Position numbers and translations under genes: made by a program
DNA from: Collinsella tanakaei
GTDB taxonomy: Bacteria > Actinomycetota > Coriobacteriia > Coriobacteriales > Coriobacteriaceae
DNA: 64,000 bases
Assembly (NCBI RefSeq): GCF_030373545.1
Contig: NZ_JAUDCO010000002.1
Coordinates: 248,001-312,000 of the forward strand
Direction of reading: 5' to 3'
Shown here: one piece after another, positions 1 through 64,000 of the stretch
How positions within the stretch are numbered: the first letter of the stretch is position 1
How the letters are laid out: every line of letters begins with the position of its first letter
Notes under the pieces: generated by a model
What the model was told of the DNA's origin: nothing
The model's input: only the letters and a program-made list of their open reading frames with translations
Databases searched by the model: none

Positions 1-1
1 C

Positions 2-505
2 GAGTGCGGCGGAAGCGGGCGCGTCATCTCCGATCCGTGTCCCGAGTGCGGCGGCAGCGGACGCACGCCGGTGGTCACCGAGGCCGTCATCGAGTTCCCG
101 CCGGACACGCACGACGGCGACATGATCCGCGTGAAGGCGATGGGCCATGCGGGCACCAATGGAGCGGAAGGGGGAGACCTCGTCGGCCGTGCCCGCGTCG
201 CCTCCGAGCGGCTCGAGGGTCCGGCCCGCACGGGTTTTTATCTCATCGGTTTCGCCTTGCCGTTCCTCATCCTGTTCGCGGTGTCGGGCATCGTGTCGCT
301 TGTCACCTTTATCTGCCTGGCCATGGTGGTCTCGGGTATCGTGTCCATCGTGCGCGCCGGCGTGCGCGACCGCTCGCGGCTCTGGTGGAAACGCGGGCTC
401 GAGCAGATCGTCAGCGGATGCGCAAACGGCCTGCTCCTCGCGTTTATCTCGGTGAGCTTCGCCTCGTGCTCGCGCGGCATGATGATGGGCGCGATGCCCC
501 TCTAG
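2..505 (+). CDS. DnaJ-like protein with membrane-spanning C-terminus (5' truncated)
   Basis: The gene enters from the left edge, so only the last 167 codons are visible. They begin in the DnaJ zinc-finger region: two CxxCxGxG units are seen, one partial (ECGGSG) and one complete (CPECGGSG). About 45 residues resembling the first part of the DnaJ C-terminal substrate-binding domain follow. The usual rest of that domain and the dimerisation domain are absent. In their place are two or three hydrophobic segments (visible residues about 78-120 and 135-160) and a short tail ending MMMGAMPL. The protein is therefore probably a membrane-anchored J-protein or zinc-finger relative. A complete DnaJ gene starts 110 bp downstream on the same strand, so the two are tandem paralogues. 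The J domain would lie left of the window and cannot be checked. The DnaJ-type zinc finger is clear; the function is inferred. Confidence 0.7.
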   Translation, partial: ECGGSGRVISDPCPECGGSGRTPVVTEAVIEFPPDTHDGDMIRVKAMGHAGTNGAEGGDLVGRARVASERLEGPARTGFYLIGFALPFLILFAVSGIVSLVTFICLAMVVSGIVSIVRAGVRDRSRLWWKRGLEQIVSGCANGLLLAFISVSFASCSRGMMMGAMPL

Positions 506-615
506 CGGGCAGGACGGTGTGGCCGACGGGGAATGTCTCCGCCGGAAGTTGGGTATATCTGTGGGGCGAGGCCTGCTGCCTCGCGCGATTCACATAACGG
601 GGAAGGAAGTTCGTC

Positions 616-1761
616 GTGGCGGACAAGAGGGATTACTACGAGGTGCTGGGCGTCGACCGCGATGCCGACCAGCGGACGATCAAGCGCGCGTTTTTGAAGA
701 AGGCGCGCGAGGTCCATCCGGACGTGTCGGACGACCCCGATGCCGAGGAGAAATTCAAGGAGGTCAACGAGGCCTACTCCGTTTTGTCCGACGAGCAGAA
801 GCGCGCGAACTACGATCGGTTCGGCTCGGCCGACGGCCCCGGCATGGGCTCGGGCTACGTCGATTTTTCCGACATCTTCGGCGGTATGGGTATGGACGAC
901 ATCTTCTCGTCCTTCTTCGGCGGCGGCGCCTCGTCGAGCCGCGGTCGGGCTCAGCGCCGCAACGGCCGTGACATGGCCATCACGTTGACCGTGACGCTCG
1001 AGGAGGCGGCGAGCGGCTGCACGAAGACGATCAGCTACGACCGCCTTGCCACCTGTGAGGACTGCCACGGCAGCGGCTCTTCCGACGGCGGCGGCGACAA
1101 GCCGTGCCCGCGCTGCCACGGCACCGGTTTTGTCACCACGGTCCAGCGCTCGATCTTCGGCCAGGTCCAGTCGAGCTCTCCATGCCCCGATTGCCAGGGC
1201 GAGGGCACGGTCGTCGACCATCCCTGCGAGATGTGTTCGGGACAGGGCCGCACGCCCACGCACGAGAAGATCGATATCGAGGTGCCCGCCGGCATCGCCG
1301 ACGGACGCCAGCTGCGCGTGCGCGGCTACGGCGAGGCGGGCTTCCGTGGCGCTCCTTCCGGCGACCTGATCGTCAACGTTCACATTGCCGCCCACCAGCG
1401 GTTCAAGCGCTCCGGTGACGACCTGTACGTCGACGTTCCCGTTCCGATGGCCGGCGCCGCGCTCGGCTGCACCGTCGAGGTCGAAGGTATTTTGCAAGAC
1501 GAGCGCATCCAGGTCGAGATCCCTGCGGGAACCCAGCATGGTGACACCGTGACGGTCGACGGGCGCGGCATGCCCCGTTCCGGTGGCGGCGGCGCCCGCG
1601 GCCGCCTTATCGTCCGTGCACTCATCGAGGTTCCGCGTCGGATGAGCCCTGCGGCGCGCGAGGCGCTCGAGCGCTTCGCTCGCGAGATGGGACAGGACGT
1701 GAATGCGCGCAAGACCGTAGGCGATCGCATCCGCGATGCCATCGACGACATTTTGGAGTAA
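616..1761 (+). CDS. dnaJ: Chaperone protein DnaJ
   Basis: Hsp40 co-chaperone that delivers unfolded clients to DnaK and stimulates its ATPase in the cytoplasm. The 381-residue product has the full layout: J domain (about 1-70, HPD in VHPDVS), Gly/Phe-rich linker (about 75-115), four complete CxxCxGxG zinc motifs (CEDCHGSG, CPRCHGTG, CPDCQGEG, CEMCSGQG; about 145-215) and both C-terminal substrate-binding domains. The GTG at 616 is preceded by a GGGAAGGAAG ribosome site and gives the expected N-terminus. It lies downstream of a second, membrane-tailed DnaJ-like gene and 7 bp before mtaB, so it is probably cotranscribed with mtaB. No HrcA/CIRCE or HspR/HAIR operator was recognised in the short upstream gap. 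Its role beside the tandem paralogue is unknown. Confidence 0.95.
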   Translation: MADKRDYYEVLGVDRDADQRTIKRAFLKKAREVHPDVSDDPDAEEKFKEVNEAYSVLSDEQKRANYDRFGSADGPGMGSGYVDFSDIFGGMGMDDIFSSFFGGGASSSRGRAQRRNGRDMAITLTVTLEEAASGCTKTISYDRLATCEDCHGSGSSDGGGDKPCPRCHGTGFVTTVQRSIFGQVQSSSPCPDCQGEGTVVDHPCEMCSGQGRTPTHEKIDIEVPAGIADGRQLRVRGYGEAGFRGAPSGDLIVNVHIAAHQRFKRSGDDLYVDVPVPMAGAALGCTVEVEGILQDERIQVEIPAGTQHGDTVTVDGRGMPRSGGGGARGRLIVRALIEVPRRMSPAAREALERFAREMGQDVNARKTVGDRIRDAIDDILE

Positions 1762-1768
1762 GGGGCCT

Positions 1769-3055
1769 GTGGACAAGCCAACTGCCTGCGTGGTCAACTT
1801 GGGCTGCCGCGTCAATCGCGTCGAGAGCGACCGCATCGCATCCGACCTTGCGGGATGTGGATTTCACCTGGTCGAAGAGGACCGCGCCGAGCTGATCGTC
1901 ATCAACACCTGCGCGGTTACCGGAGAGGCCGAGGCAAAGACGCGCAAGGCGGTGCGCCATGCTCTCTCTCGCGTCTGCGAGCCACAGGTGATCGTGACCG
2001 GTTGCGCGGTCAATCTGCATGCCGAGCAGCTGACGGCGCTCTCCGAGCGCGTCGTCGCCGAACCCCTGAAGACGCGCGTCGCGGCGTGCGCGCAGCGGCT
2101 CTTCTCGAGCGCTCTTGCTGATGACGATGCTGATGATGCGTGCCCGTGGCGCGCGGCGGGTCCCTCTCGCTCGCGCATGGGCATCAAGATCCAAGATGGG
2201 TGCAACAACCGGTGCTCCTATTGCATCGTGTGGAAGGCGCGCGGGCCCGAGCGGTCCGAGGGGGTCGACGAGGTGTTGGCCCAGGTGCGCGCGGCGCACG
2301 ACGCCGGTATCGCCGAGGTCGTCTTGACCGGCGTGAATCTCGGCGCGTACCGGGGGCTTGACGGCTTAGGGCACTCCGTCGACATCGCCGGTCTCCTCGA
2401 TGCGATCCTCGAGCGCACCGATATCGCGCACGTTCGCCTATCCTCCATCGAGCCCATGGATGTCAGCGACGGCCTGCTCGGCCGCATGGCCGCGTCACCC
2501 GAGCGCGTCGCTCCCTTTTTGCATCTGCCGGTTCAGTCGGGGTGCACCTCCACGCTGCAGCGCATGAACCGCCCCTATACGGCTTCCGAGTTCGAGCGGC
2601 TCGCCGACCGCATCCGCTCCATCGTTCCCGCCGCCTCGCTTTCCGGTGACCTGATCGTCGGCTTCCCGGGCGAAGACGATGAAGAGTTCGAGAGCACCCG
2701 TTCGTTCGTTGAGCGCGTCGGGTTCTCCCGTCTGCATGTCTTTCGCTATAGCGCGCGGCCCGGAACGCCCGCTGCGACCATGCCCGATCAGGTTGAGCCG
2801 GAGGTCATGGCTCAGCGCAGCTCGTGCATCCGTGCGCTTGTCGAGCGTACCGCGCGCGAGGATGCCGCGGCGCGCATCGGAACGGTCGAGCGCGCGGTCA
2901 TCGAGTATCCCGGGCGCGCGACGCTCGGCTCGTTCCATCGCATCGTCATCGACGATGCTCCCGACGGCGCCGTCGGTTCACTGGTCGAGGTTGCTATCAT
3001 GTACATGGATGAACAGGGAGTCCTACATGGGCGCATGGGCGCCCAGGACGCCTGA
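1769..3055 (+). CDS. mtaB: tRNA ms2t6A37 methylthiotransferase MtaB
   Basis: Radical-SAM enzyme predicted to add the methylthio group to N6-threonylcarbamoyladenosine-37 of ANN-decoding tRNAs. The 428 residues show the N-terminal MTTase domain with its three cluster cysteines (in GCRVNRVESD, NTCAVTG and VTGCAVN), then the radical-SAM CxxxCxxC in GCNNRCSYC near residue 145, and a C-terminal TRAM-like region. The GCRVN start (rather than GCQMN or GCAKN) is typical of MtaB and separates it from MiaB and RimO. The GTG at 1769, just after the dnaJ stop, is preferred; an upstream in-frame ATG at 1736 would lie inside dnaJ. It is one of three methylthiotransferases in this window. Confidence 0.9.
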   Translation: MDKPTACVVNLGCRVNRVESDRIASDLAGCGFHLVEEDRAELIVINTCAVTGEAEAKTRKAVRHALSRVCEPQVIVTGCAVNLHAEQLTALSERVVAEPLKTRVAACAQRLFSSALADDDADDACPWRAAGPSRSRMGIKIQDGCNNRCSYCIVWKARGPERSEGVDEVLAQVRAAHDAGIAEVVLTGVNLGAYRGLDGLGHSVDIAGLLDAILERTDIAHVRLSSIEPMDVSDGLLGRMAASPERVAPFLHLPVQSGCTSTLQRMNRPYTASEFERLADRIRSIVPAASLSGDLIVGFPGEDDEEFESTRSFVERVGFSRLHVFRYSARPGTPAATMPDQVEPEVMAQRSSCIRALVERTAREDAAARIGTVERAVIEYPGRATLGSFHRIVIDDAPDGAVGSLVEVAIMYMDEQGVLHGRMGAQDA

Positions 3056-3070
3056 GAGCAGGGGAGGAAC

Positions 3071-4081
3071 ATGGATTCGGCGAAGGTCAGGCTGACGGTT
3101 CCCGACGGCGTCGACCCGTCCCGCGTGACGGGCGCCGGCGATGCCGTGCTGCGGGCGGTCGAGGACAACACGACGGCTTCCGTCGTGGTCCGGGGCAATG
3201 CGATCTCGTTGAGCGGAACCCCTGATGAGGTCGAGCTGCTGACCCGTCTGTTCACGCATCTCATCAAACTCGCGTCCGCGGGAGATATGCCGAGCGAGTC
3301 CGATGCGCTTCGTGCGCTCGAGTCGCTGCGTCTCGAGCGCTCCGATATCGCGGGGCTGTCCGACGACATCCTGCTGACGTATCGCGGTCATGCCATCCGG
3401 CCCAAGACGCTCGGACAGAAGCGCTATATCGATGCCATCCGGTCGAACACCGTCACGTTTTGCACGGGACCCGCCGGCACGGGCAAGACCTATCTTGCCA
3501 TGGCAATCGCCATCGCGGCGCTCAAGCGCCATGAGGTCGGCCGCATCGTGCTCACCCGACCGGTCGTCGAGGCGGGGGAGAATCTCGGCTTTTTGCCCGG
3601 TACCCTGCAGGAGAAGATCGATCCGTACGTTCGCCCACTGCTCGACGCGCTGTTCGACATGACCGACATGGAGCGCGCGACCGCCTTGGTCGAGCAGGGC
3701 GTCATCGAGATCGCACCGCTGGCCTACATGCGCGGCCGCACGCTCAACGACGCCATCGTCGTGCTCGACGAGGCGCAGAACACCACGCCCGAGCAGATGA
3801 AGATGTTCCTGACGCGTCTGGGTTTCAACTCCAAGCTCATCATCACCGGCGATACGACCCAGCGCGATCTTCCCGGTCGCCGCGGCGGTCTTACCGATAT
3901 CGAGGAGATCCTCGCGGGTGTTGACGATATCGCGTTCATCAGGCTCCATCGCACCGACGTCGTGCGCCATGCGCTCGTGGGCCGCATCGTCGAGGCCTAT
4001 GACGCCTATGAGGAGGCGCACGGTTCCGACGCCGGCGCGAAGACCCGGAAAGGAGGCGGCCATGGCCGTGCTCATCAGTAA
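3071..4081 (+). CDS. phoH: PhoH-family ATPase (YbeZ/PhoH-like)
   Basis: Cytosolic P-loop ATPase of the PhoH family, associated in bacteria with RNA handling and ribosome maturation together with YbeY. In the 336 residues a small N-terminal KH-like region (about 1-100) precedes the PhoH ATPase domain. Walker A is GPAGTGKT near residue 135 and Walker B is VVLDEAQNT. The sequence GDTTQRDLPG, conserved in the family, follows. The ATG at 3071 has a strong GGGGAGG site. The end of the gene overlaps ybeY by 20 nt, the usual phoH-ybeY coupling. The family assignment is secure; the cellular substrate is not settled in general. Confidence 0.93.
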   Translation: MDSAKVRLTVPDGVDPSRVTGAGDAVLRAVEDNTTASVVVRGNAISLSGTPDEVELLTRLFTHLIKLASAGDMPSESDALRALESLRLERSDIAGLSDDILLTYRGHAIRPKTLGQKRYIDAIRSNTVTFCTGPAGTGKTYLAMAIAIAALKRHEVGRIVLTRPVVEAGENLGFLPGTLQEKIDPYVRPLLDALFDMTDMERATALVEQGVIEIAPLAYMRGRTLNDAIVVLDEAQNTTPEQMKMFLTRLGFNSKLIITGDTTQRDLPGRRGGLTDIEEILAGVDDIAFIRLHRTDVVRHALVGRIVEAYDAYEEAHGSDAGAKTRKGGGHGRAHQ

Positions 4082-4571
4082 CGATGCCGAGCTCGACACG
4101 CTCGTGTCCCCAGATGAGATTGAGGGGGCGGTGGCGTGCACGATGGCTCATGAGGGCATCGCGCGCCCCGTCGAGGTATCGGTCTCGTTTGTCGACGACG
4201 AGGAGATGCGTGGGCTCAACCGCGCCTGGCGCGACATCGACGCCCCCACCGACGTGCTCTCCTTTGAATGCGATTCGCCTTTCGACGAGGATATTCCAGA
4301 AGATGAACCGGTCGAGCTCGGGGACGTGATCTTGGCTCCCGGCGTCATTGCCACCCAGGCCCCTCAGTTTGACGCCACGCCTGCCGAGGAGTGCCGACTC
4401 ATGCTCGTCCACGGCCTGCTGCACCTTTTGGGCTACGACCACCTGAATGACGAGGAGGCGGCCGCCATGGAGGAGCGCGAGGCGGAGATTCTGCGCGAGC
4501 TGGCGCGCCGTCGCGGAGACGATCCGAGTGCGGTTCGCATCGGACCGACCACGCGCCATCACGACGAGTGA
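4062..4571 (+). CDS. ybeY: Endoribonuclease YbeY, rRNA maturation factor
   Basis: Single-strand endoribonuclease with roles in 16S rRNA 3' processing and ribosome quality control. The zinc-binding signature is seen as HGLLHLLGYDH, with three histidines. PTDVLSFE, also typical of the family, is upstream of it. The start at 4062 is set by an AGGAGG site at 4051-4056; longer readings would run inside phoH. The 169 residues match the family length. It overlaps phoH and is followed 12 bp later by the lipid kinase gene and then era, a common bacterial order (phoH-ybeY-dgk-era). Confidence 0.93.
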   Translation: MAVLISNDAELDTLVSPDEIEGAVACTMAHEGIARPVEVSVSFVDDEEMRGLNRAWRDIDAPTDVLSFECDSPFDEDIPEDEPVELGDVILAPGVIATQAPQFDATPAEECRLMLVHGLLHLLGYDHLNDEEAAAMEEREAEILRELARRRGDDPSAVRIGPTTRHHDE

Positions 4572-4583
4572 GCGGAGGCTGTC

Positions 4584-4964
4584 ATGATTCCCGGATCGAA
4601 GAAAGATCACCCGTCGTTTTTGCGCTCCTTCGGCTATGCCATGGAGGGGTTCGTCACCGCGGTGCGGACCGAGCGCAACATCAAGGTCATGCTCGCCCTC
4701 GGCGTGGCGGCCGTCGTCGTCGGCATCGCGCTCCGCATCGATCTGCTCTCCTGGTGCCTGGTCGCGCTGTGCTTCGGCTTGGTGATCTTCGCCGAGCTGG
4801 TGAACACCGCCATCGAGGCTATCGTCGACCTTGCGACCCAGGAGCTCCATCCGCTCGCCAAGCGCGCGAAGGATATCGCGGCAGCGAGCGTGTACACCCT
4901 GTCCATCACCGCCGCGATCGTCGGGATCATCGTGTTCGCACGTGCCCTCGGCTTCATCGCGTAG
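4584..4964 (+). CDS. dgkA: Diacylglycerol/undecaprenol kinase
   Basis: Small integral membrane kinase of the prokaryotic DagK family that phosphorylates diacylglycerol or, in Gram-positive relatives, undecaprenol. The 126 residues contain three hydrophobic helices (about 33-52, 55-72 and 100-122) and the family motif ELVNTAIEAIVDL, with the catalytic-site glutamates and asparagine. An AGCGGAGG-type ribosome site precedes the ATG. It lies between ybeY and era, as in many Gram-positive bacteria, where the enzyme is usually an undecaprenol kinase. Substrate choice is inferred from that context. Confidence 0.9.
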   Translation: MIPGSKKDHPSFLRSFGYAMEGFVTAVRTERNIKVMLALGVAAVVVGIALRIDLLSWCLVALCFGLVIFAELVNTAIEAIVDLATQELHPLAKRAKDIAAASVYTLSITAAIVGIIVFARALGFIA

Positions 4965-4988
4965 ACGACCGACATATCGGAGGAACCC

Positions 4989-6068
4989 ATGGATCAGACG
5001 ACCTACGACGAGCTCGACCTCGAGGCGAACCGGCTCGACGATGAAGGCGCGGTCGAGGACGACGAGATGCTCGAGGAGTTCGATCCCTTCGCGGACATGA
5101 GCGACGAGGAGCTCGATGCGATGGTCGACGCCGCTGAGGCCGCCTCGACGCTCGGGCTTGTCGCGGGCGATACGCCCGAGGGCTTCCGCAGCGGTTTCGT
5201 GGCGCTCGTCGGTCGCCCCAATGCCGGTAAGTCCACGCTGCTCAATGCCTGCATGGGCTCGAAGGTGGCCATCACGTCCCCGGTCGCGCAGACCACGCGC
5301 CGCCGTATGCGGGCGATCGTCGATCGCGACGGGTTCCAGCTCGTCTTCGTGGATACGCCCGGCATCCACAAGCCCAAAGACGGTTTGGGCTCCGAACTCA
5401 ATCGCTCCGCGCTCGCCGAGCTTTCCGATGTCGACGTCGTCGCCTTCCTCATCGATGCGTCCGTTCCCATCGGCCGCGGCGACGAGTGGATTGCCGAGCG
5501 CGTGCGCGCCTCTCGTGCGACCAAGATTCTCGTGCTCACCAAGGCCGACAAGGTCGACCAGGCCAAGATGATGAGCCAGCTCGCGCGCGCCCGCGAACTC
5601 GTCGACTTCGATGACGAGATCGTCGTGTCGTCCACCGAGCACTTCAATGTCGAGCCGTTCATCGAGCTCGTCTCCGAGCATCTCCCCGCCGGTCCTCGCT
5701 GGTATCCCAAGGGGATGGATACCGACACCGACGACGCGACGCTCGTCGCCGAGTTCGTTCGCGAGAAGGTCCTGCTGCGAACCCGCGAGGAGGTGCCGCA
5801 CTCGGTCGGCGTCGTCTGCGACGCCTTCGAGCGCTCCCGCAAGCTCGTCCGCGCCCACGCCACGGTGTATGTGGAGCGCGAGGGGCAGAAGGGCATCCTC
5901 GTCGGGCGTCGCGGCGAGATGATCAAGCACATCGGAACCGATGCCCGGCGCGACCTCGAGCGCCTGTTCGGGCGCAAGGTGTTTTTGGCGCTTGGCGTGC
6001 GCGTTCAGCGCGGATGGCGCGACGATGAGCGCGAGATCCGACGCATGGGTTACGCGTTCGAGGAGTAG
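4989..6068 (+). CDS. era: GTPase Era, with acidic N-terminal extension
   Basis: Ribosome-associated GTPase needed for 16S rRNA maturation and 30S assembly. The G domain has GRPNAGKST near residues 75-83, DTPGIH as G3 and TKAD as G4. The C-terminal KH domain contains GILVGRRGEMIKHIG. The 359-residue product is about 60 residues longer than typical Era. The extra part is an N-terminal stretch dominated by Asp and Glu (about residues 1-62). A CGGAGG ribosome site lies immediately before the ATG at 4989, supporting the long form. The next in-frame ATG is at about residue 28. It is in the phoH-ybeY-dgk-era-recO run. Confidence 0.94.
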   Translation: MDQTTYDELDLEANRLDDEGAVEDDEMLEEFDPFADMSDEELDAMVDAAEAASTLGLVAGDTPEGFRSGFVALVGRPNAGKSTLLNACMGSKVAITSPVAQTTRRRMRAIVDRDGFQLVFVDTPGIHKPKDGLGSELNRSALAELSDVDVVAFLIDASVPIGRGDEWIAERVRASRATKILVLTKADKVDQAKMMSQLARARELVDFDDEIVVSSTEHFNVEPFIELVSEHLPAGPRWYPKGMDTDTDDATLVAEFVREKVLLRTREEVPHSVGVVCDAFERSRKLVRAHATVYVEREGQKGILVGRRGEMIKHIGTDARRDLERLFGRKVFLALGVRVQRGWRDDEREIRRMGYAFEE

Positions 6069-6136
6069 AAGGCGAATCGCTGCGCGTCTGCCTGCATGGC
6101 GTTGGCGGGCGCGCGGTTGGATGTGGTGACTGTCCT

Positions 6137-6889
6137 GTGGCGGGTTCTCGGACATATCGCACGCGCGCGCTCGTGCTCGACAAGGTCAAGCTGAAGGAGG
6201 CCGACCTGATCTTGACCCTCCTGGCCGATTCCGGCCGGCAGATTCGCGCCGTCGCCAAGGGCGCGCGAAAGCCCGGCAGCCGGCTTGCGGCTCGCTGCGA
6301 GCTGTTCTGCACGACCGATCTTCTGCTTGCACACGGGCGCAACCTCGATATCGTCTCGCAAGCCGAGCTTTTAGAGGCCCCGCTCGGGTCGACGCCCACC
6401 TACGAGCGCATGAGCGCGGCGAGCGCGGTGGCCGATATCGCCCGCCTGTGCTGCTACGAGGATGCCGAGGATCCCTACATCTTCTCGATCACCCAGCGTG
6501 CGCTGCAGGTGGTCGGCGACGTTTCGACCGACGCCGTCCACCTGGATATCGTGGTCGCTGCCTACGTGTTCAAGGTGCTTTCGCATCTTGGCTACCGGCC
6601 CGACTTCTCCTCATGCGTGGCTTGCGGCGATGCCGCGGTCAGCTATTTCTCGGCGAGTGCCGGCGGGCTGCTATGCGGTTCGTGCGCCTCGAGCATACCG
6701 GGGGCCGAGCCGGTCGATGCGACCCAGGTGGAATGGCTGCGCGCATGCATTCACGCGCGGTTCGATGAGCTCGCCTCCTCGCCGATCGATGTGACGACTG
6801 CCTCGTATCTGCTCGCCTTGGCCCATCTGTGGGCGGTGACCCACCTTGACGCCCGCCTTCGGGCGCTCGAATTCATGCTCGGGCGGTAA
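6137..6889 (+). CDS. recO: DNA repair protein RecO
   Basis: Recombination mediator that anneals SSB-coated strands and, with RecR, loads RecA. The 250 residues begin with an OB-fold (YRTRALVLDKVKLKEADLI) followed by a helical domain. A probable zinc-binding cluster is present: CVACGD and, about 20 residues later, CGSC. The GTG at 6137 is the best start because the sequence from there matches the usual RecO N-terminus, although no strong ribosome site is visible. It follows era after 68 bp, a conserved pairing. Confidence 0.9.
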   Translation: MAGSRTYRTRALVLDKVKLKEADLILTLLADSGRQIRAVAKGARKPGSRLAARCELFCTTDLLLAHGRNLDIVSQAELLEAPLGSTPTYERMSAASAVADIARLCCYEDAEDPYIFSITQRALQVVGDVSTDAVHLDIVVAAYVFKVLSHLGYRPDFSSCVACGDAAVSYFSASAGGLLCGSCASSIPGAEPVDATQVEWLRACIHARFDELASSPIDVTTASYLLALAHLWAVTHLDARLRALEFMLGR

Positions 6890-6947
6890 TCTCATATCGT
6901 CGTTCGCGGCGACGGTCTCTGCAGCCATGCCGGTGACGCATGGCATG

Positions 6948-6965
6948 ATGATAAAGTTCTATCAT
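6948..6965. promoter_or_regulatory. Palindromic operator-like site 1 upstream of the hydrogenase unit
   Basis: ATGATA-AAGTTC-TATCAT is a perfect 6-bp inverted repeat with a 6-nt spacer. The TGATA-N6-TATCA geometry resembles sites bound by Crp/Fnr-family dimers, although the half-site itself is not a standard one. It lies 183 bp upstream of the flavoprotein/hydrogenase start codon and is followed closely by a related sequence. The binding protein is unknown. Confidence 0.45.
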
Positions 6966-6973
6966 TCCACTTG

Positions 6974-6988
6974 GATAAAGTGTCTATC
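6974..6988. promoter_or_regulatory. Palindromic operator-like site 2 upstream of the hydrogenase unit
   Basis: GATA-AAGTGTC-TATC repeats the sequence of site 1 (GATAAAGT..CTATCATT) 25 bp further on, with one extra base in the spacer. A third, weaker relative (TGATAAAAGTTTATTGA) lies at 7110-7126, just before the ribosome site. Together they suggest an array of sites for one regulator. No further evidence is visible. Confidence 0.4.
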
Positions 6989-7147
6989 ATTTTGGGAGAG
7001 CCCACCGGGTGTCCTTACGGTGAAAGTTCCGTGTGTGCGCTGCGACCTGCACGCTTACGAAGCCGTTCCGTCCGTTTGGAGGTTCGTCGGCTCATTGCGC
7101 CTGTATGCGTGATAAAAGTTTATTGACACGTTCAGAGGGGAGTTTTT

Positions 7148-8977
7148 ATGGCACGACTTCATGTCATGGAGCGCAGCCATGCCCAGGCCGTCATGGACGA
7201 CCTGCATGATGCGCTCGGACGGCGCCTCGCCGCTCGTTCGCTTGCGCCCTGTCCGGTCGAGTTCACGGCGGCGCTGGTGAACATGTGCGCCACGCAGAGC
7301 TGCGGCAAGTGCACGCCCTGTCGCGTCGGTCTGAAGGCGCTCGCCGACCTCCTTGAGGAGGTTCTGGCGAACCGCGCGACGCTCGAGACGATCGATCTGA
7401 TCGAGAAGACCGCGAACACGATCTACCTGTCGAGCGACTGCGCGATCGGCTACGAGGCCGGTTCGATGGCCCTCATGGCGGTGCGCGGTTTCCGCGATGA
7501 CTTCGAGCACCACGTCCGCGAGCACGCCTGCGGCTTCGAGCAGAACGAGCGCGTCCCGTGCGTTGCGGGCTGCCCGGCCAACGTCGACATTCCGGGCTAT
7601 ATCTCGCTCGTCGAGGCGGGCCGCTACGCCGATGCGGTGCGTCTAATCCGCAAGGACAACCCGCTGCCGGTCGTGTGCGGCCGCGTGTGCGAGCATCCCT
7701 GCGAGATGCACTGCCGTCGCGGCATCGTCGACGACCCGTTGAACATCCTCGCGCTCAAGCGCTATGCGACCGACCATATGGAGCACGACTACCGTCCCAA
7801 CATGGCCGAGCCGACCGGCAAGAAGGTCGCTGTCATCGGCGGCGGCCCCGCTGGCATCAGCTGCGCGTACTACCTGGCGCTCATGGGCCACAAGGTCAAG
7901 ATCTTCGAGCAGCGCAAGCACCTCGGCGGCATGCTGCGCTACGGCATCCCGAGCTACCGTCTGCCGCGCGAGGACCTCGAGGCCGAGATCCAGTGGATCT
8001 TGGACTGCGGCATCGATGTCGAGCTCGAGTGCTCTATCGACGGCGCCGGCCTCGAGCAGCTTCGCCGCGATTACGACGCCGTCTATCTGGCCATCGGCGC
8101 CCACAGCGACAAGAAGCTCGGCCTTGAGGGCGAAGACGCTCAAGGCGTCGTCTCGGCCGTCCAGATGCTGCGCGCCATCGGCGATGGCGAGATGCCGGAC
8201 TTTTCCGGCGAGCGCGTTGTGGTCATCGGTGGCGGAAACGTCGCCATGGATGTCGCGCGTTCCAGCGTGCGCCTGGGTGCCGAGAAGGTCATCATCGCGT
8301 ACCGTCGTCGCATCTGCGACATGACCGCGCAGGACGCCGAGATCGCCGGTGCCGAGGCCGAGGGATGCCAGATCATGGAGCTCAACGCCCCGGTCCGCAT
8401 CGAGACGACCGACGACGGCCGTGTTGCCGGCGTGGTGGTTCAGCCGCAGATCATCGGTGCGCCTCGCCGCGGTCGCCCCGCGCCGCGCGCCGCAGCTGCG
8501 CCCGAGCAGCTGATCGCCTGCGACCGCGTGATCGTCGCGATCGGCCAGGACATCGACTCGGCTACGTTCGAGAACATTGGCATCCCGTGCAAGTGGGGCC
8601 GCATCGTCACCGATACCGAGGGCGCGGTGGCCGGTTTTGACGGCGTGTACTCCGGCGGCGACTGCCAGACCGGTCCCGCGACCGTCATCCGCGCCATCAA
8701 CGCCGGCAAGGTTGCGGCAGCCAACATCGACCGGCATCTTGGGTTCGACCACAACATCGAGCTCGACGTCGAGCTGCCGCCTGTTCAGTTCAAGGGCAAG
8801 CGTCTGTGCGGTCGCTGCGAGCTCAAGGAGCGCGACGCCGCCGAGCGCATCAGCGACTTCGAGATGGCGGAGATCGGCCTGACCGAGGAGGAGGCCCACC
8901 AGGAGGCCTCGCGCTGCCTGCGTTGCGATCACTTCGGCTTCGGCGCGTTCCGTGGGGGGAGGAACTTCCAGTGGTAA
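7148..8977 (+). CDS. NuoF-GltD-type Fe-S flavoprotein, hydrogenase electron partner
   Basis: Predicted NAD(P)H-linked oxidoreductase passing electrons to or from the hydrogenase encoded by the overlapping gene. The 609 residues begin with a NuoF-like [4Fe-4S] domain without the FMN-binding part (SCGKCTPCR near 50-60 and a further Cys in SSDCAIG). A GltD-type Fe-S domain (CVAGCPANVDIPGY, CGRVCEHPCEMHC) follows. Then come an FAD-binding motif (VIGGGPAGIS) and a NAD(P)-binding motif (VIGGGNVAMD). Two more cysteine pairs (CGRC, CLRC) end the protein. The ATG at 7148 has a GAGGGGAG site. The stop overlaps the hydrogenase GTG by 7 nt, so the two are translationally coupled. Whether it uses NADH or NADPH, and whether it bifurcates electrons, cannot be read from the sequence. 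Confidence 0.85.
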   Translation: MARLHVMERSHAQAVMDDLHDALGRRLAARSLAPCPVEFTAALVNMCATQSCGKCTPCRVGLKALADLLEEVLANRATLETIDLIEKTANTIYLSSDCAIGYEAGSMALMAVRGFRDDFEHHVREHACGFEQNERVPCVAGCPANVDIPGYISLVEAGRYADAVRLIRKDNPLPVVCGRVCEHPCEMHCRRGIVDDPLNILALKRYATDHMEHDYRPNMAEPTGKKVAVIGGGPAGISCAYYLALMGHKVKIFEQRKHLGGMLRYGIPSYRLPREDLEAEIQWILDCGIDVELECSIDGAGLEQLRRDYDAVYLAIGAHSDKKLGLEGEDAQGVVSAVQMLRAIGDGEMPDFSGERVVVIGGGNVAMDVARSSVRLGAEKVIIAYRRRICDMTAQDAEIAGAEAEGCQIMELNAPVRIETTDDGRVAGVVVQPQIIGAPRRGRPAPRAAAAPEQLIACDRVIVAIGQDIDSATFENIGIPCKWGRIVTDTEGAVAGFDGVYSGGDCQTGPATVIRAINAGKVAAANIDRHLGFDHNIELDVELPPVQFKGKRLCGRCELKERDAAERISDFEMAEIGLTEEEAHQEASRCLRCDHFGFGAFRGGRNFQW

Positions 8978-10713
8978 AGCTCATCATCGACGACCGCGAG
9001 GTCGAGGTTCCCGAGCACACGACGATTCTCGATGCCGCCGCGAGCGTGGGCATCAAGATCCCGACGCTGTGCTATCTGCGCGACCTGAACGAGGTCGGCG
9101 CCTGCCGCGTGTGCGTGGTCGAGATCGAGGGCATCGATCAGCTCGTCGCCGCGTGCAACAACTACGTGCTCGACGGCATGGTCGTGCGCACCAACAGCAA
9201 CAAAGCGCGCATCGCCCGCAAGACCAACGTCGAGTTCCTGCTGTCGCAGCACGATTCCGAGTGCACGAGCTGCACCCGTTCGGGCAACTGCTCGCTGCAG
9301 TCGCTCGCCAACGATCTTGGCATTACCGACCTGCCGTTTTCCAAGCACCTCGAGGGTTTCAAGTCCGACCCCTCGTTCCCGCTCATCCGCAACAACGACA
9401 AGTGCATCAAGTGCCTGCGCTGCATCCAGATCTGCGAGAAGGTTCAGGGGACCGGCGTGTGGGATCTCACGAGCCGCGCGAGCCATACGGTCGTGAACGT
9501 CGCCGGCGGCAAGAAGCTCTCCGAGACCGATTGCGCTCTGTGCGGCCAGTGCATCACGCACTGCCCGACCGGCGCCCTGCGCGCCCGTGACGACACCGAG
9601 CGCGTCTTCGACGCCCTGGCCGATCCGGACAAGATCTGCCTCGTGCAGATCGCGCCCGCCGTCCGTACCTCGTGGAGCGAGTCGCTCGGCCTGCCCCGTG
9701 AGGAGGCGACCGTCGAGCGCCTTGCCACCGCGCTGCGCATGATGGGCTTCGACTACGTGTTCGACACGAACTTCTCCGCCGACCTCACCATTATGGAGGA
9801 GGGCTCGGAGCTGCTCGAGCGCATCAAGAAGGCCGGTGAGCCCGGCGGCGAGAACATCAAGTTCCCGATGTTCACGTCGTGCTGCCCGGGTTGGATCCGC
9901 TACGTCAAGTCGCACTATCCCGACATGCTCGACCAGGTGTCCACGTCCAAGTCACCGCAGCAGATGTTCGGCGCCGTGGCCAAGACCTACTACGCCGATG
10001 CGCTGGGCGTCGATCCCTCCAAGATCTTCTGCGTGTCGATCATGCCCTGCGTCGCCAAGAAGTCCGAGGCTGCGCTGCCCACCATGGTGGGGGAGAACGG
10101 CGACCCGGATGTCGATGACGTGCTCACCGTACGCGAGGTCGACCGCATGGTGCGCGCCTCGCATATAGATGCGACCACGATCGAGGAGCAAAAGCTCGAC
10201 CAGCCGCTCGGCTTCGGTACCGGCGCTGCCGTGATCTTCGGTGCCACCGGCGGCGTCATGGATGCCGCCCTGCGTTCCGCGTACTATCTCGCCACCGGCG
10301 AGAACCCCGATCCCGATGCGTTCTCGGGAGTGCGCGGCCTGGACGGCTGGAAGGAGAAGACCTTCGATCTGGCCGGAACGCCCTTGCGCGTCGCGGTGGC
10401 GCACGGTCTGGGCAACGCCCATCGGCTCATCGAGGCGCTGCGCGCCGGCGAGGTCTCCTATGACTTCGTCGAGATCATGGCGTGCCCCGGCGGCTGCGTG
10501 GGCGGCGGCGGCCAGCCGATCCACGACGGCTGCGAGCTTGCAGGCGAGCGCGGCGACGTGCTGTGGGGGCTCGATGCGGCCTCCGAGGTCCGCTTCAGCC
10601 ACGAGAATCCGAGCGTGAAACTCGTTTACGACGACTATCTCGAGCATCCGCTCTCCGAGCGCGCCGAGGAGCTGCTCCACACCGACCACACCGCCTGGTC
10701 CATGCCCCGTTAG
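8971..10713 (+). CDS. hydA: [FeFe] hydrogenase, catalytic subunit (CpI-like, monomeric layout)
   Basis: Catalyses reversible proton reduction to H2. The 580 residues have a [2Fe-2S] domain (Cys 34, 45, 48, 62), a His-Cys3 cluster (HDSECTSCTRSGNC) and two ferredoxin-type [4Fe-4S] motifs (CIKCLRCIQIC, CALCGQCITHC). The H-cluster domain carries all three signatures: TSCCPGW, MPCVAKKSE and MACPGGCVGGGGQP. This is the domain order of the clostridial CpI type. The GTG at 8971 has a GGGGGAGG site and overlaps the flavoprotein stop. No hydE, hydF or hydG maturase gene is in the window, so they must be elsewhere. The stop codon lies at the left end of repeat A1, and a terminator follows. Confidence 0.95.
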   Translation: MVKLIIDDREVEVPEHTTILDAAASVGIKIPTLCYLRDLNEVGACRVCVVEIEGIDQLVAACNNYVLDGMVVRTNSNKARIARKTNVEFLLSQHDSECTSCTRSGNCSLQSLANDLGITDLPFSKHLEGFKSDPSFPLIRNNDKCIKCLRCIQICEKVQGTGVWDLTSRASHTVVNVAGGKKLSETDCALCGQCITHCPTGALRARDDTERVFDALADPDKICLVQIAPAVRTSWSESLGLPREEATVERLATALRMMGFDYVFDTNFSADLTIMEEGSELLERIKKAGEPGGENIKFPMFTSCCPGWIRYVKSHYPDMLDQVSTSKSPQQMFGAVAKTYYADALGVDPSKIFCVSIMPCVAKKSEAALPTMVGENGDPDVDDVLTVREVDRMVRASHIDATTIEEQKLDQPLGFGTGAAVIFGATGGVMDAALRSAYYLATGENPDPDAFSGVRGLDGWKEKTFDLAGTPLRVAVAHGLGNAHRLIEALRAGEVSYDFVEIMACPGGCVGGGGQPIHDGCELAGERGDVLWGLDAASEVRFSHENPSVKLVYDDYLEHPLSERAEELLHTDHTAWSMPR

Positions 10714-10745
10714 CGACAAGTTGGTGCTAGGTACAATCTTGTCGC
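10713..10745. repeat. Intergenic palindromic repeat, family A, copy 1
   Basis: The element starts GCGACAAGTTGGTGC and ends GTACAATCTTGTCGC. The outer 8 bp are perfectly complementary and the inner part pairs partly. Its first base is the last base of the hydA stop codon TAG. A second copy lies at 11378-11424, again joined to a TAG stop. The two copies bracket a degraded membrane-protein gene. Confidence 0.75.
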
Positions 10746-10759
10746 CTCCCGTGAGTTCA

Positions 10760-10793
10760 GCCGCGGCCGGCCGTCTGCCGGTCGCGGCTTTTT
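10760..10793 (+). terminator. Rho-independent terminator after the hydrogenase unit
   Basis: A G/C-rich stem (GCCGCGGCCGGC pairing with GCCGGTCGCGGC, one bulge, short loop) is followed by TTTTTC. It lies 47 bp after the hydA stop, downstream of repeat A1, and would end the flavoprotein-hydrogenase transcript. Confidence 0.8.
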
Positions 10794-10868
10794 CTGCCGC
10801 AGAAGGTTTGCGCCGCTTTGTTGTGGGTAGCAGTCCGGTAGGGAAGTGCTTCTGGTGTTTGAGGAACC

Positions 10869-11378
10869 ATGGGCGAGTTCATGCAGCGCTGGCATGTATT
10901 GGGAGAGGCTCCTCGTATCGCAATTCTCAAGTGCATCAAATTCGAATTGATCGTGAGCGCGATCATGGCGATCGCTGCGGCAGGGTGGTACGGGTACGCG
11001 GTCTTTGTGCTCGGCGATGAAGATATCTCCGGTTGGTTTCGCGCGCTCGGGCTCGCGAGCCTGCTCATCATCGTGGCCATCATCGTCACCGTCTGCGCGT
11101 ACGTGCTGATCTATCGGGCGCACCGCGCCGTCAAGCAACGGCTGTTCTCGCTCTAGGCTTCTGGATACCCGAACGAGCAAACCTGGACGGCAAAGGAGGG
11201 CTGGCTGCTTGGCCTTGCGCTTCTGGGCGGAACAGCGCTGATCCTCAATGTGCTATTCGGCATCTACTATATCCTCGTGGGCGAATGGAGCTCGGCGATA
11301 GGGACGTATATCTGGGCGGTTCTCGGCATCGTGCTGCCGCCCATCGCCGCTCGCCGTTTCATCCCGCTGGAACAATAG
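10869..11378 (+). pseudogene. Small membrane-protein gene interrupted by an in-frame TAG
   Basis: From the ATG at 10869 (GAGG site at 10861) the reading frame encodes 95 residues with two hydrophobic helices and stops at TAG 11154-11156. The same frame then continues for 73 more codons without another stop, to TAG at 11376-11378. That second part again looks like membrane protein (WLLGLALLGGTALILNVLFG; IYYILVG; IWAVLGIVLPPIAARRFIP). It has no ATG or ribosome site of its own near its start. The simplest reading is one four-helix protein of about 168 residues broken by a nonsense mutation. Alternatives are a functional 95-residue protein plus remnant, or suppression of the amber codon. I do not recognise the family. 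It is bracketed by two family A repeats. Confidence 0.55.
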
Positions 11379-11424
11379 CGACAAGTTGGTGCCAGGTGCA
11401 ATCTTGTCGGGTGCAATCTTGTCG
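11378..11424. repeat. Intergenic palindromic repeat, family A, copy 2
   Basis: Starts GCGACAAGTTGGTGCCAGG and carries a 15-bp tandem duplication of its right arm: GGTGCAATCTTGTCG occurs at 11395-11409 and again at 11410-11424. The first base is the last base of a TAG stop, exactly as in copy 1, 665 bp to the left. Identity over the first 16 bases is complete (GCGACAAGTTGGTGC plus the next position differing only by C/T). Confidence 0.75.
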
Positions 11425-11455
11425 CCTCTTGGCGGATCGTCGCTGATTTGCGCTT

Positions 11456-11499
11456 ACGGGTTTGTCTCAGTTACGCGCCTGCAACTGAGACAAACCCGT
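11456..11499. repeat. Long inverted repeat, family B, copy 1
   Basis: Perfect 17-bp arms, ACGGGTTTGTCTCAGTT at 11456-11472 and its complement at 11483-11499, with a 10-nt loop. There is no T-run on either side, so it is not a standard terminator. It lies 138 bp upstream of the NCS2 permease start. A related, longer hairpin lies just downstream of that gene. Confidence 0.8.
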
Positions 11500-11637
11500 C
11501 GCCTAAACAATCCGTACAAACCCGCTCTCCAATACGGTCTCTTGTTACAAAATCGCGTCCATAACGCTCGGACGTGCTAGAGTGTCCGGGTGGCTTTCCG
11601 AACGGAGGCCGCTTGTTTTGGGAGAGGGAGAACCCGT

Positions 11638-12951
11638 ATGGAACAGTTTTTCAAGATCGGTGAGCGCGGCTCCTCGGTGGCAACCGAGCTGCGCGCGGGA
11701 CTCACCACGTTTCTGGCCATGGCCTACATCATCGTGGTCAACCCGCTCATCTTGGAGGCGGGCGGCGTGCCCATCAACGCTGCCGTCACGGCGACCTGCG
11801 TGGGCGCCGGCATCATGACCATCATGATGGGCCTGTTCGCCAATCGCCCGCTCGCGTGCGCCTCCGGCATGGGCATCAACTCCATTGTCGCCTATACGCT
11901 CTGCGGTGCGATGGGCCTTGGCTGGCAGACCGCCATGGCCGTCGTGTTCATCGAGGGTATCGCGATTCTGCTGCTCGTGCTGTGCGGCCTGCGCGAGGCC
12001 ATCATGGAGGCCATCCCGGTGTCGCTGCGTCGCGGCATCTCGATCGGCCTCGGCCTGTTCATCGCCATGATCGGCCTCAAGGACGGCGGCATCATCCTGG
12101 CCAACGCCGACACGCTCGTGTCGCTCGGCAGCGTGACGGACCCGACGTTTCTGGTCGGCGCCATCTCCATCGTGGCGACCGTCGTGCTCTACTCCATGAA
12201 GGTCAAGGGCGCGCTGCTGTGGGGCATCCTCATCGCTGCGGTGTGCGGCATTCCTCTGGGCGTCACCCAGGCGCCTTCCGGCATCGTCGCGCCGCTCGAC
12301 TTCTCGACGGCCGGCGCTCCGTTCATGAACGATTCCGACGGTGTGATGGGCCTTGTCAAGGCAATCACCACCCCGACGATCCTGCTGTTCGCGTTCTCGC
12401 TCATGATGAGCGACTTCTTCGACACCATGGGCACCGCCATGGCTGTGGCCAAGCAGGGCGAGTTTTTGACCGAGGACGGTAGGGTCGAGGACATCAAGCC
12501 GATCCTCATCGTCGACTCCGTCGCCGCTGCGGTGGGCGGCCTTTTGGGCGCTTCGTCCGTCACGACGTTCGTCGAGTCCGCTTCGGGCGCAGCCGATGGC
12601 GGTCGCACTGGCTTGACCTCGGTCTTCACCGGCATCCTGTTCATCCTGGCCGCGTTCCTGTCGCCGCTCATCTCCTGCATCAGCTCGGCGGCGACCTGCG
12701 GTGCGCTCGTGTTCGTCGGCTTCCTCATGATGGGCGACGTCGCCATGGTCAACTGGGACGACGTGCTCGAGGGCTTCCCGACGTTCATGATCATCGCCGG
12801 CATTCCGTTCACCTATTCGATCTCCAACGGCATCGGCCTCGGTTTCATTACCTACATCCTCGTGGCCGTGGTGACGCGCCGCGCCATGTACGTGCGCCCG
12901 CTCATGTGGGTCGCTGGCGCCGCGTTTTTGCTGTACTTCCTGCTGCTCTAA
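11638..12951 (+). CDS. NCS2-family purine permease (AzgA/PbuG type)
   Basis: Cytoplasmic-membrane symporter of the AzgA-like branch of the NCS2 family, predicted to import hypoxanthine, guanine or adenine. The 437 residues have about 12 hydrophobic segments. Family sequences include TTFLAMAYIIVVNP near the start, SGMGINSIVAY, SDFFDTMGT and the SSVTTFVESASG region. An upstream ATG-less extension of the frame to 11590 is rejected: the ATG at 11638 has a GGGAGAGGGAG ribosome site at the right distance. No purine riboswitch was recognised upstream. The gene stands alone between two family B hairpins and has its own terminator. Confidence 0.88.
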   Translation: MEQFFKIGERGSSVATELRAGLTTFLAMAYIIVVNPLILEAGGVPINAAVTATCVGAGIMTIMMGLFANRPLACASGMGINSIVAYTLCGAMGLGWQTAMAVVFIEGIAILLLVLCGLREAIMEAIPVSLRRGISIGLGLFIAMIGLKDGGIILANADTLVSLGSVTDPTFLVGAISIVATVVLYSMKVKGALLWGILIAAVCGIPLGVTQAPSGIVAPLDFSTAGAPFMNDSDGVMGLVKAITTPTILLFAFSLMMSDFFDTMGTAMAVAKQGEFLTEDGRVEDIKPILIVDSVAAAVGGLLGASSVTTFVESASGAADGGRTGLTSVFTGILFILAAFLSPLISCISSAATCGALVFVGFLMMGDVAMVNWDDVLEGFPTFMIIAGIPFTYSISNGIGLGFITYILVAVVTRRAMYVRPLMWVAGAAFLLYFLLL

Positions 12952-12982
12952 TCGCAGACAGCGCAGCGCTTCGGTGAGATAT

Positions 12983-13018
12983 GCCGCGGCCGGGGTCCGT
13001 CCCCGGCCGCGGCTTTGC
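12983..13018 (+). terminator. Terminator after the purine permease gene
   Basis: Perfect 13-bp G/C stem: GCCGCGGCCGGGG at 12983-12995 pairs with 13001-13013 across a 5-nt loop. TTTGCC follows, so the U-tract is short. It lies 31 bp after the permease stop. Confidence 0.75.
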
Positions 13019-13035
13019 CGTTTGCTGGCGCTCTG

Positions 13036-13095
13036 TTGTGCCCACGGGTTTGTCTCAGTTATGAGTCGGTAACTGAGGCAAACCCGTGGGCACAA
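13036..13095. repeat. Long inverted repeat, family B, copy 2
   Basis: Arms of 26 bp (13036-13061 and 13070-13095) pair with a single G-T type mismatch around an 8-nt loop. The inner part contains the family B core ACGGGTTTGTCTCAGTT; the outer TTGTGCCC extends beyond what copy 1 has. It lies just downstream of the permease terminator, so the permease gene sits between copies 1 and 2, about 1.6 kb apart. Confidence 0.8.
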
Positions 13096-13290
13096 TGGCC
13101 GGTCGCATCTCACCCGGTCCGTCACGTGCGCGCCGCTGCCGCCTCGGGTCCCCGCAGGCGGCGTATCGTGCAGTTCTCGTGAACGCACGCGGCTGTGGTA
13201 CCATATGCAGATGTTGGTTACCCGCACTTAGAGGCTCGCTGCACCGGCGGCTTCCCAGTGTTGGGCGTATTCAAGAGAAAGGTGTACACC
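13096..13290 (+). other. rpsO leader region
   Basis: This stretch between the family B hairpin and the rpsO start has no convincing reading frame of its own. A -10-like TACCAT is at 13199-13204, but no good -35 was seen. In other bacteria S15 represses its own mRNA through a leader structure. Such a structure could be here but I cannot define one by eye. Confidence 0.3.
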
Positions 13291-13569
13291 ATGACCGTCT
13301 CCAAGGAGCGCAAGGCCGAGCTCACCGCGCAGTTCGGCAACAGCCCCGTCGACACCGGCAACCCCAAGGTTCAGGTTGCCATCCTCACCGAGCGCATCCG
13401 CGAGCTCACCGAGCACATGAAGTCCCACCAGAAGGACTTCCACACCCGCCGCGGTCTGCTCATGCTGGTCGGTCGCCGTCGTCGTCTTCTGTCCTACATC
13501 AAGAAGAACGACATCTTCGAGTACCGTGCGCTCATCAAGGAACTCGGCATCCGCGACAACATCCAGTAA
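13291..13569 (+). CDS. rpsO: 30S ribosomal protein S15
   Basis: Primary binder of the 16S rRNA central domain. The 92 residues contain the conserved sequences GSSPVDTG-like GNSPVDTGNPKVQVA, LTEH-MKSHQKDFHTRRGL and the basic GRRRRLLSYI segment. The frame is open upstream to 13195, but the ATG at 13291 gives the family length. A GAGAAAGG ribosome site precedes it. It lies 143 bp before pnp, the usual rpsO-pnp order, with a hairpin terminator or attenuator between them. Confidence 0.95.
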   Translation: MTVSKERKAELTAQFGNSPVDTGNPKVQVAILTERIRELTEHMKSHQKDFHTRRGLLMLVGRRRRLLSYIKKNDIFEYRALIKELGIRDNIQ

Positions 13570-13584
13570 CACGTTGTGCATGCA

Positions 13585-13608
13585 GGAGCCCCCGCGGGGG
13601 CTCCTTTT
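13585..13608 (+). terminator. Terminator or attenuator between rpsO and pnp
   Basis: GGAGCCCCCGCGGGGGCTCC is a perfect palindrome followed by TTTT, 16 bp after the rpsO stop. In other bacteria the rpsO-pnp gap is where RNase cleavage and autoregulation of pnp occur, so partial read-through is likely. Confidence 0.75.
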
Positions 13609-13712
13609 CATGTAAGGGGCCGCAACCGCGACCTCTACGCCGCCTGCGGGATGTCCCGCAGACACTATTCGAGGCCCGCACGCAACGGGGCGTGCGGAGA
13701 TGAAGGAGAAAA

Positions 13713-15965
13713 ATGACTCTCGTATCTAAGACTTTCGAGCTGTACGGCAAGACCTACACGCTGGAGAGCGGCGAGCTTGCCAAGCAGGCGACCGGCGCCA
13801 CCCTGGTCAAGCAGGGCGACACCACCGCGCTCGTGACCGTCGTCGTGTCCAAAGAGCGCAAGAACTACGACTTCTTCCCGCTGACCGTCGACTTCAACGA
13901 GAAGATGTACGCCGCTGGCCGCATTCCGGGCGGCTACCTCAAGCGCGAAGGCCGTCCCTCCGAGAAGGCGACGCTCACCGCGCGCATGATCGACCGTCCC
14001 ATCCGCCCGAGCTTCCCCGACGGCTTCCGCAACGAGGTCCAGATCGTCGCGACCTCGCTCGTGGCCGACCAGAAGAACCCCATCGACGTCATCTGCACGA
14101 TGGGCGCCTCGCTTGCCCTTACGGTGGGCGGCGTGCCGTTCGAGGGTCCGCTTGCCTGCGTGCGCATCGGTCGCAACAAGGAGACGGGCGAGTTCATCGT
14201 CAACCCCACCTATGAGGAGCGCGAGAACTCCGACCTCGACCTCGAGCTAGCCGGTACCCGCGACTTCATCTCGATGGTCGAGGCGGGCGCCGAAGAGGTC
14301 ACCGAGGACGACATGCTCGCCGCCATGCAGTTCGGCCAGGAGGCCATCGGCGCCTTCTGCGACGCGCAGCTTGCCTTCATCGAGGAGTGGGAGCGCGTCA
14401 ACGGTCCCATCCAGCCGAAGGAGTATGTGCTCGATCAGCCCGTCCCCGAGGTCGAGGAGCGCATCTTCGCCCATTACGACGAGATGTACGCCGCCCTGTC
14501 CGACGCCGACAAGCTTTCCCGCATCGCGCACGTCGAAGAGCTCAAGGAGCGCATCCGCGCCGAGTTCACCGAGGAGGAACAGCTCACGTGGGAGCGCGAG
14601 ATCCCGGTCAACCTCAAGAAGCTCGAGAAGAAGGCAATGCGCACCATGGTCGTCGAGACCGGTGAGCGCGTGGACGGCCGTGCGGCCGACGAGATCCGCC
14701 CCATCATGGTCAAGGATTCCTACCTGCCGCTCGTTCACGGCTCCGGCCTGTTCCAGCGCGGCCAGACCCAGGTGCTCTCCGTTCTCTCGCTCGGCATGCT
14801 GAGCGAGGGCCAGCGCCTCGACACCATCGAGCCGGTCGAGGGCAAGCGCTACATGCACCAGTACAACTTCCCGCCGTTCTGCACGGGCGAGACCGGCCGC
14901 ATCGGCGCTCCCAAGCGCCGCGAGATCGGCCATGGCAACCTCGCCGAGCGCGCCCTTCTGCCGGTGCTGCCCGACGAGACGGAGTTCCCGTATGCTATCC
15001 GCGTCGTCTCCGAGGTCATGGAGTCCAACGGCTCCTCGTCCATGGCGTCCACCTGCGCGAGCTGCCTGGCCCTCATGGACGGCGGCGTGCCGCTGAAGCG
15101 CCCCGTGTCCGGCATCGCCATGGGTCTCATCCAGGAGGAGGGCAAGACCGTCGTCCTCTCCGACATCCAGGGCATCGAGGACTTCCTCGGCGACATGGAC
15201 TTCAAGGTGACCGGCACCGAGCGCGGCATCACGGCCCTTCAGATGGACAACAAGGCCACCGGCCTCACGTTCGACATCTTGAAGACCGCCCTCGAGCAGG
15301 CCAAGGCCGGCCGTGCCTTCATCCTAGGCAAGATGCTCGACGTCATTCCCGGCCCGCGCGAGCAGCTCCGCTCCAGCGCGCCGCGCATCGAGACCGTCAC
15401 GGTGCCCGTCGCGAAGATCCGCGACATCATCGGCAAGGGCGGCGACACCATCCGCAGCATCCAGGACGAGACGGGTGCCACGATCAACGTCGAGCAGGAC
15501 GGCACCGTCGTCGTGGGCGGTGTGGGCGAGGCGGCCGACATGGCCATCGCCCGCATCAAGGAGATCATCCGCGAGCCCGAGGTGGGCGAGGTCTTCGACG
15601 GCCGCGTCGTCACGGTCGAGAAGTTCGGCGCGTTCGTGCGCCTCTTCGGCGACAAGGACGGCCTGCTGCACATCTCCCGCGTTGCCGAGGGTCGCGTGGA
15701 GCGCGTCGAGGACGTGCTCAACGTGGGCGATGAGGTGAAGGTCAAGGTCATCGAGGTCGACGAGAAGGGCAAGGTCTCGCTCGATCGCATCGACAAGCCG
15801 AAGGCTCCCGAGGGCTCCGGCTCCGAGGGCGGCTTCAAGGGCAATCGCGAGCGCCGCGAGCGCGGTGACCGTCCGGGTCGTCCGCGTCGCGAGCACGGCG
15901 ACCGTCCCCGTCGCACGCCCGGCGACAACGGCGGCCGCGCGCCCCGTCGCCATCACGAGGGCTAA
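13713..15965 (+). CDS. pnp: Polyribonucleotide nucleotidyltransferase (PNPase)
   Basis: Phosphorolytic 3'-5' exoribonuclease and degradosome component. The 750 residues have two RNase PH domains with a helical linker (first about 1-230, second about 325-560), a KH domain (IRDIIGKGGDTIRSIQ, about 565-625) and an S1 domain (GRVVTVEKFGAFVRL, about 630-700). The last 45 residues are a basic, Arg/Gly-rich tail (NRERRERGDRPGRPRREH) that may bind RNA or protein. An AAGGAG site precedes the ATG. rnj follows 240 bp downstream after a terminator. Confidence 0.97.
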   Translation: MTLVSKTFELYGKTYTLESGELAKQATGATLVKQGDTTALVTVVVSKERKNYDFFPLTVDFNEKMYAAGRIPGGYLKREGRPSEKATLTARMIDRPIRPSFPDGFRNEVQIVATSLVADQKNPIDVICTMGASLALTVGGVPFEGPLACVRIGRNKETGEFIVNPTYEERENSDLDLELAGTRDFISMVEAGAEEVTEDDMLAAMQFGQEAIGAFCDAQLAFIEEWERVNGPIQPKEYVLDQPVPEVEERIFAHYDEMYAALSDADKLSRIAHVEELKERIRAEFTEEEQLTWEREIPVNLKKLEKKAMRTMVVETGERVDGRAADEIRPIMVKDSYLPLVHGSGLFQRGQTQVLSVLSLGMLSEGQRLDTIEPVEGKRYMHQYNFPPFCTGETGRIGAPKRREIGHGNLAERALLPVLPDETEFPYAIRVVSEVMESNGSSSMASTCASCLALMDGGVPLKRPVSGIAMGLIQEEGKTVVLSDIQGIEDFLGDMDFKVTGTERGITALQMDNKATGLTFDILKTALEQAKAGRAFILGKMLDVIPGPREQLRSSAPRIETVTVPVAKIRDIIGKGGDTIRSIQDETGATINVEQDGTVVVGGVGEAADMAIARIKEIIREPEVGEVFDGRVVTVEKFGAFVRLFGDKDGLLHISRVAEGRVERVEDVLNVGDEVKVKVIEVDEKGKVSLDRIDKPKAPEGSGSEGGFKGNRERRERGDRPGRPRREHGDRPRRTPGDNGGRAPRRHHEG

Positions 15966-15989
15966 CGAAACGCGATAGAACGCGCACAG

Positions 15990-16019
15990 GGTCCCGGGAT
16001 CATACCCGGGACCTTTTTT
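15990..16019 (+). terminator. Terminator after pnp
   Basis: GGTCCCGGG at 15990-15998 pairs with CCCGGGACC at 16005-16013 and is followed by TTTTTT. It lies 24 bp after the pnp stop and is a textbook intrinsic terminator. Confidence 0.9.
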
Positions 16020-16207
16020 GTATATCGGGCGTTCCGCTGTTCGTGTGGGGACGGCTGCTGCTGCGAAAATCGTTAGGCTCTTGTTGGTACAATGCAATAT
16101 CCATGTGTTTCGCCCATGGCATCTGCCATGCGGAATTACCAGAACGGTTCGGCGGCACGACCGCCGTTGCATTGATCGCGATCAATAGAAAGGACGTAGC
16201 TCGCTTT

Positions 16208-17887
16208 ATGGCTCAAACAACTAAGAAGAAGTCGGCGCCGCTCAAGATCATTCCCCTGGGCGGTCTGGACGGCATCGGTAAGAACATGACCGTGTTCGAG
16301 TGCGGCGAGGACATGGTACTCGTCGACGCGGGCCTCATGTTCCCCGATGACTCGCAGCCCGGTATCGACCTCGTGCTTCCGGACTACACCTATGTCCTCG
16401 AGAACGAGGAGAAGCTGCGCGGCATCGTCGTCACCCACGGTCACGAGGACCATACCGGTGCTTTGCCCTACCTGCTGCAGGACCTGAATAACAAGGTTCC
16501 TATCTTCTCGAGCAAGCTGACCCTCGGGTTCATCGAGGGCAAGCTCGCCGAGTTCCGCATCCGTGCACCCAAGTTCCGTGAGGTCGCCGGCGGCAGCCAC
16601 GTCAATCTGGGCTGCATCTCCATCGATTTCTTCTCCATGACGCACTCGATTCCCGGCGCCCTGGGCGTGTTCATCCGCACCCCGCAGGGCAACGTCATGC
16701 ATACGGGCGACTTCAAGCTCGACCAGACGCCCATCGACGGCGTGACGCCCGACTACGCGTCGATCAGCCGCTTTGCCAAGCAGGGGATCGACCTGCTCAT
16801 GTCCGACTCCACCAACGCCACGGTGCCCGGTTTCACGAAGTCCGAGGCCGAGGTCGGCCCGTCGCTGTACGCTGCCATCAAGGACGCTCCGGGTCGCGTG
16901 TTCGTCGCCAGCTTCTCGAGCCATATCCACCGTCTGCAGCAGATCTGCGATGCGGCGCGCCGCTGCGGCCGTAAGATCGTCGTGACCGGCCGTTCGATGC
17001 TCACCAACACGCGCGTCGCCCGCGAACTCGGGTATCTGGATATCCCCGAAGAGGACATCATCGACGCCTACGAGATCAACAACCTGCCCGAGGACAAGAT
17101 CGTCGTCATGTGCACCGGCAGCCAGGGCGAGCCCCTCTCGGCGCTCTCCCGCATGGCGAACGGCGAGCACAAGACGCTTTCCATGCACGACGGCGATACG
17201 GTCATCATCTCCGCTACGCCGATTCCCGGAAACGAGAAGGGCGTCCAGCAGGTCATCAACAGCCTTGCCAAGATCGGCTGCGACGTCTACGACAAGAATC
17301 GCACGCTCGTCCATGTCTCCGGCCACGGAAGCCAGGAGGAGCTCAAGCTGATGCTCGCCATGACGCGCCCCGCATACTTCATGCCCGTGCATGGCGAGGC
17401 GGTGCATCTGCGCGCGCATGCGCGCCTGGCGCGCAAGGTGGGCATTCCCGCCGATCACATCTTCATCCTCGATAACGGCGAGGCCCTTGAAATGCGCGGC
17501 GGCGAGGTGCGCCTCGGCGAGCCGGTCGAGTCCGGTGTGGTGTATGTCGACGGCCTGCGCATCGGCGATACCGACCCCATCGTGCTGCGCGATCGCCAGA
17601 AGCTCGCCAACGACGGCATGGTGACCGCGGTCGCCATCGTCTCGCTCAAGCGCAAGCGCATCGACGCCATCGAGTTCTCCGGTCGCGGCGTCTCGTTCAC
17701 CATCGACGACGAGTTTACTTCCGACGCGTCCGCGTCCATCATGAAGATGATCGAGAAGGGCTCCTTCAACTTCACGAGCAGCGGCACCGACGCGCTGCGC
17801 AAGGCGGTGCGCGATTCGCTGTCCAACTTCATCTGGAACCGTACCCGCACGCGCCCGATGATCATCCCGGTCGTCATGGAGGTCTAG
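16208..17887 (+). CDS. rnj: Ribonuclease J
   Basis: Metallo-beta-lactamase/beta-CASP endo- and 5'-3' exoribonuclease in mRNA decay and rRNA maturation. The 559 residues carry the zinc motif THGHEDHTGAL near residue 77, MHTGDFKLD and the beta-CASP motifs around SGHGSQEELK and PVHGE. An open frame runs back to 16043. The ATG at 16208 gives the normal RNase J N-terminus (KIIPLGGLDGIGKN) with an AGAAAGGA site about 12 nt upstream. A -10-like TACAAT at 16088-16093 could belong to its promoter. It is followed by ftsK after a single base. Confidence 0.95.
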   Translation: MAQTTKKKSAPLKIIPLGGLDGIGKNMTVFECGEDMVLVDAGLMFPDDSQPGIDLVLPDYTYVLENEEKLRGIVVTHGHEDHTGALPYLLQDLNNKVPIFSSKLTLGFIEGKLAEFRIRAPKFREVAGGSHVNLGCISIDFFSMTHSIPGALGVFIRTPQGNVMHTGDFKLDQTPIDGVTPDYASISRFAKQGIDLLMSDSTNATVPGFTKSEAEVGPSLYAAIKDAPGRVFVASFSSHIHRLQQICDAARRCGRKIVVTGRSMLTNTRVARELGYLDIPEEDIIDAYEINNLPEDKIVVMCTGSQGEPLSALSRMANGEHKTLSMHDGDTVIISATPIPGNEKGVQQVINSLAKIGCDVYDKNRTLVHVSGHGSQEELKLMLAMTRPAYFMPVHGEAVHLRAHARLARKVGIPADHIFILDNGEALEMRGGEVRLGEPVESGVVYVDGLRIGDTDPIVLRDRQKLANDGMVTAVAIVSLKRKRIDAIEFSGRGVSFTIDDEFTSDASASIMKMIEKGSFNFTSSGTDALRKAVRDSLSNFIWNRTRTRPMIIPVVMEV

Positions 17888-17888
17888 C

Positions 17889-20690
17889 GTGGCGGCTTCG
17901 GGGAACAAGAAGACATCGAAGAAGGGCGGCGCGAGCAAGCGCGCCGGCGGCGCCGCGGTGTCGCCGCGCGAGCTGCGCGCCAACAAGGCTGCCGAGAAAG
18001 AGCAGCCCTTGGAGCCCTTGATGGATGCCGGGTCGGGTCGTGATATCGCCGGGGTGCTGCTTGCCGTCTTCGCGGTGGCTTCCTTCATCTCGGTCATCTC
18101 GCCCACGTCCGCCCCGGTCGCTGCCGCTGTTGCCGGCTTCTACCATCTGGGGTTCGGTTTGGGCGCCTATGTCGTTCCTCTGTGCATCCTCGGTGTCGCG
18201 GCTTTGCTGTTCGTCCGCGGCGGAGAGCCCGTCTCGCTGCGCACGGCAGCCGGGGCCGGCCTCATCTTCGTTGCGATCATCTCCATGCTCTCCCTGTCGG
18301 TGCCCTATACCGAGCTGTCGAGTGCGGCTATGTTCGAGCCGGAAAACCTGTCGGCATCCGGTGGGTATGTCGGCGCCTTCATCGCCAGCGCTCTGCAGGG
18401 TGCTCTGGGCAAGACCATCTCTTACGTCATCCTGGTCGGCGTTATCGTGCTCGGCCTCGTGATCATCGGGTTTTCGGTGAGCGATGTCGTACGGGGCGTC
18501 GCCGCTCGCGCGGAGTCGCTTGCCCAGCGCCGTCGCGTCGATGTCAACGAGCGCCCTTGGGGCGATGCGGCCCCTGGCGCCGATTCCGCACGTGCCCCCC
18601 GCGCTGCAGCGCACCCCGCCGCTCCCGCCCAGGCATCGCTGTTTGACGAGGAGGGGACGGCGCGCACCACCTATCTGGGGAGCCGTGTGTCGAGCGTGGC
18701 GGATGCGGCCCCCGATACCGGCGAGGACCCCTTCGTCGACGTGTCGGATCAGCTTGCCGCCGAGCATGCGAAGACCACCCTCATTCCGGTGAAGGAGCGC
18801 TTTGCGGGCGATCTGACCGAGGTCGATGCGATTCCCGCGTCTGACACGGCGGCCGCGACGCCTGCGCGCGGGCTCGATGCCATCCATAAGGCGGCGGCCG
18901 ACACGTTTTCCGCTTCATCTGCGCTCGAGCCGCTCGATGCGCTTCCTTGGGATGAGCCGGATTCCGGCCAGTCGTCTGGCGGCGCTCATGACGCGGCCCC
19001 GTCGTCTGCCGTTCCTGCCGCTGCCGCCGCAGCCGTCGCCGAGCCCCCGGTGCCCGATTTCCTGAAGAAGGCGGCTCAGGGTGCAGCTGGGGTAGCGGCT
19101 GCTCCGGCGACCGCGCAAAAGCCTGCCGCCAAGAAGAAAGCTTCGTCTTCGCGCACGCCCGTGCAGCCCGTCTCGCCGGCCGCCGACGCTGACGACGGGG
19201 AGCGCAAGCTGCCGCCCGCATCCATGCTCCGCCATAGCCCCGCCTCGGCTTCCGGCAAAAGCTCCGAGAAGGAGCTTGAGCAGACCGCGTCCGCCCTGCA
19301 GGCGACGCTGCAGGAGTTCGGCCTGCACTCGCGTGTCGTCGGATGGATCTCCGGTCCCACGGTCACCACGTTCAAGGTGCAGCCGGGCGAGGGCGAGCGC
19401 GTGAGCCGCATCTCCAATCTTGAGGACGACATCGCGCTTTCGCTCGCCACCGATTCGGTGCGCATCTTCGCCCCCATTCCCGGCACCTCCCTGGTCGGTA
19501 TCGAGATTCCCAACCGCACGCGTCAGACCGTCGCGTTCGGCGATATCCTGCCCTACGTCAAGGGCGGCCCGCTCGAGTTCGCGCTCGGTCGGGATGCCGA
19601 AGGCCAGCCCATGGTCGCCGACCTTGCCAAGATGCCGCATCTGCTCATCGCGGGCACGACGGGTTCCGGCAAGTCGGTGGTCATCAGCTCCATCCTCATG
19701 AGCCTCCTCATGCGCACGTTCCCCGAGGATGTGCGCCTGATCATGATCGACCCCAAGCGTGTCGAGTTCGCTCCCTACGACGGCTTGCCCCACCTGTACG
19801 TCCCGGTCGTGACCGAGCCTAAGCAGGCGGCGAGCGCCCTGCAGTGGGCGGTCTCCGAGATGGAGCGTCGCCTGAAGGTGTTCGAGCGCATCGGCGTCCG
19901 CAAGATCTCGACGTTCAACGAGAAACAGGCCGCGGGCGACTTCGAGAAGTACGACAACCCGCCCGCGAAGATGCCCTATCTGGTCATCGTGATCGATGAG
20001 CTCTCCGACCTCATGATGGTCGCCGGCAAGGACGTCGAGGCGTCCATCGTGCGCATCGCGCAGCTCGGTCGTGCCGCGGGTATCCATATGATCGTGGCGA
20101 CGCAGCGCCCGAGTTCCAACGTTGTCACCGGTCTCATCAAGGCGAATATCACCAACCGCATCGGCCTCACCGTCGCCACGGGCATCGACAGCCGCGTCAT
20201 CCTCGACCAGACGGGCGCCGAGAAGCTTATCGGTCAGGGAGACATGCTCTTCAGCCGCGTCGACTGGGGCAAGCCCAAGCGCATCCAGGGCTGCTACGTC
20301 TCGGACGAGGAGATCTTCTCGGTCGTCGAGTTCGTCAAAGAGCAAAGCCCCGCAGACTACCACGAGGAGATTCTCTCGGCGGTTGCTCCCGCTTCCATGG
20401 CGGGCGGTTCCGCCTCCTCCCACGACGGGGGAGATGACGACCCGCTGCTCTGGGAGGCCGCGCGCATCGTGGTCGAGACGCAGCTCGGTTCTACCTCCGG
20501 TTTGCAGCGCCGCCTTAAGGTCGGCTATGCGCGCGCCGGTCGTATCATGGATATGCTTGAGGAAAAGGGCGTTGTCGGACCCCCTGACGGCTCCAAGCCG
20601 CGCGAGGTTCTCCTCGATGAGGAAGGACTTTCCGAGCTCGAAGCCGTCGAGGCCCGCATGGCCCAAGAAGATGAGTTTGGAGGGTTCTGA
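17889..20690 (+). CDS. ftsK: DNA translocase FtsK/SpoIIIE
   Basis: Septum-located DNA pump that clears chromosomes during division. The 933 residues have an N-terminal membrane region (four hydrophobic segments, about 50-200) and a long low-complexity Ala/Pro/Asp linker (about 200-450). The RecA-like motor has Walker A GTTGSGKS near 592 and IVIDELSDLMMV as the Walker B region. A C-terminal winged-helix gamma domain (SGLQRRLKVGYARAGRIMD) reads KOPS-type polar sequences. The GTG start follows GGAGG, which overlaps the rnj stop region, so it is coupled to rnj. The stop overlaps the next start by one base. Confidence 0.95.
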   Translation: MAASGNKKTSKKGGASKRAGGAAVSPRELRANKAAEKEQPLEPLMDAGSGRDIAGVLLAVFAVASFISVISPTSAPVAAAVAGFYHLGFGLGAYVVPLCILGVAALLFVRGGEPVSLRTAAGAGLIFVAIISMLSLSVPYTELSSAAMFEPENLSASGGYVGAFIASALQGALGKTISYVILVGVIVLGLVIIGFSVSDVVRGVAARAESLAQRRRVDVNERPWGDAAPGADSARAPRAAAHPAAPAQASLFDEEGTARTTYLGSRVSSVADAAPDTGEDPFVDVSDQLAAEHAKTTLIPVKERFAGDLTEVDAIPASDTAAATPARGLDAIHKAAADTFSASSALEPLDALPWDEPDSGQSSGGAHDAAPSSAVPAAAAAAVAEPPVPDFLKKAAQGAAGVAAAPATAQKPAAKKKASSSRTPVQPVSPAADADDGERKLPPASMLRHSPASASGKSSEKELEQTASALQATLQEFGLHSRVVGWISGPTVTTFKVQPGEGERVSRISNLEDDIALSLATDSVRIFAPIPGTSLVGIEIPNRTRQTVAFGDILPYVKGGPLEFALGRDAEGQPMVADLAKMPHLLIAGTTGSGKSVVISSILMSLLMRTFPEDVRLIMIDPKRVEFAPYDGLPHLYVPVVTEPKQAASALQWAVSEMERRLKVFERIGVRKISTFNEKQAAGDFEKYDNPPAKMPYLVIVIDELSDLMMVAGKDVEASIVRIAQLGRAAGIHMIVATQRPSSNVVTGLIKANITNRIGLTVATGIDSRVILDQTGAEKLIGQGDMLFSRVDWGKPKRIQGCYVSDEEIFSVVEFVKEQSPADYHEEILSAVAPASMAGGSASSHDGGDDDPLLWEAARIVVETQLGSTSGLQRRLKVGYARAGRIMDMLEEKGVVGPPDGSKPREVLLDEEGLSELEAVEARMAQEDEFGGF

Positions 20691-22039
20691 TGTCCAGTCG
20701 CTTCGGCGAGATGCTGCTCAATCGACGTCGTGAGTTGGGCATGTCGATCCAGCAGGTCGCCAACGTCATCAAAATAAGACCCCAGATCATTGAGTTCTTC
20801 GAGACCGGGAATTTCGCCTCGATGCCGCCGCGCGGCTACGCGCAGGGCATGATCGCGAGCTACGCCCGCTACCTCGGTCTGAATCCCCGTGAGGTCGTGA
20901 ACGCCTACTTCGATGAGCTCTATATGTTCGAGCGGGGCGGAAGCTCCGCCGGCAGCCGGTTCACCGAGGGCGCGACCGACCCCGTGCCCCGCAGCGTCAG
21001 CACGAGCGGCCGCTACCTGATGGTGGATCCCACGCCTCCGAGCTCTCGCTACGCCCAGCGTCCTCCGCAGGCGGGCTATGTGTCCGATATGACGTCGGGT
21101 CACGTTCCCATGCGCGTCGCCGGCAACGAGCGCCGCGTGGCGAGCCTCGCTTCGACGGGAGAGGGCAGGCCGCGCAACGTGAGGACCGCCTCCGGGCGGA
21201 CGCACCCGGGCGAGCGCGCGGGCGCCGGCCCGATCGATATGGAGGTCACGGCCCGTATGCGCCGCTCCGACCTGCGTGATGCGGCCCGTTCCGGCCGTGG
21301 CCCCCGTTCGCGCTCCGGTACTTCGCGCGACGGCTATCCGCAGCGCTCCCGCTCCCGCGGCTCCTCGCGTCCGCGTTCCGGTGCCGCCAGCGGCCTTCCC
21401 ATGGACCCGCGCGTCATGATCGGCGGGCTCGCCATCATCTTGATCCTGCTTGCGCTCGTCATCTTCTTGCTCGTGCGAAGCTGCAGCGCCCCTGCCGAGA
21501 CGACTCCTGCCGGCTCGGCTCCGGTGACCCAGGCGCAGCCCGCCACCGATACCGCCACCGATGCGGATGAACCCTCCGATAGCGCGACCGACGGAACGGA
21601 TGGGGAGACCGACGATGCGGCAGATGCCGATTCGGAGGCGGACGCCGATGCCTCCGACGGCGACGATAAGGCTGCCGACGCCAAGCCCGCAGAGCCCGTC
21701 GAGACCAAGGTGACCGTTTCGCTCGATGAGGGCGCCTCCTCGTGGCTCGAGGTCAAGGTTGACGGCACCATCGTGCTCTCCGAGCAGGTTGCCGGCCCCT
21801 ATGAGGTCGAGTACACCCCGACGAGCTCCGTCGAGATCACCGTCGACCATCCCGCCGATGTCCATGTGACCAAAAACGGCGACAGCGTCGATTGGGACAC
21901 GAAGACCTCCGGCGTGGGCAAGGTCACCCTCACCGTTCCCAAGACCGTCGACGAAGGCGCTGAGGGCTCCGACGGCGCCGACGCCGAGCGGACCGATTCG
22001 GATTCCTCTTCCGATACGACCGATGAGTCCGCACGATAG
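20690..22039 (+). CDS. RodZ-like membrane protein with helix-turn-helix domain
   Basis: Single-pass membrane protein. The N-terminal 75 residues form a Cro/C1-like helix-turn-helix of the RodZ type (RRRELGMSIQQVANVIKIRP; FASMPPRGYAQGMIASYARY). An Arg/Ser-rich linker of about 150 residues follows, then one transmembrane helix (about 242-264) and a very acidic, Asp/Thr-rich stretch. The last part, about 340-430, resembles the C-terminal RodZ domain (DUF4115). RodZ proteins link MreB filaments to the cell wall machinery; in species without MreB the role differs. No mreB is in the window. The start overlaps the ftsK stop (TGATG), implying coupling. Confidence 0.8.
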   Translation: MSSRFGEMLLNRRRELGMSIQQVANVIKIRPQIIEFFETGNFASMPPRGYAQGMIASYARYLGLNPREVVNAYFDELYMFERGGSSAGSRFTEGATDPVPRSVSTSGRYLMVDPTPPSSRYAQRPPQAGYVSDMTSGHVPMRVAGNERRVASLASTGEGRPRNVRTASGRTHPGERAGAGPIDMEVTARMRRSDLRDAARSGRGPRSRSGTSRDGYPQRSRSRGSSRPRSGAASGLPMDPRVMIGGLAIILILLALVIFLLVRSCSAPAETTPAGSAPVTQAQPATDTATDADEPSDSATDGTDGETDDAADADSEADADASDGDDKAADAKPAEPVETKVTVSLDEGASSWLEVKVDGTIVLSEQVAGPYEVEYTPTSSVEITVDHPADVHVTKNGDSVDWDTKTSGVGKVTLTVPKTVDEGAEGSDGADAERTDSDSSSDTTDESAR

Positions 22040-22072
22040 CGCGGACACAAGTTTCTTGAAAGGATGATCGCC

Positions 22073-22570
22073 ATGGCGAAGGATTCCAGTTTCGACGTCG
22101 TCTCCCAGGTGGACATGCAGGAGATCGACAACGCGTACCAGCAGTGCTCCCGTGAGATCGCGCAGCGCTACGATCTCAAGGACTCGGGCGCCCGCATCGA
22201 GCTTTCGAAGGGAGAGGGCACCTTTACCGTCAACGCGCCTGCCGATTTCGTCTCGAAGCAGGTTATCGACGTGCTGAACTCCAAGCTGATCAAGCGCGGC
22301 ATCGATCTGAAGGCCGTCAAGTGGGATGCTCCCCAGGCGGCATCCGGCGGCTCGATTCGCGTCGTCGGCCACATCGTGGAAGGTATCGACCAGGCGACCG
22401 CCAAGCGAATCAACAAGGACGTCAAGGATACGAAGATCAAGGTGAAGGTGACCATCGAGGCCGATAAGCTTCGCGTGTCGTCCCCGTCCAAAGATGCGTT
22501 GCAGCAGGTCATCCAGTTCCTGCGTGACCAGGATTACGGCCAGCCCCTCCAGTTCGTCAACTACCGCTAA
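22073..22570 (+). CDS. yajQ: YajQ-family nucleotide-binding protein
   Basis: Small cytosolic protein of the YajQ family, reported to bind nucleotides (c-di-GMP in some species). The 165 residues contain SSFDVVSQVDMQEIDNAY at the N-terminus and the family's C-terminal VSSPSKDALQQVIQFLR. An ATG at 22064 is in frame, but 22073 gives the normal family start and better spacing from the GAAAGGA site. It lies between the RodZ-like gene and rimO. The biochemical role in this lineage is unknown. Confidence 0.92.
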   Translation: MAKDSSFDVVSQVDMQEIDNAYQQCSREIAQRYDLKDSGARIELSKGEGTFTVNAPADFVSKQVIDVLNSKLIKRGIDLKAVKWDAPQAASGGSIRVVGHIVEGIDQATAKRINKDVKDTKIKVKVTIEADKLRVSSPSKDALQQVIQFLRDQDYGQPLQFVNYR

Positions 22571-22607
22571 CGCATGCGTCCGGCATAAGAAAGGTACGCT
22601 TGAATCC

Positions 22608-23951
22608 ATGGAATCATCGACGTCTTCGATTCTCTACATAACACTTGGGTGCGCGAAAAACGAGGTCGACACCGATCGCATGCGCTCGTTGCTCTCAGCC
22701 GCCGGGTACGGCGAGACCGATGACACCGCCGAGGCCGATCTGGTGATCGTCAACACGTGCTCCTTCCTGGCATCCGCCACGTCCGAGAGCATCGAGACGA
22801 CCTTGGCGCTCGCCGAGGAGGTCCATGACGGCGTCCGCAGCGTGCCGATCGTCATGTGCGGCTGCGTTCCGTCGCGCTACGGCGCGGATCTCCCGCCTGA
22901 GCTGCCCGAGGTGGCGGCATTCGTGCGCACCGATGAGGAGGACGGCATCGTCGGTGTCGTCGACGGCGTCCTCGGTATCGCGCGCACGGTCCCCGCGCAC
23001 ATTCCCGCCGTCAAGCGCACGGTCGAAGGCGCGGTCGCCTACATCAAGATTTCGGACGGCTGCGACCGCTTCTGCAGCTTCTGCGCCATTCCCTATATCC
23101 GAGGCCGCTATCGCTCGCGCTCGGCCGCTTCCATCCTCTCCGAGGTTCACGATCTTGTTGCCGGAGGCGTCCGCGAGTTGGTCCTGATCGGGCAGGATAC
23201 CGGTATCTGGGGCAACGACTTCGACGAGACGGTCGAGGGGCCCCGCACGCTGGCGCAGCTGCTCGAGGCGGTCGCCGCCGCCGTACGCCCGCAGAAGGTG
23301 TGGATTCGCGTCCTGTACCTGCAGCCCGAGGGCATGACCGACGAGCTCGTCGCCGCCATCCGCGACACGCCCGAGGTGCTGCCCTATATCGACATCCCCG
23401 TCCAGCACTGCAGTGGCCGCGTGCTGCGCGCGATGAATCGCACGGGGTCCGAGCCCGAGCTCGAGGAGCTGTTCGCGCGCCTGCGCACCGAGATTCCCGG
23501 CATGGTGATCCGTACGACCTATCTTGTCGCCTTCCCCGGGGAGACCGACGAGGAGTTTGAGTCGATGCTGTCGTTCATGGACCGCGTCGGCTTCGACTAC
23601 ACGAGCGTCTTCGCGTTCTCGCCTGAGGACGGGACGCGTGCGGCGAAGATGGACGGGCAGATCGATGACGACGAGAAGCTCGAGCGCACCCAGGCCGCCG
23701 TCGACCTCGCCGAGGCCCTTGGGTTCGCCGCCACCGCGGCGCACGTGGGCGAGGTCGCCGAGGTGATCGTGGACGGCATCGAGCAGACCGAGGACGGTCC
23801 CGAGCTCATCGGCCACGCGTGGTTCCAGGCGCCCGACAGCGACGGCGCGGTGCATCTGGACGCATCCGAGGCGAGCGTCGGCGATATTCTCACAGTCGAG
23901 TTCACCGATAGCTTCTGCTATGAGCTCATCGGTCACGTAGTGGAAGGATGA
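22608..23951 (+). CDS. rimO: Ribosomal protein S12 methylthiotransferase RimO
   Basis: Radical-SAM enzyme that methylthiolates the conserved aspartate of ribosomal protein S12. In the 447 residues the MTTase domain starts with YITLGCAKNEVDTDRM (the GCAKN form is characteristic of RimO). The radical-SAM motif is GCDRFCSFC near residue 151, and a TRAM domain ends the protein. The open frame extends upstream into yajQ; ATG 22608 gives the normal N-terminus. The stop overlaps the pgsA region by a few bases, so translation is probably coupled. Confidence 0.94.
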   Translation: MESSTSSILYITLGCAKNEVDTDRMRSLLSAAGYGETDDTAEADLVIVNTCSFLASATSESIETTLALAEEVHDGVRSVPIVMCGCVPSRYGADLPPELPEVAAFVRTDEEDGIVGVVDGVLGIARTVPAHIPAVKRTVEGAVAYIKISDGCDRFCSFCAIPYIRGRYRSRSAASILSEVHDLVAGGVRELVLIGQDTGIWGNDFDETVEGPRTLAQLLEAVAAAVRPQKVWIRVLYLQPEGMTDELVAAIRDTPEVLPYIDIPVQHCSGRVLRAMNRTGSEPELEELFARLRTEIPGMVIRTTYLVAFPGETDEEFESMLSFMDRVGFDYTSVFAFSPEDGTRAAKMDGQIDDDEKLERTQAAVDLAEALGFAATAAHVGEVAEVIVDGIEQTEDGPELIGHAWFQAPDSDGAVHLDASEASVGDILTVEFTDSFCYELIGHVVEG

Positions 23952-23959
23952 GGAATCTC

Positions 23960-24598
23960 ATGAGCGGTCACGATAGATCCGGCGCGGGCAGCAGTTCTGC
24001 TATCTGGACACCCGCCAATGTCGTCACGTGCGTGAGGATCCTGTTCATTCCGGTGTTCATGGTCATCTGCGACCTTTCCTACCATAACGATTTCGGTCAG
24101 GCCAGCGCGGCGCTCGCGTTCGTCGCATTTGGGCTCTATGTCGTGCTGAGCCTTACCGACAAGGTCGACGGCTACCTCGCCCGTTCACGTCACGAGATCA
24201 CCGATTTCGGAAAGTTTCTCGATCCCATTGCGGACAAGTTGCTGGTCTTCTCGGCATTGCTGCTGCTTATGGATATGGGATACGTCAACCTGTGGTTCGT
24301 CTTCATCATCCTTGTCCGCGAGTTTCTGGTCAGCGCGATGCGCATGGTTGCCAGCGCCGCCGGCGTCGTCATCGCCGCCGATGGCTTGGGCAAGGTGAAG
24401 ACCGCCGTCACCATGGTGGCCATCTGCAGCTATCTGTTCACGTTCGCCTTTTCGGCGCTCACCGCTTCGGCCGGCGTGAGCCCGGTCTCGATCGTGTTGC
24501 TCATGATATCGAATGCGCTGATGGTCGTCGCGGTGGTGCTGACTGTCGTCTCCGGCATCCAGTATCTCTGGAAAAGCCGCGACGTCATCTTCTCTTAG
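23960..24598 (+). CDS. pgsA: CDP-diacylglycerol-glycerol-3-phosphate 3-phosphatidyltransferase
   Basis: Integral membrane enzyme making phosphatidylglycerol phosphate. The CDP-alcohol phosphotransferase signature D-x2-DG-x2-AR-x8-G-x3-D-x3-D is complete in residues about 56-82 (DKVDGYLAR ... GKFLDPIAD). About five hydrophobic segments surround it in the 212-residue product. ATG 23960 is preferred over 23948 because of a GATGAGGA site 6 nt upstream. The rimO-pgsA-cinA-recA order is common in Gram-positive bacteria. A second member of this superfamily is at 45461-46216. Confidence 0.9.
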   Translation: MSGHDRSGAGSSSAIWTPANVVTCVRILFIPVFMVICDLSYHNDFGQASAALAFVAFGLYVVLSLTDKVDGYLARSRHEITDFGKFLDPIADKLLVFSALLLLMDMGYVNLWFVFIILVREFLVSAMRMVASAAGVVIAADGLGKVKTAVTMVAICSYLFTFAFSALTASAGVSPVSIVLLMISNALMVVAVVLTVVSGIQYLWKSRDVIFS

Positions 24599-24605
24599 GG
24601 GCTAT

Positions 24606-25118
24606 ATGGTCGACGATGCTTTGCACAGCGCCCTTCGGGACAGCGCGGCCCGGCTCGTGGAGGCGTGCTCTTCGCGCCAGCTGACCGTTTCTACGGCGGA
24701 ATCCTGCACGGCCGGCATGGTTGCCTCCGCGATTGCGGGCATACCGGGCGCATCGAGCGTCCTGCGCGGCGGAGCGGTCACTTACGTCAATGAGGTCAAG
24801 CATGCGGTGCTCGGCGTGTCCGAGCGCTCCCTCGAGTGCTACACGGAGGTCTCCTCCCAGGTCGCCGAGGAGATGGCCGACGGTTCCCGTCGCGTCTTTT
24901 CGTCCGATATCGCGGTCAGCCTGACTGGGTATGCCGGCCCAGGGGGCGGAACCGAGATTAATCCGGTGGGCACCGTGTACATCGGGTGCTCCGATGCGTT
25001 CCGCACGTCGTCCGAGCGATGCATGTTCGCCGGCGACCGCGATGCCGTTCGTGCTCAGGCGGCGCTGAGGGCCCTCCAGCTGTGTTGCGAGCGGGCGGAA
25101 GCGATGGGGAATCGATAG
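24606..25118 (+). CDS. cinA: CinA C-terminal domain protein (nicotinamide-nucleotide amidase type)
   Basis: Stand-alone amidase domain of the CinA/PncC family, which deamidates nicotinamide mononucleotide in pyridine-nucleotide recycling. The 170 residues have the family sequences LTVSTAESCTAGM, SSVLRGGAVTYVNEVKH and LTGYAGPGG. The N-terminal MoaB-like domain of full CinA is missing; this is normal in many bacteria. It starts 7 bp after pgsA and precedes recA, a conserved location, although a strong recA promoter separates the two. Confidence 0.9.
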   Translation: MVDDALHSALRDSAARLVEACSSRQLTVSTAESCTAGMVASAIAGIPGASSVLRGGAVTYVNEVKHAVLGVSERSLECYTEVSSQVAEEMADGSRRVFSSDIAVSLTGYAGPGGGTEINPVGTVYIGCSDAFRTSSERCMFAGDRDAVRAQAALRALQLCCERAEAMGNR

Positions 25119-25331
25119 AGTTTCGCGTGCCCTCCGTGTACGCCCTCATGCGATCGCGCGCTCGCTCGCTTGTCGTGTCGACGTTGCGCTCCCATGTTTA
25201 CCTGCGCGGCTGTCGAGAATGTCGTCTTGTCGGACATCGTTTCGGGCAGATTGGTATGCACCGTGAAAGGTATCTGTCGGAAACCGTTCGTCACGTGTCA
25301 AAGACGCCATCGTAGGATAGCGATGACGAGC

Positions 25332-25360
25332 TTGACTGCGAACAGCTGTTCGACTATAGT
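25332..25360 (+). promoter_or_regulatory. recA promoter with LexA box in the spacer
   Basis: -35 TTGACT (25332-25337), 17-bp spacer, -10 TATAGT (25355-25360). The spacer contains CGAACAGCTGTTCG at 25339-25352, a perfect 14-bp palindrome matching the GAAC-N4-GTTC LexA site of Bacillus and actinobacteria. LexA bound here would cover both promoter elements. lexA itself is at 34874-35515. Confidence 0.92.
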
Positions 25361-25392
25361 CAAGACGGCAATGACACCAAGGAGGAAATCGC

Positions 25393-26499
25393 ATGGCTAA
25401 GAGCTCAACCCCCGCGAAGCAGGTTCACGAGCGCACGTATGGCGCCGAGCGCGACAAGATGGTCGAGGTCACCAAGGCCGAGATCGAGAAGAAATTCGGC
25501 ACCGGTTCCATCATGCGCTATGGCGATGGCGGTCCCGAGCTCGAAGTCGAGGCGATCCCCACGGGAGCGCTCTCCCTCGACGCCGCATTGGGCATCGGGG
25601 GCGTTCCCCGCGGTCGCATCATCGAGATCTACGGCCCCGAGTCCTCGGGTAAGACCACCCTTTCGCTTGAGATCCTCGCCGAGGCGCAGGCCGAAGGGGG
25701 AGTGGTGGCGTTCATCGACGCTGAGCACGCCCTGGATCCCGGCTATGCCGCTCGCATCGGAGTCGATATCGACGAGGTGCTGATCTCCCAGCCTGACACC
25801 GGTGAGCAGGCACTTGAGATCTGCGACATGCTCGTCCGCTCGGGCGCCATCGACGTGGTCGTCATCGACTCCGTCGCCGCCCTCGTGCCTCGCGCCGAGA
25901 TCGAAGGCGAGATCGGAGACTCCTCGGTCGGTCTTCAGGCGCGCCTCATGAGCCAGGCTCTTCGCAAGCTTGCCGGCTCGCTCGCAAAGTCCCGCACCAC
26001 CTGCATCTTCATCAACCAGCTTCGCGAGAAGATCGGAGTCATGTTCGGCAACCCCGAGACGACGACCGGTGGCCGCGCCCTGAAGTTCTTCTCGTCCGTG
26101 CGCATCGACATTCGACGCGTTGACAGCATCAAGGCCGGCAACGAGATCGTCGGCAGTCGCGTGCGCTGTAAAGTCGTCAAGAACAAGGTCGCTGCGCCCT
26201 TCAGGACCGCCGAGTTCGACATCATGTACGGCACCGGCATCTCCAAGGAGGGCTCTATCCTCGACATGGGTGTCGACTACGAGATCGTCAAGAAGTCCGG
26301 CGCCTGGTATACGTACGGCTCGGAGCGCCTGGGCCAGGGACGCGAGGCCGCCAAGGAGTTCCTGCGCAAGAACCCCGAGCTCTCCGATGAGATCGAGCAC
26401 AAGGTGCGCGTTGCGTGCGGTTTGGATTTCGATGATGAGTCGACCGGTGAGGCTGTCGAGGCGGCCGAGGTAGCCGAGACTGCGCTCAAGGCCGAGTAG
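25393..26499 (+). CDS. recA: Recombinase RecA
   Basis: ATP-dependent strand-exchange protein and LexA co-protease. The 368 residues contain the P-loop GPESSGKTT near residue 80, Walker [11 protein letters not shown], the MAW-like [12 protein letters not shown] segment and the DNA-binding loop [20 protein letters not shown]. The ATG at 25393 has an AAGGAGG site. It is transcribed from an SOS-regulated promoter just upstream and forms a pair with recX (5-bp gap). Confidence 0.98.
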
Positions 26500-26504
26500 C
26501 CTTC

Positions 26505-27209
26505 ATGGATGCTAATTCGCAGCTTTCGTCCTCGCAGGTTGACGCGATCGATATCAGCGTGGCGCTGCCTGACGCCGAGGCGCGGGCGCGCGCTGCCCGG
26601 CGAGGGCGAAAGCCGCTCGCCGAGGTCTCCGTTTCGCTTTCGAACGGAGGTGTCAGCGATATCGTCGTGCCGGTTCGTGTCGGGCGTCTGCTCGACGAGG
26701 GCTCTTTAGCGCTTCCGATGCCGGTGGACGATGCGTTTGACGCCATACACGACCTTGAGCTTCGAGTCTGCTTCTCGCTGCTGACCGAGATGCTCTCGCG
26801 CCGCGATTACGCGTGCGCTGAGATGCGCGGCAAGCTTTCCGCATACGGATTTCGCGATATCGAGATCGACGAGGCGCTCCGGCTGGCTCGGGAGCGCCGG
26901 TATCTTGATGACGCCAGGTTCTCCAAATACTTCATCGACGAACGGCTGCGCCGTGGATGGGGGAGGGTGAAGATCGAGGCCGAGCTTCGTCGGCGCGGTG
27001 TGAATCTCGATGACATCCCCGGTTATCCCGATGAGTTCTTTGATGAGCAGGGCGATCTTGCACGCGCCCTCGACGCGCTGTCCCGCAAGTCGGTGCCCGC
27101 TTCGCGCCCCCGCGAGAAGCTCGTGCGGTTTCTGGTATCGCGAGGATATTCGTTCGCTGTGGCCAATGAAGCCGTCCGCTCGCATCTCAACGATATCGAA
27201 GTGATTTGA
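26505..27209 (+). CDS. recX: Regulatory protein RecX
   Basis: RecX binds and restrains RecA filaments. The 234-residue protein has an N-terminal region of about 80 residues with no recognised domain, then the three-helix RecX repeats (LLTEMLSRRDYACAEMRGKL; RRYLDDARFSKYFIDERL; PREKLVRFLVSRGYSF). It begins 5 bp after recA and shares its SOS promoter. No strong ribosome site is visible, consistent with low expression relative to RecA. Confidence 0.9.
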   Translation: MDANSQLSSSQVDAIDISVALPDAEARARAARRGRKPLAEVSVSLSNGGVSDIVVPVRVGRLLDEGSLALPMPVDDAFDAIHDLELRVCFSLLTEMLSRRDYACAEMRGKLSAYGFRDIEIDEALRLARERRYLDDARFSKYFIDERLRRGWGRVKIEAELRRRGVNLDDIPGYPDEFFDEQGDLARALDALSRKSVPASRPREKLVRFLVSRGYSFAVANEAVRSHLNDIEVI

Positions 27210-27268
27210 TTGCGTCCACGTCAACCGTCGAGTCTTGATGGTTTCGGCGTTTTGCCTGTTTGGCCCGT

Positions 27269-27297
27269 TTGACATCGTGCTTATGTAAACGTAGGAT
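27269..27297 (+). promoter_or_regulatory. Promoter upstream of rny
   Basis: TTGACA (27269-27274), 17-bp spacer, TAGGAT (27292-27297). It lies about 160 bp before the rny start, giving a long 5' leader. The 250-bp gap between recX and rny holds no other feature I can support. Confidence 0.7.
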
Positions 27298-27459
27298 GAA
27301 TACGTCATTTGTTATGTGATATGCGCTCATCGTTGATGAGATTGATATTGAGAACATTCATTTCATACTGGGTGACCATTCCCTAGCAAATGTCTGATGT
27401 CGTCCGTACGCGGGCGGCGTCCTTATTGTTGCTTGAACGTACTGAAGGAGAAACCGAGC

Positions 27460-29010
27460 ATGGAAATCGTAATCGGTATCATCGGTCTCGTTATCGGGGC
27501 TCTCGGTGCCGTGTTCGCCATGCGCAGCGCCAAGAGCGGAAGTCTCAAAGAGGCCGATTCGAAGATCGAGTCGGCTCATGCTGAGGCAGAGCGCCTGATT
27601 GGCGACGCGAAGCGAGCGGCAGAGACCCTGAAGAAGGAAGCCCTGATCGAGGCCAAAGAGGAAATCATCCAAAACAAGCAGGCCGCCGAGGCCGAGGAGA
27701 AGCAGCGCAAGCGCGAGCTGCGCACGCTCGAGAACCGCGTCATGCAGCGCGAGGAGTCTCTCGACCGCCGCAATGATGCGCTCGACAAGCGCGAGCACCA
27801 GCTGTCCAGCCAGCAGGGCCAGATCGAGAAGCGCAGCCGTGAGCTTGACGAGCTCGTCGCCAAGCAGACCTCTGAGCTTGAGCGCATCTCCGAGCTCACG
27901 CGCGACGACGCACACAAGGAGCTTCTCGATAAGGTCCGTGGCGAGGTGACCCATGAGGCTGCTGCGATCATCCGCGATTCCGAGCAGCAGGTCCGCGCCG
28001 AGTGCCATAAGACCGCGCAGGAGATCATCTCCCTTGCCATTCAGCGTTGCGCTGCCGACCACACCGCCGAGGTGACGGTCACCTCCGTCCATATCCCGTC
28101 CGATGACCTGAAGGGCCGCATTATCGGCCGCGAGGGCCGTAATATCCGTACCTTCGAGCAGGTTTCCGGCGTCAACCTCGTTATCGACGATACGCCCGAG
28201 ACCGTCGTGCTCTCGAGCTTCGATCCTGTTCGTCGCGAGACCGCCCGTGTGGCCCTCGAGAACCTGATCGCCGACGGCCGCATCCATCCCGCGCGCATCG
28301 AGGAGATGTATCGCAAGGCTTCCGACCTCGTTTCCCAGCGTGTGCGCGAGGCGGGCGAGCAGGCCGCGTTCGATACGGGCATCCATGACCTTCATCCCGA
28401 GCTCGTCAAGACGCTCGGTGCCCTGCGCTACCGTACGTCGTTCGGTCAGAACGTCCTGCAGCATTCCATCGAGGTCTCCGAGCTCTGCGGCATCATGGCC
28501 TCCGAGCTCGGCGTGGACGTTCGCGTGGCCAAGCGCGCCGGCCTGCTCCATGACCTTGGCAAGGCAATCGACCACGAGGTCGAGGGTCCTCATGCGGTGA
28601 TCGGTGCCGACCTTGCCCGTCGGTACGGCGAGAAGCCCGCGATCGTTCACGCGATCGAGGCGCATCATGCCGACGTCGATCCCAATTCCGTGCTTGCGGT
28701 CCTGGTCCAGGCTGCCGACGCCATCTCCGCCTCCCGTCCGGGCGCTCGTCGCGAGTCTGCCGAGAACTACATCAAGCGTCTCGAGAAGCTCGAGGAGATC
28801 GCCAATTCTCATGACGGCGTCGAGCGCACGTATGCCATGCAGGCCGGCCGCGAGGTCCACGTCATGGTCCAGCCCGATAAGATCTCCGATGCTCAGGCCA
28901 CCGTGCTCGCGCATGATATCGCCCACCAGATCGAGGACGAGATGGAGTACCCCGGTCAGGTTCGTGTCGTCGTCATCCGCGAGAGCCGCGCGGTCGATAT
29001 CGCGAAGTAG
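27460..29010 (+). CDS. rny: Ribonuclease Y
   Basis: Membrane-anchored endoribonuclease that starts mRNA decay in many Gram-positive bacteria. The 516 residues show an N-terminal transmembrane helix (about 3-22), a long charged coiled coil (about 30-200), a KH domain ([21 protein letters not shown]) and an HD metal domain ([12 protein letters not shown] near 362). The frame is open back to 27397, but the AAGGAG site before ATG 27460 and the family N-terminus fix the start. It is followed 5 bp later by a GHKL ATPase gene, then spoVS and miaB. Confidence 0.96.
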
Positions 29011-29015
29011 GCACC

Positions 29016-30104
29016 ATGTCTGACGCCAGCGGGCTCATCTCCTTTATCGCCTCGATGTCCGGTGAAGGCAATCTTCGCGTCGAGGAGAACCTGGGCGACG
29101 GGTTCGTGCGCCTGCGCGTATCCGAGGCGGAGCGCCGTCAGGCAAAACATGACATTCAGCACGTCGAGGATATCGTCATCGAGATGCTGCGCAATGCTCG
29201 CGATGCGGGCGCCACGCGCATCTATCTTGCAACGCAGAAGGAGGAGGGTGTTCGCACCCTCCTTTTTCTCGATAACGGAAGCGGTATTCCCGCCGACATG
29301 CATGAACGTATTTTCGATGCGCGCGTCACCTCGAAGCTCGAGTCGATGAAGATGGATCGCTGGGGCGTTCACGGACGCGGCATGGCGCTGTTCTCCATCC
29401 GTCAGAACGCTGATGAGGCATCGGTTGTCTGCTCGGAACCTGGCAAGGGTTCATCCATTCGGGTCGTTGTCGACACCGCCCGCTTGAATGAGCGCGCCGA
29501 CCAGTCCACCTGGCCGGTTGCCGAGAAGGATGACGCCGGGCAGCTCGTCTGCTCGCGCGGTCCCCACAACATGATTCGTGCCGCCTGCGAGTTCGCCTGC
29601 AGCGAGCTGCATGGATGCGACGTCTATATGGGTTCGCCGACCGAGATCGCAGCGACGCTCTTTGCCCATGCGACGCGCGATGTCGATACGTCGACGCTGC
29701 TGTTCTTGAACGACGCCGCCGACCTTCCCATCATCGAACGCCTTGGCAGCGCCGCCGACGCCTCCGATTTCATCGCGATCGCCGCTTCGCTCGGTCTTTC
29801 CATCTCTGAGCGCACCGCACATCGCATTCTCAACGGTTCGATCAAGCCTCAGCGGAGTGTCGCCTCTCGTCTGCTGCGTGAGCGGTCCGCCGGGCAGCGC
29901 TCTAAGCCCGCCGACATCGATCTTGAGCGCGATCGCCGAGGTCTTAAAATGGCACGTGAGGATATCGAGCGGTTCTCCCGTGCCGTCGAACGCGATTTCG
30001 CCGATCTCGCCCAGCGGTATTACCTCTCGTTGGCGGGCGATCCGCGCGTTCGTGTGACCCGCGACAAGATCACGGTCACGTTTGATATCGGCAAGGAGGA
30101 ATAA
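29016..30104 (+). CDS. GHKL-type ATPase of unknown function
   Basis: The N-terminal about 160 residues form an Hsp90/histidine-kinase/MutL-type ATP-binding domain. The N box is EMLRNARDAGA (Glu 56, Asn 60), the G1 box is LDNGSGIP (86-92) and the G2 box is GVHGRGMAL (118-125). There is no phosphoacceptor H box and no MutL-type C-terminal domain. Residues about 250-285 (AASLGLSISERTAHRILNG) look like a helix-turn-helix or small helical DNA-binding unit, and the last 75 residues are charged and helical. It is 362 residues long, starts 5 bp after rny and precedes spoVS, so it is probably coexpressed with both. In several Gram-positive genomes rny, spoVS and miaB lie near mutS-mutL, but this protein is not MutL. 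Its function is unknown. It could be a DNA-associated switch protein working with SpoVS, which is inference only. Confidence 0.75.
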   Translation: MSDASGLISFIASMSGEGNLRVEENLGDGFVRLRVSEAERRQAKHDIQHVEDIVIEMLRNARDAGATRIYLATQKEEGVRTLLFLDNGSGIPADMHERIFDARVTSKLESMKMDRWGVHGRGMALFSIRQNADEASVVCSEPGKGSSIRVVVDTARLNERADQSTWPVAEKDDAGQLVCSRGPHNMIRAACEFACSELHGCDVYMGSPTEIAATLFAHATRDVDTSTLLFLNDAADLPIIERLGSAADASDFIAIAASLGLSISERTAHRILNGSIKPQRSVASRLLRERSAGQRSKPADIDLERDRRGLKMAREDIERFSRAVERDFADLAQRYYLSLAGDPRVRVTRDKITVTFDIGKEE

Positions 30105-30183
30105 TCCTTGCCCAGCTGCTCCCAATAGGATACATTTACTGTACATATGCAAAAACATGGCTCATATGCAGGAGAAACGAAGC

Positions 30184-30510
30184 ATGGAATTCCTGAAGGT
30201 ATCGAGTAAATCCTCCCCGGCCTCTGTGGCCGGTGCTATCGCCGGCATGGTGAAGGACGGCGTGCCGGTCAATCTGCAGTGCGTGGGCGCCGGCGCGGTC
30301 AACCAGGCCATCAAGGCCATCGCCATCGCGCGCGGTTTCTTGATTCCCACCGGCTTCGATATCTCCTGCGCGCCTGTCTTTTCGGATATCCTCATCAACG
30401 GTGAGTCCAGGACCGCAATTCGTCTCGCCATCTATGTCCATAGTCTTTCTTCGCATGCGGGCGGGGCGTTTGATTTCGACCGCATGGATGACAGCCTTCG
30501 AGTCGGGTAG
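30184..30510 (+). CDS. spoVS: SpoVS-family small protein
   Basis: Small Alba-like fold protein, named for its sporulation phenotype in Bacillus but widespread in non-sporulating lineages. Residues 1-86 match the family (MEFLKVSSKSSPASVAGAIA; VNLQCVGAGAVNQAIKAIAI; GESRTAIRLAI). The last about 22 residues, acidic and Gly-rich, extend past the usual end. ATG 30184 is preceded by GGAG about 10 nt upstream; the longer frame to 30082 overlaps the GHKL gene and is rejected. It ends 3 bp before miaB. Alba-like proteins bind nucleic acid, so a DNA- or RNA-binding role is plausible. Confidence 0.9.
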   Translation: MEFLKVSSKSSPASVAGAIAGMVKDGVPVNLQCVGAGAVNQAIKAIAIARGFLIPTGFDISCAPVFSDILINGESRTAIRLAIYVHSLSSHAGGAFDFDRMDDSLRVG

Positions 30511-30513
30511 GGT

Positions 30514-31872
30514 ATGCAGACTTCCAATCTTTTCGGTAAGACCTATTTCATCCGAACGTTCGGATGCCAAATGAATATGCATGATTCCGAGCGGGTCAGC
30601 GGCCTGCTCGATTCGTGTGGGTGCCTTGAGGTCGCACAACCCGAGGACGCCGACATCGTCATCTTCATGACGTGCTGCGTGCGCGAGGCTGCCGACACGC
30701 GCCTGTACGGCCAGTGCTCGTCTTGCAAGAGCCTGCCGCCCGCTCCCTCCGGCAAACGCGTTATCGCCGTAGGCGGTTGCATCGCACAGCGTGATGGCGC
30801 CGGCCTGCTCACCAACCTCGACAACGTGGATGTCATATTCGGGACCCATTCCATCACTCACGTCGCCGAGCTCATCGATCGGGCGTTTGCCGAAGGCTCC
30901 TCGCAGGTGCTGTGCGAGGAATCCGATCCGTGCGCTGCGACCTCGATGCCCTGGCATCGGGCCGAGAGCTATCGCGCGTGGGTGCCCATCATGACGGGAT
31001 GCAACAACTTCTGCAGCTACTGCATCGTCCCTTATGTCCGCGGTCGCGAGAAGAGCCGTCAGTTCGAGGAGATCGTCGACGAGGTCACCGGTCTTGTTCG
31101 CATGGGCGTGCGCGAAATCACGCTGCTTGGTCAAAACGTCAACTCCTACGGACGCGACCTGTTCGGCGAACCCCGCTTCGCCGAGCTTCTTCGTGCTGTC
31201 GGGGATACGGGGGTCGAGCGCATCTTCTTCACCTCGTCCCATCCCAAGGACCTGCTTCCGCAGACCATCGACGCGATGGCCGAGGTTCCCGCTGTCATGC
31301 CGCAGCTGCATCTCGCCGTCCAGTCGGGTTCCTCGCGCATCCTGAAGCTCATGAACCGTCGCTATACGCGCGAACAGTATCTTGACTTGATCGACCGCGT
31401 GCGCGACCGCATTCCCGATATCGCGCTTTCCACCGACATCATCGTCGGATTCCCGGGTGAGACCGAGGAGGATTTCGAGCAGACCCTCTCGCTCGCCGAG
31501 CAGGTCGGGTACGCTCAGGCCTTCACCTTCATCTATTCCAAGCGTGCCGGCACGCCTGCGGCCGAAATCGACGACCCGACGCCGCGCGACGTGATTCTTG
31601 AGCGCTTCAATCGACTCGTCAAGGTCATCGAGGATAGCGCCTACGCGTTCAACCAACATGACCTGAACGCCGTGGTGCCCGCGCTTGTTGAGGGTACGTC
31701 CAAGAAGGACCCGTCGATTCTGTTGGGCAAGAGTCCGAAGAACCAGACGGTGCACGCGCCCATCCCTCAGGGCGTCTCCATCGAGGATCTGGTCGGTAAA
31801 ATCGTCGACGTCAAGGTCGACCGTGCGCGCACGTGGTACCTTTCCGGCACCGTCATCGGGTCTTCGCGCTGA
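30514..31872 (+). CDS. miaB: tRNA-2-methylthio-N6-dimethylallyladenosine synthase MiaB
   Basis: Radical-SAM enzyme converting i6A37 to ms2i6A37 in tRNA. The 452 residues have the MiaB-type start FIRTFGCQMNMHDSERV, cluster cysteines in MTCCVRE and VGGCIAQ, the radical-SAM GCNNFCSYC near 163 and a C-terminal TRAM domain. Its product depends on the i6A made by MiaA, whose gene overlaps it by one base (TGATG), so the two modification steps are encoded together. Confidence 0.96.
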   Translation: MQTSNLFGKTYFIRTFGCQMNMHDSERVSGLLDSCGCLEVAQPEDADIVIFMTCCVREAADTRLYGQCSSCKSLPPAPSGKRVIAVGGCIAQRDGAGLLTNLDNVDVIFGTHSITHVAELIDRAFAEGSSQVLCEESDPCAATSMPWHRAESYRAWVPIMTGCNNFCSYCIVPYVRGREKSRQFEEIVDEVTGLVRMGVREITLLGQNVNSYGRDLFGEPRFAELLRAVGDTGVERIFFTSSHPKDLLPQTIDAMAEVPAVMPQLHLAVQSGSSRILKLMNRRYTREQYLDLIDRVRDRIPDIALSTDIIVGFPGETEEDFEQTLSLAEQVGYAQAFTFIYSKRAGTPAAEIDDPTPRDVILERFNRLVKVIEDSAYAFNQHDLNAVVPALVEGTSKKDPSILLGKSPKNQTVHAPIPQGVSIEDLVGKIVDVKVDRARTWYLSGTVIGSSR

Positions 31873-32822
31873 TGGCTGACGCATCGATTGCTCGGCGTAC
31901 GAGCCCTGTCCTCGTGATCGCGGGTCCCACCGCTTCGGGCAAAAGTGCGCTTGCCGATCGTGTCGCGCGTGAGCTTGCGACCGAGGTTATCTCCGCCGAT
32001 GCCATGCAGGTCTATCGCGGGATGGATATCGGTACCGCTAAGACGCCGCCTGCGGAGCGCGCCGTACCCTTGCGCATGGTGGATGTGGTGGAGCCGTATG
32101 AGGAGTACTCCGCCGCGCTCTTTCAGCGCGATGCCCGCGCCGAGGTCGATCGTCTGCTTGGCTGTGGCAAGACGCCGATTCTCTGCGGTGGTACCGGGCT
32201 GTATATTAAAGCCGTCATCGATGCGATGGAGTTTCCTGCCGGCGAGGTGGAGAGTCCACGCCGTCGTGCGTACCAAGATATGGCTTCCCGCCTTGGCGCC
32301 AAAGGGATTCATGATGAGCTGGCGCGCCGAGACCCTGAGAGTGCCGCCTGCATACATCCCCATAACACGCGCCGCGTCATTCGCGCCCTCGAGATGCTTG
32401 ACGAGGGGGAGCGCTATGCGGATCGCAAGGAGCGCTTTTCCCAGCCGCAGCCGTACTACCGTAGCCTTCAGTTCGCGCTGACGATGGATCGAGAGCGCCT
32501 GTACCGACGTATCGATACCCGCGTTGACCTCATGATCGAGCAGGGGCTCGTCGATGAGGTCAAGCGACTCGTCGAGTGCGGTGCGGGAGATGCCATCACT
32601 TCTCGTCAGGCCATCGGATACAAAGAGATCATGGACGCACTCGACGGCGCACTTTCGATGGATGAGGCCATCGAGCTGATCAAATTGAGAAGCCGGCGCT
32701 ATGCGAAACGGCAGCTTTCCTGGTTCAGGCGCGACGAGCGGATCGTATGGATCGACATGGATCGCATGTCGGAATCTGAGGCTGCCGAGTTGGTGCTCCG
32801 TCGGCTTGAGGAGGCGCACTGA
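31872..32822 (+). CDS. miaA: tRNA dimethylallyltransferase MiaA
   Basis: Transfers the dimethylallyl group to A37 of UNN-decoding tRNAs. The 316 residues have the P-loop GPTASGKS near residue 18, the family's ISADAMQVYRGMDIGTAK and the swinging GGTGLYIKAVIDAM region. Start overlaps the miaB stop and the stop overlaps the hflX start, each by one base. miaB-miaA-hflX is a classic translational-fidelity cluster. Confidence 0.96.
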   Translation: MADASIARRTSPVLVIAGPTASGKSALADRVARELATEVISADAMQVYRGMDIGTAKTPPAERAVPLRMVDVVEPYEEYSAALFQRDARAEVDRLLGCGKTPILCGGTGLYIKAVIDAMEFPAGEVESPRRRAYQDMASRLGAKGIHDELARRDPESAACIHPHNTRRVIRALEMLDEGERYADRKERFSQPQPYYRSLQFALTMDRERLYRRIDTRVDLMIEQGLVDEVKRLVECGAGDAITSRQAIGYKEIMDALDGALSMDEAIELIKLRSRRYAKRQLSWFRRDERIVWIDMDRMSESEAAELVLRRLEEAH

Positions 32823-34111
32823 TGGGTCGCTTCACGTTTCTCTCGACGGCCATCGAGCCTGAGCGAGCCGTGTTGGTGGGAGTCGAGTGGCGCAGCGGAG
32901 GGTGGCCGACCGACCGGTCCCTTGACGAACTCGAGCGCCTCGCCGATACGGCCGGCGCCGTTGTCGTCGGGCGACTGACGCAGCGGCTCGACCGTCCGGT
33001 TCCGAAATCGTTCATCGGCTCCGGCAAGCTCGAGGAACTCAAATCATTGGTGGGGAATCTTTCCGCCGATGTCGTTATCTTCGACGACGATCTGACGCCC
33101 TCGCAGCAATCGTATCTTGAGCGCGCGGTGGGGGAGCCGACCAAGATCATCGACCGCACCGCGTTGATTCTCGATATCTTCGGCCTGCACGCGACGACGC
33201 GCGAAGGCCGGCTCCAGGTGCAATTGGCGCAGTTGCAGTACCTGCTCCCGCGACTGCGCGGCATGTGGTCGCATCTGGCGAAAGAGCAGACGCGCGGCGG
33301 CATCGGAAGCCGCTTCGGCCAGGGCGAAAGCCAGCTGGAAGTCGACCGACGCCTCATTCGCAATCGCATCTCCTCCCTGCGTCGGGAGCTCAAGCTCCTC
33401 GAGCGCCGTCGCGGGGTTCAAGCGAAAAGCAGGTCGCGTTCCGATGCGTTCCGAATCGCGCTCGCCGGCTATACGAACGCCGGCAAATCGACGCTGCTCA
33501 ACACGCTGACTGGTGCACATGTCCTGTCTGAGGACAAGCTGTTCGCAACCCTTGATCCGACGACTCGCGCCTATACGCTTCCCGGAGGACGGTCGGTGAC
33601 GATAACCGATACCGTCGGTTTCATTCAGAAGCTTCCCCATAGCTTGGTCGAGGCATTCAAGTCGACCCTATCTGAGGTTCTCGAAGCCGATCTGATTGTG
33701 AAGGTCATCGATTGCTCGGACTCCGACTTCGAGCGTCAGCTCGAGGCGGTCGATCGTGTTCTTGATGAGATCGGAGCAGGACAACAGCCGACCTTGCTGC
33801 TGTTCAACAAGATCGACCTGCTCGCTGAGGCAGATAAGCAGAACTTCATCGCTCGGCATCCCGGTGCCGTGTTCTTCTCCGCGAGAACCGGTGAGGGCAT
33901 CGACGACCTCACCGAGCGGCTCTCCGCGGAAGCGGCTGCAAGCGACCGTCTGGTCAGTGCCGAGATTCCCTATCGTGAAGGCGGCCTCATCCGTCTTGTG
34001 CACGAACGGGGTCAGGTGATTTCTGAGGAGTACCTGGAGAGCTGCGTACGCGTTGTCGCGAAGGTTCCGCGCCGCATCGCTTCGTCTCTTGAGCGATATC
34101 AGACCGTGTAG
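32822..34111 (+). CDS. hflX: GTPase HflX
   Basis: Ribosome-splitting GTPase active under stress. The 429 residues carry an N-terminal HflX domain (KSFIGSGKLEEL; FDDDLTPSQQSYLE), a coiled linker (HLAKEQTRGGIGSRFGQGES) and the G domain with GYTNAGKST, DTVGFIQKLP and NKIDLL. The ATG is coupled to the miaA stop. The gene ends 13 bp before the convergent DUF1624-like gene, with no clear terminator between. Confidence 0.95.
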   Translation: MGRFTFLSTAIEPERAVLVGVEWRSGGWPTDRSLDELERLADTAGAVVVGRLTQRLDRPVPKSFIGSGKLEELKSLVGNLSADVVIFDDDLTPSQQSYLERAVGEPTKIIDRTALILDIFGLHATTREGRLQVQLAQLQYLLPRLRGMWSHLAKEQTRGGIGSRFGQGESQLEVDRRLIRNRISSLRRELKLLERRRGVQAKSRSRSDAFRIALAGYTNAGKSTLLNTLTGAHVLSEDKLFATLDPTTRAYTLPGGRSVTITDTVGFIQKLPHSLVEAFKSTLSEVLEADLIVKVIDCSDSDFERQLEAVDRVLDEIGAGQQPTLLLFNKIDLLAEADKQNFIARHPGAVFFSARTGEGIDDLTERLSAEAAASDRLVSAEIPYREGGLIRLVHERGQVISEEYLESCVRVVAKVPRRIASSLERYQTV

Positions 34112-34124
34112 TCCAAGCCGCTCG

Positions 34125-34865
34125 CTAGAGAACTGCAAGCACCTCAAATACGAGAACGATCAGCACCTGATGGGCGAGGTAGACAACAAGGCTGCGCTGC
34201 CCGAGCCACGTCAGCGGTGGAACGAGATTGTGGTAGGCCAAATCCGGATATTCACCGCGATGGCGGGCGTTATAGCGCCGTGAAGCGAACGCACCGCTCA
34301 GATACATGAACGCAAAGGGAATGATGGGATAGTAGTCACCCGAGCTGAAACCCGCATCGGGCAGACCGAGCCAGGCAAGGCCCGGGATACCATAGGTCTG
34401 ATGGGGGACGTCCCACAGCGCGGCGAACAGCGCGAGACAGACGACGATGCCGAGAGCGCTCGGTATCCGGATAAGAATCCGCTGGGCAGCAGCCCATACG
34501 AGCGTGCAGGAGAACATGCAGAAGAGGATGCCGAAGTTGATGGGCGTGTCGAGAGCGGCAACGGTCGTCGCCAGCCAGACGAGGAGCGCCGCCGCTCCAT
34601 AGACCCCTGCGCGCCGAAGGTTGTTATGGGAGAAGCTCGTCATCCAGCCGGCGAGAAAAAGAAACGACCAGCTGATCGAAGCCCTCCAGACATCCTGTAT
34701 CAATGGGTCCAAAAACCAAGACACGTCGTAACCGTAGATATACGCCGCATCATAGGTCGCATGGAAGGCAATCATGGACACAAGAAGCAGGCCGCGCAGG
34801 GTATCCAGCAGCACGATACGCCTGCGCGACGGCTGGGCGGTCTGAGCGGAGGGGGACGCGTGCAT
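34125..34865 (-). CDS. DUF1624/heparan-acetyltransferase-like membrane protein
   Basis: Polytopic membrane protein of 246 residues with about seven hydrophobic segments. The N-terminal RRIVLLDTLRGLLLVSMIAFH and the C-terminal LGQRSLVVYLAHQ resemble the YeiB/OafB-like acyltransferase fold (DUF1624). Such proteins are often predicted to move acyl groups across the membrane. It lies just downstream of lexA on the same strand (8-bp gap) and is convergent with hflX, so it may be cotranscribed with lexA and be partly SOS-controlled. The substrate is unknown. Confidence 0.75.
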   Translation of the reverse strand: MHASPSAQTAQPSRRRIVLLDTLRGLLLVSMIAFHATYDAAYIYGYDVSWFLDPLIQDVWRASISWSFLFLAGWMTSFSHNNLRRAGVYGAAALLVWLATTVAALDTPINFGILFCMFSCTLVWAAAQRILIRIPSALGIVVCLALFAALWDVPHQTYGIPGLAWLGLPDAGFSSGDYYPIIPFAFMYLSGAFASRRYNARHRGEYPDLAYHNLVPPLTWLGQRSLVVYLAHQVLIVLVFEVLAVL

Positions 34866-34873
34866 GCGTTGTC

Positions 34874-35515
34874 CTAAAAACGCCTCATGAGTGCGACGAC
34901 CTTACCAAGAATCGTCGGGTTGGTGGCAAAGATTGGCTCCATGGCGTCGTTTTCGGGCTGCAGCCTCACGCGTCCCTGCTCCTTGTAAAACGTCTTGACC
35001 GTCGCCTCGCCGTCGATCATCGCAACGACGATCTCGCCGTTCATGGCGCTTTTCTGCTCGCGAACGATGATGTAGTCACCGTTGTAGATGCCGACGTTGA
35101 TCATTGAGTTCCCATGCACCTCGAGTACGAAGGAGCTCGAGTCCGTGGCGATCTCGGAGGGCAGCGTGAACGTGTCCTCGATATTCTGCTCGGCAAGAAT
35201 GGGCATGCCGGCGGCGACACGGCCGATAAGCGGCAGCGAAACGGTGCCGCGGTCGACCGGTTCTGTTACCTCCTGGGAGGGCTTGGCGGAGGTTCCGTCC
35301 TCGTTGAACACCTCGAGCGCGCGCGGCTTTGTCTTGTCGCGCTTGATCAGGCCGTGATCCTCGAGCGCCGAGAGGTGGGCGTGGACGGTGGAGGGGGAGG
35401 AGAGTCCGACGGCGGCAGCCATCTCGCGTACACTGGGCGGATAGCCCTTCTCCTGCTGGTACGTGCGAATGAAATCATAGATCTGCTGCTGACGCTTCGT
35501 GATCTTGCGTGCCAC
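34874..35515 (-). CDS. lexA: SOS repressor LexA
   Basis: Transcriptional repressor of the SOS regulon, inactivated by RecA-stimulated self-cleavage. The 213 residues have an N-terminal winged helix (PPSVREMAAAVGLSSPSTVH), the Ala-Gly cleavage site in GRVAAGMP, the catalytic Ser in EVHGNSMINVG and the catalytic Lys in GEATVKTFYK. The frame opens at 35548, but a perfect AAGGAGG site lies 6 nt before GTG 35515, which is preferred. Two LexA boxes (35561-35574 and 35589-35602) lie just upstream, so lexA is probably autoregulated. The gene is divergent from the LysM gene. Confidence 0.95.
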   Translation of the reverse strand: MARKITKRQQQIYDFIRTYQQEKGYPPSVREMAAAVGLSSPSTVHAHLSALEDHGLIKRDKTKPRALEVFNEDGTSAKPSQEVTEPVDRGTVSLPLIGRVAAGMPILAEQNIEDTFTLPSEIATDSSSFVLEVHGNSMINVGIYNGDYIIVREQKSAMNGEIVVAMIDGEATVKTFYKEQGRVRLQPENDAMEPIFATNPTILGKVVALMRRF

Positions 35516-35554
35516 GGCCTGCCTCCTTCTACCAAACATATGTTCCATTTTCTC

Positions 35555-35582
35555 TTGACAGGAACAACTGTTCGACCATAAT
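35555..35582 (+). promoter_or_regulatory. SOS promoter of the LysM gene with LexA box 1
   Basis: TTGACA (35555-35560), 16-bp spacer, CATAAT (35577-35582). GGAACAACTGTTCG at 35561-35574 fills the spacer and keeps the LexA core GAAC-N4-GTTC. The arrangement copies that of the recA promoter in this window. It reads toward the LysM gene at 35671 and also lies upstream of lexA on the other strand. Confidence 0.85.
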
Positions 35583-35588
35583 GATATA

Positions 35589-35602
35589 CGAACACTCGTT
35601 CT
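35589..35602. promoter_or_regulatory. LexA box 2 between lexA and the LysM gene
   Basis: CGAACACTCGTTCT keeps the GAAC-N4-GTTC core, 28 bp from the core of box 1. It would be just downstream of the LysM promoter -10 and upstream of lexA. Two boxes spaced this way would allow control of both divergent genes. Confidence 0.85.
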
Positions 35603-35670
35603 TATGCCAGAAGTTTTTGTCCGGGCGCCGAGGTATACCTGTCCTGTCAGCCCGATGAGAGGAGAGTTCC

Positions 35671-36084
35671 ATGAAGTCCTTTGCCATGGTCGACGGCAAT
35701 CTCGCTTTGGCGCCCGCTGCTCGCACGTCCGCGTTTCAGGTCATCGAAGGTCGACTCGATGCATCCGAGCATATTCCGGCGCCCGCGCCTCGCCGTGCGG
35801 AGCCCGATCGTCTTCACATCTTTATCGCTGCCGCGCTGATTGCCGTCTCGCTGATCGGAATGATCGGCGTCTTTCAGGCTCAGCAGGCTCAATTCGATGC
35901 TGCCCTGGCTCATGCCGATCGCCTGGAAATCGTCGTCGAGTCCGGCGACACGCTGTGGTCCATCGCGGAGGATCATCATATCGACGGGGTCGACACGCAG
36001 CAGACCGTCGATATCATCCGCAGTTGGAACGACCTTTCCGTGATCTCCCTGCAGCCGGGCGACACCATCGTCGTGCCGGCGTAG
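35671..36084 (+). CDS. SOS-controlled LysM membrane protein, YneA-like division inhibitor (predicted)
   Basis: A 137-residue protein with an N-terminal cytoplasmic segment, one transmembrane helix (about 48-68) and a C-terminal LysM domain (ESGDTLWSIAEDH ... LQPGDTIVVPA, about 86-137) that should face the cell wall. The gene is divergent from lexA and its promoter spacer holds a LexA box. In Bacillus subtilis, yneA has the same position, size class and domain layout and encodes the SOS cell-division inhibitor; actinobacteria have functional counterparts. The N-terminal cytoplasmic extension of about 45 residues is longer than in YneA. The GAGAGGAG site fixes the start. The function is inferred from context and domains. 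Confidence 0.75.
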   Translation: MKSFAMVDGNLALAPAARTSAFQVIEGRLDASEHIPAPAPRRAEPDRLHIFIAAALIAVSLIGMIGVFQAQQAQFDAALAHADRLEIVVESGDTLWSIAEDHHIDGVDTQQTVDIIRSWNDLSVISLQPGDTIVVPA

Positions 36085-36181
36085 CCATCGTCGCTTCTGT
36101 TGTTTGCCTAGCATCTCACAGGGTTTTCCGTACGCGTGGTATGCTCTTTGCGGTATCGGAGCATTCGTTCGGAGGAATCCC

Positions 36182-36625
36182 ATGCGTTGTCCCAAATGCG
36201 GCAAGGACACCACGCGCGTCGTTGATTCGCGGACGCAGGAGGTGACCAACGCCATCAAGCGTCGTCGTGAATGCCAGTCGTGCGGCTATCGCTTTACGAC
36301 GTTTGAGCGGTGCGAGGATCCCATCGAGGTTCTCAAAAGCGACGGCACCACTCAGCCGTTTGATCGCAACAAGCTGCTCGTCGGTCTCATGCGCGCCACC
36401 GCGAAGCGCGATATCGATCTCGCTTCCCTGAACGCCCTGATCGATGATATCGAGCACGAGCTCAGGGGTCGGACGCTGACCGCCGTCAGCTCCCACGAGA
36501 TCGGCGATATGGTCCTGAAACGGCTTGAGCGCATCGATAAGGTCGCCTATATCCGCTTCGCTTCCGTGTACCGTGATTTCAAGGATGTCGACGAATTTCT
36601 CGATGAACTCGATAAGCTGAGGTGA
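36182..36625 (+). CDS. nrdR: Transcriptional repressor NrdR
   Basis: ATP-cone, zinc-ribbon repressor of ribonucleotide reductase genes. The 147 residues begin MRCPKCGKDTTRVVDSR with the CxxC...CxxC ribbon (CQSCGYRFTTFER), then the ATP-cone (about 46-136). A GGAGG site sets ATG 36182; the frame upstream is open but lacks a site. It lies between the SOS LysM gene and dut, grouping dNTP supply and quality with the damage response. No NrdR box was recognised in the window. Confidence 0.95.
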   Translation: MRCPKCGKDTTRVVDSRTQEVTNAIKRRRECQSCGYRFTTFERCEDPIEVLKSDGTTQPFDRNKLLVGLMRATAKRDIDLASLNALIDDIEHELRGRTLTAVSSHEIGDMVLKRLERIDKVAYIRFASVYRDFKDVDEFLDELDKLR

Positions 36626-36630
36626 GTTTC

Positions 36631-37074
36631 ATGCCCGTACTGAACGTCTCGATCAAGCGCCTCGATCCCGAGGTTGAGCTGCCTCGTTACGCCTATGCCG
36701 GCGATGCCGGCCTTGACCTGCGTGCCAATGCCGAGGTAGAGATTCCCCCTCATGGAAGGGCGCTCATCCCCACGGGGCTGGCCATCGCTATCCCTGAGGG
36801 CTTTGCCGGTTTTGTACAGCCGCGAAGCGGTATGGCACTCAAGCGCGGTCTTTCGATTGCCAACACGCCTGGCCTGATCGATTCCCACTATCGTGGCGAG
36901 CTCAAGGTCATCGCGGTCAATCTCGATCCTGAGCAGCCGATCGTTATCGAGCGCGGCGAGCGTATTGCCCAGCTCGTCATTCAGGCTGTGCCCGTTGTCA
37001 ATCTCGTCGAAGTCGACGAGCTCGACAAGACCGATCGTGGCGCCGGTGGCTTTGGTTCGAGCGGCATGGCGTAG
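36631..37074 (+). CDS. dut: Deoxyuridine 5'-triphosphate nucleotidohydrolase (dUTPase)
   Basis: Trimeric hydrolase producing dUMP and keeping uracil out of DNA. All family motifs are seen in the 147 residues: YAGDAGLDL, PRSGMALKRGL, NTPGLIDSHYRGEL, ERIAQLVIQ and the C-terminal RGAGGFGSSG. ATG 36631 is preferred over the overlapping GTG 36622 because a GAGGTGAG site lies upstream. It starts 5 bp after nrdR and ends at a terminator. Confidence 0.95.
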   Translation: MPVLNVSIKRLDPEVELPRYAYAGDAGLDLRANAEVEIPPHGRALIPTGLAIAIPEGFAGFVQPRSGMALKRGLSIANTPGLIDSHYRGELKVIAVNLDPEQPIVIERGERIAQLVIQAVPVVNLVEVDELDKTDRGAGGFGSSGMA

Positions 37075-37105
37075 CGTTTGCGCCTTCGCATCAAGGGTTG
37101 CTTTG

Positions 37106-37142
37106 ACGGACCTGTGCACCTCGTGCGCACGGGTCCGTTTTT
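37106..37142 (+). terminator. Terminator after dut
   Basis: ACGGACC at 37106-37112 pairs with GGTCCGT at 37132-37138 around an inner stem, followed by TTTT. It lies 31 bp after dut and immediately before the end of the convergent glycosyltransferase gene. Confidence 0.8.
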
Positions 37143-38441
37143 CTATCGAATATGCGCGGGCTTATCGCCCCAGTAGAAGCGTGCGAACCGTTTGGGCCGG
37201 GGCTGTGTGGTTCCAATAAGGGCGCACGTCTTCTTGACGATGTCCTCCGCTGCGTTCGGCTTGCGCAGCGCGTCGGCATTGATGAGCAGCGCGTCGAGGG
37301 CTGCGGGATTATCGTGCAGGTGACGTAGGATAAGGATGAGCTCGCGCGCGGTGGTCGCGTGCATGCTGGCGCCGAATCCCGTGAGCATAGTGGTGTTGGC
37401 TTTCTCCTGGCCGTAGGATTTTCCCAGCAGGATCATCGGCAGGCGTGCGCAGAGGCATTCGGTGACGGTGAGTCCTCCCGATTTGAGGATGGCGACATCG
37501 CAGATCCTCATGAGCGTGGCCATGTCTTCGACGTAGTCGAGGACCGAGACGTTCTCGAGCTTCATGGCATCGAAGATCGTCTTCAGACGCGTGGAATACT
37601 CGGTATCGCGTCCAGGCAGGAAGACGAAATGCATGTGCTCGAAGCCGCGCAGGAACGGAAGAATCTGCTCGATGGCCGCGCGGAAGCGCACGTACGGCTG
37701 CGGAAGGCTTGCGCCCGCCATGACCAAAACAACCGTTTTGTCGGCAGGGAGGCCGAACCGCTTTCGCTCTGCACTGAAGTCAAGCGGCTTGTCGAAGCCG
37801 CCGCGGACCGGGATACCCGTGATCTCGATGCGGGACTCCTTTACATGGCGTGGACGCAGGGTCTCCGCCATGAATTCGGTGGCGACGCAGAACAGATCCG
37901 TCTCAAGATGGGGCCACCATCCCTCGATCTCGTAGTCAGTGGGGATGCAGACGATCGGGTAGGTAATGCCGGTGATCATGCGGGCTCCGACGGCCACATT
38001 GGCCGCCGTGATATGGGTGGCGATGATGGCAAGCGGACGCTTGCGCGCAACATACTCGTTGAACGCGGGGAACATGACGCGAGACCAGCCCGTTCCGCCA
38101 CCCCAAAGGAGGCGGCCGGTAAGGGTGTAGCGCCAGGTGATATCGTAGATGGGCCTCGTCGCGCCGGTGAATGCCGCTGCCGTCTTGTTTCCGTCAAACT
38201 TGATTCGGCCGAAATCGAGGACATCGATGACGTCGACTTCCACGTCTTCCGGAACACCGTAGGTGCCGCGCATGCGGTCGATTGCCTGTGCGACGGCGTT
38301 TGCGGCAGCCTTATGGCCCGAGCCGACCGACGCATGCATGATCGTTATGACAGGACGAGATGACGCGAGGTCGGAGCTCTGGTTGTCCTCGGGCTCCGCG
38401 GCGGGGCCCTCCGTGTTTTGAATCATATCCGTTGAGGACAT
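37143..38441 (-). CDS. Processive diacylglycerol glycosyltransferase (UgtP/MGDG-synthase family, predicted)
   Basis: A 432-residue GT28-type glycosyltransferase. The N-terminal MGDG-synthase-like domain contains MHASVGSGHKAAANAVAQA (about 35-53), and the C-terminal nucleotide-sugar domain has KSGGLTVTECLCARLPMI and GKSYGQEKAN. The N-terminal 30 residues are polar and variable. Such enzymes build mono- and diglucosyl-diacylglycerol for membranes and lipoteichoic acid anchors. It is divergent from trxB, with a TACAAT -10-like sequence in the gap reading toward it. The exact sugar and acceptor cannot be told from sequence. Confidence 0.82.
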   Translation of the reverse strand: MSSTDMIQNTEGPAAEPEDNQSSDLASSRPVITIMHASVGSGHKAAANAVAQAIDRMRGTYGVPEDVEVDVIDVLDFGRIKFDGNKTAAAFTGATRPIYDITWRYTLTGRLLWGGGTGWSRVMFPAFNEYVARKRPLAIIATHITAANVAVGARMITGITYPIVCIPTDYEIEGWWPHLETDLFCVATEFMAETLRPRHVKESRIEITGIPVRGGFDKPLDFSAERKRFGLPADKTVVLVMAGASLPQPYVRFRAAIEQILPFLRGFEHMHFVFLPGRDTEYSTRLKTIFDAMKLENVSVLDYVEDMATLMRICDVAILKSGGLTVTECLCARLPMILLGKSYGQEKANTTMLTGFGASMHATTARELILILRHLHDNPAALDALLINADALRKPNAAEDIVKKTCALIGTTQPRPKRFARFYWGDKPAHIR

Positions 38442-38566
38442 CGAAACTCCCTGCGGTCTGCGTGTCGGGGTATATTGTACGCTGTAAGGCAGCCTGTTCC
38501 TGATTATTCAACAAACGTATAGCTGTCGTATCGATGGCTGTCGGGACATTCGCACGGGAGGTAACC

Positions 38567-39526
38567 ATGGATGCCTGTAAGACCTATGATGCGATTATCG
38601 TGGGCGCCGGACCTGCGGGCAGCACGGCCGGAATCTATGCGGCGCGCGCGAGCCTGCACACGCTCATCATTGAGCAGGGTATGCCCGGCGGTCAGATCGC
38701 GACGTCCGATATGGTCGACAACTATCCCGGCATCCCTTCGATATCAGGCGCCGAGCTGGGATCCAAGATGCTCGAGCACGCCGAGTCGGCAGGTGCCGAG
38801 GTAGCCTATGCCATGGTGAACGCTATCACTCATCTGGATGACGGCCGTTTTTCGCTTGAGACGGACACCGGTTCGTATGTCGCGCCCGTCGTGATCGTCG
38901 CCACGGGAGCGACGCCGCGTCCGTTGGGCTTTGCCGGCGAGAACGAATTTCGCGGGCGCGGCGTTTCGTATTGCGCCACCTGCGATGCTATGTTTTATCG
39001 CGGAAAACGCGTCTTTGTGGTCGGAGGCGGAAACTCCGCGTGCGAGGAGGGTCTGTTCCTATCGCATGTCGCCAGCGACGTCGTGATGGTTGTTCGACGC
39101 GACGAGTTCCGCGCTCCGAAAGGTCGTGTCGACAAGCTTCTTGCTCGCGACAACGTATCGGTCAAGTATTCGACATCGCTTGTCGAGGCGACGGGCGAGC
39201 GCCTGCTCGGGTCGGTGACCTTCCGCGACAACAAGACCGGTGATCAATATACCGAAACGTATTCGGAGGGATCGTTCGGCATCTTCGTCTTTGCGGGCAA
39301 TGATCCCGTGACCGAGCTGGTCACCCAGCTTGCCGATATTGCGCCGGACGGGGGAGTGGTCACCGACGAGAACATGGCCACCCGTACCCCTGGGCTGTAC
39401 TGTGCCGGCGATATTCGCTCGAAGCGCCTTCGCCAGGTTGTCACCGCGGCTTCCGACGGTGCGATCGCTGCAAGCGCGGCGTATGCCTACATTCAGGAAG
39501 CTTCTGACGTGCTGTCTACTAATTAG
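38567..39526 (+). CDS. trxB: Thioredoxin reductase
   Basis: FAD-dependent NADPH-thioredoxin reductase. The 319 residues carry the FAD motif GAGPAGSTAGIYAARA, the active-site disulfide CATC (SYCATCDAMFY near 142-146), the NADPH motif VVGGGNSACEE and the C-terminal CAGDIRSKRLRQVVTAASDG. ATG 38567 has a GGGAGG site; the longer frame is rejected. It stands alone between a divergent glycosyltransferase and a gene-poor stretch. No thioredoxin gene is in the window. Confidence 0.93.
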   Translation: MDACKTYDAIIVGAGPAGSTAGIYAARASLHTLIIEQGMPGGQIATSDMVDNYPGIPSISGAELGSKMLEHAESAGAEVAYAMVNAITHLDDGRFSLETDTGSYVAPVVIVATGATPRPLGFAGENEFRGRGVSYCATCDAMFYRGKRVFVVGGGNSACEEGLFLSHVASDVVMVVRRDEFRAPKGRVDKLLARDNVSVKYSTSLVEATGERLLGSVTFRDNKTGDQYTETYSEGSFGIFVFAGNDPVTELVTQLADIAPDGGVVTDENMATRTPGLYCAGDIRSKRLRQVVTAASDGAIAASAAYAYIQEASDVLSTN

Positions 39527-39575
39527 GTGCCTAACTAATAGGGAAGCTTAAAGCGTTGTGCTCAAGGTTTCTTGC

Positions 39576-39613
39576 GATATGCCCGGACGCTCGATCGAGT
39601 GTCCGGGCATATC
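39576..39613 (+). terminator. Strong hairpin after trxB
   Basis: GATATGCCCGGAC at 39576-39588 pairs perfectly with 39601-39613, and the loop (GCTCGATCGAGT) can pair further. It lies 49 bp after trxB. No T-run follows, so it is either a weak terminator or an mRNA 3'-end stabiliser. Confidence 0.55.
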
Positions 39614-40083
39614 GTCGCATGCGATGATGTTTCGCTTAACGTGCGGCTGCGGCGTGCAGGGACTTCTACCGGTAGTCACAGCGTCTGCTTGAACGATTCG
39701 TCAACCGATGAGTCCGGTTCGGGTGCCGCCGGGTCACTCAGAGTCGATTGACGTTGAAGCTCAGAACGTGCGGGGCCCCAGTGCCCGTGTACCGGACTCA
39801 AGGGCTCAGGGGGCGTCTGAGCGTGCCGACCGAATATCGTCGCGCGCGAGGAATTTGAATGAGGTCGCTGCGGGCGTGTAAGCCAGCGTACGGTCTGCAC
39901 GGGTGTATGTCGACAGCGTATGCGGAACGAGACGTGGACCGCGTGTGTTCGGTATCCTGTATGCGTGATCAACGGGCGCGGTCGATGTCGTAGACGAGTG
40001 TCGAAAACACTGCTATCCGGGGATTTCAACAAAACCACGATAATATATGTTATGTCAAGTAGAGATGGAAAACGGAACCTTGA
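39614..40083. other. Gene-poor intergenic stretch between trxB and degV
   Basis: About 470 bp with no reading frame I can support on either strand. The longest, 39676-40038 on minus, has no ribosome site, an unnatural His/Arg/Pro-rich composition and no recognisable motif. Part of it is less G/C-biased than the coding neighbours, with an A/T-rich patch (GATAATATATGTTATG) at about 40038-40053. I looked for signs of tmRNA, RNase P RNA, SRP RNA, T-box and common riboswitches and saw none. It could be a decayed gene or a novel RNA gene. Confidence 0.4.
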
Positions 40084-40124
40084 GAAAAACGGCTGTCCGA
40101 CGATATCTCTCGCCCGACAGCCGT
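40084..40124 (-). terminator. Terminator after degV
   Basis: On the minus strand ACGGCTGTC pairs with GACAGCCGT (plus coordinates 40116-40124 and 40089-40097) across an 18-nt loop, followed by a run of T (AAAAA at 40084-40088 on plus). It lies 56 bp beyond the degV stop. Confidence 0.8.
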
Positions 40125-40179
40125 CTGACAGATATCAGGTTGGCCGAACGCACTGGCATCAGAGCGAATCCGATGACGC

Positions 40180-41067
40180 CTAGTGGCTCGATGCGCCCAT
40201 CCACTCGTAGCCGATAATCAAGCCGGATTCCTCGGCGTAGTACGAGCACAGGCCACCGCACGGGATGATGTGGACCGTTGCATGGGGCCACCGCGCGCAA
40301 ATCGCGTTTTTGAGGTCGTCTGCCGCGGACTCGTTGTCGACATGATCGATATACACAAGGCCTTCGTTGAAGCCGTCAGCGGCCATGCAGTCGACGACCT
40401 TCTTGTACATCTTCTTCTCGCCGCGCGTGGGACCGACGATCTTGATCGTCCCCTCTTGGCTCGCGCATCCGAGCATGCGGATGTTCAGCTTGCTGGCGAT
40501 GGAGCCGGCAAGCTTGGGCATGCGGCCGTTCTTGACGAGGTTGTCGTAGCGAGACAGCGAAAACAGCACCGTCGATGCCTCATCGAGAGCCTGCAGATAC
40601 GCGACGACCTCATCAAAGCTGGGATTGTTGTCGCGCAGATACGCATCGAGCTTCTCAACGATAAGCTCCATCTTTCCGCCCGTTGCACGCGAGTTGAGGA
40701 TGAAGATGTTTTTCCCGGTGATGACGCCGGCGTGCTCTCGGGTGTACTCGTCGAGCACGATGTTGCGAGCGGTGCACGCCGCCTCATAGCTTCCGGACAG
40801 GTTCGCAGAAATCGTGATAGCGATGACGTTGTCGGCGCGGCGGAACTCCTCTGCCCACACGCCGACACTGGGACAGGAGCTCGAGGAGGCGGCGCTCTCT
40901 TGGGCCACCGCCCTATTGAGCTCACTGACATCGAGATGCTCATCGTCGACATACTCGGTCGATCCGACGTGGATGGTCAGGGGCACCGATACAAACGTGG
41001 TGCCGGGAGCCGTGGGTTTCCATCCACGAAGGTTGCAGCTTGAGTCGACGACAATCGCCCAGGACAT
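40180..41067 (-). CDS. DegV-family fatty-acid-binding protein
   Basis: Cytosolic protein of the DegV family, which binds single fatty acids; some members (FakB) hand them to the FakA kinase. The 295 residues have the N-terminal VVDSSCNL and the family sequences VITISANLSGSYEAA and NSRATGGKMELIVEKL. No fakA is in the window. The frame is open far upstream, but ATG 41067 with GAAAGGAT upstream gives the family length. It is divergent from a DUF1836 gene, a pairing I believe recurs in Gram-positive bacteria, and a TATACT -10-like sequence lies in the gap. Confidence 0.88.
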   Translation of the reverse strand: MSWAIVVDSSCNLRGWKPTAPGTTFVSVPLTIHVGSTEYVDDEHLDVSELNRAVAQESAASSSSCPSVGVWAEEFRRADNVIAITISANLSGSYEAACTARNIVLDEYTREHAGVITGKNIFILNSRATGGKMELIVEKLDAYLRDNNPSFDEVVAYLQALDEASTVLFSLSRYDNLVKNGRMPKLAGSIASKLNIRMLGCASQEGTIKIVGPTRGEKKMYKKVVDCMAADGFNEGLVYIDHVDNESAADDLKNAICARWPHATVHIIPCGGLCSYYAEESGLIIGYEWMGASSH

Positions 41068-41238
41068 AGGATGATCCTTTCGGTCACTCGAAACGCGTTG
41101 TCCCCAGTATAGCCCACGACTCCGCTTGTAGTATCGAAAACGAGATGTAAGGTTTTTCTGCGCTAGATGAACGCGATTATTTGCGCTATCCTCACATAGA
41201 AAGGACGTTGCTCCGCAAGCCGACCGGAGATGATGCTC

Positions 41239-41865
41239 ATGCCGCAGCGACCGACAATCATTCCCATGTCCGATGACGCCAAGCCGATTACGCCGAGCGA
41301 TGTAGCCCCGACCGTGCTCCCCGATTCGTTTCTCAACTCCGAGGAGGCGCTTGCTGCTGCGCACTTCAAGCTCCCCTCCTATGCTGACCTCCCGACCGTC
41401 GAGCTCTACCGGGACCAGGTCATAACCTATATCGAGGGCGTCCTCTCCCCTCTCGCTGCCTGCTCGGACGGAGCCTGGCTCACGCCTTCGATGGTGAACA
41501 ACTACGTCAAGCAGCGCCTGGTTCCTGCTCCTGCCAAGAAGCTCTACGGTCGTGAGCATATCGCCCACCTGCTGATCATCTGCATCTTCAAGCAGTTTTT
41601 GACGATCGACGCCATCGGGCGCCTGCTGGCGATCCAGCGCATGACCTATCCGGTAGACGTTGCCTACGATTATGTAGCGGTCGAGGTCAACCATGCCGTC
41701 TCGGATGCATTCGACACGACGTCGACGCGCCATGAGGACTCCGCAAGCATGGTGACGAGGGAATCGGTGCTCGTCAGAAGTGCAGCCGAGGCCTTTGCCG
41801 CCAAGGCATTCCTCATGAGCTACCTCGCGTTTTCCGGCTATGAGCGAAGCGAAACGGATCGATAG
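41239..41865 (+). CDS. DUF1836-family protein
   Basis: A 208-residue protein of the DUF1836 family. The central region matches the family strongly: LPTVELYRDQVITYIEGVLSP, then LTPSMVNNYVKQRLVPAP and GREHIAHLLIICIFKQFL. This looks like a MerR-type winged-helix fold with a following helical part, so a DNA-binding or regulatory role is plausible. Three ATGs (41230, 41233, 41239) are in frame; the last has the best distance from the GGAG site. It is divergent from degV. The target and signal are unknown. Confidence 0.8.
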   Translation: MPQRPTIIPMSDDAKPITPSDVAPTVLPDSFLNSEEALAAAHFKLPSYADLPTVELYRDQVITYIEGVLSPLAACSDGAWLTPSMVNNYVKQRLVPAPAKKLYGREHIAHLLIICIFKQFLTIDAIGRLLAIQRMTYPVDVAYDYVAVEVNHAVSDAFDTTSTRHEDSASMVTRESVLVRSAAEAFAAKAFLMSYLAFSGYERSETDR

Positions 41866-41943
41866 GCGCTCGACCTGCGAGATTGTGCCCACGTGACGGC
41901 ATTCCCAAGACCGATGCGATGATGATCGGTACCTGCAAAACGA

Positions 41944-41976
41944 GGCGGGCCCCCGGTACGATACCGAGGGCCCGCC
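41944..41976. terminator. Bidirectional terminator between DUF1836 gene and pepV
   Basis: GGCGGGCCC at 41944-41952 pairs with 41968-41976, and an inner CGGTA/TACCG stem closes a 3-nt loop. The two genes converge on it. U-rich tracts are weak on both strands (TTAT on plus, CGTTTTG on minus). Confidence 0.65.
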
Positions 41977-41997
41977 TTATCCGAGCTATCGAATCAA

Positions 41998-43407
41998 CTA
42001 GTACTCGATCTTCATGATCTCGGCGATGGCGAGGATGTAGATCTTGAGGGTCGTCTTGAGGAGGTCCTCGCTCACGCCCTCATCGTCGCCGTGCATGGGG
42101 CCGACCCACGCGGGCGTCTCGACCCACGGCATCTCAGGGCCAAAACCTGCGGCGTTCTTGAACTCACGGGCATAGGTGCCGCCGCCGATGGTGAACGGCT
42201 TGCGGTCCTCACCGGTGACCTCGTTGTAGACGCTGATGAGCTTCTGGATCTCGGGGCCGTTGGGATCGATGTAGAACGGAGTCGTGTCGTTATCGGTCTC
42301 GTAGGTTGCTCCGAAGCGTGCAGCGGTTGCGCTGAGCGCGGTCTCGAACTGCTCACGGGAGAACGTCGTCGGATAACGGGAGTCGACGGACTGATGCAGC
42401 GTGCCGTCCTCGTCGCGCCATACCATACCGCCGATGATGGTCAGATCGCCAAAGAGTTCGTCGGTTGCAGCGACGCCGACGCCAGCGCCGGAGTAATCGT
42501 CGATGAGGGTCTTCTGAAGCTCGAGGAACTGCTTCTCGGACGCAGAGCACAGACCGTTGTCGAGCAGGTAGTCGACGAGCATGCCGATCGCGTTGATGGC
42601 GCCCTGCGGCTGGGAGGCGTGGCCGCCCTTACCCTTGGCGGCGATCAGTACGCAGCCGTCGCCGGCGTCGGACAGCGTGATGCCGTCGACAGCGGGAAGC
42701 GCGGTGATATCGGCACGGACCGTCACGCTGGCATCGGTTGGGATGGCGTTGAACGCCTCGCCGGCGTGCCAGTCCGCGATAACGCTGTCGGTGATGGGGC
42801 CGGACGTGAAGACGCCCTGGTAGATACCCTTCTCGCCGTAGCAGACGGGGAACTCGGCGTCAGGCGTCATGAGGAAGGCGGGCTCACCGAAGTGCTCGAG
42901 GTAGTACTCGACGTCGCGAAGGGTGGTCTCCTCGTTTGCACCGAGGATCATGCGCATCGTATAGGGGAACTCAACGCCCTTCTCGTGCCAATAGCGCATG
43001 GCGTAGGCGCCCACGACGAACGGTCCCTTGTCATCGAGGGTGCCGCGGCCGATGAGGTAGCCGTCCCGACGGGTCATCTTGTGGGGATCCTGGGACCAGC
43101 CAGGGCCGCACGGGACGGTGTCAAGGTGAGCGATCAGGCAGATCTGCTTGGTGGGATCGGCGCCCGGGTAGTCAGCGGTGCCGACATAGCCCTCGTGATT
43201 CTGGGCCTCCATGCCGAGACGGCCGCAGAGGTCGAGGCCGGCGTTCAGGGCGTTGAGCGGACCGGGGCCAAACGGCATGCCCTCCCCGGCATGATCGAGG
43301 TCTTCCTGGCTCGGGATATTCACGAGCTTCTCGATCTCGTCGACGATAGTCTCCCAGTGCTCGTCGATCCAAGCGTCGATTTCATGGGTGAGTTGTAGGT
43401 CTGCCAT
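41998..43407 (-). CDS. pepV: M20-family dipeptidase PepV
   Basis: Zinc-dependent dipeptidase of the M20A family, cytosolic. The 469 residues show the metal-binding motifs IAHLDTVPCG, GTLDDKGPF, ANEETTL and MTPDAEFPV, and the C-terminal GPMHGDDEGVSEDLL with the last His ligand. The lid domain lies between about 195 and 330. AGAAAGGA precedes the ATG. It is monocistronic, with a divergent-to-convergent arrangement. Specificity (Xaa-His or broad dipeptides) is inferred from the family. Confidence 0.9.
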   Translation of the reverse strand: MADLQLTHEIDAWIDEHWETIVDEIEKLVNIPSQEDLDHAGEGMPFGPGPLNALNAGLDLCGRLGMEAQNHEGYVGTADYPGADPTKQICLIAHLDTVPCGPGWSQDPHKMTRRDGYLIGRGTLDDKGPFVVGAYAMRYWHEKGVEFPYTMRMILGANEETTLRDVEYYLEHFGEPAFLMTPDAEFPVCYGEKGIYQGVFTSGPITDSVIADWHAGEAFNAIPTDASVTVRADITALPAVDGITLSDAGDGCVLIAAKGKGGHASQPQGAINAIGMLVDYLLDNGLCSASEKQFLELQKTLIDDYSGAGVGVAATDELFGDLTIIGGMVWRDEDGTLHQSVDSRYPTTFSREQFETALSATAARFGATYETDNDTTPFYIDPNGPEIQKLISVYNEVTGEDRKPFTIGGGTYAREFKNAAGFGPEMPWVETPAWVGPMHGDDEGVSEDLLKTTLKIYILAIAEIMKIEY

Positions 43408-43507
43408 GATGGTCCTTTCTCGTCGGACAGCGTGCCATAACTACCTACAGCATACCCGAGATATGCAAGAAGTACGCTATTTGATTCATAAACTTAGGCA
43501 AATGGAT

Positions 43508-43541
43508 GGTCCCGCCTCACGTGCGGGCGCAAGGCGGGACC
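43508..43541 (-). terminator. Hairpin downstream of apt
   Basis: GGTCCCGCC at 43508-43516 pairs with GGCGGGACC at 43533-43541. On the minus strand the T-run comes before the stem rather than after it, which is unusual for an intrinsic terminator. It may act as a terminator with a flanking A-tract or only as a 3'-end structure. Confidence 0.5.
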
Positions 43542-43551
43542 AAAAAAGTCG

Positions 43552-44088
43552 TTACTCGGAGACGATCAGCGAGAACATATCGATGTCGTCGGAGTCGACA
43601 AGCGTTTCGCGGGGGTTCAAGAAGGCAAGCTCAAGGATGAAGCCGTATCCGGCGACCGTGGCACCCTCTTTTTCGGCAAGCTGTGCCACCGCGCGTGCGG
43701 TGCCGCCCGTCGCGGCGAGGTCATCGATGACAAGGATGCGGTCGCCGGCCTCGAGCGCGTCGGTATGAATCTCAATCGAGTCGGTGCCGTATTCAAGATC
43801 GTAGGAAACGCTGACCGTCTCGCGGGGCAGTTTCCCGGGTTTGCGAGCGGGTACGAATCCGACGCCGAGGCGGCAAGCTACCGGAGCGCCAAGCATGAAG
43901 CCGCGTGCTTCGGGAGAGACGACCTTCGTGATGCCGCGGCCCTCGAAGTGGGTGGCGATGTCGTCGACGACCTGCATGAACGCCTCGCTATGCGAGAAGA
44001 TGGGCGTGATGTCCTTGAAGACGACTCCCGGCTGCGGGTAATCAGGGATGTCTACGACGTAGGAATTGATGTCGACGCGATCTGCCAT
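43552..44088 (-). CDS. apt: Adenine phosphoribosyltransferase
   Basis: Salvages adenine to AMP with PRPP. The 178 residues contain the N-terminal DIPDYPQPGVVFKDITP and the PRPP-binding motif ILVIDDLAATGGTARA. It is the last gene of a minus-strand group (pgsA-like, FHA, MerR, apt), 13 bp after the MerR gene. The purine permease at 11638-12951 could supply its substrate. Confidence 0.95.
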   Translation of the reverse strand: MADRVDINSYVVDIPDYPQPGVVFKDITPIFSHSEAFMQVVDDIATHFEGRGITKVVSPEARGFMLGAPVACRLGVGFVPARKPGKLPRETVSVSYDLEYGTDSIEIHTDALEAGDRILVIDDLAATGGTARAVAQLAEKEGATVAGYGFILELAFLNPRETLVDSDDIDMFSLIVSE

Positions 44089-44100
44089 GTCTCCCCTACT

Positions 44101-44976
44101 CTACGATTTGCGGCGCTTTGCTTGCGTGTCGCGCCGGCTTGCGGTGGATGTCCGCCCGGACGTGCGCGACGCGCTTTGAGCGGTTTCAGATGCCAGGGCT
44201 TTGGTGCGCGCGGCCTGTGCGCGAGAAATCTCATCGTCAACCGTATCGAGGTCGGCGTCCTCGACGATGGCGTTGAGCGATTCGAAGACACGGTTCTTGA
44301 GCAACGCGGTATGCACGCCGTCGGTGAGGTCGTGCAGCTTCTTGAAGGCGCGCTCGAGCTTCTGGTTCCGCTCGTCATCGGAGTCGTCCATGCCGAGCAT
44401 GCCGATAAGCACCTGTTCGAACATCGAGGACTCGCGGTTGGCAGAGGTGACGTACTGACGCAGGTTGCGCGGCTCGATATGGAAGCGGTTGAGCTCGGAG
44501 CACAGGCGGATGATCTCGAAATCGCGACCGTCCACAAGCTCGCGGTTTTGAGGGCTGCGTATGATGCGAACGAGGTCGTTGTCGGCAAGCGCGCGGATGA
44601 ACGAGATCTCGACGCCGAGCAGATCGGGAACATCCTCGATCGGATGGAGTTTCTGCTTGGTCTCCTTGGGTTCCGATTTCATCGGAAGATCGGACAGCAA
44701 GCCGACTTCAAACGCGAGCGTCGACAGATCCGTGGCGCTGTCGAGCTTCTGCTTGATGACGTTGAGCGGCATGTAGCGCGTCTTCTGCAGGTGCAGAATG
44801 ACCTCGAGACGATCGACATCCTCTTTGGAGTACTGGCGATACCCCTTGGGCGTACGATGGGGTGTGATCAGGCCCTCGTCTTCAAGAAAGCGGATCTTGG
44901 AGTTGGAGAGATCAGGATAGGCGCCACGCAGGTAGTTGACGACCTGGCCGATGCTCAGGTAACTGCGTTCAGCCAA
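44101..44976 (-). CDS. MerR-family regulator, FtsR-like
   Basis: DNA-binding regulator of 291 residues. The N-terminal winged helix reads YLSIGQVVNYLRG...LSNSKIRFLEDEGLI (about 6-40) and RTPKGYRQYSKEDVDRLEVI (about 42-61). The middle part (about 110-190) carries a second helical domain (LLGVEISFIRALADNDLV), and the end is Ser/Thr/Arg-rich and disordered. The layout and its place immediately after an FHA gene match Mycobacterium Rv1828, next to garA (Rv1827). The corynebacterial homologue FtsR activates ftsZ. No ftsZ is in the window. Target inferred. Confidence 0.8.
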   Translation of the reverse strand: MAERSYLSIGQVVNYLRGAYPDLSNSKIRFLEDEGLITPHRTPKGYRQYSKEDVDRLEVILHLQKTRYMPLNVIKQKLDSATDLSTLAFEVGLLSDLPMKSEPKETKQKLHPIEDVPDLLGVEISFIRALADNDLVRIIRSPQNRELVDGRDFEIIRLCSELNRFHIEPRNLRQYVTSANRESSMFEQVLIGMLGMDDSDDERNQKLERAFKKLHDLTDGVHTALLKNRVFESLNAIVEDADLDTVDDEISRAQAARTKALASETAQSASRTSGRTSTASRRDTQAKRRKS

Positions 44977-44978
44977 GG

Positions 44979-45413
44979 CTACTCACCGGTTTCGATGCGC
45001 TCCGCGCGGCTCTCATGGTAGATCAGGGTAAAGGTGCCGATCTGCACGGAGGAACCGTCGTGCAGCGGCGCGGAGTTGACGATCGCTCCGTCGACCCACG
45101 TGCCGTTGAGGGATCCGAGGTCCTCGATAAGCGCACCGGCGGCGTTGCGAACGATCTTGGCGTGCGCGCGCGAGACCGTCATGTCGTTCAGGAAGATGCT
45201 GTTGGAGGGGTCGCGACCGATGGTGGTCTCGTTGACCTCGAGCTCGAAGGTGTTGCCCGTCTGGGGCCCCTTGATGATGGTCAGCACCGGCGTCGGGCTG
45301 GCCATGCTCTTCATGAGGTCGGGAACGGTCGCATCGTCAACGGGCATGCGGAACACGCACGTGGCGTCTCCGGGCTGGTTGAAACCGGCGGCGTTGTTCG
45401 GCATATCGGTCAT
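44979..45413 (-). CDS. FHA-domain protein (GarA-like)
   Basis: A 144-residue protein with a C-terminal FHA domain (TIGRDPSNSIFLNDMTVSR...NGTWVDG, about 66-125), which recognises phosphothreonine. The N-terminal about 45 residues are flexible and include a Thr (DATCVF) that could be a phosphosite, as the ETTS region is in GarA. ATG 45413 is preferred over 45431 because a GGAGAGA site precedes it. The order FHA-MerR is conserved in actinobacteria; GarA regulates glutamate/2-oxoglutarate metabolism under Ser/Thr kinase control. Function inferred. No kinase gene is in the window. Confidence 0.82.
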   Translation of the reverse strand: MTDMPNNAAGFNQPGDATCVFRMPVDDATVPDLMKSMASPTPVLTIIKGPQTGNTFELEVNETTIGRDPSNSIFLNDMTVSRAHAKIVRNAAGALIEDLGSLNGTWVDGAIVNSAPLHDGSSVQIGTFTLIYHESRAERIETGE

Positions 45414-45460
45414 GGTATCTCTCCGAATCATAGGGGTGGTTCGTAATGGTACGGTTAAGC

Positions 45461-46216
45461 CTATTCTACCCCAGCATGGCGCGCGGGGGCAGCTTCAGCG
45501 GAGGGTTCATCCGAGTCGTCGATCTCCGGGTTGAGGAAATCAAAATCCTCCTCCTCAGGGTGCTGGCGCGCGCGACGGATGGCAAGCGACCCCTTGATCG
45601 TGTAGATGACCGCGGTGAGCATCGAGAAGACGACGCCGAGGTACACGAAGAAGATGCCGAGCGGTACCGGCTGGCCATCGAGGCCCGGGAATATGCCGGA
45701 AGGGGCTTGAATGAACGTCGGGCCATCGATGATGGGCAGGCCGAGCAGCATGAGCGAGAATCCGGACATGAGCAGGGCGGTCGCGATCTTTCCGGTGTAG
45801 ACGACGTCGATGGGGCGGCGATGGAAGCGCCTGACGATCATGTTGCCGCCGGCAAGGTACACATCGCGTCCGATGATCAGAACGCAGACCCACACGGGCA
45901 GCTCTCCCCTGCCGACCAACCCGAGCACGCCGGTGAAGAGCAGCGCGCGGTCGACGACGGGGTCCATGAGCTTGCCAAGCCAGCTGACCGTCTTGGTCAT
46001 ACGGGCAATCTGGCCATCGAGCCAGTCCGTGGAGGCGGCGATCGCATAGATGATAAGGGCGATATAGCGATTCTCGTTGTAAATGAAAAGATAGAGGAAG
46101 ACGAAAGTGAGGATCAGGCGCGTGAAGGTGATGAAATTCGAGATGGTGAAGATTTTATTGGAGGGGTAATCGGACGTGCCGATCAGCTCTTTTTTGATCT
46201 TCTTCTTGAGGCCCAC
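45461..46216 (-). CDS. CDP-alcohol phosphatidyltransferase (PgsA-like, second copy)
   Basis: A 251-residue membrane protein with the complete CDP-alcohol phosphotransferase signature (DWLDGQIAR ... GKLMDPVVD) and about five or six hydrophobic segments. The last 45 residues are charged and acidic. It is longer than the PgsA at 23960-24598 and less typical of it. Candidates are phosphatidylglycerophosphate, cardiolipin or phosphatidylinositol-phosphate-type synthases; sequence alone does not decide. It starts the FHA-MerR-apt group, as pgsA2 lies a few genes from garA in mycobacteria. Confidence 0.85.
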   Translation of the reverse strand: MGLKKKIKKELIGTSDYPSNKIFTISNFITFTRLILTFVFLYLFIYNENRYIALIIYAIAASTDWLDGQIARMTKTVSWLGKLMDPVVDRALLFTGVLGLVGRGELPVWVCVLIIGRDVYLAGGNMIVRRFHRRPIDVVYTGKIATALLMSGFSLMLLGLPIIDGPTFIQAPSGIFPGLDGQPVPLGIFFVYLGVVFSMLTAVIYTIKGSLAIRRARQHPEEEDFDFLNPEIDDSDEPSAEAAPARHAGVE

Positions 46217-46289
46217 GTCGCTCCCCTGTGACAGTCGAACACACTAGAGGAATGATACCCGATGGTGCAGCGGGTATCCCTCGAATAAC

Positions 46290-46314
46290 AAAAAGGGCAG
46301 CCATATGACTGCCC
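46290..46314 (-). terminator. Terminator after tRNA-Pro
   Basis: On minus, GGGCAG pairs with CTGCCC across 8 nt and is followed by TTTTTG (46290-46314 in plus coordinates). It lies 9 bp beyond the tRNA 3' end. Confidence 0.85.
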
Positions 46315-46323
46315 TGAAGCTTC

Positions 46324-46400
<77 letters not shown>

Positions 46401-46491
46401 AAGCACGATGCTGTCTCGCTGACAGCAAGGGATACTTTACTCAACTCCGCTCAAGGATGCAAGCGTTTCGACGCATTTTTTCGCGATACCT

Positions 46492-47703
46492 TCACGCTTC
46501 GTGTGAAACGCCAGCGTGGCGAGCGTGTCGCAGATCGAACGCGCGCTGCAGGATGATGCGGGCGAGCTCGGTTTTCTCAAGGCAGGGAAGCTCTTCGGCG
46601 CCTGAGGTGCCGACCCACCACGCCTGGTCGGTGTCGCTTCCAAAACCGGAATCAGGACGCGAGACGTCGTTTGCTACGATGGCGTCGCAGCCCTTCGTCG
46701 CAAGTTTCCGGGTAGCATAGGCGACCACGTCGTTCGTTTCGGCCGCGAAGCCGATGACGACGCGATCTTCCTTGCTGGCGGACAGCTCGGCCAGGATATC
46801 GCGGGTTTCGACAAGCTCGATGCAGTCAAGGTGCTCGACCGATTTCTTGAGCTTGTGGTCGGCGGGATTGCGAGGTGTGTAGTCGGCGACGGCGGCGGCG
46901 CAGATGGCAACGGTGCAGCCATCAAACGCCTCACAGGCGGCCGTGCGCATCTGTTCGGCGGTCTCGACATGAATGACGTTGACGCTGTGCGGAATGGGTG
47001 CGGTGCTGGGGCCGAGCACAAGGGTCACGGTGGCTCCGCTGCGTGCGGCCTGATCGGCCAAGGCGACGCCCATCTTGCCGCTCGAACGGTTGCCGATGTA
47101 GCGTACGGGGTCGATGGGCTCACGGGTTCCGCCTGCCGTGATCAGGATGTGCTCTCCTGACAGGTCAAGATCGCCTCGAAGCAGGTCGAGCGCAGCCTGT
47201 GCGATGCGGCTGGGTTCGGCGAGCCTGCCGGCGGCGACCTCGCCGCAGGCGAGGTACCCGGCGTCGGGCTGCACCATGTGGACGCCGCGCTGCTCAAGTA
47301 TGCGAACATTATCCTGGGTGGCAGCCGCGTCCCACATACCGGCATTCATGGCGGGGGCGATCAGGATGGGCGCCCGCGTTGCAAGCAGGGTCGTGGACAT
47401 AAGGTCGTCAGCGATGCCGTGAGCCATCTTGGCCAAGATGTTCGCCGTCGCAGGGGCTACGAGCACGATATCGGCCCACTGAGCGAGCGAGATATGGTGG
47501 ATGGGATCCTCGGGATCGTCGAACAGGCCGACGGCGACCTTATGGTGCGTAAGGGCGCGAAACGTCGTGGGACCGACGAAGTGCGTGGCGTGCTCGGTCA
47601 TGCAGACCTTGACGTCGACGTCGCTTTTCTGGAGGAGTCGGACGATCTCGCACGCCTTATAGGCCGCAATGCACCCGGTGACGCATACCAGCGCGCGCAT
47701 CAT
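46492..47703 (-). CDS. coaBC: Bifunctional phosphopantothenoylcysteine decarboxylase/ligase CoaBC
   Basis: Two steps of coenzyme A synthesis. The flavin-dependent CoaC half (about 1-185) contains VTGCIAAYKACEIVR, HHISLAQWADIVLVAPAT, PAMNAGMW and GYLACGEVAAGR with the catalytic Cys. The CoaB half follows with ITAGGTREPIDPVR, GNRSSGKMG and AAVADYTPRN. The 403 residues are full length. Two adjacent ATGs (47703, 47700) overlap the stop of the coiled-coil gene; either may be used. It is the last gene of a minus-strand operon before tRNA-Pro. Confidence 0.94.
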   Translation of the reverse strand: MMRALVCVTGCIAAYKACEIVRLLQKSDVDVKVCMTEHATHFVGPTTFRALTHHKVAVGLFDDPEDPIHHISLAQWADIVLVAPATANILAKMAHGIADDLMSTTLLATRAPILIAPAMNAGMWDAAATQDNVRILEQRGVHMVQPDAGYLACGEVAAGRLAEPSRIAQAALDLLRGDLDLSGEHILITAGGTREPIDPVRYIGNRSSGKMGVALADQAARSGATVTLVLGPSTAPIPHSVNVIHVETAEQMRTAACEAFDGCTVAICAAAVADYTPRNPADHKLKKSVEHLDCIELVETRDILAELSASKEDRVVIGFAAETNDVVAYATRKLATKGCDAIVANDVSRPDSGFGSDTDQAWWVGTSGAEELPCLEKTELARIILQRAFDLRHARHAGVSHEA

Positions 47704-48416
47704 GCCTCCTCGTCCGCATCGAGCACGAGAATGCGATGGCAGTACGGGCATTCGCAGATGCCGTTTTCATGCGCGAGGTCAGACATGGAGGATTCCTGCA
47801 GCGACGTGCGGCAAACGCTGGGGACGTTGCCCTCCAGGCGCTCGACGGCAAGGCCGCGGAAGCGCTTGAGCGCGGCTTCATAGCGCTGCGCGACATCGTC
47901 AGCAAGACGCGCGGCCAAAGATGCGCGCATCTGCTCCTGGGAATCGATGCGGTTCTGGATCTCTGAGGCCTTCGTACGGGCAGCCTTGGTGTCGGCGACG
48001 ATGGAGGCCTCGAACTTCGCGATATACCCCTCGAGATACTCCTGCTTGGACACGAGCTCGGTAAGCTGCTTTTCATATCCCGTGCGGTCGAAGGCGATCT
48101 TCTCGAGTTTCTTGGCGAGTGCGGAGAGCTCGACTTCGAGCTGCTGCACCTCACGATAGTCGGAGGTGCTCGCCTTGCGCTGGGCGATGGCGATATCCTC
48201 GTGGCAATCGGACTCGTCCTGATCGAGCTCGGACAGGTACGTCTCGAGGTCCTTGCGATGGGCATACAGCTTGGTGGCGTCGGCCTTGAGCTTCTGGTAA
48301 GCGCGGCGCTTCTTGGCAAGCTCAGCGATCTCGGGCATGGAGGCCAGCTCCGTGCGGTCTCGCTCAAGCGAAAGATCGACCTGCTGAAGCTTCAAGAGAA
48401 TGGATCCCGTGCTCAT
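47700..48416 (-). CDS. Coiled-coil protein with C-terminal zinc-ribbon remnant
   Basis: A 238-residue protein of the family annotated as C4-type zinc-ribbon domain proteins and usually paired with Nif3. Residues about 10-190 are a long charged coiled coil. The C-terminal ribbon has CECPYC, but the first knuckle, normally CxxC, keeps only one Cys (SVCRTSL), so zinc binding may be altered. ATG 48416 follows AAGGAGC; a TTG one codon earlier is also in frame. It overlaps Nif3 and coaBC ends by a few bases. Function unknown. Confidence 0.8.
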   Translation of the reverse strand: MSTGSILLKLQQVDLSLERDRTELASMPEIAELAKKRRAYQKLKADATKLYAHRKDLETYLSELDQDESDCHEDIAIAQRKASTSDYREVQQLEVELSALAKKLEKIAFDRTGYEKQLTELVSKQEYLEGYIAKFEASIVADTKAARTKASEIQNRIDSQEQMRASLAARLADDVAQRYEAALKRFRGLAVERLEGNVPSVCRTSLQESSMSDLAHENGICECPYCHRILVLDADEEA

Positions 48417-49225
48417 CAATGCTCCTTATCTGTTGCGGTCCACCACTGTCGTGGGGGGACTATTCTAAAGACGTCTTGTGCCGATATGCCCGCATGTACC
48501 ACGGCCTCCATCAAGATTTCGGCAAAGGGCTCCTCGGAGCGATCGTGCCCGAGCAGGATGACGGCGCATCCGCGTTGGGCAACGTCTTGGGCGACGTGGT
48601 AGCCCGCCTCGCCGCAGATGATCGCATCGGCTCCGTTCTTCACCGCGACCTCGCCGAACTCCCCCAGAGAACCACCGAGGAACGCAACGGTCCGCACGAC
48701 GCGATCCGCATCGCCCCAGACGCGCGGGGCGCATCCGAACGCCGTTGCCGCCCTGCGCGCGAGGTCGCCGAGGGCCACCGCGTCGGTTCTGCACAGCGCG
48801 CCGAGTCCGGTGGCGAGGGGGTCGTCGGTGTGTTCGAGGCTTGCGGTCGCAGTCATGCCCATGAGGGCAGGGAGCTTTACGCGCGCGGCGATGCTGCGAT
48901 CGAGATTGGTGTGAAACGACATGACGCTCACGCCGAGCCGAATTGCGGTATAGGCGGCGGCAGAACAGGACGGAAGTTCAGCGGTGCTCGGACCGAAGGC
49001 ATCGGGCGCCTTCAGGTATACGGGATGATGCGTGACAAGGACGTTTGCTCCCGCATCGTGTGCAGCACGAACGCTGTATTCGTTGGCATCGAGGGCGACT
49101 GCCACGCGCTTGACGTCGGCGGCATAATCTCCGCATGCGATGCCCACATGATCCCATGGCTCCGCATCGGATGCCGGGAACTGTTCGAGGAGCTCTCGCT
49201 CGAGATTTCTGACGTTCATGGTCAT
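48416..49225 (-). CDS. Nif3-like dinuclear metal-center protein
   Basis: Member of the Nif3/DUF34 family (GTP cyclohydrolase I type 2-like), 269 residues. It has the metal-binding motifs VTHHPVYLK and MSFHTNLDRS near residues 70-110, and the C-terminal ICGEAGYHVAQDVAQRG and LGHDRSEEP. The start overlaps the cysteine desulfurase stop (ATG 49225; a second ATG is at 49219). Family members bind two metal ions but the physiological reaction is not established. The pairing with a cysteine desulfurase may hint at metal or sulfur metabolism, which is weak inference. Confidence 0.88.
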   Translation of the reverse strand: MTMNVRNLERELLEQFPASDAEPWDHVGIACGDYAADVKRVAVALDANEYSVRAAHDAGANVLVTHHPVYLKAPDAFGPSTAELPSCSAAAYTAIRLGVSVMSFHTNLDRSIAARVKLPALMGMTATASLEHTDDPLATGLGALCRTDAVALGDLARRAATAFGCAPRVWGDADRVVRTVAFLGGSLGEFGEVAVKNGADAIICGEAGYHVAQDVAQRGCAVILLGHDRSEEPFAEILMEAVVHAGISAQDVFRIVPPRQWWTATDKEH

Positions 49226-50406
49226 CACCCGGCAATCGATAGGAGGCAATCGGCGAAACGATCAAGGTCTTGGGGGTCGACGCGGTCGTCAAACGAGATG
49301 CGCAGCGATCCGAGCGCGCGCTCGCGTGGGATACCCATGGCGAGAAGCACGTGGCTGGCGTCGAGGCTTCCGCTCGAACAGGCCGATGCGGCAGAGACTT
49401 CGAAGCCCGCGGCATCGAGCTTCAAGATGAGCTCCTCGGATTCAAAGCCGTCGACGGTCACGGAGACGATACCCGGCAAGCGATCGGTGTGCTCCCACTG
49501 CTCGATGGTGGGGCGTATACGCGGATGGGAGCTCAGGCGCGCATAGAGCGCGTCGGCGAGCTCGAGCAGGCGTCCATGCTCCTCATGCACCGACGGAGCG
49601 AGCGCGTCGGCGACGGCGGCAAGCGCGACGATGGCGCGGAGGTCCTGCGTTCCGGGACGCCTTCCCGACTCCTGCCCTCCCCCGTGGGAGCGCGGCTTTA
49701 CCGGAGTGCGCGATTTCAGGTACAGGGCGCCGATGCCCACGGGTGCACCGACCTTGTGGCCCGCAAGTGAGAGGGCGTCCACGTCAAGCTGTACGACATC
49801 GAGCGGTATATGCAGATAGCCCTGGATGGCGTCGGTGTGCATGAAGGCACCGTGATCGTGCGCGATGCGCGCCAGGTCGGCGATGGGCTGCACGGCGCCC
49901 GTCTCGTTGTTGGCGACCATGACGGACACGAGGGCGACATCGGAGTCGATGGCGGCTGACAGCGCGTCGGGTCGAACGACGCCGGAGGCATCGGGGTCGA
50001 TAAAGTCGACCGTAAAGCCAGCCTCGCGCAACATCGGTACGTTATCGAGGATGGAATCGTGCTCGATGGAGCTCGTGATGACGCGTGTACGCGAGCGGTC
50101 GCGCATGCGCACCCCTTCGGCGATCCCCATGAGCGCGAGGACGTTTGCCTCCGTTCCGCCCCCGGTAAAGACGATCTCGCTGGGTCGCACGGACGCACCG
50201 AGCGACACCGCGACGCGGCGGCGGGCGCGTTCAAGTTCACGGGCTGCCGTGCGGCCGAGCGTATGGAGCGAGTTGGGGTTCACACCGGCGATGTCGGACG
50301 CATCATAGCGGCGCTGGGCCTCGATGGCTTCGGGCCGCATGGGCGTGGATGCCGCGTAGTCGAGGTTCACGAGCGCGCGGTCCTGTTGGATGGAATTGTT
50401 GGTCAC
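49225..50406 (-). CDS. Cysteine desulfurase (NifS/IscS family)
   Basis: PLP enzyme releasing sulfur from cysteine for Fe-S clusters and thio-modification. The 393 residues contain LDYAASTPMRPEA, TGGGTEANVLAL, the PLP lysine in SLAGHKVGAPVG and the catalytic Cys in SAASACSSGSLD. The start is 3 bp after rpe. No iscU or mnmA is adjacent. The many Fe-S proteins in this window (hydrogenase, radical-SAM enzymes, IspH) need such a sulfur source. Confidence 0.92.
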   Translation of the reverse strand: MTNNSIQQDRALVNLDYAASTPMRPEAIEAQRRYDASDIAGVNPNSLHTLGRTAARELERARRRVAVSLGASVRPSEIVFTGGGTEANVLALMGIAEGVRMRDRSRTRVITSSIEHDSILDNVPMLREAGFTVDFIDPDASGVVRPDALSAAIDSDVALVSVMVANNETGAVQPIADLARIAHDHGAFMHTDAIQGYLHIPLDVVQLDVDALSLAGHKVGAPVGIGALYLKSRTPVKPRSHGGGQESGRRPGTQDLRAIVALAAVADALAPSVHEEHGRLLELADALYARLSSHPRIRPTIEQWEHTDRLPGIVSVTVDGFESEELILKLDAAGFEVSAASACSSGSLDASHVLLAMGIPRERALGSLRISFDDRVDPQDLDRFADCLLSIAG

Positions 50407-50409
50407 GAT

Positions 50410-51090
50410 TCAATCTTTCCTGCTGGTGCGACCGATGGAGGCGAGCTCGCGCATATCGCGGATGACCGCAGCCGGTTGGGGCGCCTTGAAGATGGCCGAT
50501 CCGGCGACCAGAACATCGGCGCCGGCGGCGGCCAGGGCTCGCGCGTTCGAGAGACTTACGCCGCCATCGACCTCGATGAGCGGGGAGACGCCGTGGCGAT
50601 CGCACAGCTCGCGCAGCTCGCGAAGCTTGCCGTACGTCGCATCGATGAAGCCCTGCCCCCCGAATCCAGGGTTGACGCTCATGACGAGGACGAGGTCGAC
50701 GACGTCGACGGCATCCTCAAGATCGGATACGGGCGTCGCGGGGTTGATGACGACACCGATTTTCACGCCGCGCTCGTGCAGGCGATCCGCGAGCGCGGAA
50801 AGGTCCTCCACCGCCTCGCGATGGACCGAGATCAGATCGGCGCCAGCGTCGGCATACCACAGGGCTGTCTCGTCAGGGTTGGTAACCATCATATGGACGT
50901 CGAGCGGCACGGAGGTGGCGCGCTTGACGGCCTCGACGATCGTGGTGCCATACGACAGGTTGGGTACGAAGTGCCCATCCATCACGTCGATATGGACGAA
51001 GTCGGCATCGGAGATGGCGGCGATATCACGTCCGAGGTTCAGGAAATCGGCTGCAAGAATCGAGGGGGAAATGAGGATGGAGTCGTTCAT
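50410..51090 (-). CDS. rpe: Ribulose-phosphate 3-epimerase
   Basis: TIM-barrel enzyme of the pentose-phosphate pathway. The 226 residues have SPSILAADFLNL, FVHIDVMDGHFVPNLSYG, LDVHMMV, MSVNPGFGGQGFI and EVDGGVS, including the metal-binding His/Asp residues. It lies 12 bp after gpsA and 3 bp before the cysteine desulfurase. Confidence 0.95.
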   Translation of the reverse strand: MNDSILISPSILAADFLNLGRDIAAISDADFVHIDVMDGHFVPNLSYGTTIVEAVKRATSVPLDVHMMVTNPDETALWYADAGADLISVHREAVEDLSALADRLHERGVKIGVVINPATPVSDLEDAVDVVDLVLVMSVNPGFGGQGFIDATYGKLRELRELCDRHGVSPLIEVDGGVSLSNARALAAAGADVLVAGSAIFKAPQPAAVIRDMRELASIGRTSRKD

Positions 51091-51102
51091 CGCAGGTCTC
51101 CT

Positions 51103-52110
51103 CTAGTCGCTCAGGCCGTAGAACTCCTCGGTCGGGAAACGATCGATGAGCTCTTGGAACACCGTCTCCTTGGATACGCCGCGCCACAGGACGGCCTCGA
51201 GTGCGAAGGTGATCGGCGCGTCGACGCCCAGATTGCGCGCGACCTCGGCGACGCTCTTCGCAGCGACCGCACCCTCGACGACCATGTGCGTGCGCGCCTG
51301 GTACTCCTCGAGCGTGCCGCCGTGTGCAAGCGACTCGCCGAACGTGCGGTTGCGCGAATGGCGCGACGTGCAGGTGACGACGAGGTCGCCCATGCCGGCA
51401 AGACCCATGCACGTGATGGCGGAACCGCCGCGTGCATGCACGAGACGGCTGATCTCGGCGAGGCCGCGGGTCATGACGAGCGCGAGCGTGTTGTCGCCGT
51501 AGCCCATGCCGGCAAGGTAGCCGCAGACGATGGCGATGACGTTCTTCACGGCGCTGCACATCTCGACGCCGATGAGGTCGGAGCCGATGTAGATCCTGAA
51601 GTGGTCTGAGAGCAGCACAGATTTGAAGAACTCGGCGACCTGGGTGTCTTCGCAGGCGATCACCGCTGCCGAAAGGCCACCGCGGCAGACCTCTTCGGCG
51701 TGATTGGGGCCGGCGAGCACCGCGATGCGCTCGGGATGGCCGATGCAGTCGGCGACCAGATCGGACATGAGCATGCCGGTCTTCTCCTCGATGCCCTTGG
51801 TGAGCGTGAGCACAGGCATCTCCGGCAGGATATAGGGCGCGGCGCCCTCAAGCACTGAGCGCAAAAACGGCGAGGGGACGGCAAGAATGACGCCCTGGGT
51901 TCCCTCAAGCGCCTCCTCATACGACGCGGTGGCGCGCACGTTGTCGGGGAGCACGTAGTCACCGAGGTAGACCGGGTTGTTGTGGTCGTTGTTGATGCAG
52001 TCGACGCTCTCGCCGCCGAAGGACCACACGACGACCTGGTCGGCACGGGCTGCGGCCTGACCGGCGATCGCGGTGCCCCAGGAGCCTGAACCGATAACGG
52101 TGATCTTCAT
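51103..52110 (-). CDS. gpsA: Glycerol-3-phosphate dehydrogenase [NAD(P)+]
   Basis: Makes sn-glycerol 3-phosphate for phospholipids. The 335 residues have the NAD motif VIGSGSWGTAIAG at the N-terminus, LTKGIE, AGPNHAEEV, SAVKNVIAI (catalytic Lys) and GLAGMGDLVVTC. ATG 52110 overlaps the plsY stop by one base. Its product is the substrate of PlsY, encoded immediately upstream. Confidence 0.96.
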   Translation of the reverse strand: MKITVIGSGSWGTAIAGQAAARADQVVVWSFGGESVDCINNDHNNPVYLGDYVLPDNVRATASYEEALEGTQGVILAVPSPFLRSVLEGAAPYILPEMPVLTLTKGIEEKTGMLMSDLVADCIGHPERIAVLAGPNHAEEVCRGGLSAAVIACEDTQVAEFFKSVLLSDHFRIYIGSDLIGVEMCSAVKNVIAIVCGYLAGMGYGDNTLALVMTRGLAEISRLVHARGGSAITCMGLAGMGDLVVTCTSRHSRNRTFGESLAHGGTLEEYQARTHMVVEGAVAAKSVAEVARNLGVDAPITFALEAVLWRGVSKETVFQELIDRFPTEEFYGLSD

Positions 52111-52814
52111 TATGCGCGTTCCTTTCCTTCGGTCTTCTTGGAGAACGACAGCTTGTTTTCGTTGCCGTCGCGTAGCTTTCTGATGTTGGAGCGATGGGCC
52201 CACACGACCGTCCATCCCAACAGGGCCCAGATACCGAGTGCAACGATGCTCATCTTGGGGAAGGCGAAGAACATCGTGACCGGAACGAGCGCCGCCGTGA
52301 CGATCGAGCCGACGGAGACATAGCGGGTGATCGCCACCAGCACGATGAAGATGGCAAGATGCACGAGCGCCAAGGGCCAGAAGTAGCCGAACAGGATTCC
52401 GACGCCGGTGGCGATGCCCTTGCCGCCGTGGAACTTGAGGTACGGCGAAAAGATGTGGCCGTACAGGCAGGCCAGCGCAACGAGGGCGATGACCCAGTCC
52501 TCACCCGACCCCGCCTCGAAGGTGCGCGCGGCACCCCATCCGATCGATGCGATGAGCATGCGGGAGACGTTGATGCAGACAACGCCCTTCAGGACATCGA
52601 ACAACAGGGTGGCCGCCGCAACCTTGGGTCCGGCGACGCGGAGCGCGTTGGTGGTGCCGATGTTGCCGGAACCCGACTTGCGGATGTCGACATTGCCCAT
52701 GATGCGGCCAAGGATGAGCCCGAAGGGGATGCCGCAGATGAGATAGGAGCCGAGGATGCAGGCGACAAGTGCTGCGACCGCCGGGCCCGGAATCATGACG
52801 ACGTCCGCGCCCAT
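52110..52814 (-). CDS. plsY: Acyl-phosphate glycerol-3-phosphate acyltransferase PlsY
   Basis: Membrane enzyme placing the first acyl chain on glycerol 3-phosphate. The 234 residues have five to seven hydrophobic segments and the three PlsY motifs: SGNIGTTNALRVAG, KFHGGKGIATGVG and a third near the C-terminus (WAHRSNIRKLRDGNENK). GGGGGAG precedes ATG 52814, which overlaps the der stop. The plsX partner is not in the window. Confidence 0.95.
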   Translation of the reverse strand: MGADVVMIPGPAVAALVACILGSYLICGIPFGLILGRIMGNVDIRKSGSGNIGTTNALRVAGPKVAAATLLFDVLKGVVCINVSRMLIASIGWGAARTFEAGSGEDWVIALVALACLYGHIFSPYLKFHGGKGIATGVGILFGYFWPLALVHLAIFIVLVAITRYVSVGSIVTAALVPVTMFFAFPKMSIVALGIWALLGWTVVWAHRSNIRKLRDGNENKLSFSKKTEGKERA

Positions 52815-54160
52815 CACTTCTCCCCCTTCGCGTCGCGCGTGTCCTTCTTGCGGAAGCGCAGGCGGATGGGCGTGCCGGCGAAGCCGAACGCCTCGCGCAT
52901 GCGGTTCTCGATATAGCGACGGTACGAATCGCTGACGAGGTCGGTATGGTTGACGAAGAAGGTGAACGTCGGCGGCTCGGTGCCCGTCTGCGTGGCGTAG
53001 TGCATGCGCAGGCGGCGCTTGCCGTCGACGACGGTGTGACCGAATTCGCGCATCTCGGTGAGCAGGCGGTTGAGCGACGACGTGGAGACGCGTGCCGAGC
53101 GGGCGGCGGCTGCGGCGTCCGCGAGCGCCCAGATCTTCTCGATGGAGCGGCCGGTCAGCGCGGAGATGCGCAGGACGCTCGCCCACGGAGCGAGCGTGAG
53201 GCGACGGTCAACCGATTCCATGACGTGCTCGCGAGCGTTGTCGTCGGTCAGAAGGTCCCACTTGTTGAGCAGGATGACCAGTGCGCAACCGCGCTCGATG
53301 GCGATGTTGGCGACTTTTTGGTCCTGCTCGGTCATGCCCGTCGAGGAGTCGATGACGAGCAGGGCGACATCGGCGCGGTCGATTGCCCGCAGGCCGCGCA
53401 CCATCGAGTAGTACTCGATGTTCTCGTACACGGTGCTCTTCTTGCGGATACCTGCGGTGTCGACCATGCGGTACAGGCGTCCATTGTGCTCGACGACGGT
53501 ATCGATGGCGTCGCGCGTCGTGCCGGCGACATCGGAGACGATGGACCGCTGCGACCCGATCATCTTGTTGAACAGGGACGATTTGCCGGCGTTGGGGCGG
53601 CCGATGATCGCGATGGACAGCGCGCCGTCATCGGGCTGCTCGTCGGTCAGCTCGTCCTCGTCGGGGAACAGCGCGACGACCTCGTCGAGCAGGTCGCCTG
53701 TTCCATGGCCATGGAGGGCGGAGATGGGAAGCGGGTCGCCCACGCCGAGCGAATAGAACTCCCAGAGATTGTCGTTTTCGCGGGCGGGATTATCGAGTTT
53801 GTTCACCAGCAGGAACACGGGCTTCTTGATGCGCTTGAGCATGCGCGCGACCGACTCGTCCTCCTCGGTGATGCCGGTTGTCCCGTCGACGATAAACAGG
53901 ATGGCGCAGGCCTCCTCAGCGGCGGCGAGAGCCTGGTCGCGGATCGGTGCGGAGAACACGTCCTCGCTTTTGAGCGGCTCGATGCCGCCGGTGTCGACCA
54001 GCGTGAATTCGCGTCCGTTCCACTCGGCGTCGTAGTAGGAGCGGTCGCGCGTGACGCCACGGCTCTCATGGACGATGGCCTCGGAGGTCTGGGCGATCCT
54101 GTTCACGAGCGTCGACTTGCCCACATTCGGCCTGCCGACGACGGCTACGATAGGTTTCAT
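52814..54160 (-). CDS. der: GTPase Der (EngA)
   Basis: Double-domain GTPase needed for 50S assembly. The 448 residues have two G domains, GRPNVGKST (residue about 10) and GRPNAGKSS (about 185), each with its G3 (DTGGIE, DTAGIRKK) and G4 (NKLD, NKWD), and a C-terminal KH-like domain. ATG 54160 with AAGGAG upstream is preferred to a longer frame. It overlaps the DUF512 gene end by 4 nt. Confidence 0.96.
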   Translation of the reverse strand: MKPIVAVVGRPNVGKSTLVNRIAQTSEAIVHESRGVTRDRSYYDAEWNGREFTLVDTGGIEPLKSEDVFSAPIRDQALAAAEEACAILFIVDGTTGITEEDESVARMLKRIKKPVFLLVNKLDNPARENDNLWEFYSLGVGDPLPISALHGHGTGDLLDEVVALFPDEDELTDEQPDDGALSIAIIGRPNAGKSSLFNKMIGSQRSIVSDVAGTTRDAIDTVVEHNGRLYRMVDTAGIRKKSTVYENIEYYSMVRGLRAIDRADVALLVIDSSTGMTEQDQKVANIAIERGCALVILLNKWDLLTDDNAREHVMESVDRRLTLAPWASVLRISALTGRSIEKIWALADAAAAARSARVSTSSLNRLLTEMREFGHTVVDGKRRLRMHYATQTGTEPPTFTFFVNHTDLVSDSYRRYIENRMREAFGFAGTPIRLRFRKKDTRDAKGEK

Positions 54161-55614
54161 ACGCGCTGCTCCTTGACGCTCTGGCCCGGGCCGCAAAGCC
54201 CGAGCGCGTGTTCGAGGGTGTCAGCAAGCTCGAAGGGCATGGTCGAGGCTATATGCACCCGTGCACCCCGACGCTCGAGCTCGCGTCGAATATCGTCTCC
54301 ATGATACCCGTCCAGCGTAAGCCCGTCCGAGTTGAACATAACGCTTGGCAGAATCAGTACAACGTTGACCAGATTGCCGGGAAGTTGCTCCAGCAGGTCG
54401 CAGGCACAGATGAGCCCGGTCACATCGACGTTGCCACCGAAGTAGTCGTTGCGGATCGCGATGACCGTACCGCCGAGCTCGGGCGCCTCGACCAGATTGC
54501 CCACCGTTGATGCCGCTGAGGTGCCGGATACGACCGCAAGGGCAAGACCGTTGACGGCCATCGCACGGCCGATCGCGGCGAGCCTGCTGCGATGGTTAGC
54601 GAGAAGCGCGGCGGTGTCGTCCAGATAGCTTCTGATCATGCCGATACCGTCGTAGTACTGCGGATAGCCGTCGTACCACGAGGCGGGTGGCACCTCGATG
54701 CCGGCATCAAGGTAGAACTCATCGGACATCTGGAACGTATGGCGGCCGAAGCGCTCGAGCGCCCGCAGTTGGTAGGGGCGCACCTGCTCGATCACCTGAC
54801 GCGCGGCGTCCGGATCGTCGGAATACGATGTCTTGAATCGCTTCTGGTGGCGAGTGAAGCCAAGCGGGACGATGCCGAGGCTGGTGATCTGCTCATGGGC
54901 CTCGCAGTACGCGAGGGTGCGATCGAGCTCCTCCCCGTCGTTGATACCCGGACACAGCACGATCTGCGCGTGAATCTCGATACCTGCATCCATGAGGCGT
55001 TCGAGCACCTCGATACCCCGGTGCTCGTTTTTACCCATGACGCGGCGGCGCACGGCGGGCGTCACCGCGTGGAGCGAGACGTTCATCGGCGAAAGATCGA
55101 GGCGGATGACGCGGTCGACATCCTCGTCGGTCATATTGGTAAGCGTGACGAAATTGCCCTGAAGGAACGACAGGCGGTAGTCGTCGTCGCGGATACTCAA
55201 GGAATCCCTGCTGCCCGGTGGAAGCATCGTCATGAAGCAGAAGACGCATGCGTTCACGCAGGTTCGCATGGCGTCAAAGATCGCGCCGTCGAATTCGATG
55301 CCCCAGTCTTCTCCGGGGTATCGCTCAAGCGTGCATGGGGTGGATGTCTGATCGCGTGGATCATATACGACAAGATCGACCTCGTCGTCATCGGATTCCC
55401 ACAGCCATGTGATCATATCGTCAAGGGCCGACCCGTTGACCGTCGTCACGACCATCCCGGGCTCGATCCCTGCGTCCCAGGCGGGAGACTCGGGGGCAAC
55501 GGCGCTCACGGTGGCGCCTTCCGGCGCGATGGGCGCACTCGGGGCATAGTCAGCGCGATCGAGCGCGTATGCCGGGACGCTCAGGCGGGCTCCAGGCGGC
55601 AGGTCAGCGTTCAT
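54157..55614 (-). CDS. DUF512 radical-SAM protein with PDZ-like N-terminus
   Basis: A 485-residue protein. The N-terminal about 95 residues contain a PDZ-like segment (AWDAGIEPGMVVTTVNG). The radical-SAM core follows with a C-x3-C-x2-C motif, CVNACVFC, near 122-129, and LHAVTPAVRRRVMG. The C-terminal DUF512 part includes VSGTSAASTVGN and NDYFGGNVDVTGL. It is located between ispH and der, the same place as in many clostridia. The reaction is unknown; some relatives are annotated as FeS oxidoreductases. The ATG at 55614 is inferred because no strong ribosome site is visible. Confidence 0.85.
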   Translation of the reverse strand: MNADLPPGARLSVPAYALDRADYAPSAPIAPEGATVSAVAPESPAWDAGIEPGMVVTTVNGSALDDMITWLWESDDDEVDLVVYDPRDQTSTPCTLERYPGEDWGIEFDGAIFDAMRTCVNACVFCFMTMLPPGSRDSLSIRDDDYRLSFLQGNFVTLTNMTDEDVDRVIRLDLSPMNVSLHAVTPAVRRRVMGKNEHRGIEVLERLMDAGIEIHAQIVLCPGINDGEELDRTLAYCEAHEQITSLGIVPLGFTRHQKRFKTSYSDDPDAARQVIEQVRPYQLRALERFGRHTFQMSDEFYLDAGIEVPPASWYDGYPQYYDGIGMIRSYLDDTAALLANHRSRLAAIGRAMAVNGLALAVVSGTSAASTVGNLVEAPELGGTVIAIRNDYFGGNVDVTGLICACDLLEQLPGNLVNVVLILPSVMFNSDGLTLDGYHGDDIRRELERRGARVHIASTMPFELADTLEHALGLCGPGQSVKEQRV

Positions 55615-56467
55615 CGGATCCACGGAGCATCTCCTCGATCGCATGGACCGTCTTATCGATATGGCTGGCAGGCGTGGAGGCACCGGCGGTGATTCCGATC
55701 AGGCCGGACGTATGGAACCACGCCTCGTCGAGCTCCGAGCTGTCCTCGATATGATACGTGCGCTCGCAGCTCTCCTTGCAGATCTGGGCGAGTCGGCGGG
55801 TGTTTCCGGAGTTCTTGCCGCCGATGACGACCATGACGTCGGCACGCTCGGCGAGCTCGCGCGCCGCTTCCTGGCGCTCCTGGGTTGCGCTGCAGATGGT
55901 GTTGACGACGCGCACCTCCTCGGCGCGTGCGACCAGCACGGAAACGATATCCTGCAGCGTGCCGACGGTCTGCGTTGTCTGCACGACGACTCCGACGCGG
56001 CGAGCAAGATCGATGCTGTCGAGGTCGCGCGCGGTCGAGACGACATGCGCCTGGCCGTCGGCGTGCCCGACGATGCCCTCGACCTCAGGGTGACCGCTCT
56101 CCCCCACCACGATGAGCTGATATCCCTCCCGGACGAGCTTCTGAGCGGCGCTGTGGACGCGCTTCACGTAGGGGCAGGTGGCATCGAGGACGTTGATGCC
56201 CGCGGCGCGGGCACGGTCGATGACCGCGGGCACCACGCCGTGGGCACGGATGATCACGGTCCCGTCCTGGATGTCATCGACGGCGTCGGCCATGTCGACA
56301 CCGGCTTGCGACAGTTCGCTCACGACGAGGGGATTGTGGATGAGCGGTCCGAGGGTCCTCACGGGCGTTGGAGCGTTCCGGGCGGCCTCGTGCGCCATGT
56401 CGAGCGCGCGCTCGACGCCGTAGCAGACGCCTGCGCGCGACGCGATTTCGATGCGGGGCTCGATCAT
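55604..56467 (-). CDS. ispH: 4-hydroxy-3-methylbut-2-enyl diphosphate reductase IspH (LytB)
   Basis: Last step of the non-mevalonate isoprenoid pathway, a [4Fe-4S] reductase. The 287 residues keep the three cluster Cys (in AGVCYGVERAL, DATCPYVKRVH and NTICSATQERQ), plus IRAHGV, GESGHPEV and GGKNSGNT. The frame opens well upstream, but ATG 56467 gives the normal N-terminus. It lies 2 bp after plsC; cmk-plsC-ispH is a common order. Confidence 0.96.
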   Translation of the reverse strand: MIEPRIEIASRAGVCYGVERALDMAHEAARNAPTPVRTLGPLIHNPLVVSELSQAGVDMADAVDDIQDGTVIIRAHGVVPAVIDRARAAGINVLDATCPYVKRVHSAAQKLVREGYQLIVVGESGHPEVEGIVGHADGQAHVVSTARDLDSIDLARRVGVVVQTTQTVGTLQDIVSVLVARAEEVRVVNTICSATQERQEAARELAERADVMVVIGGKNSGNTRRLAQICKESCERTYHIEDSSELDEAWFHTSGLIGITAGASTPASHIDKTVHAIEEMLRGSDER

Positions 56468-56469
56468 GC

Positions 56470-57198
56470 TCAGCGCCTCCCGGGATGCTCTTCGCGCAGC
56501 TCGTCCCGGATCGCGTACATCCGCTCGATGGCGGTGTCCTCGAGCCACTGCGTGCGCTCGCGCCTCTTGAGGGCATCGGGGGCATCCGAGAGCTCGAGGG
56601 CAGAGGACAGCCTCATCCAGCATTTGACCGGGCGCATCACGTGGTGGCCGATCGGGGTGATGTCGCGGAAGCCGCAGACAGCCATCGGGACGACGGGGGC
56701 CTTCCCCATCTGCGCGATGATCGCGAATCCGCCGTGCACCTCGATCGGCTGATCGTCGGTGCGGATACGGGTTCCCTCAGGGAAGATGAGGATGTCCTCG
56801 CCGCGCCCGAGCGCACGGCTCGCACGGCGCAGGGACTTCATGTCTGCGGTGCCGCGGTCGACGGGAATGCCGCCCACCCGCGCAAAGAACCAGCGCACGA
56901 TGCCGGATTTGTTGAATTCGCTCTTGAAGATCGGCCGCACGAGTCGCCCGCGCCTCCATAGCAGGACGACGATGGCGACGACCTCCGCCATGGACGTGTG
57001 GTTGGAGATGATGACAACGCCCGGAGGAGCCGTGCGGTCGAGAACCTCCTCGATGTTCTCAAGACGGCAGCGCCACATGATCTTGGTAAACGCATAGAGG
57101 ATGCCGAGGATGACGGCGTATCCAGCGCGCACGGCAGCAGGATACTCACGCATGCCGTTGTCGTAGTAGTCCTCGCTCGTGGATCCGAAAAACGTCAT
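56470..57198 (-). CDS. plsC: 1-acyl-sn-glycerol-3-phosphate acyltransferase PlsC, with HX4E active site
   Basis: Acyltransferase of the PlsC family that makes phosphatidic acid. The 242 residues have an N-terminal hydrophobic segment (about 24-40), acceptor motif FPEGTRIR and GGIPVDRG. The catalytic motif, normally H-x4-D, reads NHTSMAE: His 67 followed by Glu at 72 (codon GAG at 56983-56985) instead of Asp. This is either a tolerated change or a loss of activity. It starts at the cmk stop with a one-base overlap and ends 2 bp before ispH, so it is in the same operon as gpsA and plsY. Confidence 0.87.
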   Translation of the reverse strand: MTFFGSTSEDYYDNGMREYPAAVRAGYAVILGILYAFTKIMWRCRLENIEEVLDRTAPPGVVIISNHTSMAEVVAIVVLLWRRGRLVRPIFKSEFNKSGIVRWFFARVGGIPVDRGTADMKSLRRASRALGRGEDILIFPEGTRIRTDDQPIEVHGGFAIIAQMGKAPVVPMAVCGFRDITPIGHHVMRPVKCWMRLSSALELSDAPDALKRRERTQWLEDTAIERMYAIRDELREEHPGRR

Positions 57199-57878
57199 CA
57201 GGCCCTCCTCGTGCGGGAAAGTTCGGCGATCTTGGCGACGATCTCGTCGATGCCGTAGGCGGTCGAATCGATGTGGACCGCGTCGTCGGCGGCTTTCAAG
57301 GGCGCCGTCTGGCGATGCGCGTCAAGATCGTCGCGGCGCGCAAGATCGGCAAGCGTCTCTTCGATCTCCGCCGCGATGTGAGCGTCATCGATTGAAGCCC
57401 CCGGATGCCGCTGGAGCACGCGGCGCTTGGCGCGCTCGCGCGGATCGGCCGTCAGGAACACCTTGAGTTCGGCGTTGGGGAACACAACCGTGCCGATGTC
57501 GCGGCCCTCGGCGACGACGTCGCGATCGCGGGCAAAGGCGCGCTGGCAGGCCAGCAGGGCGTGACGCACGCCGGGATAGGCGGAAACCTTCGAGACGATG
57601 CGATCGGTCTGCGGTGTGCGAATCTCGGTCGTGACCTCGCGTCCGTCAGCAAAGACGCGCACGGGATCGGCCTCGGTGTCAAAGCTGATGTCGAGGTGGT
57701 CGGCGATATCGGTGACAGCGCCCTCGTCGTCAAGATCGACCCCGCGGTCGGCGCAGACGAACGCGACGGTGCGGTACATGGCGCCGGTGTCGAGCTTCGC
57801 GAACCCGAAGGCATGAGACAGCTCGTTGGCGATGGTGGACTTTCCGGAACCAGCCGGTCCGTCGATAGCAATGATCAT
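57198..57878 (-). CDS. cmk: Cytidylate kinase
   Basis: Phosphorylates CMP and dCMP. The 226 residues have the P-loop GPAGSGKST near residue 8, LDTGAMYRTVA, the CMP-binding insert of the long type and EGRDIGTVVFP. ATG 57878 is supported by the family start, with AAAGGA upstream. The gene overlaps the rluB end by 4 nt. It heads the plsC-ispH group in the transcript. Confidence 0.95.
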   Translation of the reverse strand: MIIAIDGPAGSGKSTIANELSHAFGFAKLDTGAMYRTVAFVCADRGVDLDDEGAVTDIADHLDISFDTEADPVRVFADGREVTTEIRTPQTDRIVSKVSAYPGVRHALLACQRAFARDRDVVAEGRDIGTVVFPNAELKVFLTADPRERAKRRVLQRHPGASIDDAHIAAEIEETLADLARRDDLDAHRQTAPLKAADDAVHIDSTAYGIDEIVAKIAELSRTRRA

Positions 57879-58714
57879 GCGTGGTCCTTTCCTTTGTGGC
57901 TCGCCGATACGGTGGCGGCATGCGGGTCTTGTGTGGCGGCTTTGAGGGATGCTACTTCCCCACGCGTCAGGTCGCGCCACGACCCGACGCGAAGGCCGGT
58001 GAGCTCAAGCGGTCCGAATCGGGTGCGATGGAGGAGCAGAACGGGATGATGAACCGCACTCATCATGCGTTTGACCTGGTTTTTGCGACCCTCGCTGATC
58101 TTGATCTCGACGGCGGTCGACGCGGGGCCCACGCGATCGCCAAAGGTGGCGCGCGCCTCCGCATCGCCGAGCAGACGGCATCGAGCCGGCTTGCACGGTC
58201 CGTCGTCGAGCACGATGCCGCGCCGCAGCGGTTCGAGCTCGCGGTCGGCCATCGTTCCGTCCACCAGGGCAAGGTAGGTCTTCTCGACATGGTGCGAGGG
58301 ATGAAGCAGCAGCTGACCTAAATCGCCGTCGGTCGTGAAGAGGAGCAGGCCCGTCGTGTCCTTGTCCAGGCGGCCGACCGGATACAGCCCGGGATGCTCG
58401 CCGGTGGGAACGAGCTCGGCGACGCACGGCCTCATCTGAGGATCGCTCATGGTGGTGAGATAGCCTGCAGGCTTGTAGAGCATGATGTAGGCCGGTGTGT
58501 CGTTGAGGGTCACCGTATTCCCGTCGACGGTGACGACGTCGACGGCTGGATCGACCTTTGATCCGAGCTGCGTGATGACCTCCCCGTTCACGCGCACCCG
58601 TCCGGCGGTCATCAGATCCTCCGAGCCGCGGCGGCTGGCTACGCCGGAGCGGGCGAGGAACTTCTGAAGCCGCATGGGGACAATGCGCTCACGGCCGTTC
58701 TCTTCCTCATGCAT
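57875..58714 (-). CDS. rluB: Ribosomal large-subunit pseudouridine synthase, RluB type
   Basis: Converts a 23S rRNA uridine to pseudouridine. The N-terminal S4-like domain (MRLQKFLARSGVASRRGSEDL) is followed by the catalytic domain with GRLDKDTTGLLL carrying the catalytic Asp and VEKTYLALV. The first 13 residues are polar. Three in-frame ATGs (58723, 58714, 58675) are possible and no ribosome site decides; 58714 is given. scpA-scpB-rluB-cmk is a widespread order. RluB fits, but RsuA/RluE/RluF specificity cannot be excluded. Confidence 0.88.
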   Translation of the reverse strand: MHEEENGRERIVPMRLQKFLARSGVASRRGSEDLMTAGRVRVNGEVITQLGSKVDPAVDVVTVDGNTVTLNDTPAYIMLYKPAGYLTTMSDPQMRPCVAELVPTGEHPGLYPVGRLDKDTTGLLLFTTDGDLGQLLLHPSHHVEKTYLALVDGTMADRELEPLRRGIVLDDGPCKPARCRLLGDAEARATFGDRVGPASTAVEIKISEGRKNQVKRMMSAVHHPVLLLHRTRFGPLELTGLRVGSWRDLTRGEVASLKAATQDPHAATVSASHKGKDHA

Positions 58715-59414
58715 CGAAATCATCGTCCGTGGAGTTGCCGATAATGAACAGATCCTCGTCGCCGTCTTCCATGTCGATCAGGTCGCGCTCTTCCTCGAGC
58801 TCCTCATCGGTCTGCTCGAGGGTGGTTTGGATGGAGCGACCCGAAAGGCGCTCGCGGATATAGCGACGCGTCTGCTCGTCGGGTGCGAACTGCTCAAGAT
58901 CGGGCAGGTCCTTCACGCTGCGCAGCCCGAATTTCTCGAGAAACGCGTTGGTGGTGCCGTACATGATGGCGCCGCCGCGCGTCGCGTCGCGTCCGAGCTC
59001 GCGCACGAGGCCCTTGTCGACGAGCGACGAGATGACGCCGTCGGAGTTCACGCCGCGCACGCCCTTGACGGCCTCGCGCGTCACCGGCTGATGGTAGGCG
59101 ATGACGGCGAGCGTCTCGAGCGCGGCCTGGGAGAGCTTCTGCGTGTCCCAGGACAGCACGAAGGCCTCCACCTGGTCATGGTAGGCGGGATGGGTGAACA
59201 GGCGCCAGCCGCCGGCGACCTCACGCAGCTGGAAGCCGCGGTTTGCCTCTTCATATTCCACCTTGAGCTCAGCGAGGAGCGACGCCGCCTCGCCCGGCGA
59301 GATCTCGAGGGCGGCGGCGAGCGACGAGGCGCTCACCGGGTCACTCGAGACGAGCAGCAGCGCTTCAAGCGCTCCTTTAAGCGAGGAGGGGTCGAGTGTT
59401 TCCAGGTTGGACAT
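58707..59414 (-). CDS. scpB: Segregation and condensation protein ScpB
   Basis: Condensin subunit with two winged helices that works with ScpA and Smc in chromosome segregation. The 235 residues include ALEALLLVSSDPVSASSLA, WDTQKLSQAALETLAVIAYHQPVTR and RGVNSDGVISSLVDKGLV. The last 45 residues are acidic. It overlaps the rluB start region. Smc is not in the window. Confidence 0.94.
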   Translation of the reverse strand: MSNLETLDPSSLKGALEALLLVSSDPVSASSLAAALEISPGEAASLLAELKVEYEEANRGFQLREVAGGWRLFTHPAYHDQVEAFVLSWDTQKLSQAALETLAVIAYHQPVTREAVKGVRGVNSDGVISSLVDKGLVRELGRDATRGGAIMYGTTNAFLEKFGLRSVKDLPDLEQFAPDEQTRRYIRERLSGRSIQTTLEQTDEELEEERDLIDMEDGDEDLFIIGNSTDDDFDA

Positions 59415-59417
59415 GGG

Positions 59418-60215
59418 TTATTCCTCCTCGATGGCCAAGGCGTCTCCGGGCCGATAGGCAGGGGCCCCTTCGACACGGCTGATCATGATGGTTCCGAAAT
59501 TCTCATCCTGCTCAAGCGTCACCGATCCGCGCTTGGCGAGCTCGAGCATGGCCAAAAAGGTCGCTACGACCTGTTCGGTGGTGGCTTCCCCATCCAGAAG
59601 CTCGCGGAAGGTGACGCGCGGCCGCGCCATGGTCACGCGATCGACGGAGGCGACCGTCAGCTCGAGCGGAATGCGCTTCGGTGCGACGTGCTCTGCCTCG
59701 AGCAGGAACGTCTCGCGCTTGCCGTCCAAGTCGGCGCAGATGACGGCAAGGCCGCGCAGGGTGATGCCGGCGAGGTAGTCGGGCATGAGGCCTAAAAACT
59801 CGGGATCGGGGCCGGCAACGCGCGGATGCATCCGCGACTCGGTCTCCATGCGCGACGCGAGCGAGGCTGCTGCGCTTTTGAACTGCTTGTAGGCGATAAG
59901 GCGCGCGATCAGCACCTCACGGAGCGTCTCGCCGTCAAGATCGGCGTATTCCTCGAGGTCCTCGTCGGACGACGCGCTTACGGGTTCGTCGGGGACCAGC
60001 GATGCGGCCTTGATATCGAGCAGCGTCGCGGCGACAAGGAGAAAATCGCTGGCAACGTCGAGGTCGAGCGCTTCGAGTCGCTCGACCTCCGCGAGGTACT
60101 GGTCGGCGACCTCGCCGATCGAGATGGAGCCGATGTCGACCTTGTTGCGCGAGACGAGCTGCAGGAGCAGATCGAACGGACCCGTATAAGCCTGCGTCGA
60201 GACGCGATACGACAC
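59418..60215 (-). CDS. scpA: Segregation and condensation protein ScpA
   Basis: Kleisin subunit of the Smc-ScpAB condensin. The 265 residues have the N-terminal AYTGPFDLLLQLVSRNKVDI, then VASDFLLVAATLLDIKA and the C-terminal winged helix (TTEQVVATFLAMLELAKRG). GTG 60215 is preferred because AAGGGGAG precedes it; the frame is open to 60290. It lies 3 bp upstream of scpB in the transcript. Confidence 0.93.
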   Translation of the reverse strand: MSYRVSTQAYTGPFDLLLQLVSRNKVDIGSISIGEVADQYLAEVERLEALDLDVASDFLLVAATLLDIKAASLVPDEPVSASSDEDLEEYADLDGETLREVLIARLIAYKQFKSAAASLASRMETESRMHPRVAGPDPEFLGLMPDYLAGITLRGLAVICADLDGKRETFLLEAEHVAPKRIPLELTVASVDRVTMARPRVTFRELLDGEATTEQVVATFLAMLELAKRGSVTLEQDENFGTIMISRVEGAPAYRPGDALAIEEE

Positions 60216-60264
60216 CTTGCTCCCCTTCTGTACGCCTGTTTGCCGGATATTCGATTCTACCGCA

Positions 60265-60954
60265 CTACCAGCCGAGCGCGAAATCGACAAGTGCGTTGAG
60301 GATGGGATAGAGGGTCACATCGAAGTACATGCCGATAAGGTCGATGTGGAGGATGGACGGCAGAAGATAGAGGACGACGATGAGAATGGGCATCGAATAG
60401 CGCTGGATGCGGTAGTAGGTGCGCAGGGCGTCGCCGCGCAGAAACGGAACGAGGATCGACGATCCATCGAGCGGAGGCAGCGGGATGAGGTTGAAAAACG
60501 CAAGCGAAAGATTGATGGACATAAACGTCATGAGGAACGTGGCGAGCTGCCCCGTTGCGGCGACGCCGATTGAGCCGGCTAACAGCGAGGCGTTTTGAGC
60601 GGCCGCTCGAAGCAGGAGCGCGCCCGCGCACGCGAGGATGACGTTCGAAACCGGTCCGGCAAGCGCGACCAGCATCTCGTCGCGCTTAGGGTGCTTGAGA
60701 TTGTTCAGGTAGACGGGTACCGGCTTGGCAAACGCGAACACGGGCCCGCCGGCAGCGATCATGAGGATCGGCAAGAGCACAGTGCCGAAAGGATCGATGT
60801 GCTTGAGCGGGTTGAGCGAGACCCTGCCGCGCGCTTTCGCCGTGCGATCGCCGAGCAGATAGGCCGCGAGCGCATGGGCGCTTTCGTGGACGACGATGCC
60901 GCAGGCCAAGGCGACGACCGATCCGAGCAGATATACGATGTAATCCCAGTTCAT
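60265..60954 (-). CDS. Site-2 protease family (M50) membrane metalloprotease
   Basis: A 229-residue intramembrane zinc protease of the M50/SpoIVFB-like type. The zinc motif HESAH is in the first part (about 23-27), and the NLIPLPPLDGS motif near 170 supplies the third metal ligand. About six hydrophobic segments are present. It lies next to scpA, a conserved actinobacterial and clostridial neighbourhood. Substrate unknown. Confidence 0.88.
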   Translation of the reverse strand: MNWDYIVYLLGSVVALACGIVVHESAHALAAYLLGDRTAKARGRVSLNPLKHIDPFGTVLLPILMIAAGGPVFAFAKPVPVYLNNLKHPKRDEMLVALAGPVSNVILACAGALLLRAAAQNASLLAGSIGVAATGQLATFLMTFMSINLSLAFFNLIPLPPLDGSSILVPFLRGDALRTYYRIQRYSMPILIVVLYLLPSILHIDLIGMYFDVTLYPILNALVDFALGW

Positions 60955-60961
60955 GGCACCC

Positions 60962-61258
60962 TTACCTGAGTGAGTGAGAAACGCGCTGGAAGATGTAGTC
61001 GAGTGCGAGCATGATTGCCATCGTGCAGGCGAAATCGAACCGAAAGACCCCGCCGAACGGAGACGTGATGAGCCCGTAGCCCGAGATGACGTCGGGAAGC
61101 GCGTTGGCGATATCGATAACGAGCCCGATGAGGTTCAGGCGGGCAGCCGCGCTCGGGAAGCACAGCAGCACCGTCAAGGCGCCCAGCCCGATGGCGATAA
61201 GGCGGCATGTCCACGAAAGAATCGTGAATCCTATTGCGGCCGCCCTACGAAAGTCCAC
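60962..61258 (-). CDS. Small conserved-looking membrane protein of unknown function
   Basis: A 98-residue protein with two or three hydrophobic helices (about 8-30, 40-60, 70-90), rich in Ala and Ile. GTG 61258 is supported by a GAGGAG site 8 nt upstream and overlaps the end of the ABC-F gene by 14 nt. It ends 7 bp before the site-2 protease, so the two may act in the same membrane. I recognise no family. Confidence 0.6.
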
Positions 61259-63275
61259 GTGCGGTCTCCTCTTCGATCGTCGTCGACAGCTCGAGCCACT
61301 CATCCTCGAGCGCCGGAATCTCCTGTTTCAAAGAATTGTATTCCGCGAGCGCTGCGCTGAATTTCTCCTGATCGGCGTAAAGCTCCTCAGAAGCCATCAA
61401 TTCCATAAGTCCGTCATAGCGATCGCGCTTCTGCTCGAGCTGGGTCTCGACGGTCTTCAGGCGTTCTTTGGTCTTCTTGAGCCGCTTGTTGAGTGCCGTA
61501 CGCGCCTCGGCCTCGGCACGACGCTGCTCGCGCGTTTTCTTGCCGCCCTCCGAGGCGCTCTTAACCTCATGGGTACGGCGCAGCGTCCTTCCCTGCTCAT
61601 GCTTCTCCTGTGGATTGCGGGAGGACTGCGCCGCCGCTTGCTCGGCTGCGGCGCGCTGCGCCAGATCTTCGCGTTTGTAGAGGTAGTACTCATAATCGCC
61701 GTCGTATACCGTCATCTTGCCGTCGCGGATGTCGACGACGCGGTTGGCGACGGCACGGACCAGATGCTCGTCGTGGCTGATGAGCACGATGGTGCCTGGG
61801 AAGTTCTTCAGGGCGTTCTCGAGCATATCCACCGAATCGATGTCGAGATGGTTCGTCGGCTCGTCCAGGCACAGCAGGGCCTCAGGCGCCACGAGCATCT
61901 TCGCCAGGGCAAGACGCGCCCGCTCTCCACCCGATAGGACGCCGACGCGCTTGTCGACGTCTTCGCCCGAGAAGAGGAACGCGCCGAGCAGGCTGCGCTG
62001 CTGGGGCACCGTCCACGTCGGAGCGACCGAGTCGATCTCCTGCAGGACGGTGTTGCTTTCTTTCAGGCCTTCGAGCTGGTGCTGAGCATAGTAGGCCACA
62101 CCCACGTGCAGGCCGAGCTCGCGGGTGCCACGGGTCGGCTGCTCGATGCCGGCGAACATCTTGAGCATCGTCGACTTGCCGGCGCCGTTGGGGCCTACGA
62201 GCGCGATGTGGTCACCGCGATAGAGCTTGAGGTCGATGCCGTCGTAGACCTGCTTGTCCTCATAGCTCTTCGAGACGTTTTCGAGGGCCGCCACGAGGTC
62301 GCCCGAGCGCGGCGGATCGGGAAACTTGAAGTCAACGTGCTTATGACCCTCGGGAAGGATGACCAGCTCGTTTTTGATCTGCTCGATCTTGCGGATACGT
62401 TCCTGCGCTTGCGCCGCCTTCGTCGGCTTATAGCGGAATTTGTCGACAAACACCTGCATATGCGCGATTTCGCGTTCCTGCGCGGCGCGCTTGGCGCGCA
62501 TCTGCTCGAGGTTGTCCTCGCGCTGCTTGAGGTAGGAGCTGTAGTTGCCGGTGTAGGTCGTGACGCGGCGGTTCTCGAGGGCGGCCACGTGGTCGACGCA
62601 GGCGTCCATGAAGGCGCGGTCATGGCTGACGATGAGCACGGCCCCCTCGTAGCTGGCGATAAAGCTGCGCAGCCACTGGACGCTCTCAAGGTCGAGGTGG
62701 TTCGTGGGCTCGTCGAGCAGCAGTAGGTCGGGTCGGCGAAGGAAGAGCTTCGCGAGTGCGATGCGCATCTGCCAACCGCCGGAGAACTCGCAGCAGGGAC
62801 GCTCGAAATCCTCGGGATGGAAGCCGAGGCCCGAGAGGATCTGACGGGCGTTGCTTTCAAGCTCGTAGCCGCCGAGGTGCTCGAAACGGTCCTGCACGCT
62901 GCCGTACTCGGTGAGCATGGCCTCGAGGTCGGGATCGTTTGGATCGGCCTCGGCGATCTTGAGCTGCAGCTCCTCGGCGCGCTCCCCCATCGTGCGGATC
63001 TCGATGGCGGCATCCATGACCTCGGTGATGATCGGCTTATCGGAGGCGAGTTTCGTCTCCTGCTCAAGATAGCCGACGTTGACGTCTTTGGCATACGTGA
63101 CGCTTCCGGCGTCAGCGGTATCGAGACCCATGATGATTTTAAGCATGGTCGTCTTGCCGGCACCGTTGGGCCCGACGAGCGCATAGCGCTCGCCTGCGTT
63201 GATCTGGAACGAAGCGCCGGAGAACAGCGTGCGCGCTCCGAAGCTCTTTTCGATCTTGTCAACCAGAAGGATCAT
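61245..63275 (-). CDS. ABC-F family ATPase (YheS/Uup-like)
   Basis: Soluble ribosome-associated ABC-F protein. The 676 residues have two ATPase domains, GPNGAGKTT (about 37-45) and GPNGAGKST (about 353-361), each with its signature ([24 protein letters not shown]) and Walker B ([22 protein letters not shown]). A linker with charged helices (about 240-320) joins them. The C-terminal about 115 residues form a coiled coil ([20 protein letters not shown]). There are no membrane segments. ABC-F members modulate translation or protect ribosomes from antibiotics; neither role can be assigned here. Confidence 0.9.
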
Positions 63276-63330
63276 TGGACGCTTCCCTTACGACCTGCGC
63301 GGTGTTATCGCTTCAACGTGTGTATACAGC

Positions 63331-63357
63331 AAAAGGGCTGCAGTTGCCTGCAGCCCT
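63331..63357 (-). terminator. Terminator after tRNA-Val
   Basis: On minus, AGGGCTGCAG pairs with CTGCAGCCCT across 4 nt (plus coordinates 63334-63357) and is followed by TTTTGC. It separates tRNA-Val from the ABC-F gene. Confidence 0.85.
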
Positions 63358-63367
63358 TGATGTACGA

Positions 63368-63442
63368 TGGTGGGCGTTACAAGATTTGAACTTGTGACCC
63401 CATCCGTGTGAAGGATGTGCTCTACCCCTGAGCCAAACGCCC
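63368..63442 (-). tRNA. tRNA-Val (anticodon CAC)
   Basis: On minus the gene begins GGGCGTTTGGCTCAGGGG and folds as a cloverleaf with acceptor GGGCGTT/AACGCCC, anticodon arm CATCC-TTCACAC-GGATG with CAC at 34-36, and T arm with GTTCAAATC. The 3' CCA is encoded (63368-63370). It reads the GTG valine codon. Confidence 0.96.
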
Positions 63443-63463
63443 GTATGCCTTTCGGCGAAGAAG

Positions 63464-63492
63464 ATACTAGCACACATTTTCGCTCGAGCCAA
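63464..63492 (-). promoter_or_regulatory. Promoter of tRNA-Val
   Basis: On minus TTGGCT (plus 63487-63492), 17-bp spacer, TAGTAT (plus 63464-63469). It lies 22 bp upstream of the tRNA 5' end, as expected for a tRNA promoter. Confidence 0.75.
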
Positions 63493-63572
63493 CTGAAAAT
63501 CTCGACGCGATTATAACGCCCGGTGCTTCACGCGCAGTGGTGGAGGGTCCGTGGAGAAAAACCAATCGCCTC

Positions 63573-63601
63573 TTGCAATCCCAACGCGTTTCCGTCATAG
63601 T
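63573..63601 (+). promoter_or_regulatory. Promoter of tRNA-Ala
   Basis: TTGCAA (63573-63578), 17-bp spacer, CATAGT (63596-63601). The -10 ends 15 bp before the mature tRNA 5' end. Confidence 0.65.
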
Positions 63602-63616
63602 ACCGTCTCGTTGCTT

Positions 63617-63692
63617 GGGGGCGTAGCTCAGCTGGGAGAGCGCTTGACTGGCAGTCAAGAGGTCAGGGGTTCGATCCCCCTCGTCTCCACCA
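63617..63692 (+). tRNA. tRNA-Ala (anticodon GGC)
   Basis: Begins GGGGGCGTAGCTCAGCTGGG. Acceptor GGGGGCG pairs with CGTCTCC with two G-U pairs; the anticodon arm CTTGA-CTGGCAG-TCAAG has GGC at 34-36; the T arm has GGTTCGATCCC. The 3' CCA (63690-63692) is encoded. It reads GCC/GCU alanine codons. Confidence 0.96.
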
Positions 63693-63703
63693 TCGCACAT
63701 TCG

Positions 63704-63731
63704 GGTCCCTACCGTGTAGGGACCTTTTTTT
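63704..63731 (+). terminator. Terminator after tRNA-Ala
   Basis: GGTCCCTAC at 63704-63712 pairs perfectly with GTAGGGACC at 63716-63724, followed by seven T. It lies 11 bp after the tRNA. Confidence 0.92.
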
Positions 63732-63936
63732 ATGGTTGGGAACATGCGATGCAAGCCGATGCCGGCAAACCGGCTTCTCTTTTGACGCGTTATCTGCTGA
63801 GAAGTGCGCAAACATGCTCGAAAGTGAGTTTTACCGGTGTGTTTCCTGCAGCTCCACTCGCCTGCCGCAAGCGATCTGCCGCTACCATGATGCTTACGCT
63901 CAGATCATTTCTCGCAGTGAAGGTGGTGTGCGGCCT

Positions 63937-64000
63937 ATGGCACACGATGTGGTGCTTATTCCCGGAGACGGCATTGGACCGGAGATCACCCAGGCGATGC
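63937..64000 (+). CDS. Isocitrate/isopropylmalate dehydrogenase family (3' truncated)
   Basis: Only the first 21 codons are in the window. They read MAHDVVLIPGDGIGPEITQA, the conserved N-terminus of NAD(P)-dependent isocitrate and 3-isopropylmalate dehydrogenases (beta-decarboxylating family). AAGGTGG lies about 12 nt before the ATG. The 205 bp between the tRNA-Ala terminator and this start holds a small hairpin (GCCGGCAAACCGGC) followed by TTCTCTTTT at about 63762-63784, which could be a leader terminator. The remaining sequence decides between the two enzymes. Confidence 0.85.
   Translation, partial: MAHDVVLIPGDGIGPEITQAM

Follow-up and report, generated by a model that had tools for sequence, protein, structure and literature searches.

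The lexA-adjacent, single-pass membrane proteins studied so far in Gram-positive bacteria, namely YneA, ChiZ, DivS, and SosA, all inhibit cell division (PMC6851548). YneA from Bacillus subtilis is encoded divergently from lexA under LexA control and combines a membrane helix with a LysM domain. Its helix binds TM7 of FtsW, as low-confidence AlphaFold models also suggest for ChiZ and SosA; its LysM domain is essential, the helix alone is not toxic, and the protein is rapidly cleared (PMC13396833). ChiZ (Rv2719c) from Mycobacterium tuberculosis, also divergent from lexA and controlled by both LexA and PafBC, has a disordered cytoplasmic N-terminus, one helix, and an external LysM domain (PMC8151990, PMC7355643). 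Its residues 1-64 plus the helix suffice for filamentation, the hydrolase activity once claimed for it is now regarded as probably a false positive (PMC7355643), and LysM seems unnecessary (PMC3989709). DivS, the SOS-induced, lexA-adjacent, single-pass division suppressor of Corynebacterium glutamicum, has no LysM domain (PMC6851548), and SosA from Staphylococcus aureus and SidA from Caulobacter are likewise small, LysM-less membrane inhibitors of division in the SOS response. Whether SOS division inhibitors need LysM is disputed: YneA cannot do without it, ChiZ apparently can, and DivS and SosA have none. A literature search for work on division control during the SOS response of Collinsella returned nothing.

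The window analyzed here, a stretch of 64,000 nucleotides from Collinsella tanakaei, carries the gene order recA...miaB-miaA-hflX...lexA, with lexA divergent from a LysM gene that is followed by nrdR. The LysM gene (35671..36084, plus strand) encodes a 137-residue membrane protein, a probable SOS division inhibitor of the ChiZ/DivS type, and is single-copy in 34 of 35 Collinsella genomes, the source genome counted. On its left, lexA (34874..35515, minus strand) encodes an S24 repressor/protease (TIGR00498, 238 bits; PF00717; PF01726), for which the GTG at 35515, preceded by a Shine-Dalgarno sequence, is probably the start, in preference to a possible ATG at 35548. On its right lies nrdR (36182..36625, plus strand; TIGR00244, 178 bits), a neighbor that belongs to an actinobacterial gene order; in M. 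tuberculosis, chiZ takes the same place, divergent from lexA and adjoining nrdR. Just downstream of lexA, a gene at 34125-34865 encodes a 246-residue membrane protein without an NCBIfam match.

Three LexA boxes occupy the lexA-LysM region, including the two exact ones that the first-pass annotation had placed there. The pattern GAACN4GTTC occurs at 35562-35573 (box 2) and 35590-35601 (box 3), and a box 1 with one mismatch (AAACATATGTTC, 35534..35545) lies 28 bp from box 2. Box 2 fills the 16-nucleotide spacer between TTGACA (35555-35560) and CATAAT (35577-35582), again as first described; this SOS promoter of the LysM gene, P1 (35555..35582, plus strand), has 11 of 12 consensus matches and is conserved in the window's family. 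Box 3 overlaps the expected P1 start and takes up the spacer between the elements of a putative lexA promoter (35581..35610, minus strand; CTGGCA at 35610-35605, N18, TATCAT at 35586-35581; 9 of 12 matches), the -10 element of which overlaps that of P1. With box 2 in one spacer and box 3 in the other, LexA bound there would block both promoters.

This arrangement recurs among relatives, whose families are labeled f1-f21, f1 being Coriobacteriaceae, the family of the window, and f2 Eggerthellaceae. Three boxes in 28-bp steps are the pattern throughout f1, TTGACAGGAACAACTGTTCG is nearly invariant across the 14 f1 loci tested, and by inspection the elements CTGGC/CTAGC and TAT(C/T)AT of the putative lexA promoter are conserved across the loci compared. 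Each of the 14 f1 loci and each of the 22 LysM-less f2 loci has one or more exact boxes and two or more near-boxes, far above the shuffle expectation of about 0.1, which argues against chance. Exact GAACN4GTTC sites number only 19 in the whole 2.2-Mb genome, and others among them precede recA, ruvC, and a Y-family polymerase gene; the recA box (25340..25351), about 40 bp before the gene (25393-26499), places recA in the same regulon. LexA control of the LysM gene is thus well supported at the level of its sites. SOS control of nrdR through a near-box (GAGCATTCGTTC, 36159-36170) was considered and set aside, since this site is shared with the closest relative alone, is absent in 27 other loci of the genus, and is probably due to chance. 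Elsewhere, a pair of exact LexA boxes at 26-bp spacing (G000:C1:21845-21882; L031:1946-1983) stands just before a long ORF without a Pfam match, a candidate SOS-controlled gene, and an exact palindromic box GAACATATGTTC (G000:C5:2781-2792; L034) lies some 65 bp upstream of where rpoB appears to start, an unexpected SOS target.

Between box 3 and the LysM gene lies a second candidate promoter, TGTCCG-N10-TATACC (35618..35639, plus strand), of the PafBC (RecA-independent) damage type. The consensus used for such RecA-NDp promoters was TGTC(G/A)G-N10-TA-N3-T, and the strict PafBC-type pattern has its sole match in the genome at this site. In M. tuberculosis, a PafBC motif in the same intergenic region acts on rv2719c (chiZ) and not on lexA, the rv2719c operon being driven by PafBC (PMC8151990). 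A looser form of the element is present at 14/14 f1 and 15/20 f5 loci and in most of the class; in its other orders nearly all sampled loci carry TGTCAG-N10-TAnnnT, which is the published mycobacterial PafBC motif (PMC8151990, PMC5656591). An adjacent pair of WYL genes in the genome matches PafB and PafC. Since TGTCCG and TATACC depart from the mycobacterial consensus, PafBC control of the LysM gene is something that we infer; this departure and the finding of no second such site in the genome count against it.

The encoded protein was correctly recognized at first pass as a single-pass membrane protein with a LysM domain. AlphaFold2 predicts residues 1-46 to be disordered, followed by a transmembrane helix with its extension (residues 47-81, 35809..35913; pLDDT >90 over most, hydropathy 2.7) and a LysM fold; PF01476 matches residues 88-136 (35932..36078) with 40.2 bits and E=3e-10. 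The predicted topology has a cytoplasmic N-terminus, one helix, and LysM outside. The claimed cytoplasmic extension of about 45 residues is real in the models, with 46 residues before the helix, and it contains two conserved elements: GNLAL at residues 9-13 (35695..35709) and FQVIEG at residues 22-27 (35734..35751; IIxFP in Eggerthellaceae). With 3.74 bits per column, the first is the most conserved part of the protein, against 2.99 for the second, 2.67 for LysM, 1.59 for the helix, and 1.22 for the linker. Across Collinsella, G-N-L-A-L falls within the first 13 residues and F-x-V-[IV]-x-G follows.

In each searched genome whose gene carries the N-terminal motif, a 36-column profile found nothing convincing beyond the lexA-adjacent gene (next best E 0.02), so that sharing with other proteins gives no hint of a partner. 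A search of solved structures with the whole protein found no relative, Foldseek matched LysM domains only, and AlphaFold offered no structural clue to the motif, which is disordered in LysM-bearing and LysM-less forms alike. Mimicry of the FtsZ tail and a beta-clamp motif were considered and set aside as improbable, since the consensus does not fit.

Among the described systems, the closest is ChiZ rather than YneA. The first-pass annotation had equated position and domain layout with those of yneA, and this stands for the divergence from lexA, LexA control, and the combination of helix and LysM; gene order, the predicted cytoplasmic N-terminus, and the candidate PafBC-type promoter match ChiZ. 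The curated YneA model (NCBIfam PRK14125) aligns residues 56-137 with 52.6 bits (E=3e-14), below its cut-off of 60, whereas a profile of the LysM part aligns with lexA-divergent proteins of other Actinomycetota with an hhalign E of 5.6e-28 (probability 99.8). Gene order, this LysM match, and the sub-cut-off YneA score together indicate a ChiZ-type protein, with YneA a more distant analogue that has no cytoplasmic extension and lies in a different gene neighborhood. Since ChiZ has 64 residues there, such an extension is not new as such. What differs is its content: the N-terminus of ChiZ is rich in Arg and Pro with a net charge of +10, while residues 1-47 of the window protein hold 6 basic and 6 acidic residues (net 0) and GNLAL...FQVIEG. 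The window protein has no Arg-rich N-terminus, a trait that marks ChiZ more than its group at large, although the segment is predicted to be disordered; this sequence difference counts against the ChiZ-type reading.

On sequence evidence, G[NST]xAL followed by a hydrophobic VIxGG/IIxFP element is common to the order Coriobacteriales, once per genome, at lexA. When lexA-divergent proteins were chosen for their ribosome site and helix, with no regard to the motif, G[NST]xA[LIV] preceded the helix in 30/34 proteins of f1 and f5 (13/14 and 17/20), where LysM is mostly present, and in 20/22 of f2, where it is absent in all, against a shuffle expectation of 0.25-0.42 per family. None of the 41 lexA-divergent proteins from other orders and classes had it. 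A profile built from the LysM-less f2 N-termini alone matches LysM-bearing f5 proteins with E down to 2.5e-6 and outgroup proteins with none below E 0.01, and hhalign of LysM-less against LysM-bearing alignments pairs exactly the N-motif segment (E=1e-6). There are also intermediate forms: L099 and L116, from two species of a single f5 genus, have GTSAL then VIDG and no LysM, a LysM-less Eggerthellaceae protein (L294) has GNLAL, and a LysM protein from Coriobacteriaceae (L219) carries the Eggerthellaceae-type second element EILTFP. The regular expressions and start choices carry some error, so a few loci without the motif may be mis-called, and the series is best supported in f1, f2, and f5, many loci in f4, f6, f7, and f8 being without a clear motif or ORF. 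In other orders of the class (L137-L166), lexA-divergent LysM proteins often end in a conserved extracytoplasmic A-x-x-R tail (for instance AMASR or ALAQR), absent in the window's order, that a protease may recognize.

A scan of 85,000 species genomes for the promoter only (P1 with boxes 2 and 3) retrieved, among the matches listed, almost only Coriobacteriia; within the same matches LysM is present in Collinsella and Enorma and absent in Gordonibacter, Paraeggerthella, Rubneribacter, Adlercreutzia, and other Eggerthellaceae. At the 68 listed loci with a helix protein of at least 60 residues, the motif occurs in 31 LysM-bearing and 33 LysM-less proteins (expected 0.6 each). Eggerthellaceae and other families have lost LysM and retained the promoter, LexA boxes, N-motif, and membrane helix. 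The PafBC-type element occurs at 31/31 LysM-bearing and 0/33 LysM-less motif loci among these matches; this association follows phylogeny and is broken in f5, where L099 and L116 have no LysM yet keep the element. Loss of PafBC in f2 as the cause of the element's loss was also considered, but the PafC search is weak outside f1 and its result only suggestive.

Reduction goes further within Eggerthellaceae, some of which have forms of 33-48 residues consisting of a short juxtamembrane stretch and the helix. In Adlercreutzia/Enterorhabdus (L086, L131, L226, L246, L247, L260, L290), the same promoter and a good ribosome site precede a 23-residue membrane peptide, M[SA]R[FY]EFP..FALST..[ST]F..[LF]FA. 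SidA is about as small. Five distinct sequences of this gene differ 44, 22, and 95 times at codon positions 1, 2, and 3, and identity falls from 76% to 27% right past the stop, so the ORF looks translated and selected; it is likely a gene missed by annotation. A LexA tree with other orders as outgroup places loss of LysM in f2/f4/f6/f7/f9/f10 and separately inside f5, several forks being weak and f8 unplaced. Our reading is that LysM is ancestral, that the N-motif would have arisen in the ancestor of the order, that LysM was probably lost at least twice, and that Adlercreutzia appears to have lost the motif too. The retained core is the helix, usually with the cytoplasmic motif, and LysM is optional, because relatives have lost LysM and the 33-48- and 23-residue forms persist. 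These LysM-less forms resemble DivS, compared here by description, as well as SosA and SidA, which have no known sequence kinship to the window protein and are likely of independent origin.

Taken together, the data make it likely that this is a ChiZ/DivS-type membrane protein, induced in the SOS response, which restrains septum formation during DNA repair. LexA on the 28-bp-spaced boxes would block the two face-to-face promoters of lexA and the LysM gene, damage would free both, and the PafBC-type promoter could add LexA-independent induction. In an N-in/C-out orientation, the helix would most likely dock on the septal wall-synthesis complex (FtsW/FtsI/FtsQ), LysM would hold the protein on septal peptidoglycan and be accessory in some lineages, and the disordered G[NST]xAL...VIxGG motif would find its partner in the cytoplasm, be it a division protein or the machinery by which the inhibitor is removed. 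Published work on ChiZ and YneA fits this assignment of roles. Of the first-pass proposal of an SOS division inhibitor, LexA control and the protein type are well supported, and division inhibition itself would follow by analogy. A damage-induced envelope-stress or wall-maintenance protein seems improbable and is the least favored of the readings weighed here: LysM binds peptidoglycan and wrong functions have been attached to members of this group in the past, as with the ChiZ hydrolase (PMC7355643), but all four studied proteins inhibit division (PMC6851548), and the LysM-less and 23-residue forms under the same promoter cannot act through LysM wall binding.

For the motif, a divisome protein is the leading candidate partner at a little short of an even chance, a protease or adaptor has about half that weight, and other partners take the rest. 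Were the motif a degron for ClpXP, ClpC, Lon, or FtsH, it would have no part in blocking division and would let division resume quickly after repair. It lies 7-20 residues from the N-terminus in a predicted-disordered stretch, a placement typical of N-terminal degrons; the cell disposes of YneA quickly (PMC13396833), and LysM-less forms expose almost nothing to extracytoplasmic proteases; still, VIxGG/IIxFP is also conserved at variable distance, which a bipartite binding site fits at least as well, and the 23-residue forms do without the motif. We regard the degron as rather unlikely, and a straightforward YneA orthologue, with an active helix and LysM and a passive N-terminal region, as distinctly less likely than that. 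YneA is the best NCBIfam match and shares the helix and LysM layout, but the score falls short of the curated cut-off, the N-motif is more conserved than LysM and helix, and several families lost LysM and kept the motif. The suspicion of the first-pass annotation that the extension matters was a good one: its motif is absent from the sampled outgroup proteins and outlasts LysM in evolution. YneA, which needs its LysM domain and whose helix is not toxic by itself, is by analogy the main argument against the helix as a minimal inhibitor, and LysM-less relatives may for this reason have changed function.

In the ChiZ/DivS-type reading, the distribution of the PafBC-type element suggests that control of division arrest by both LexA and PafBC dates far back in Actinomycetota and that Eggerthellaceae have since lost it. 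The short conserved cytoplasmic motif offers a bait for finding its partner. One gene, one locus, and one promoter span LysM-bearing, LysM-less, and 23-residue forms in related gut bacteria, a ready-made deletion series that makes the LysM question directly testable in one host. It is possible, though somewhat less likely than not, that Coriobacteriales evolved a class of SOS division inhibitor facing the cytoplasm, in which a new G[NST]xAL...VIxGG/IIxFP module on a ChiZ-type protein made LysM dispensable, after which two or more lineages dropped LysM and the protein became shorter step by step, down to a 23-residue membrane peptide, under one conserved LexA promoter. If true, this natural deletion series would show the membrane helix to be the minimal inhibitor.
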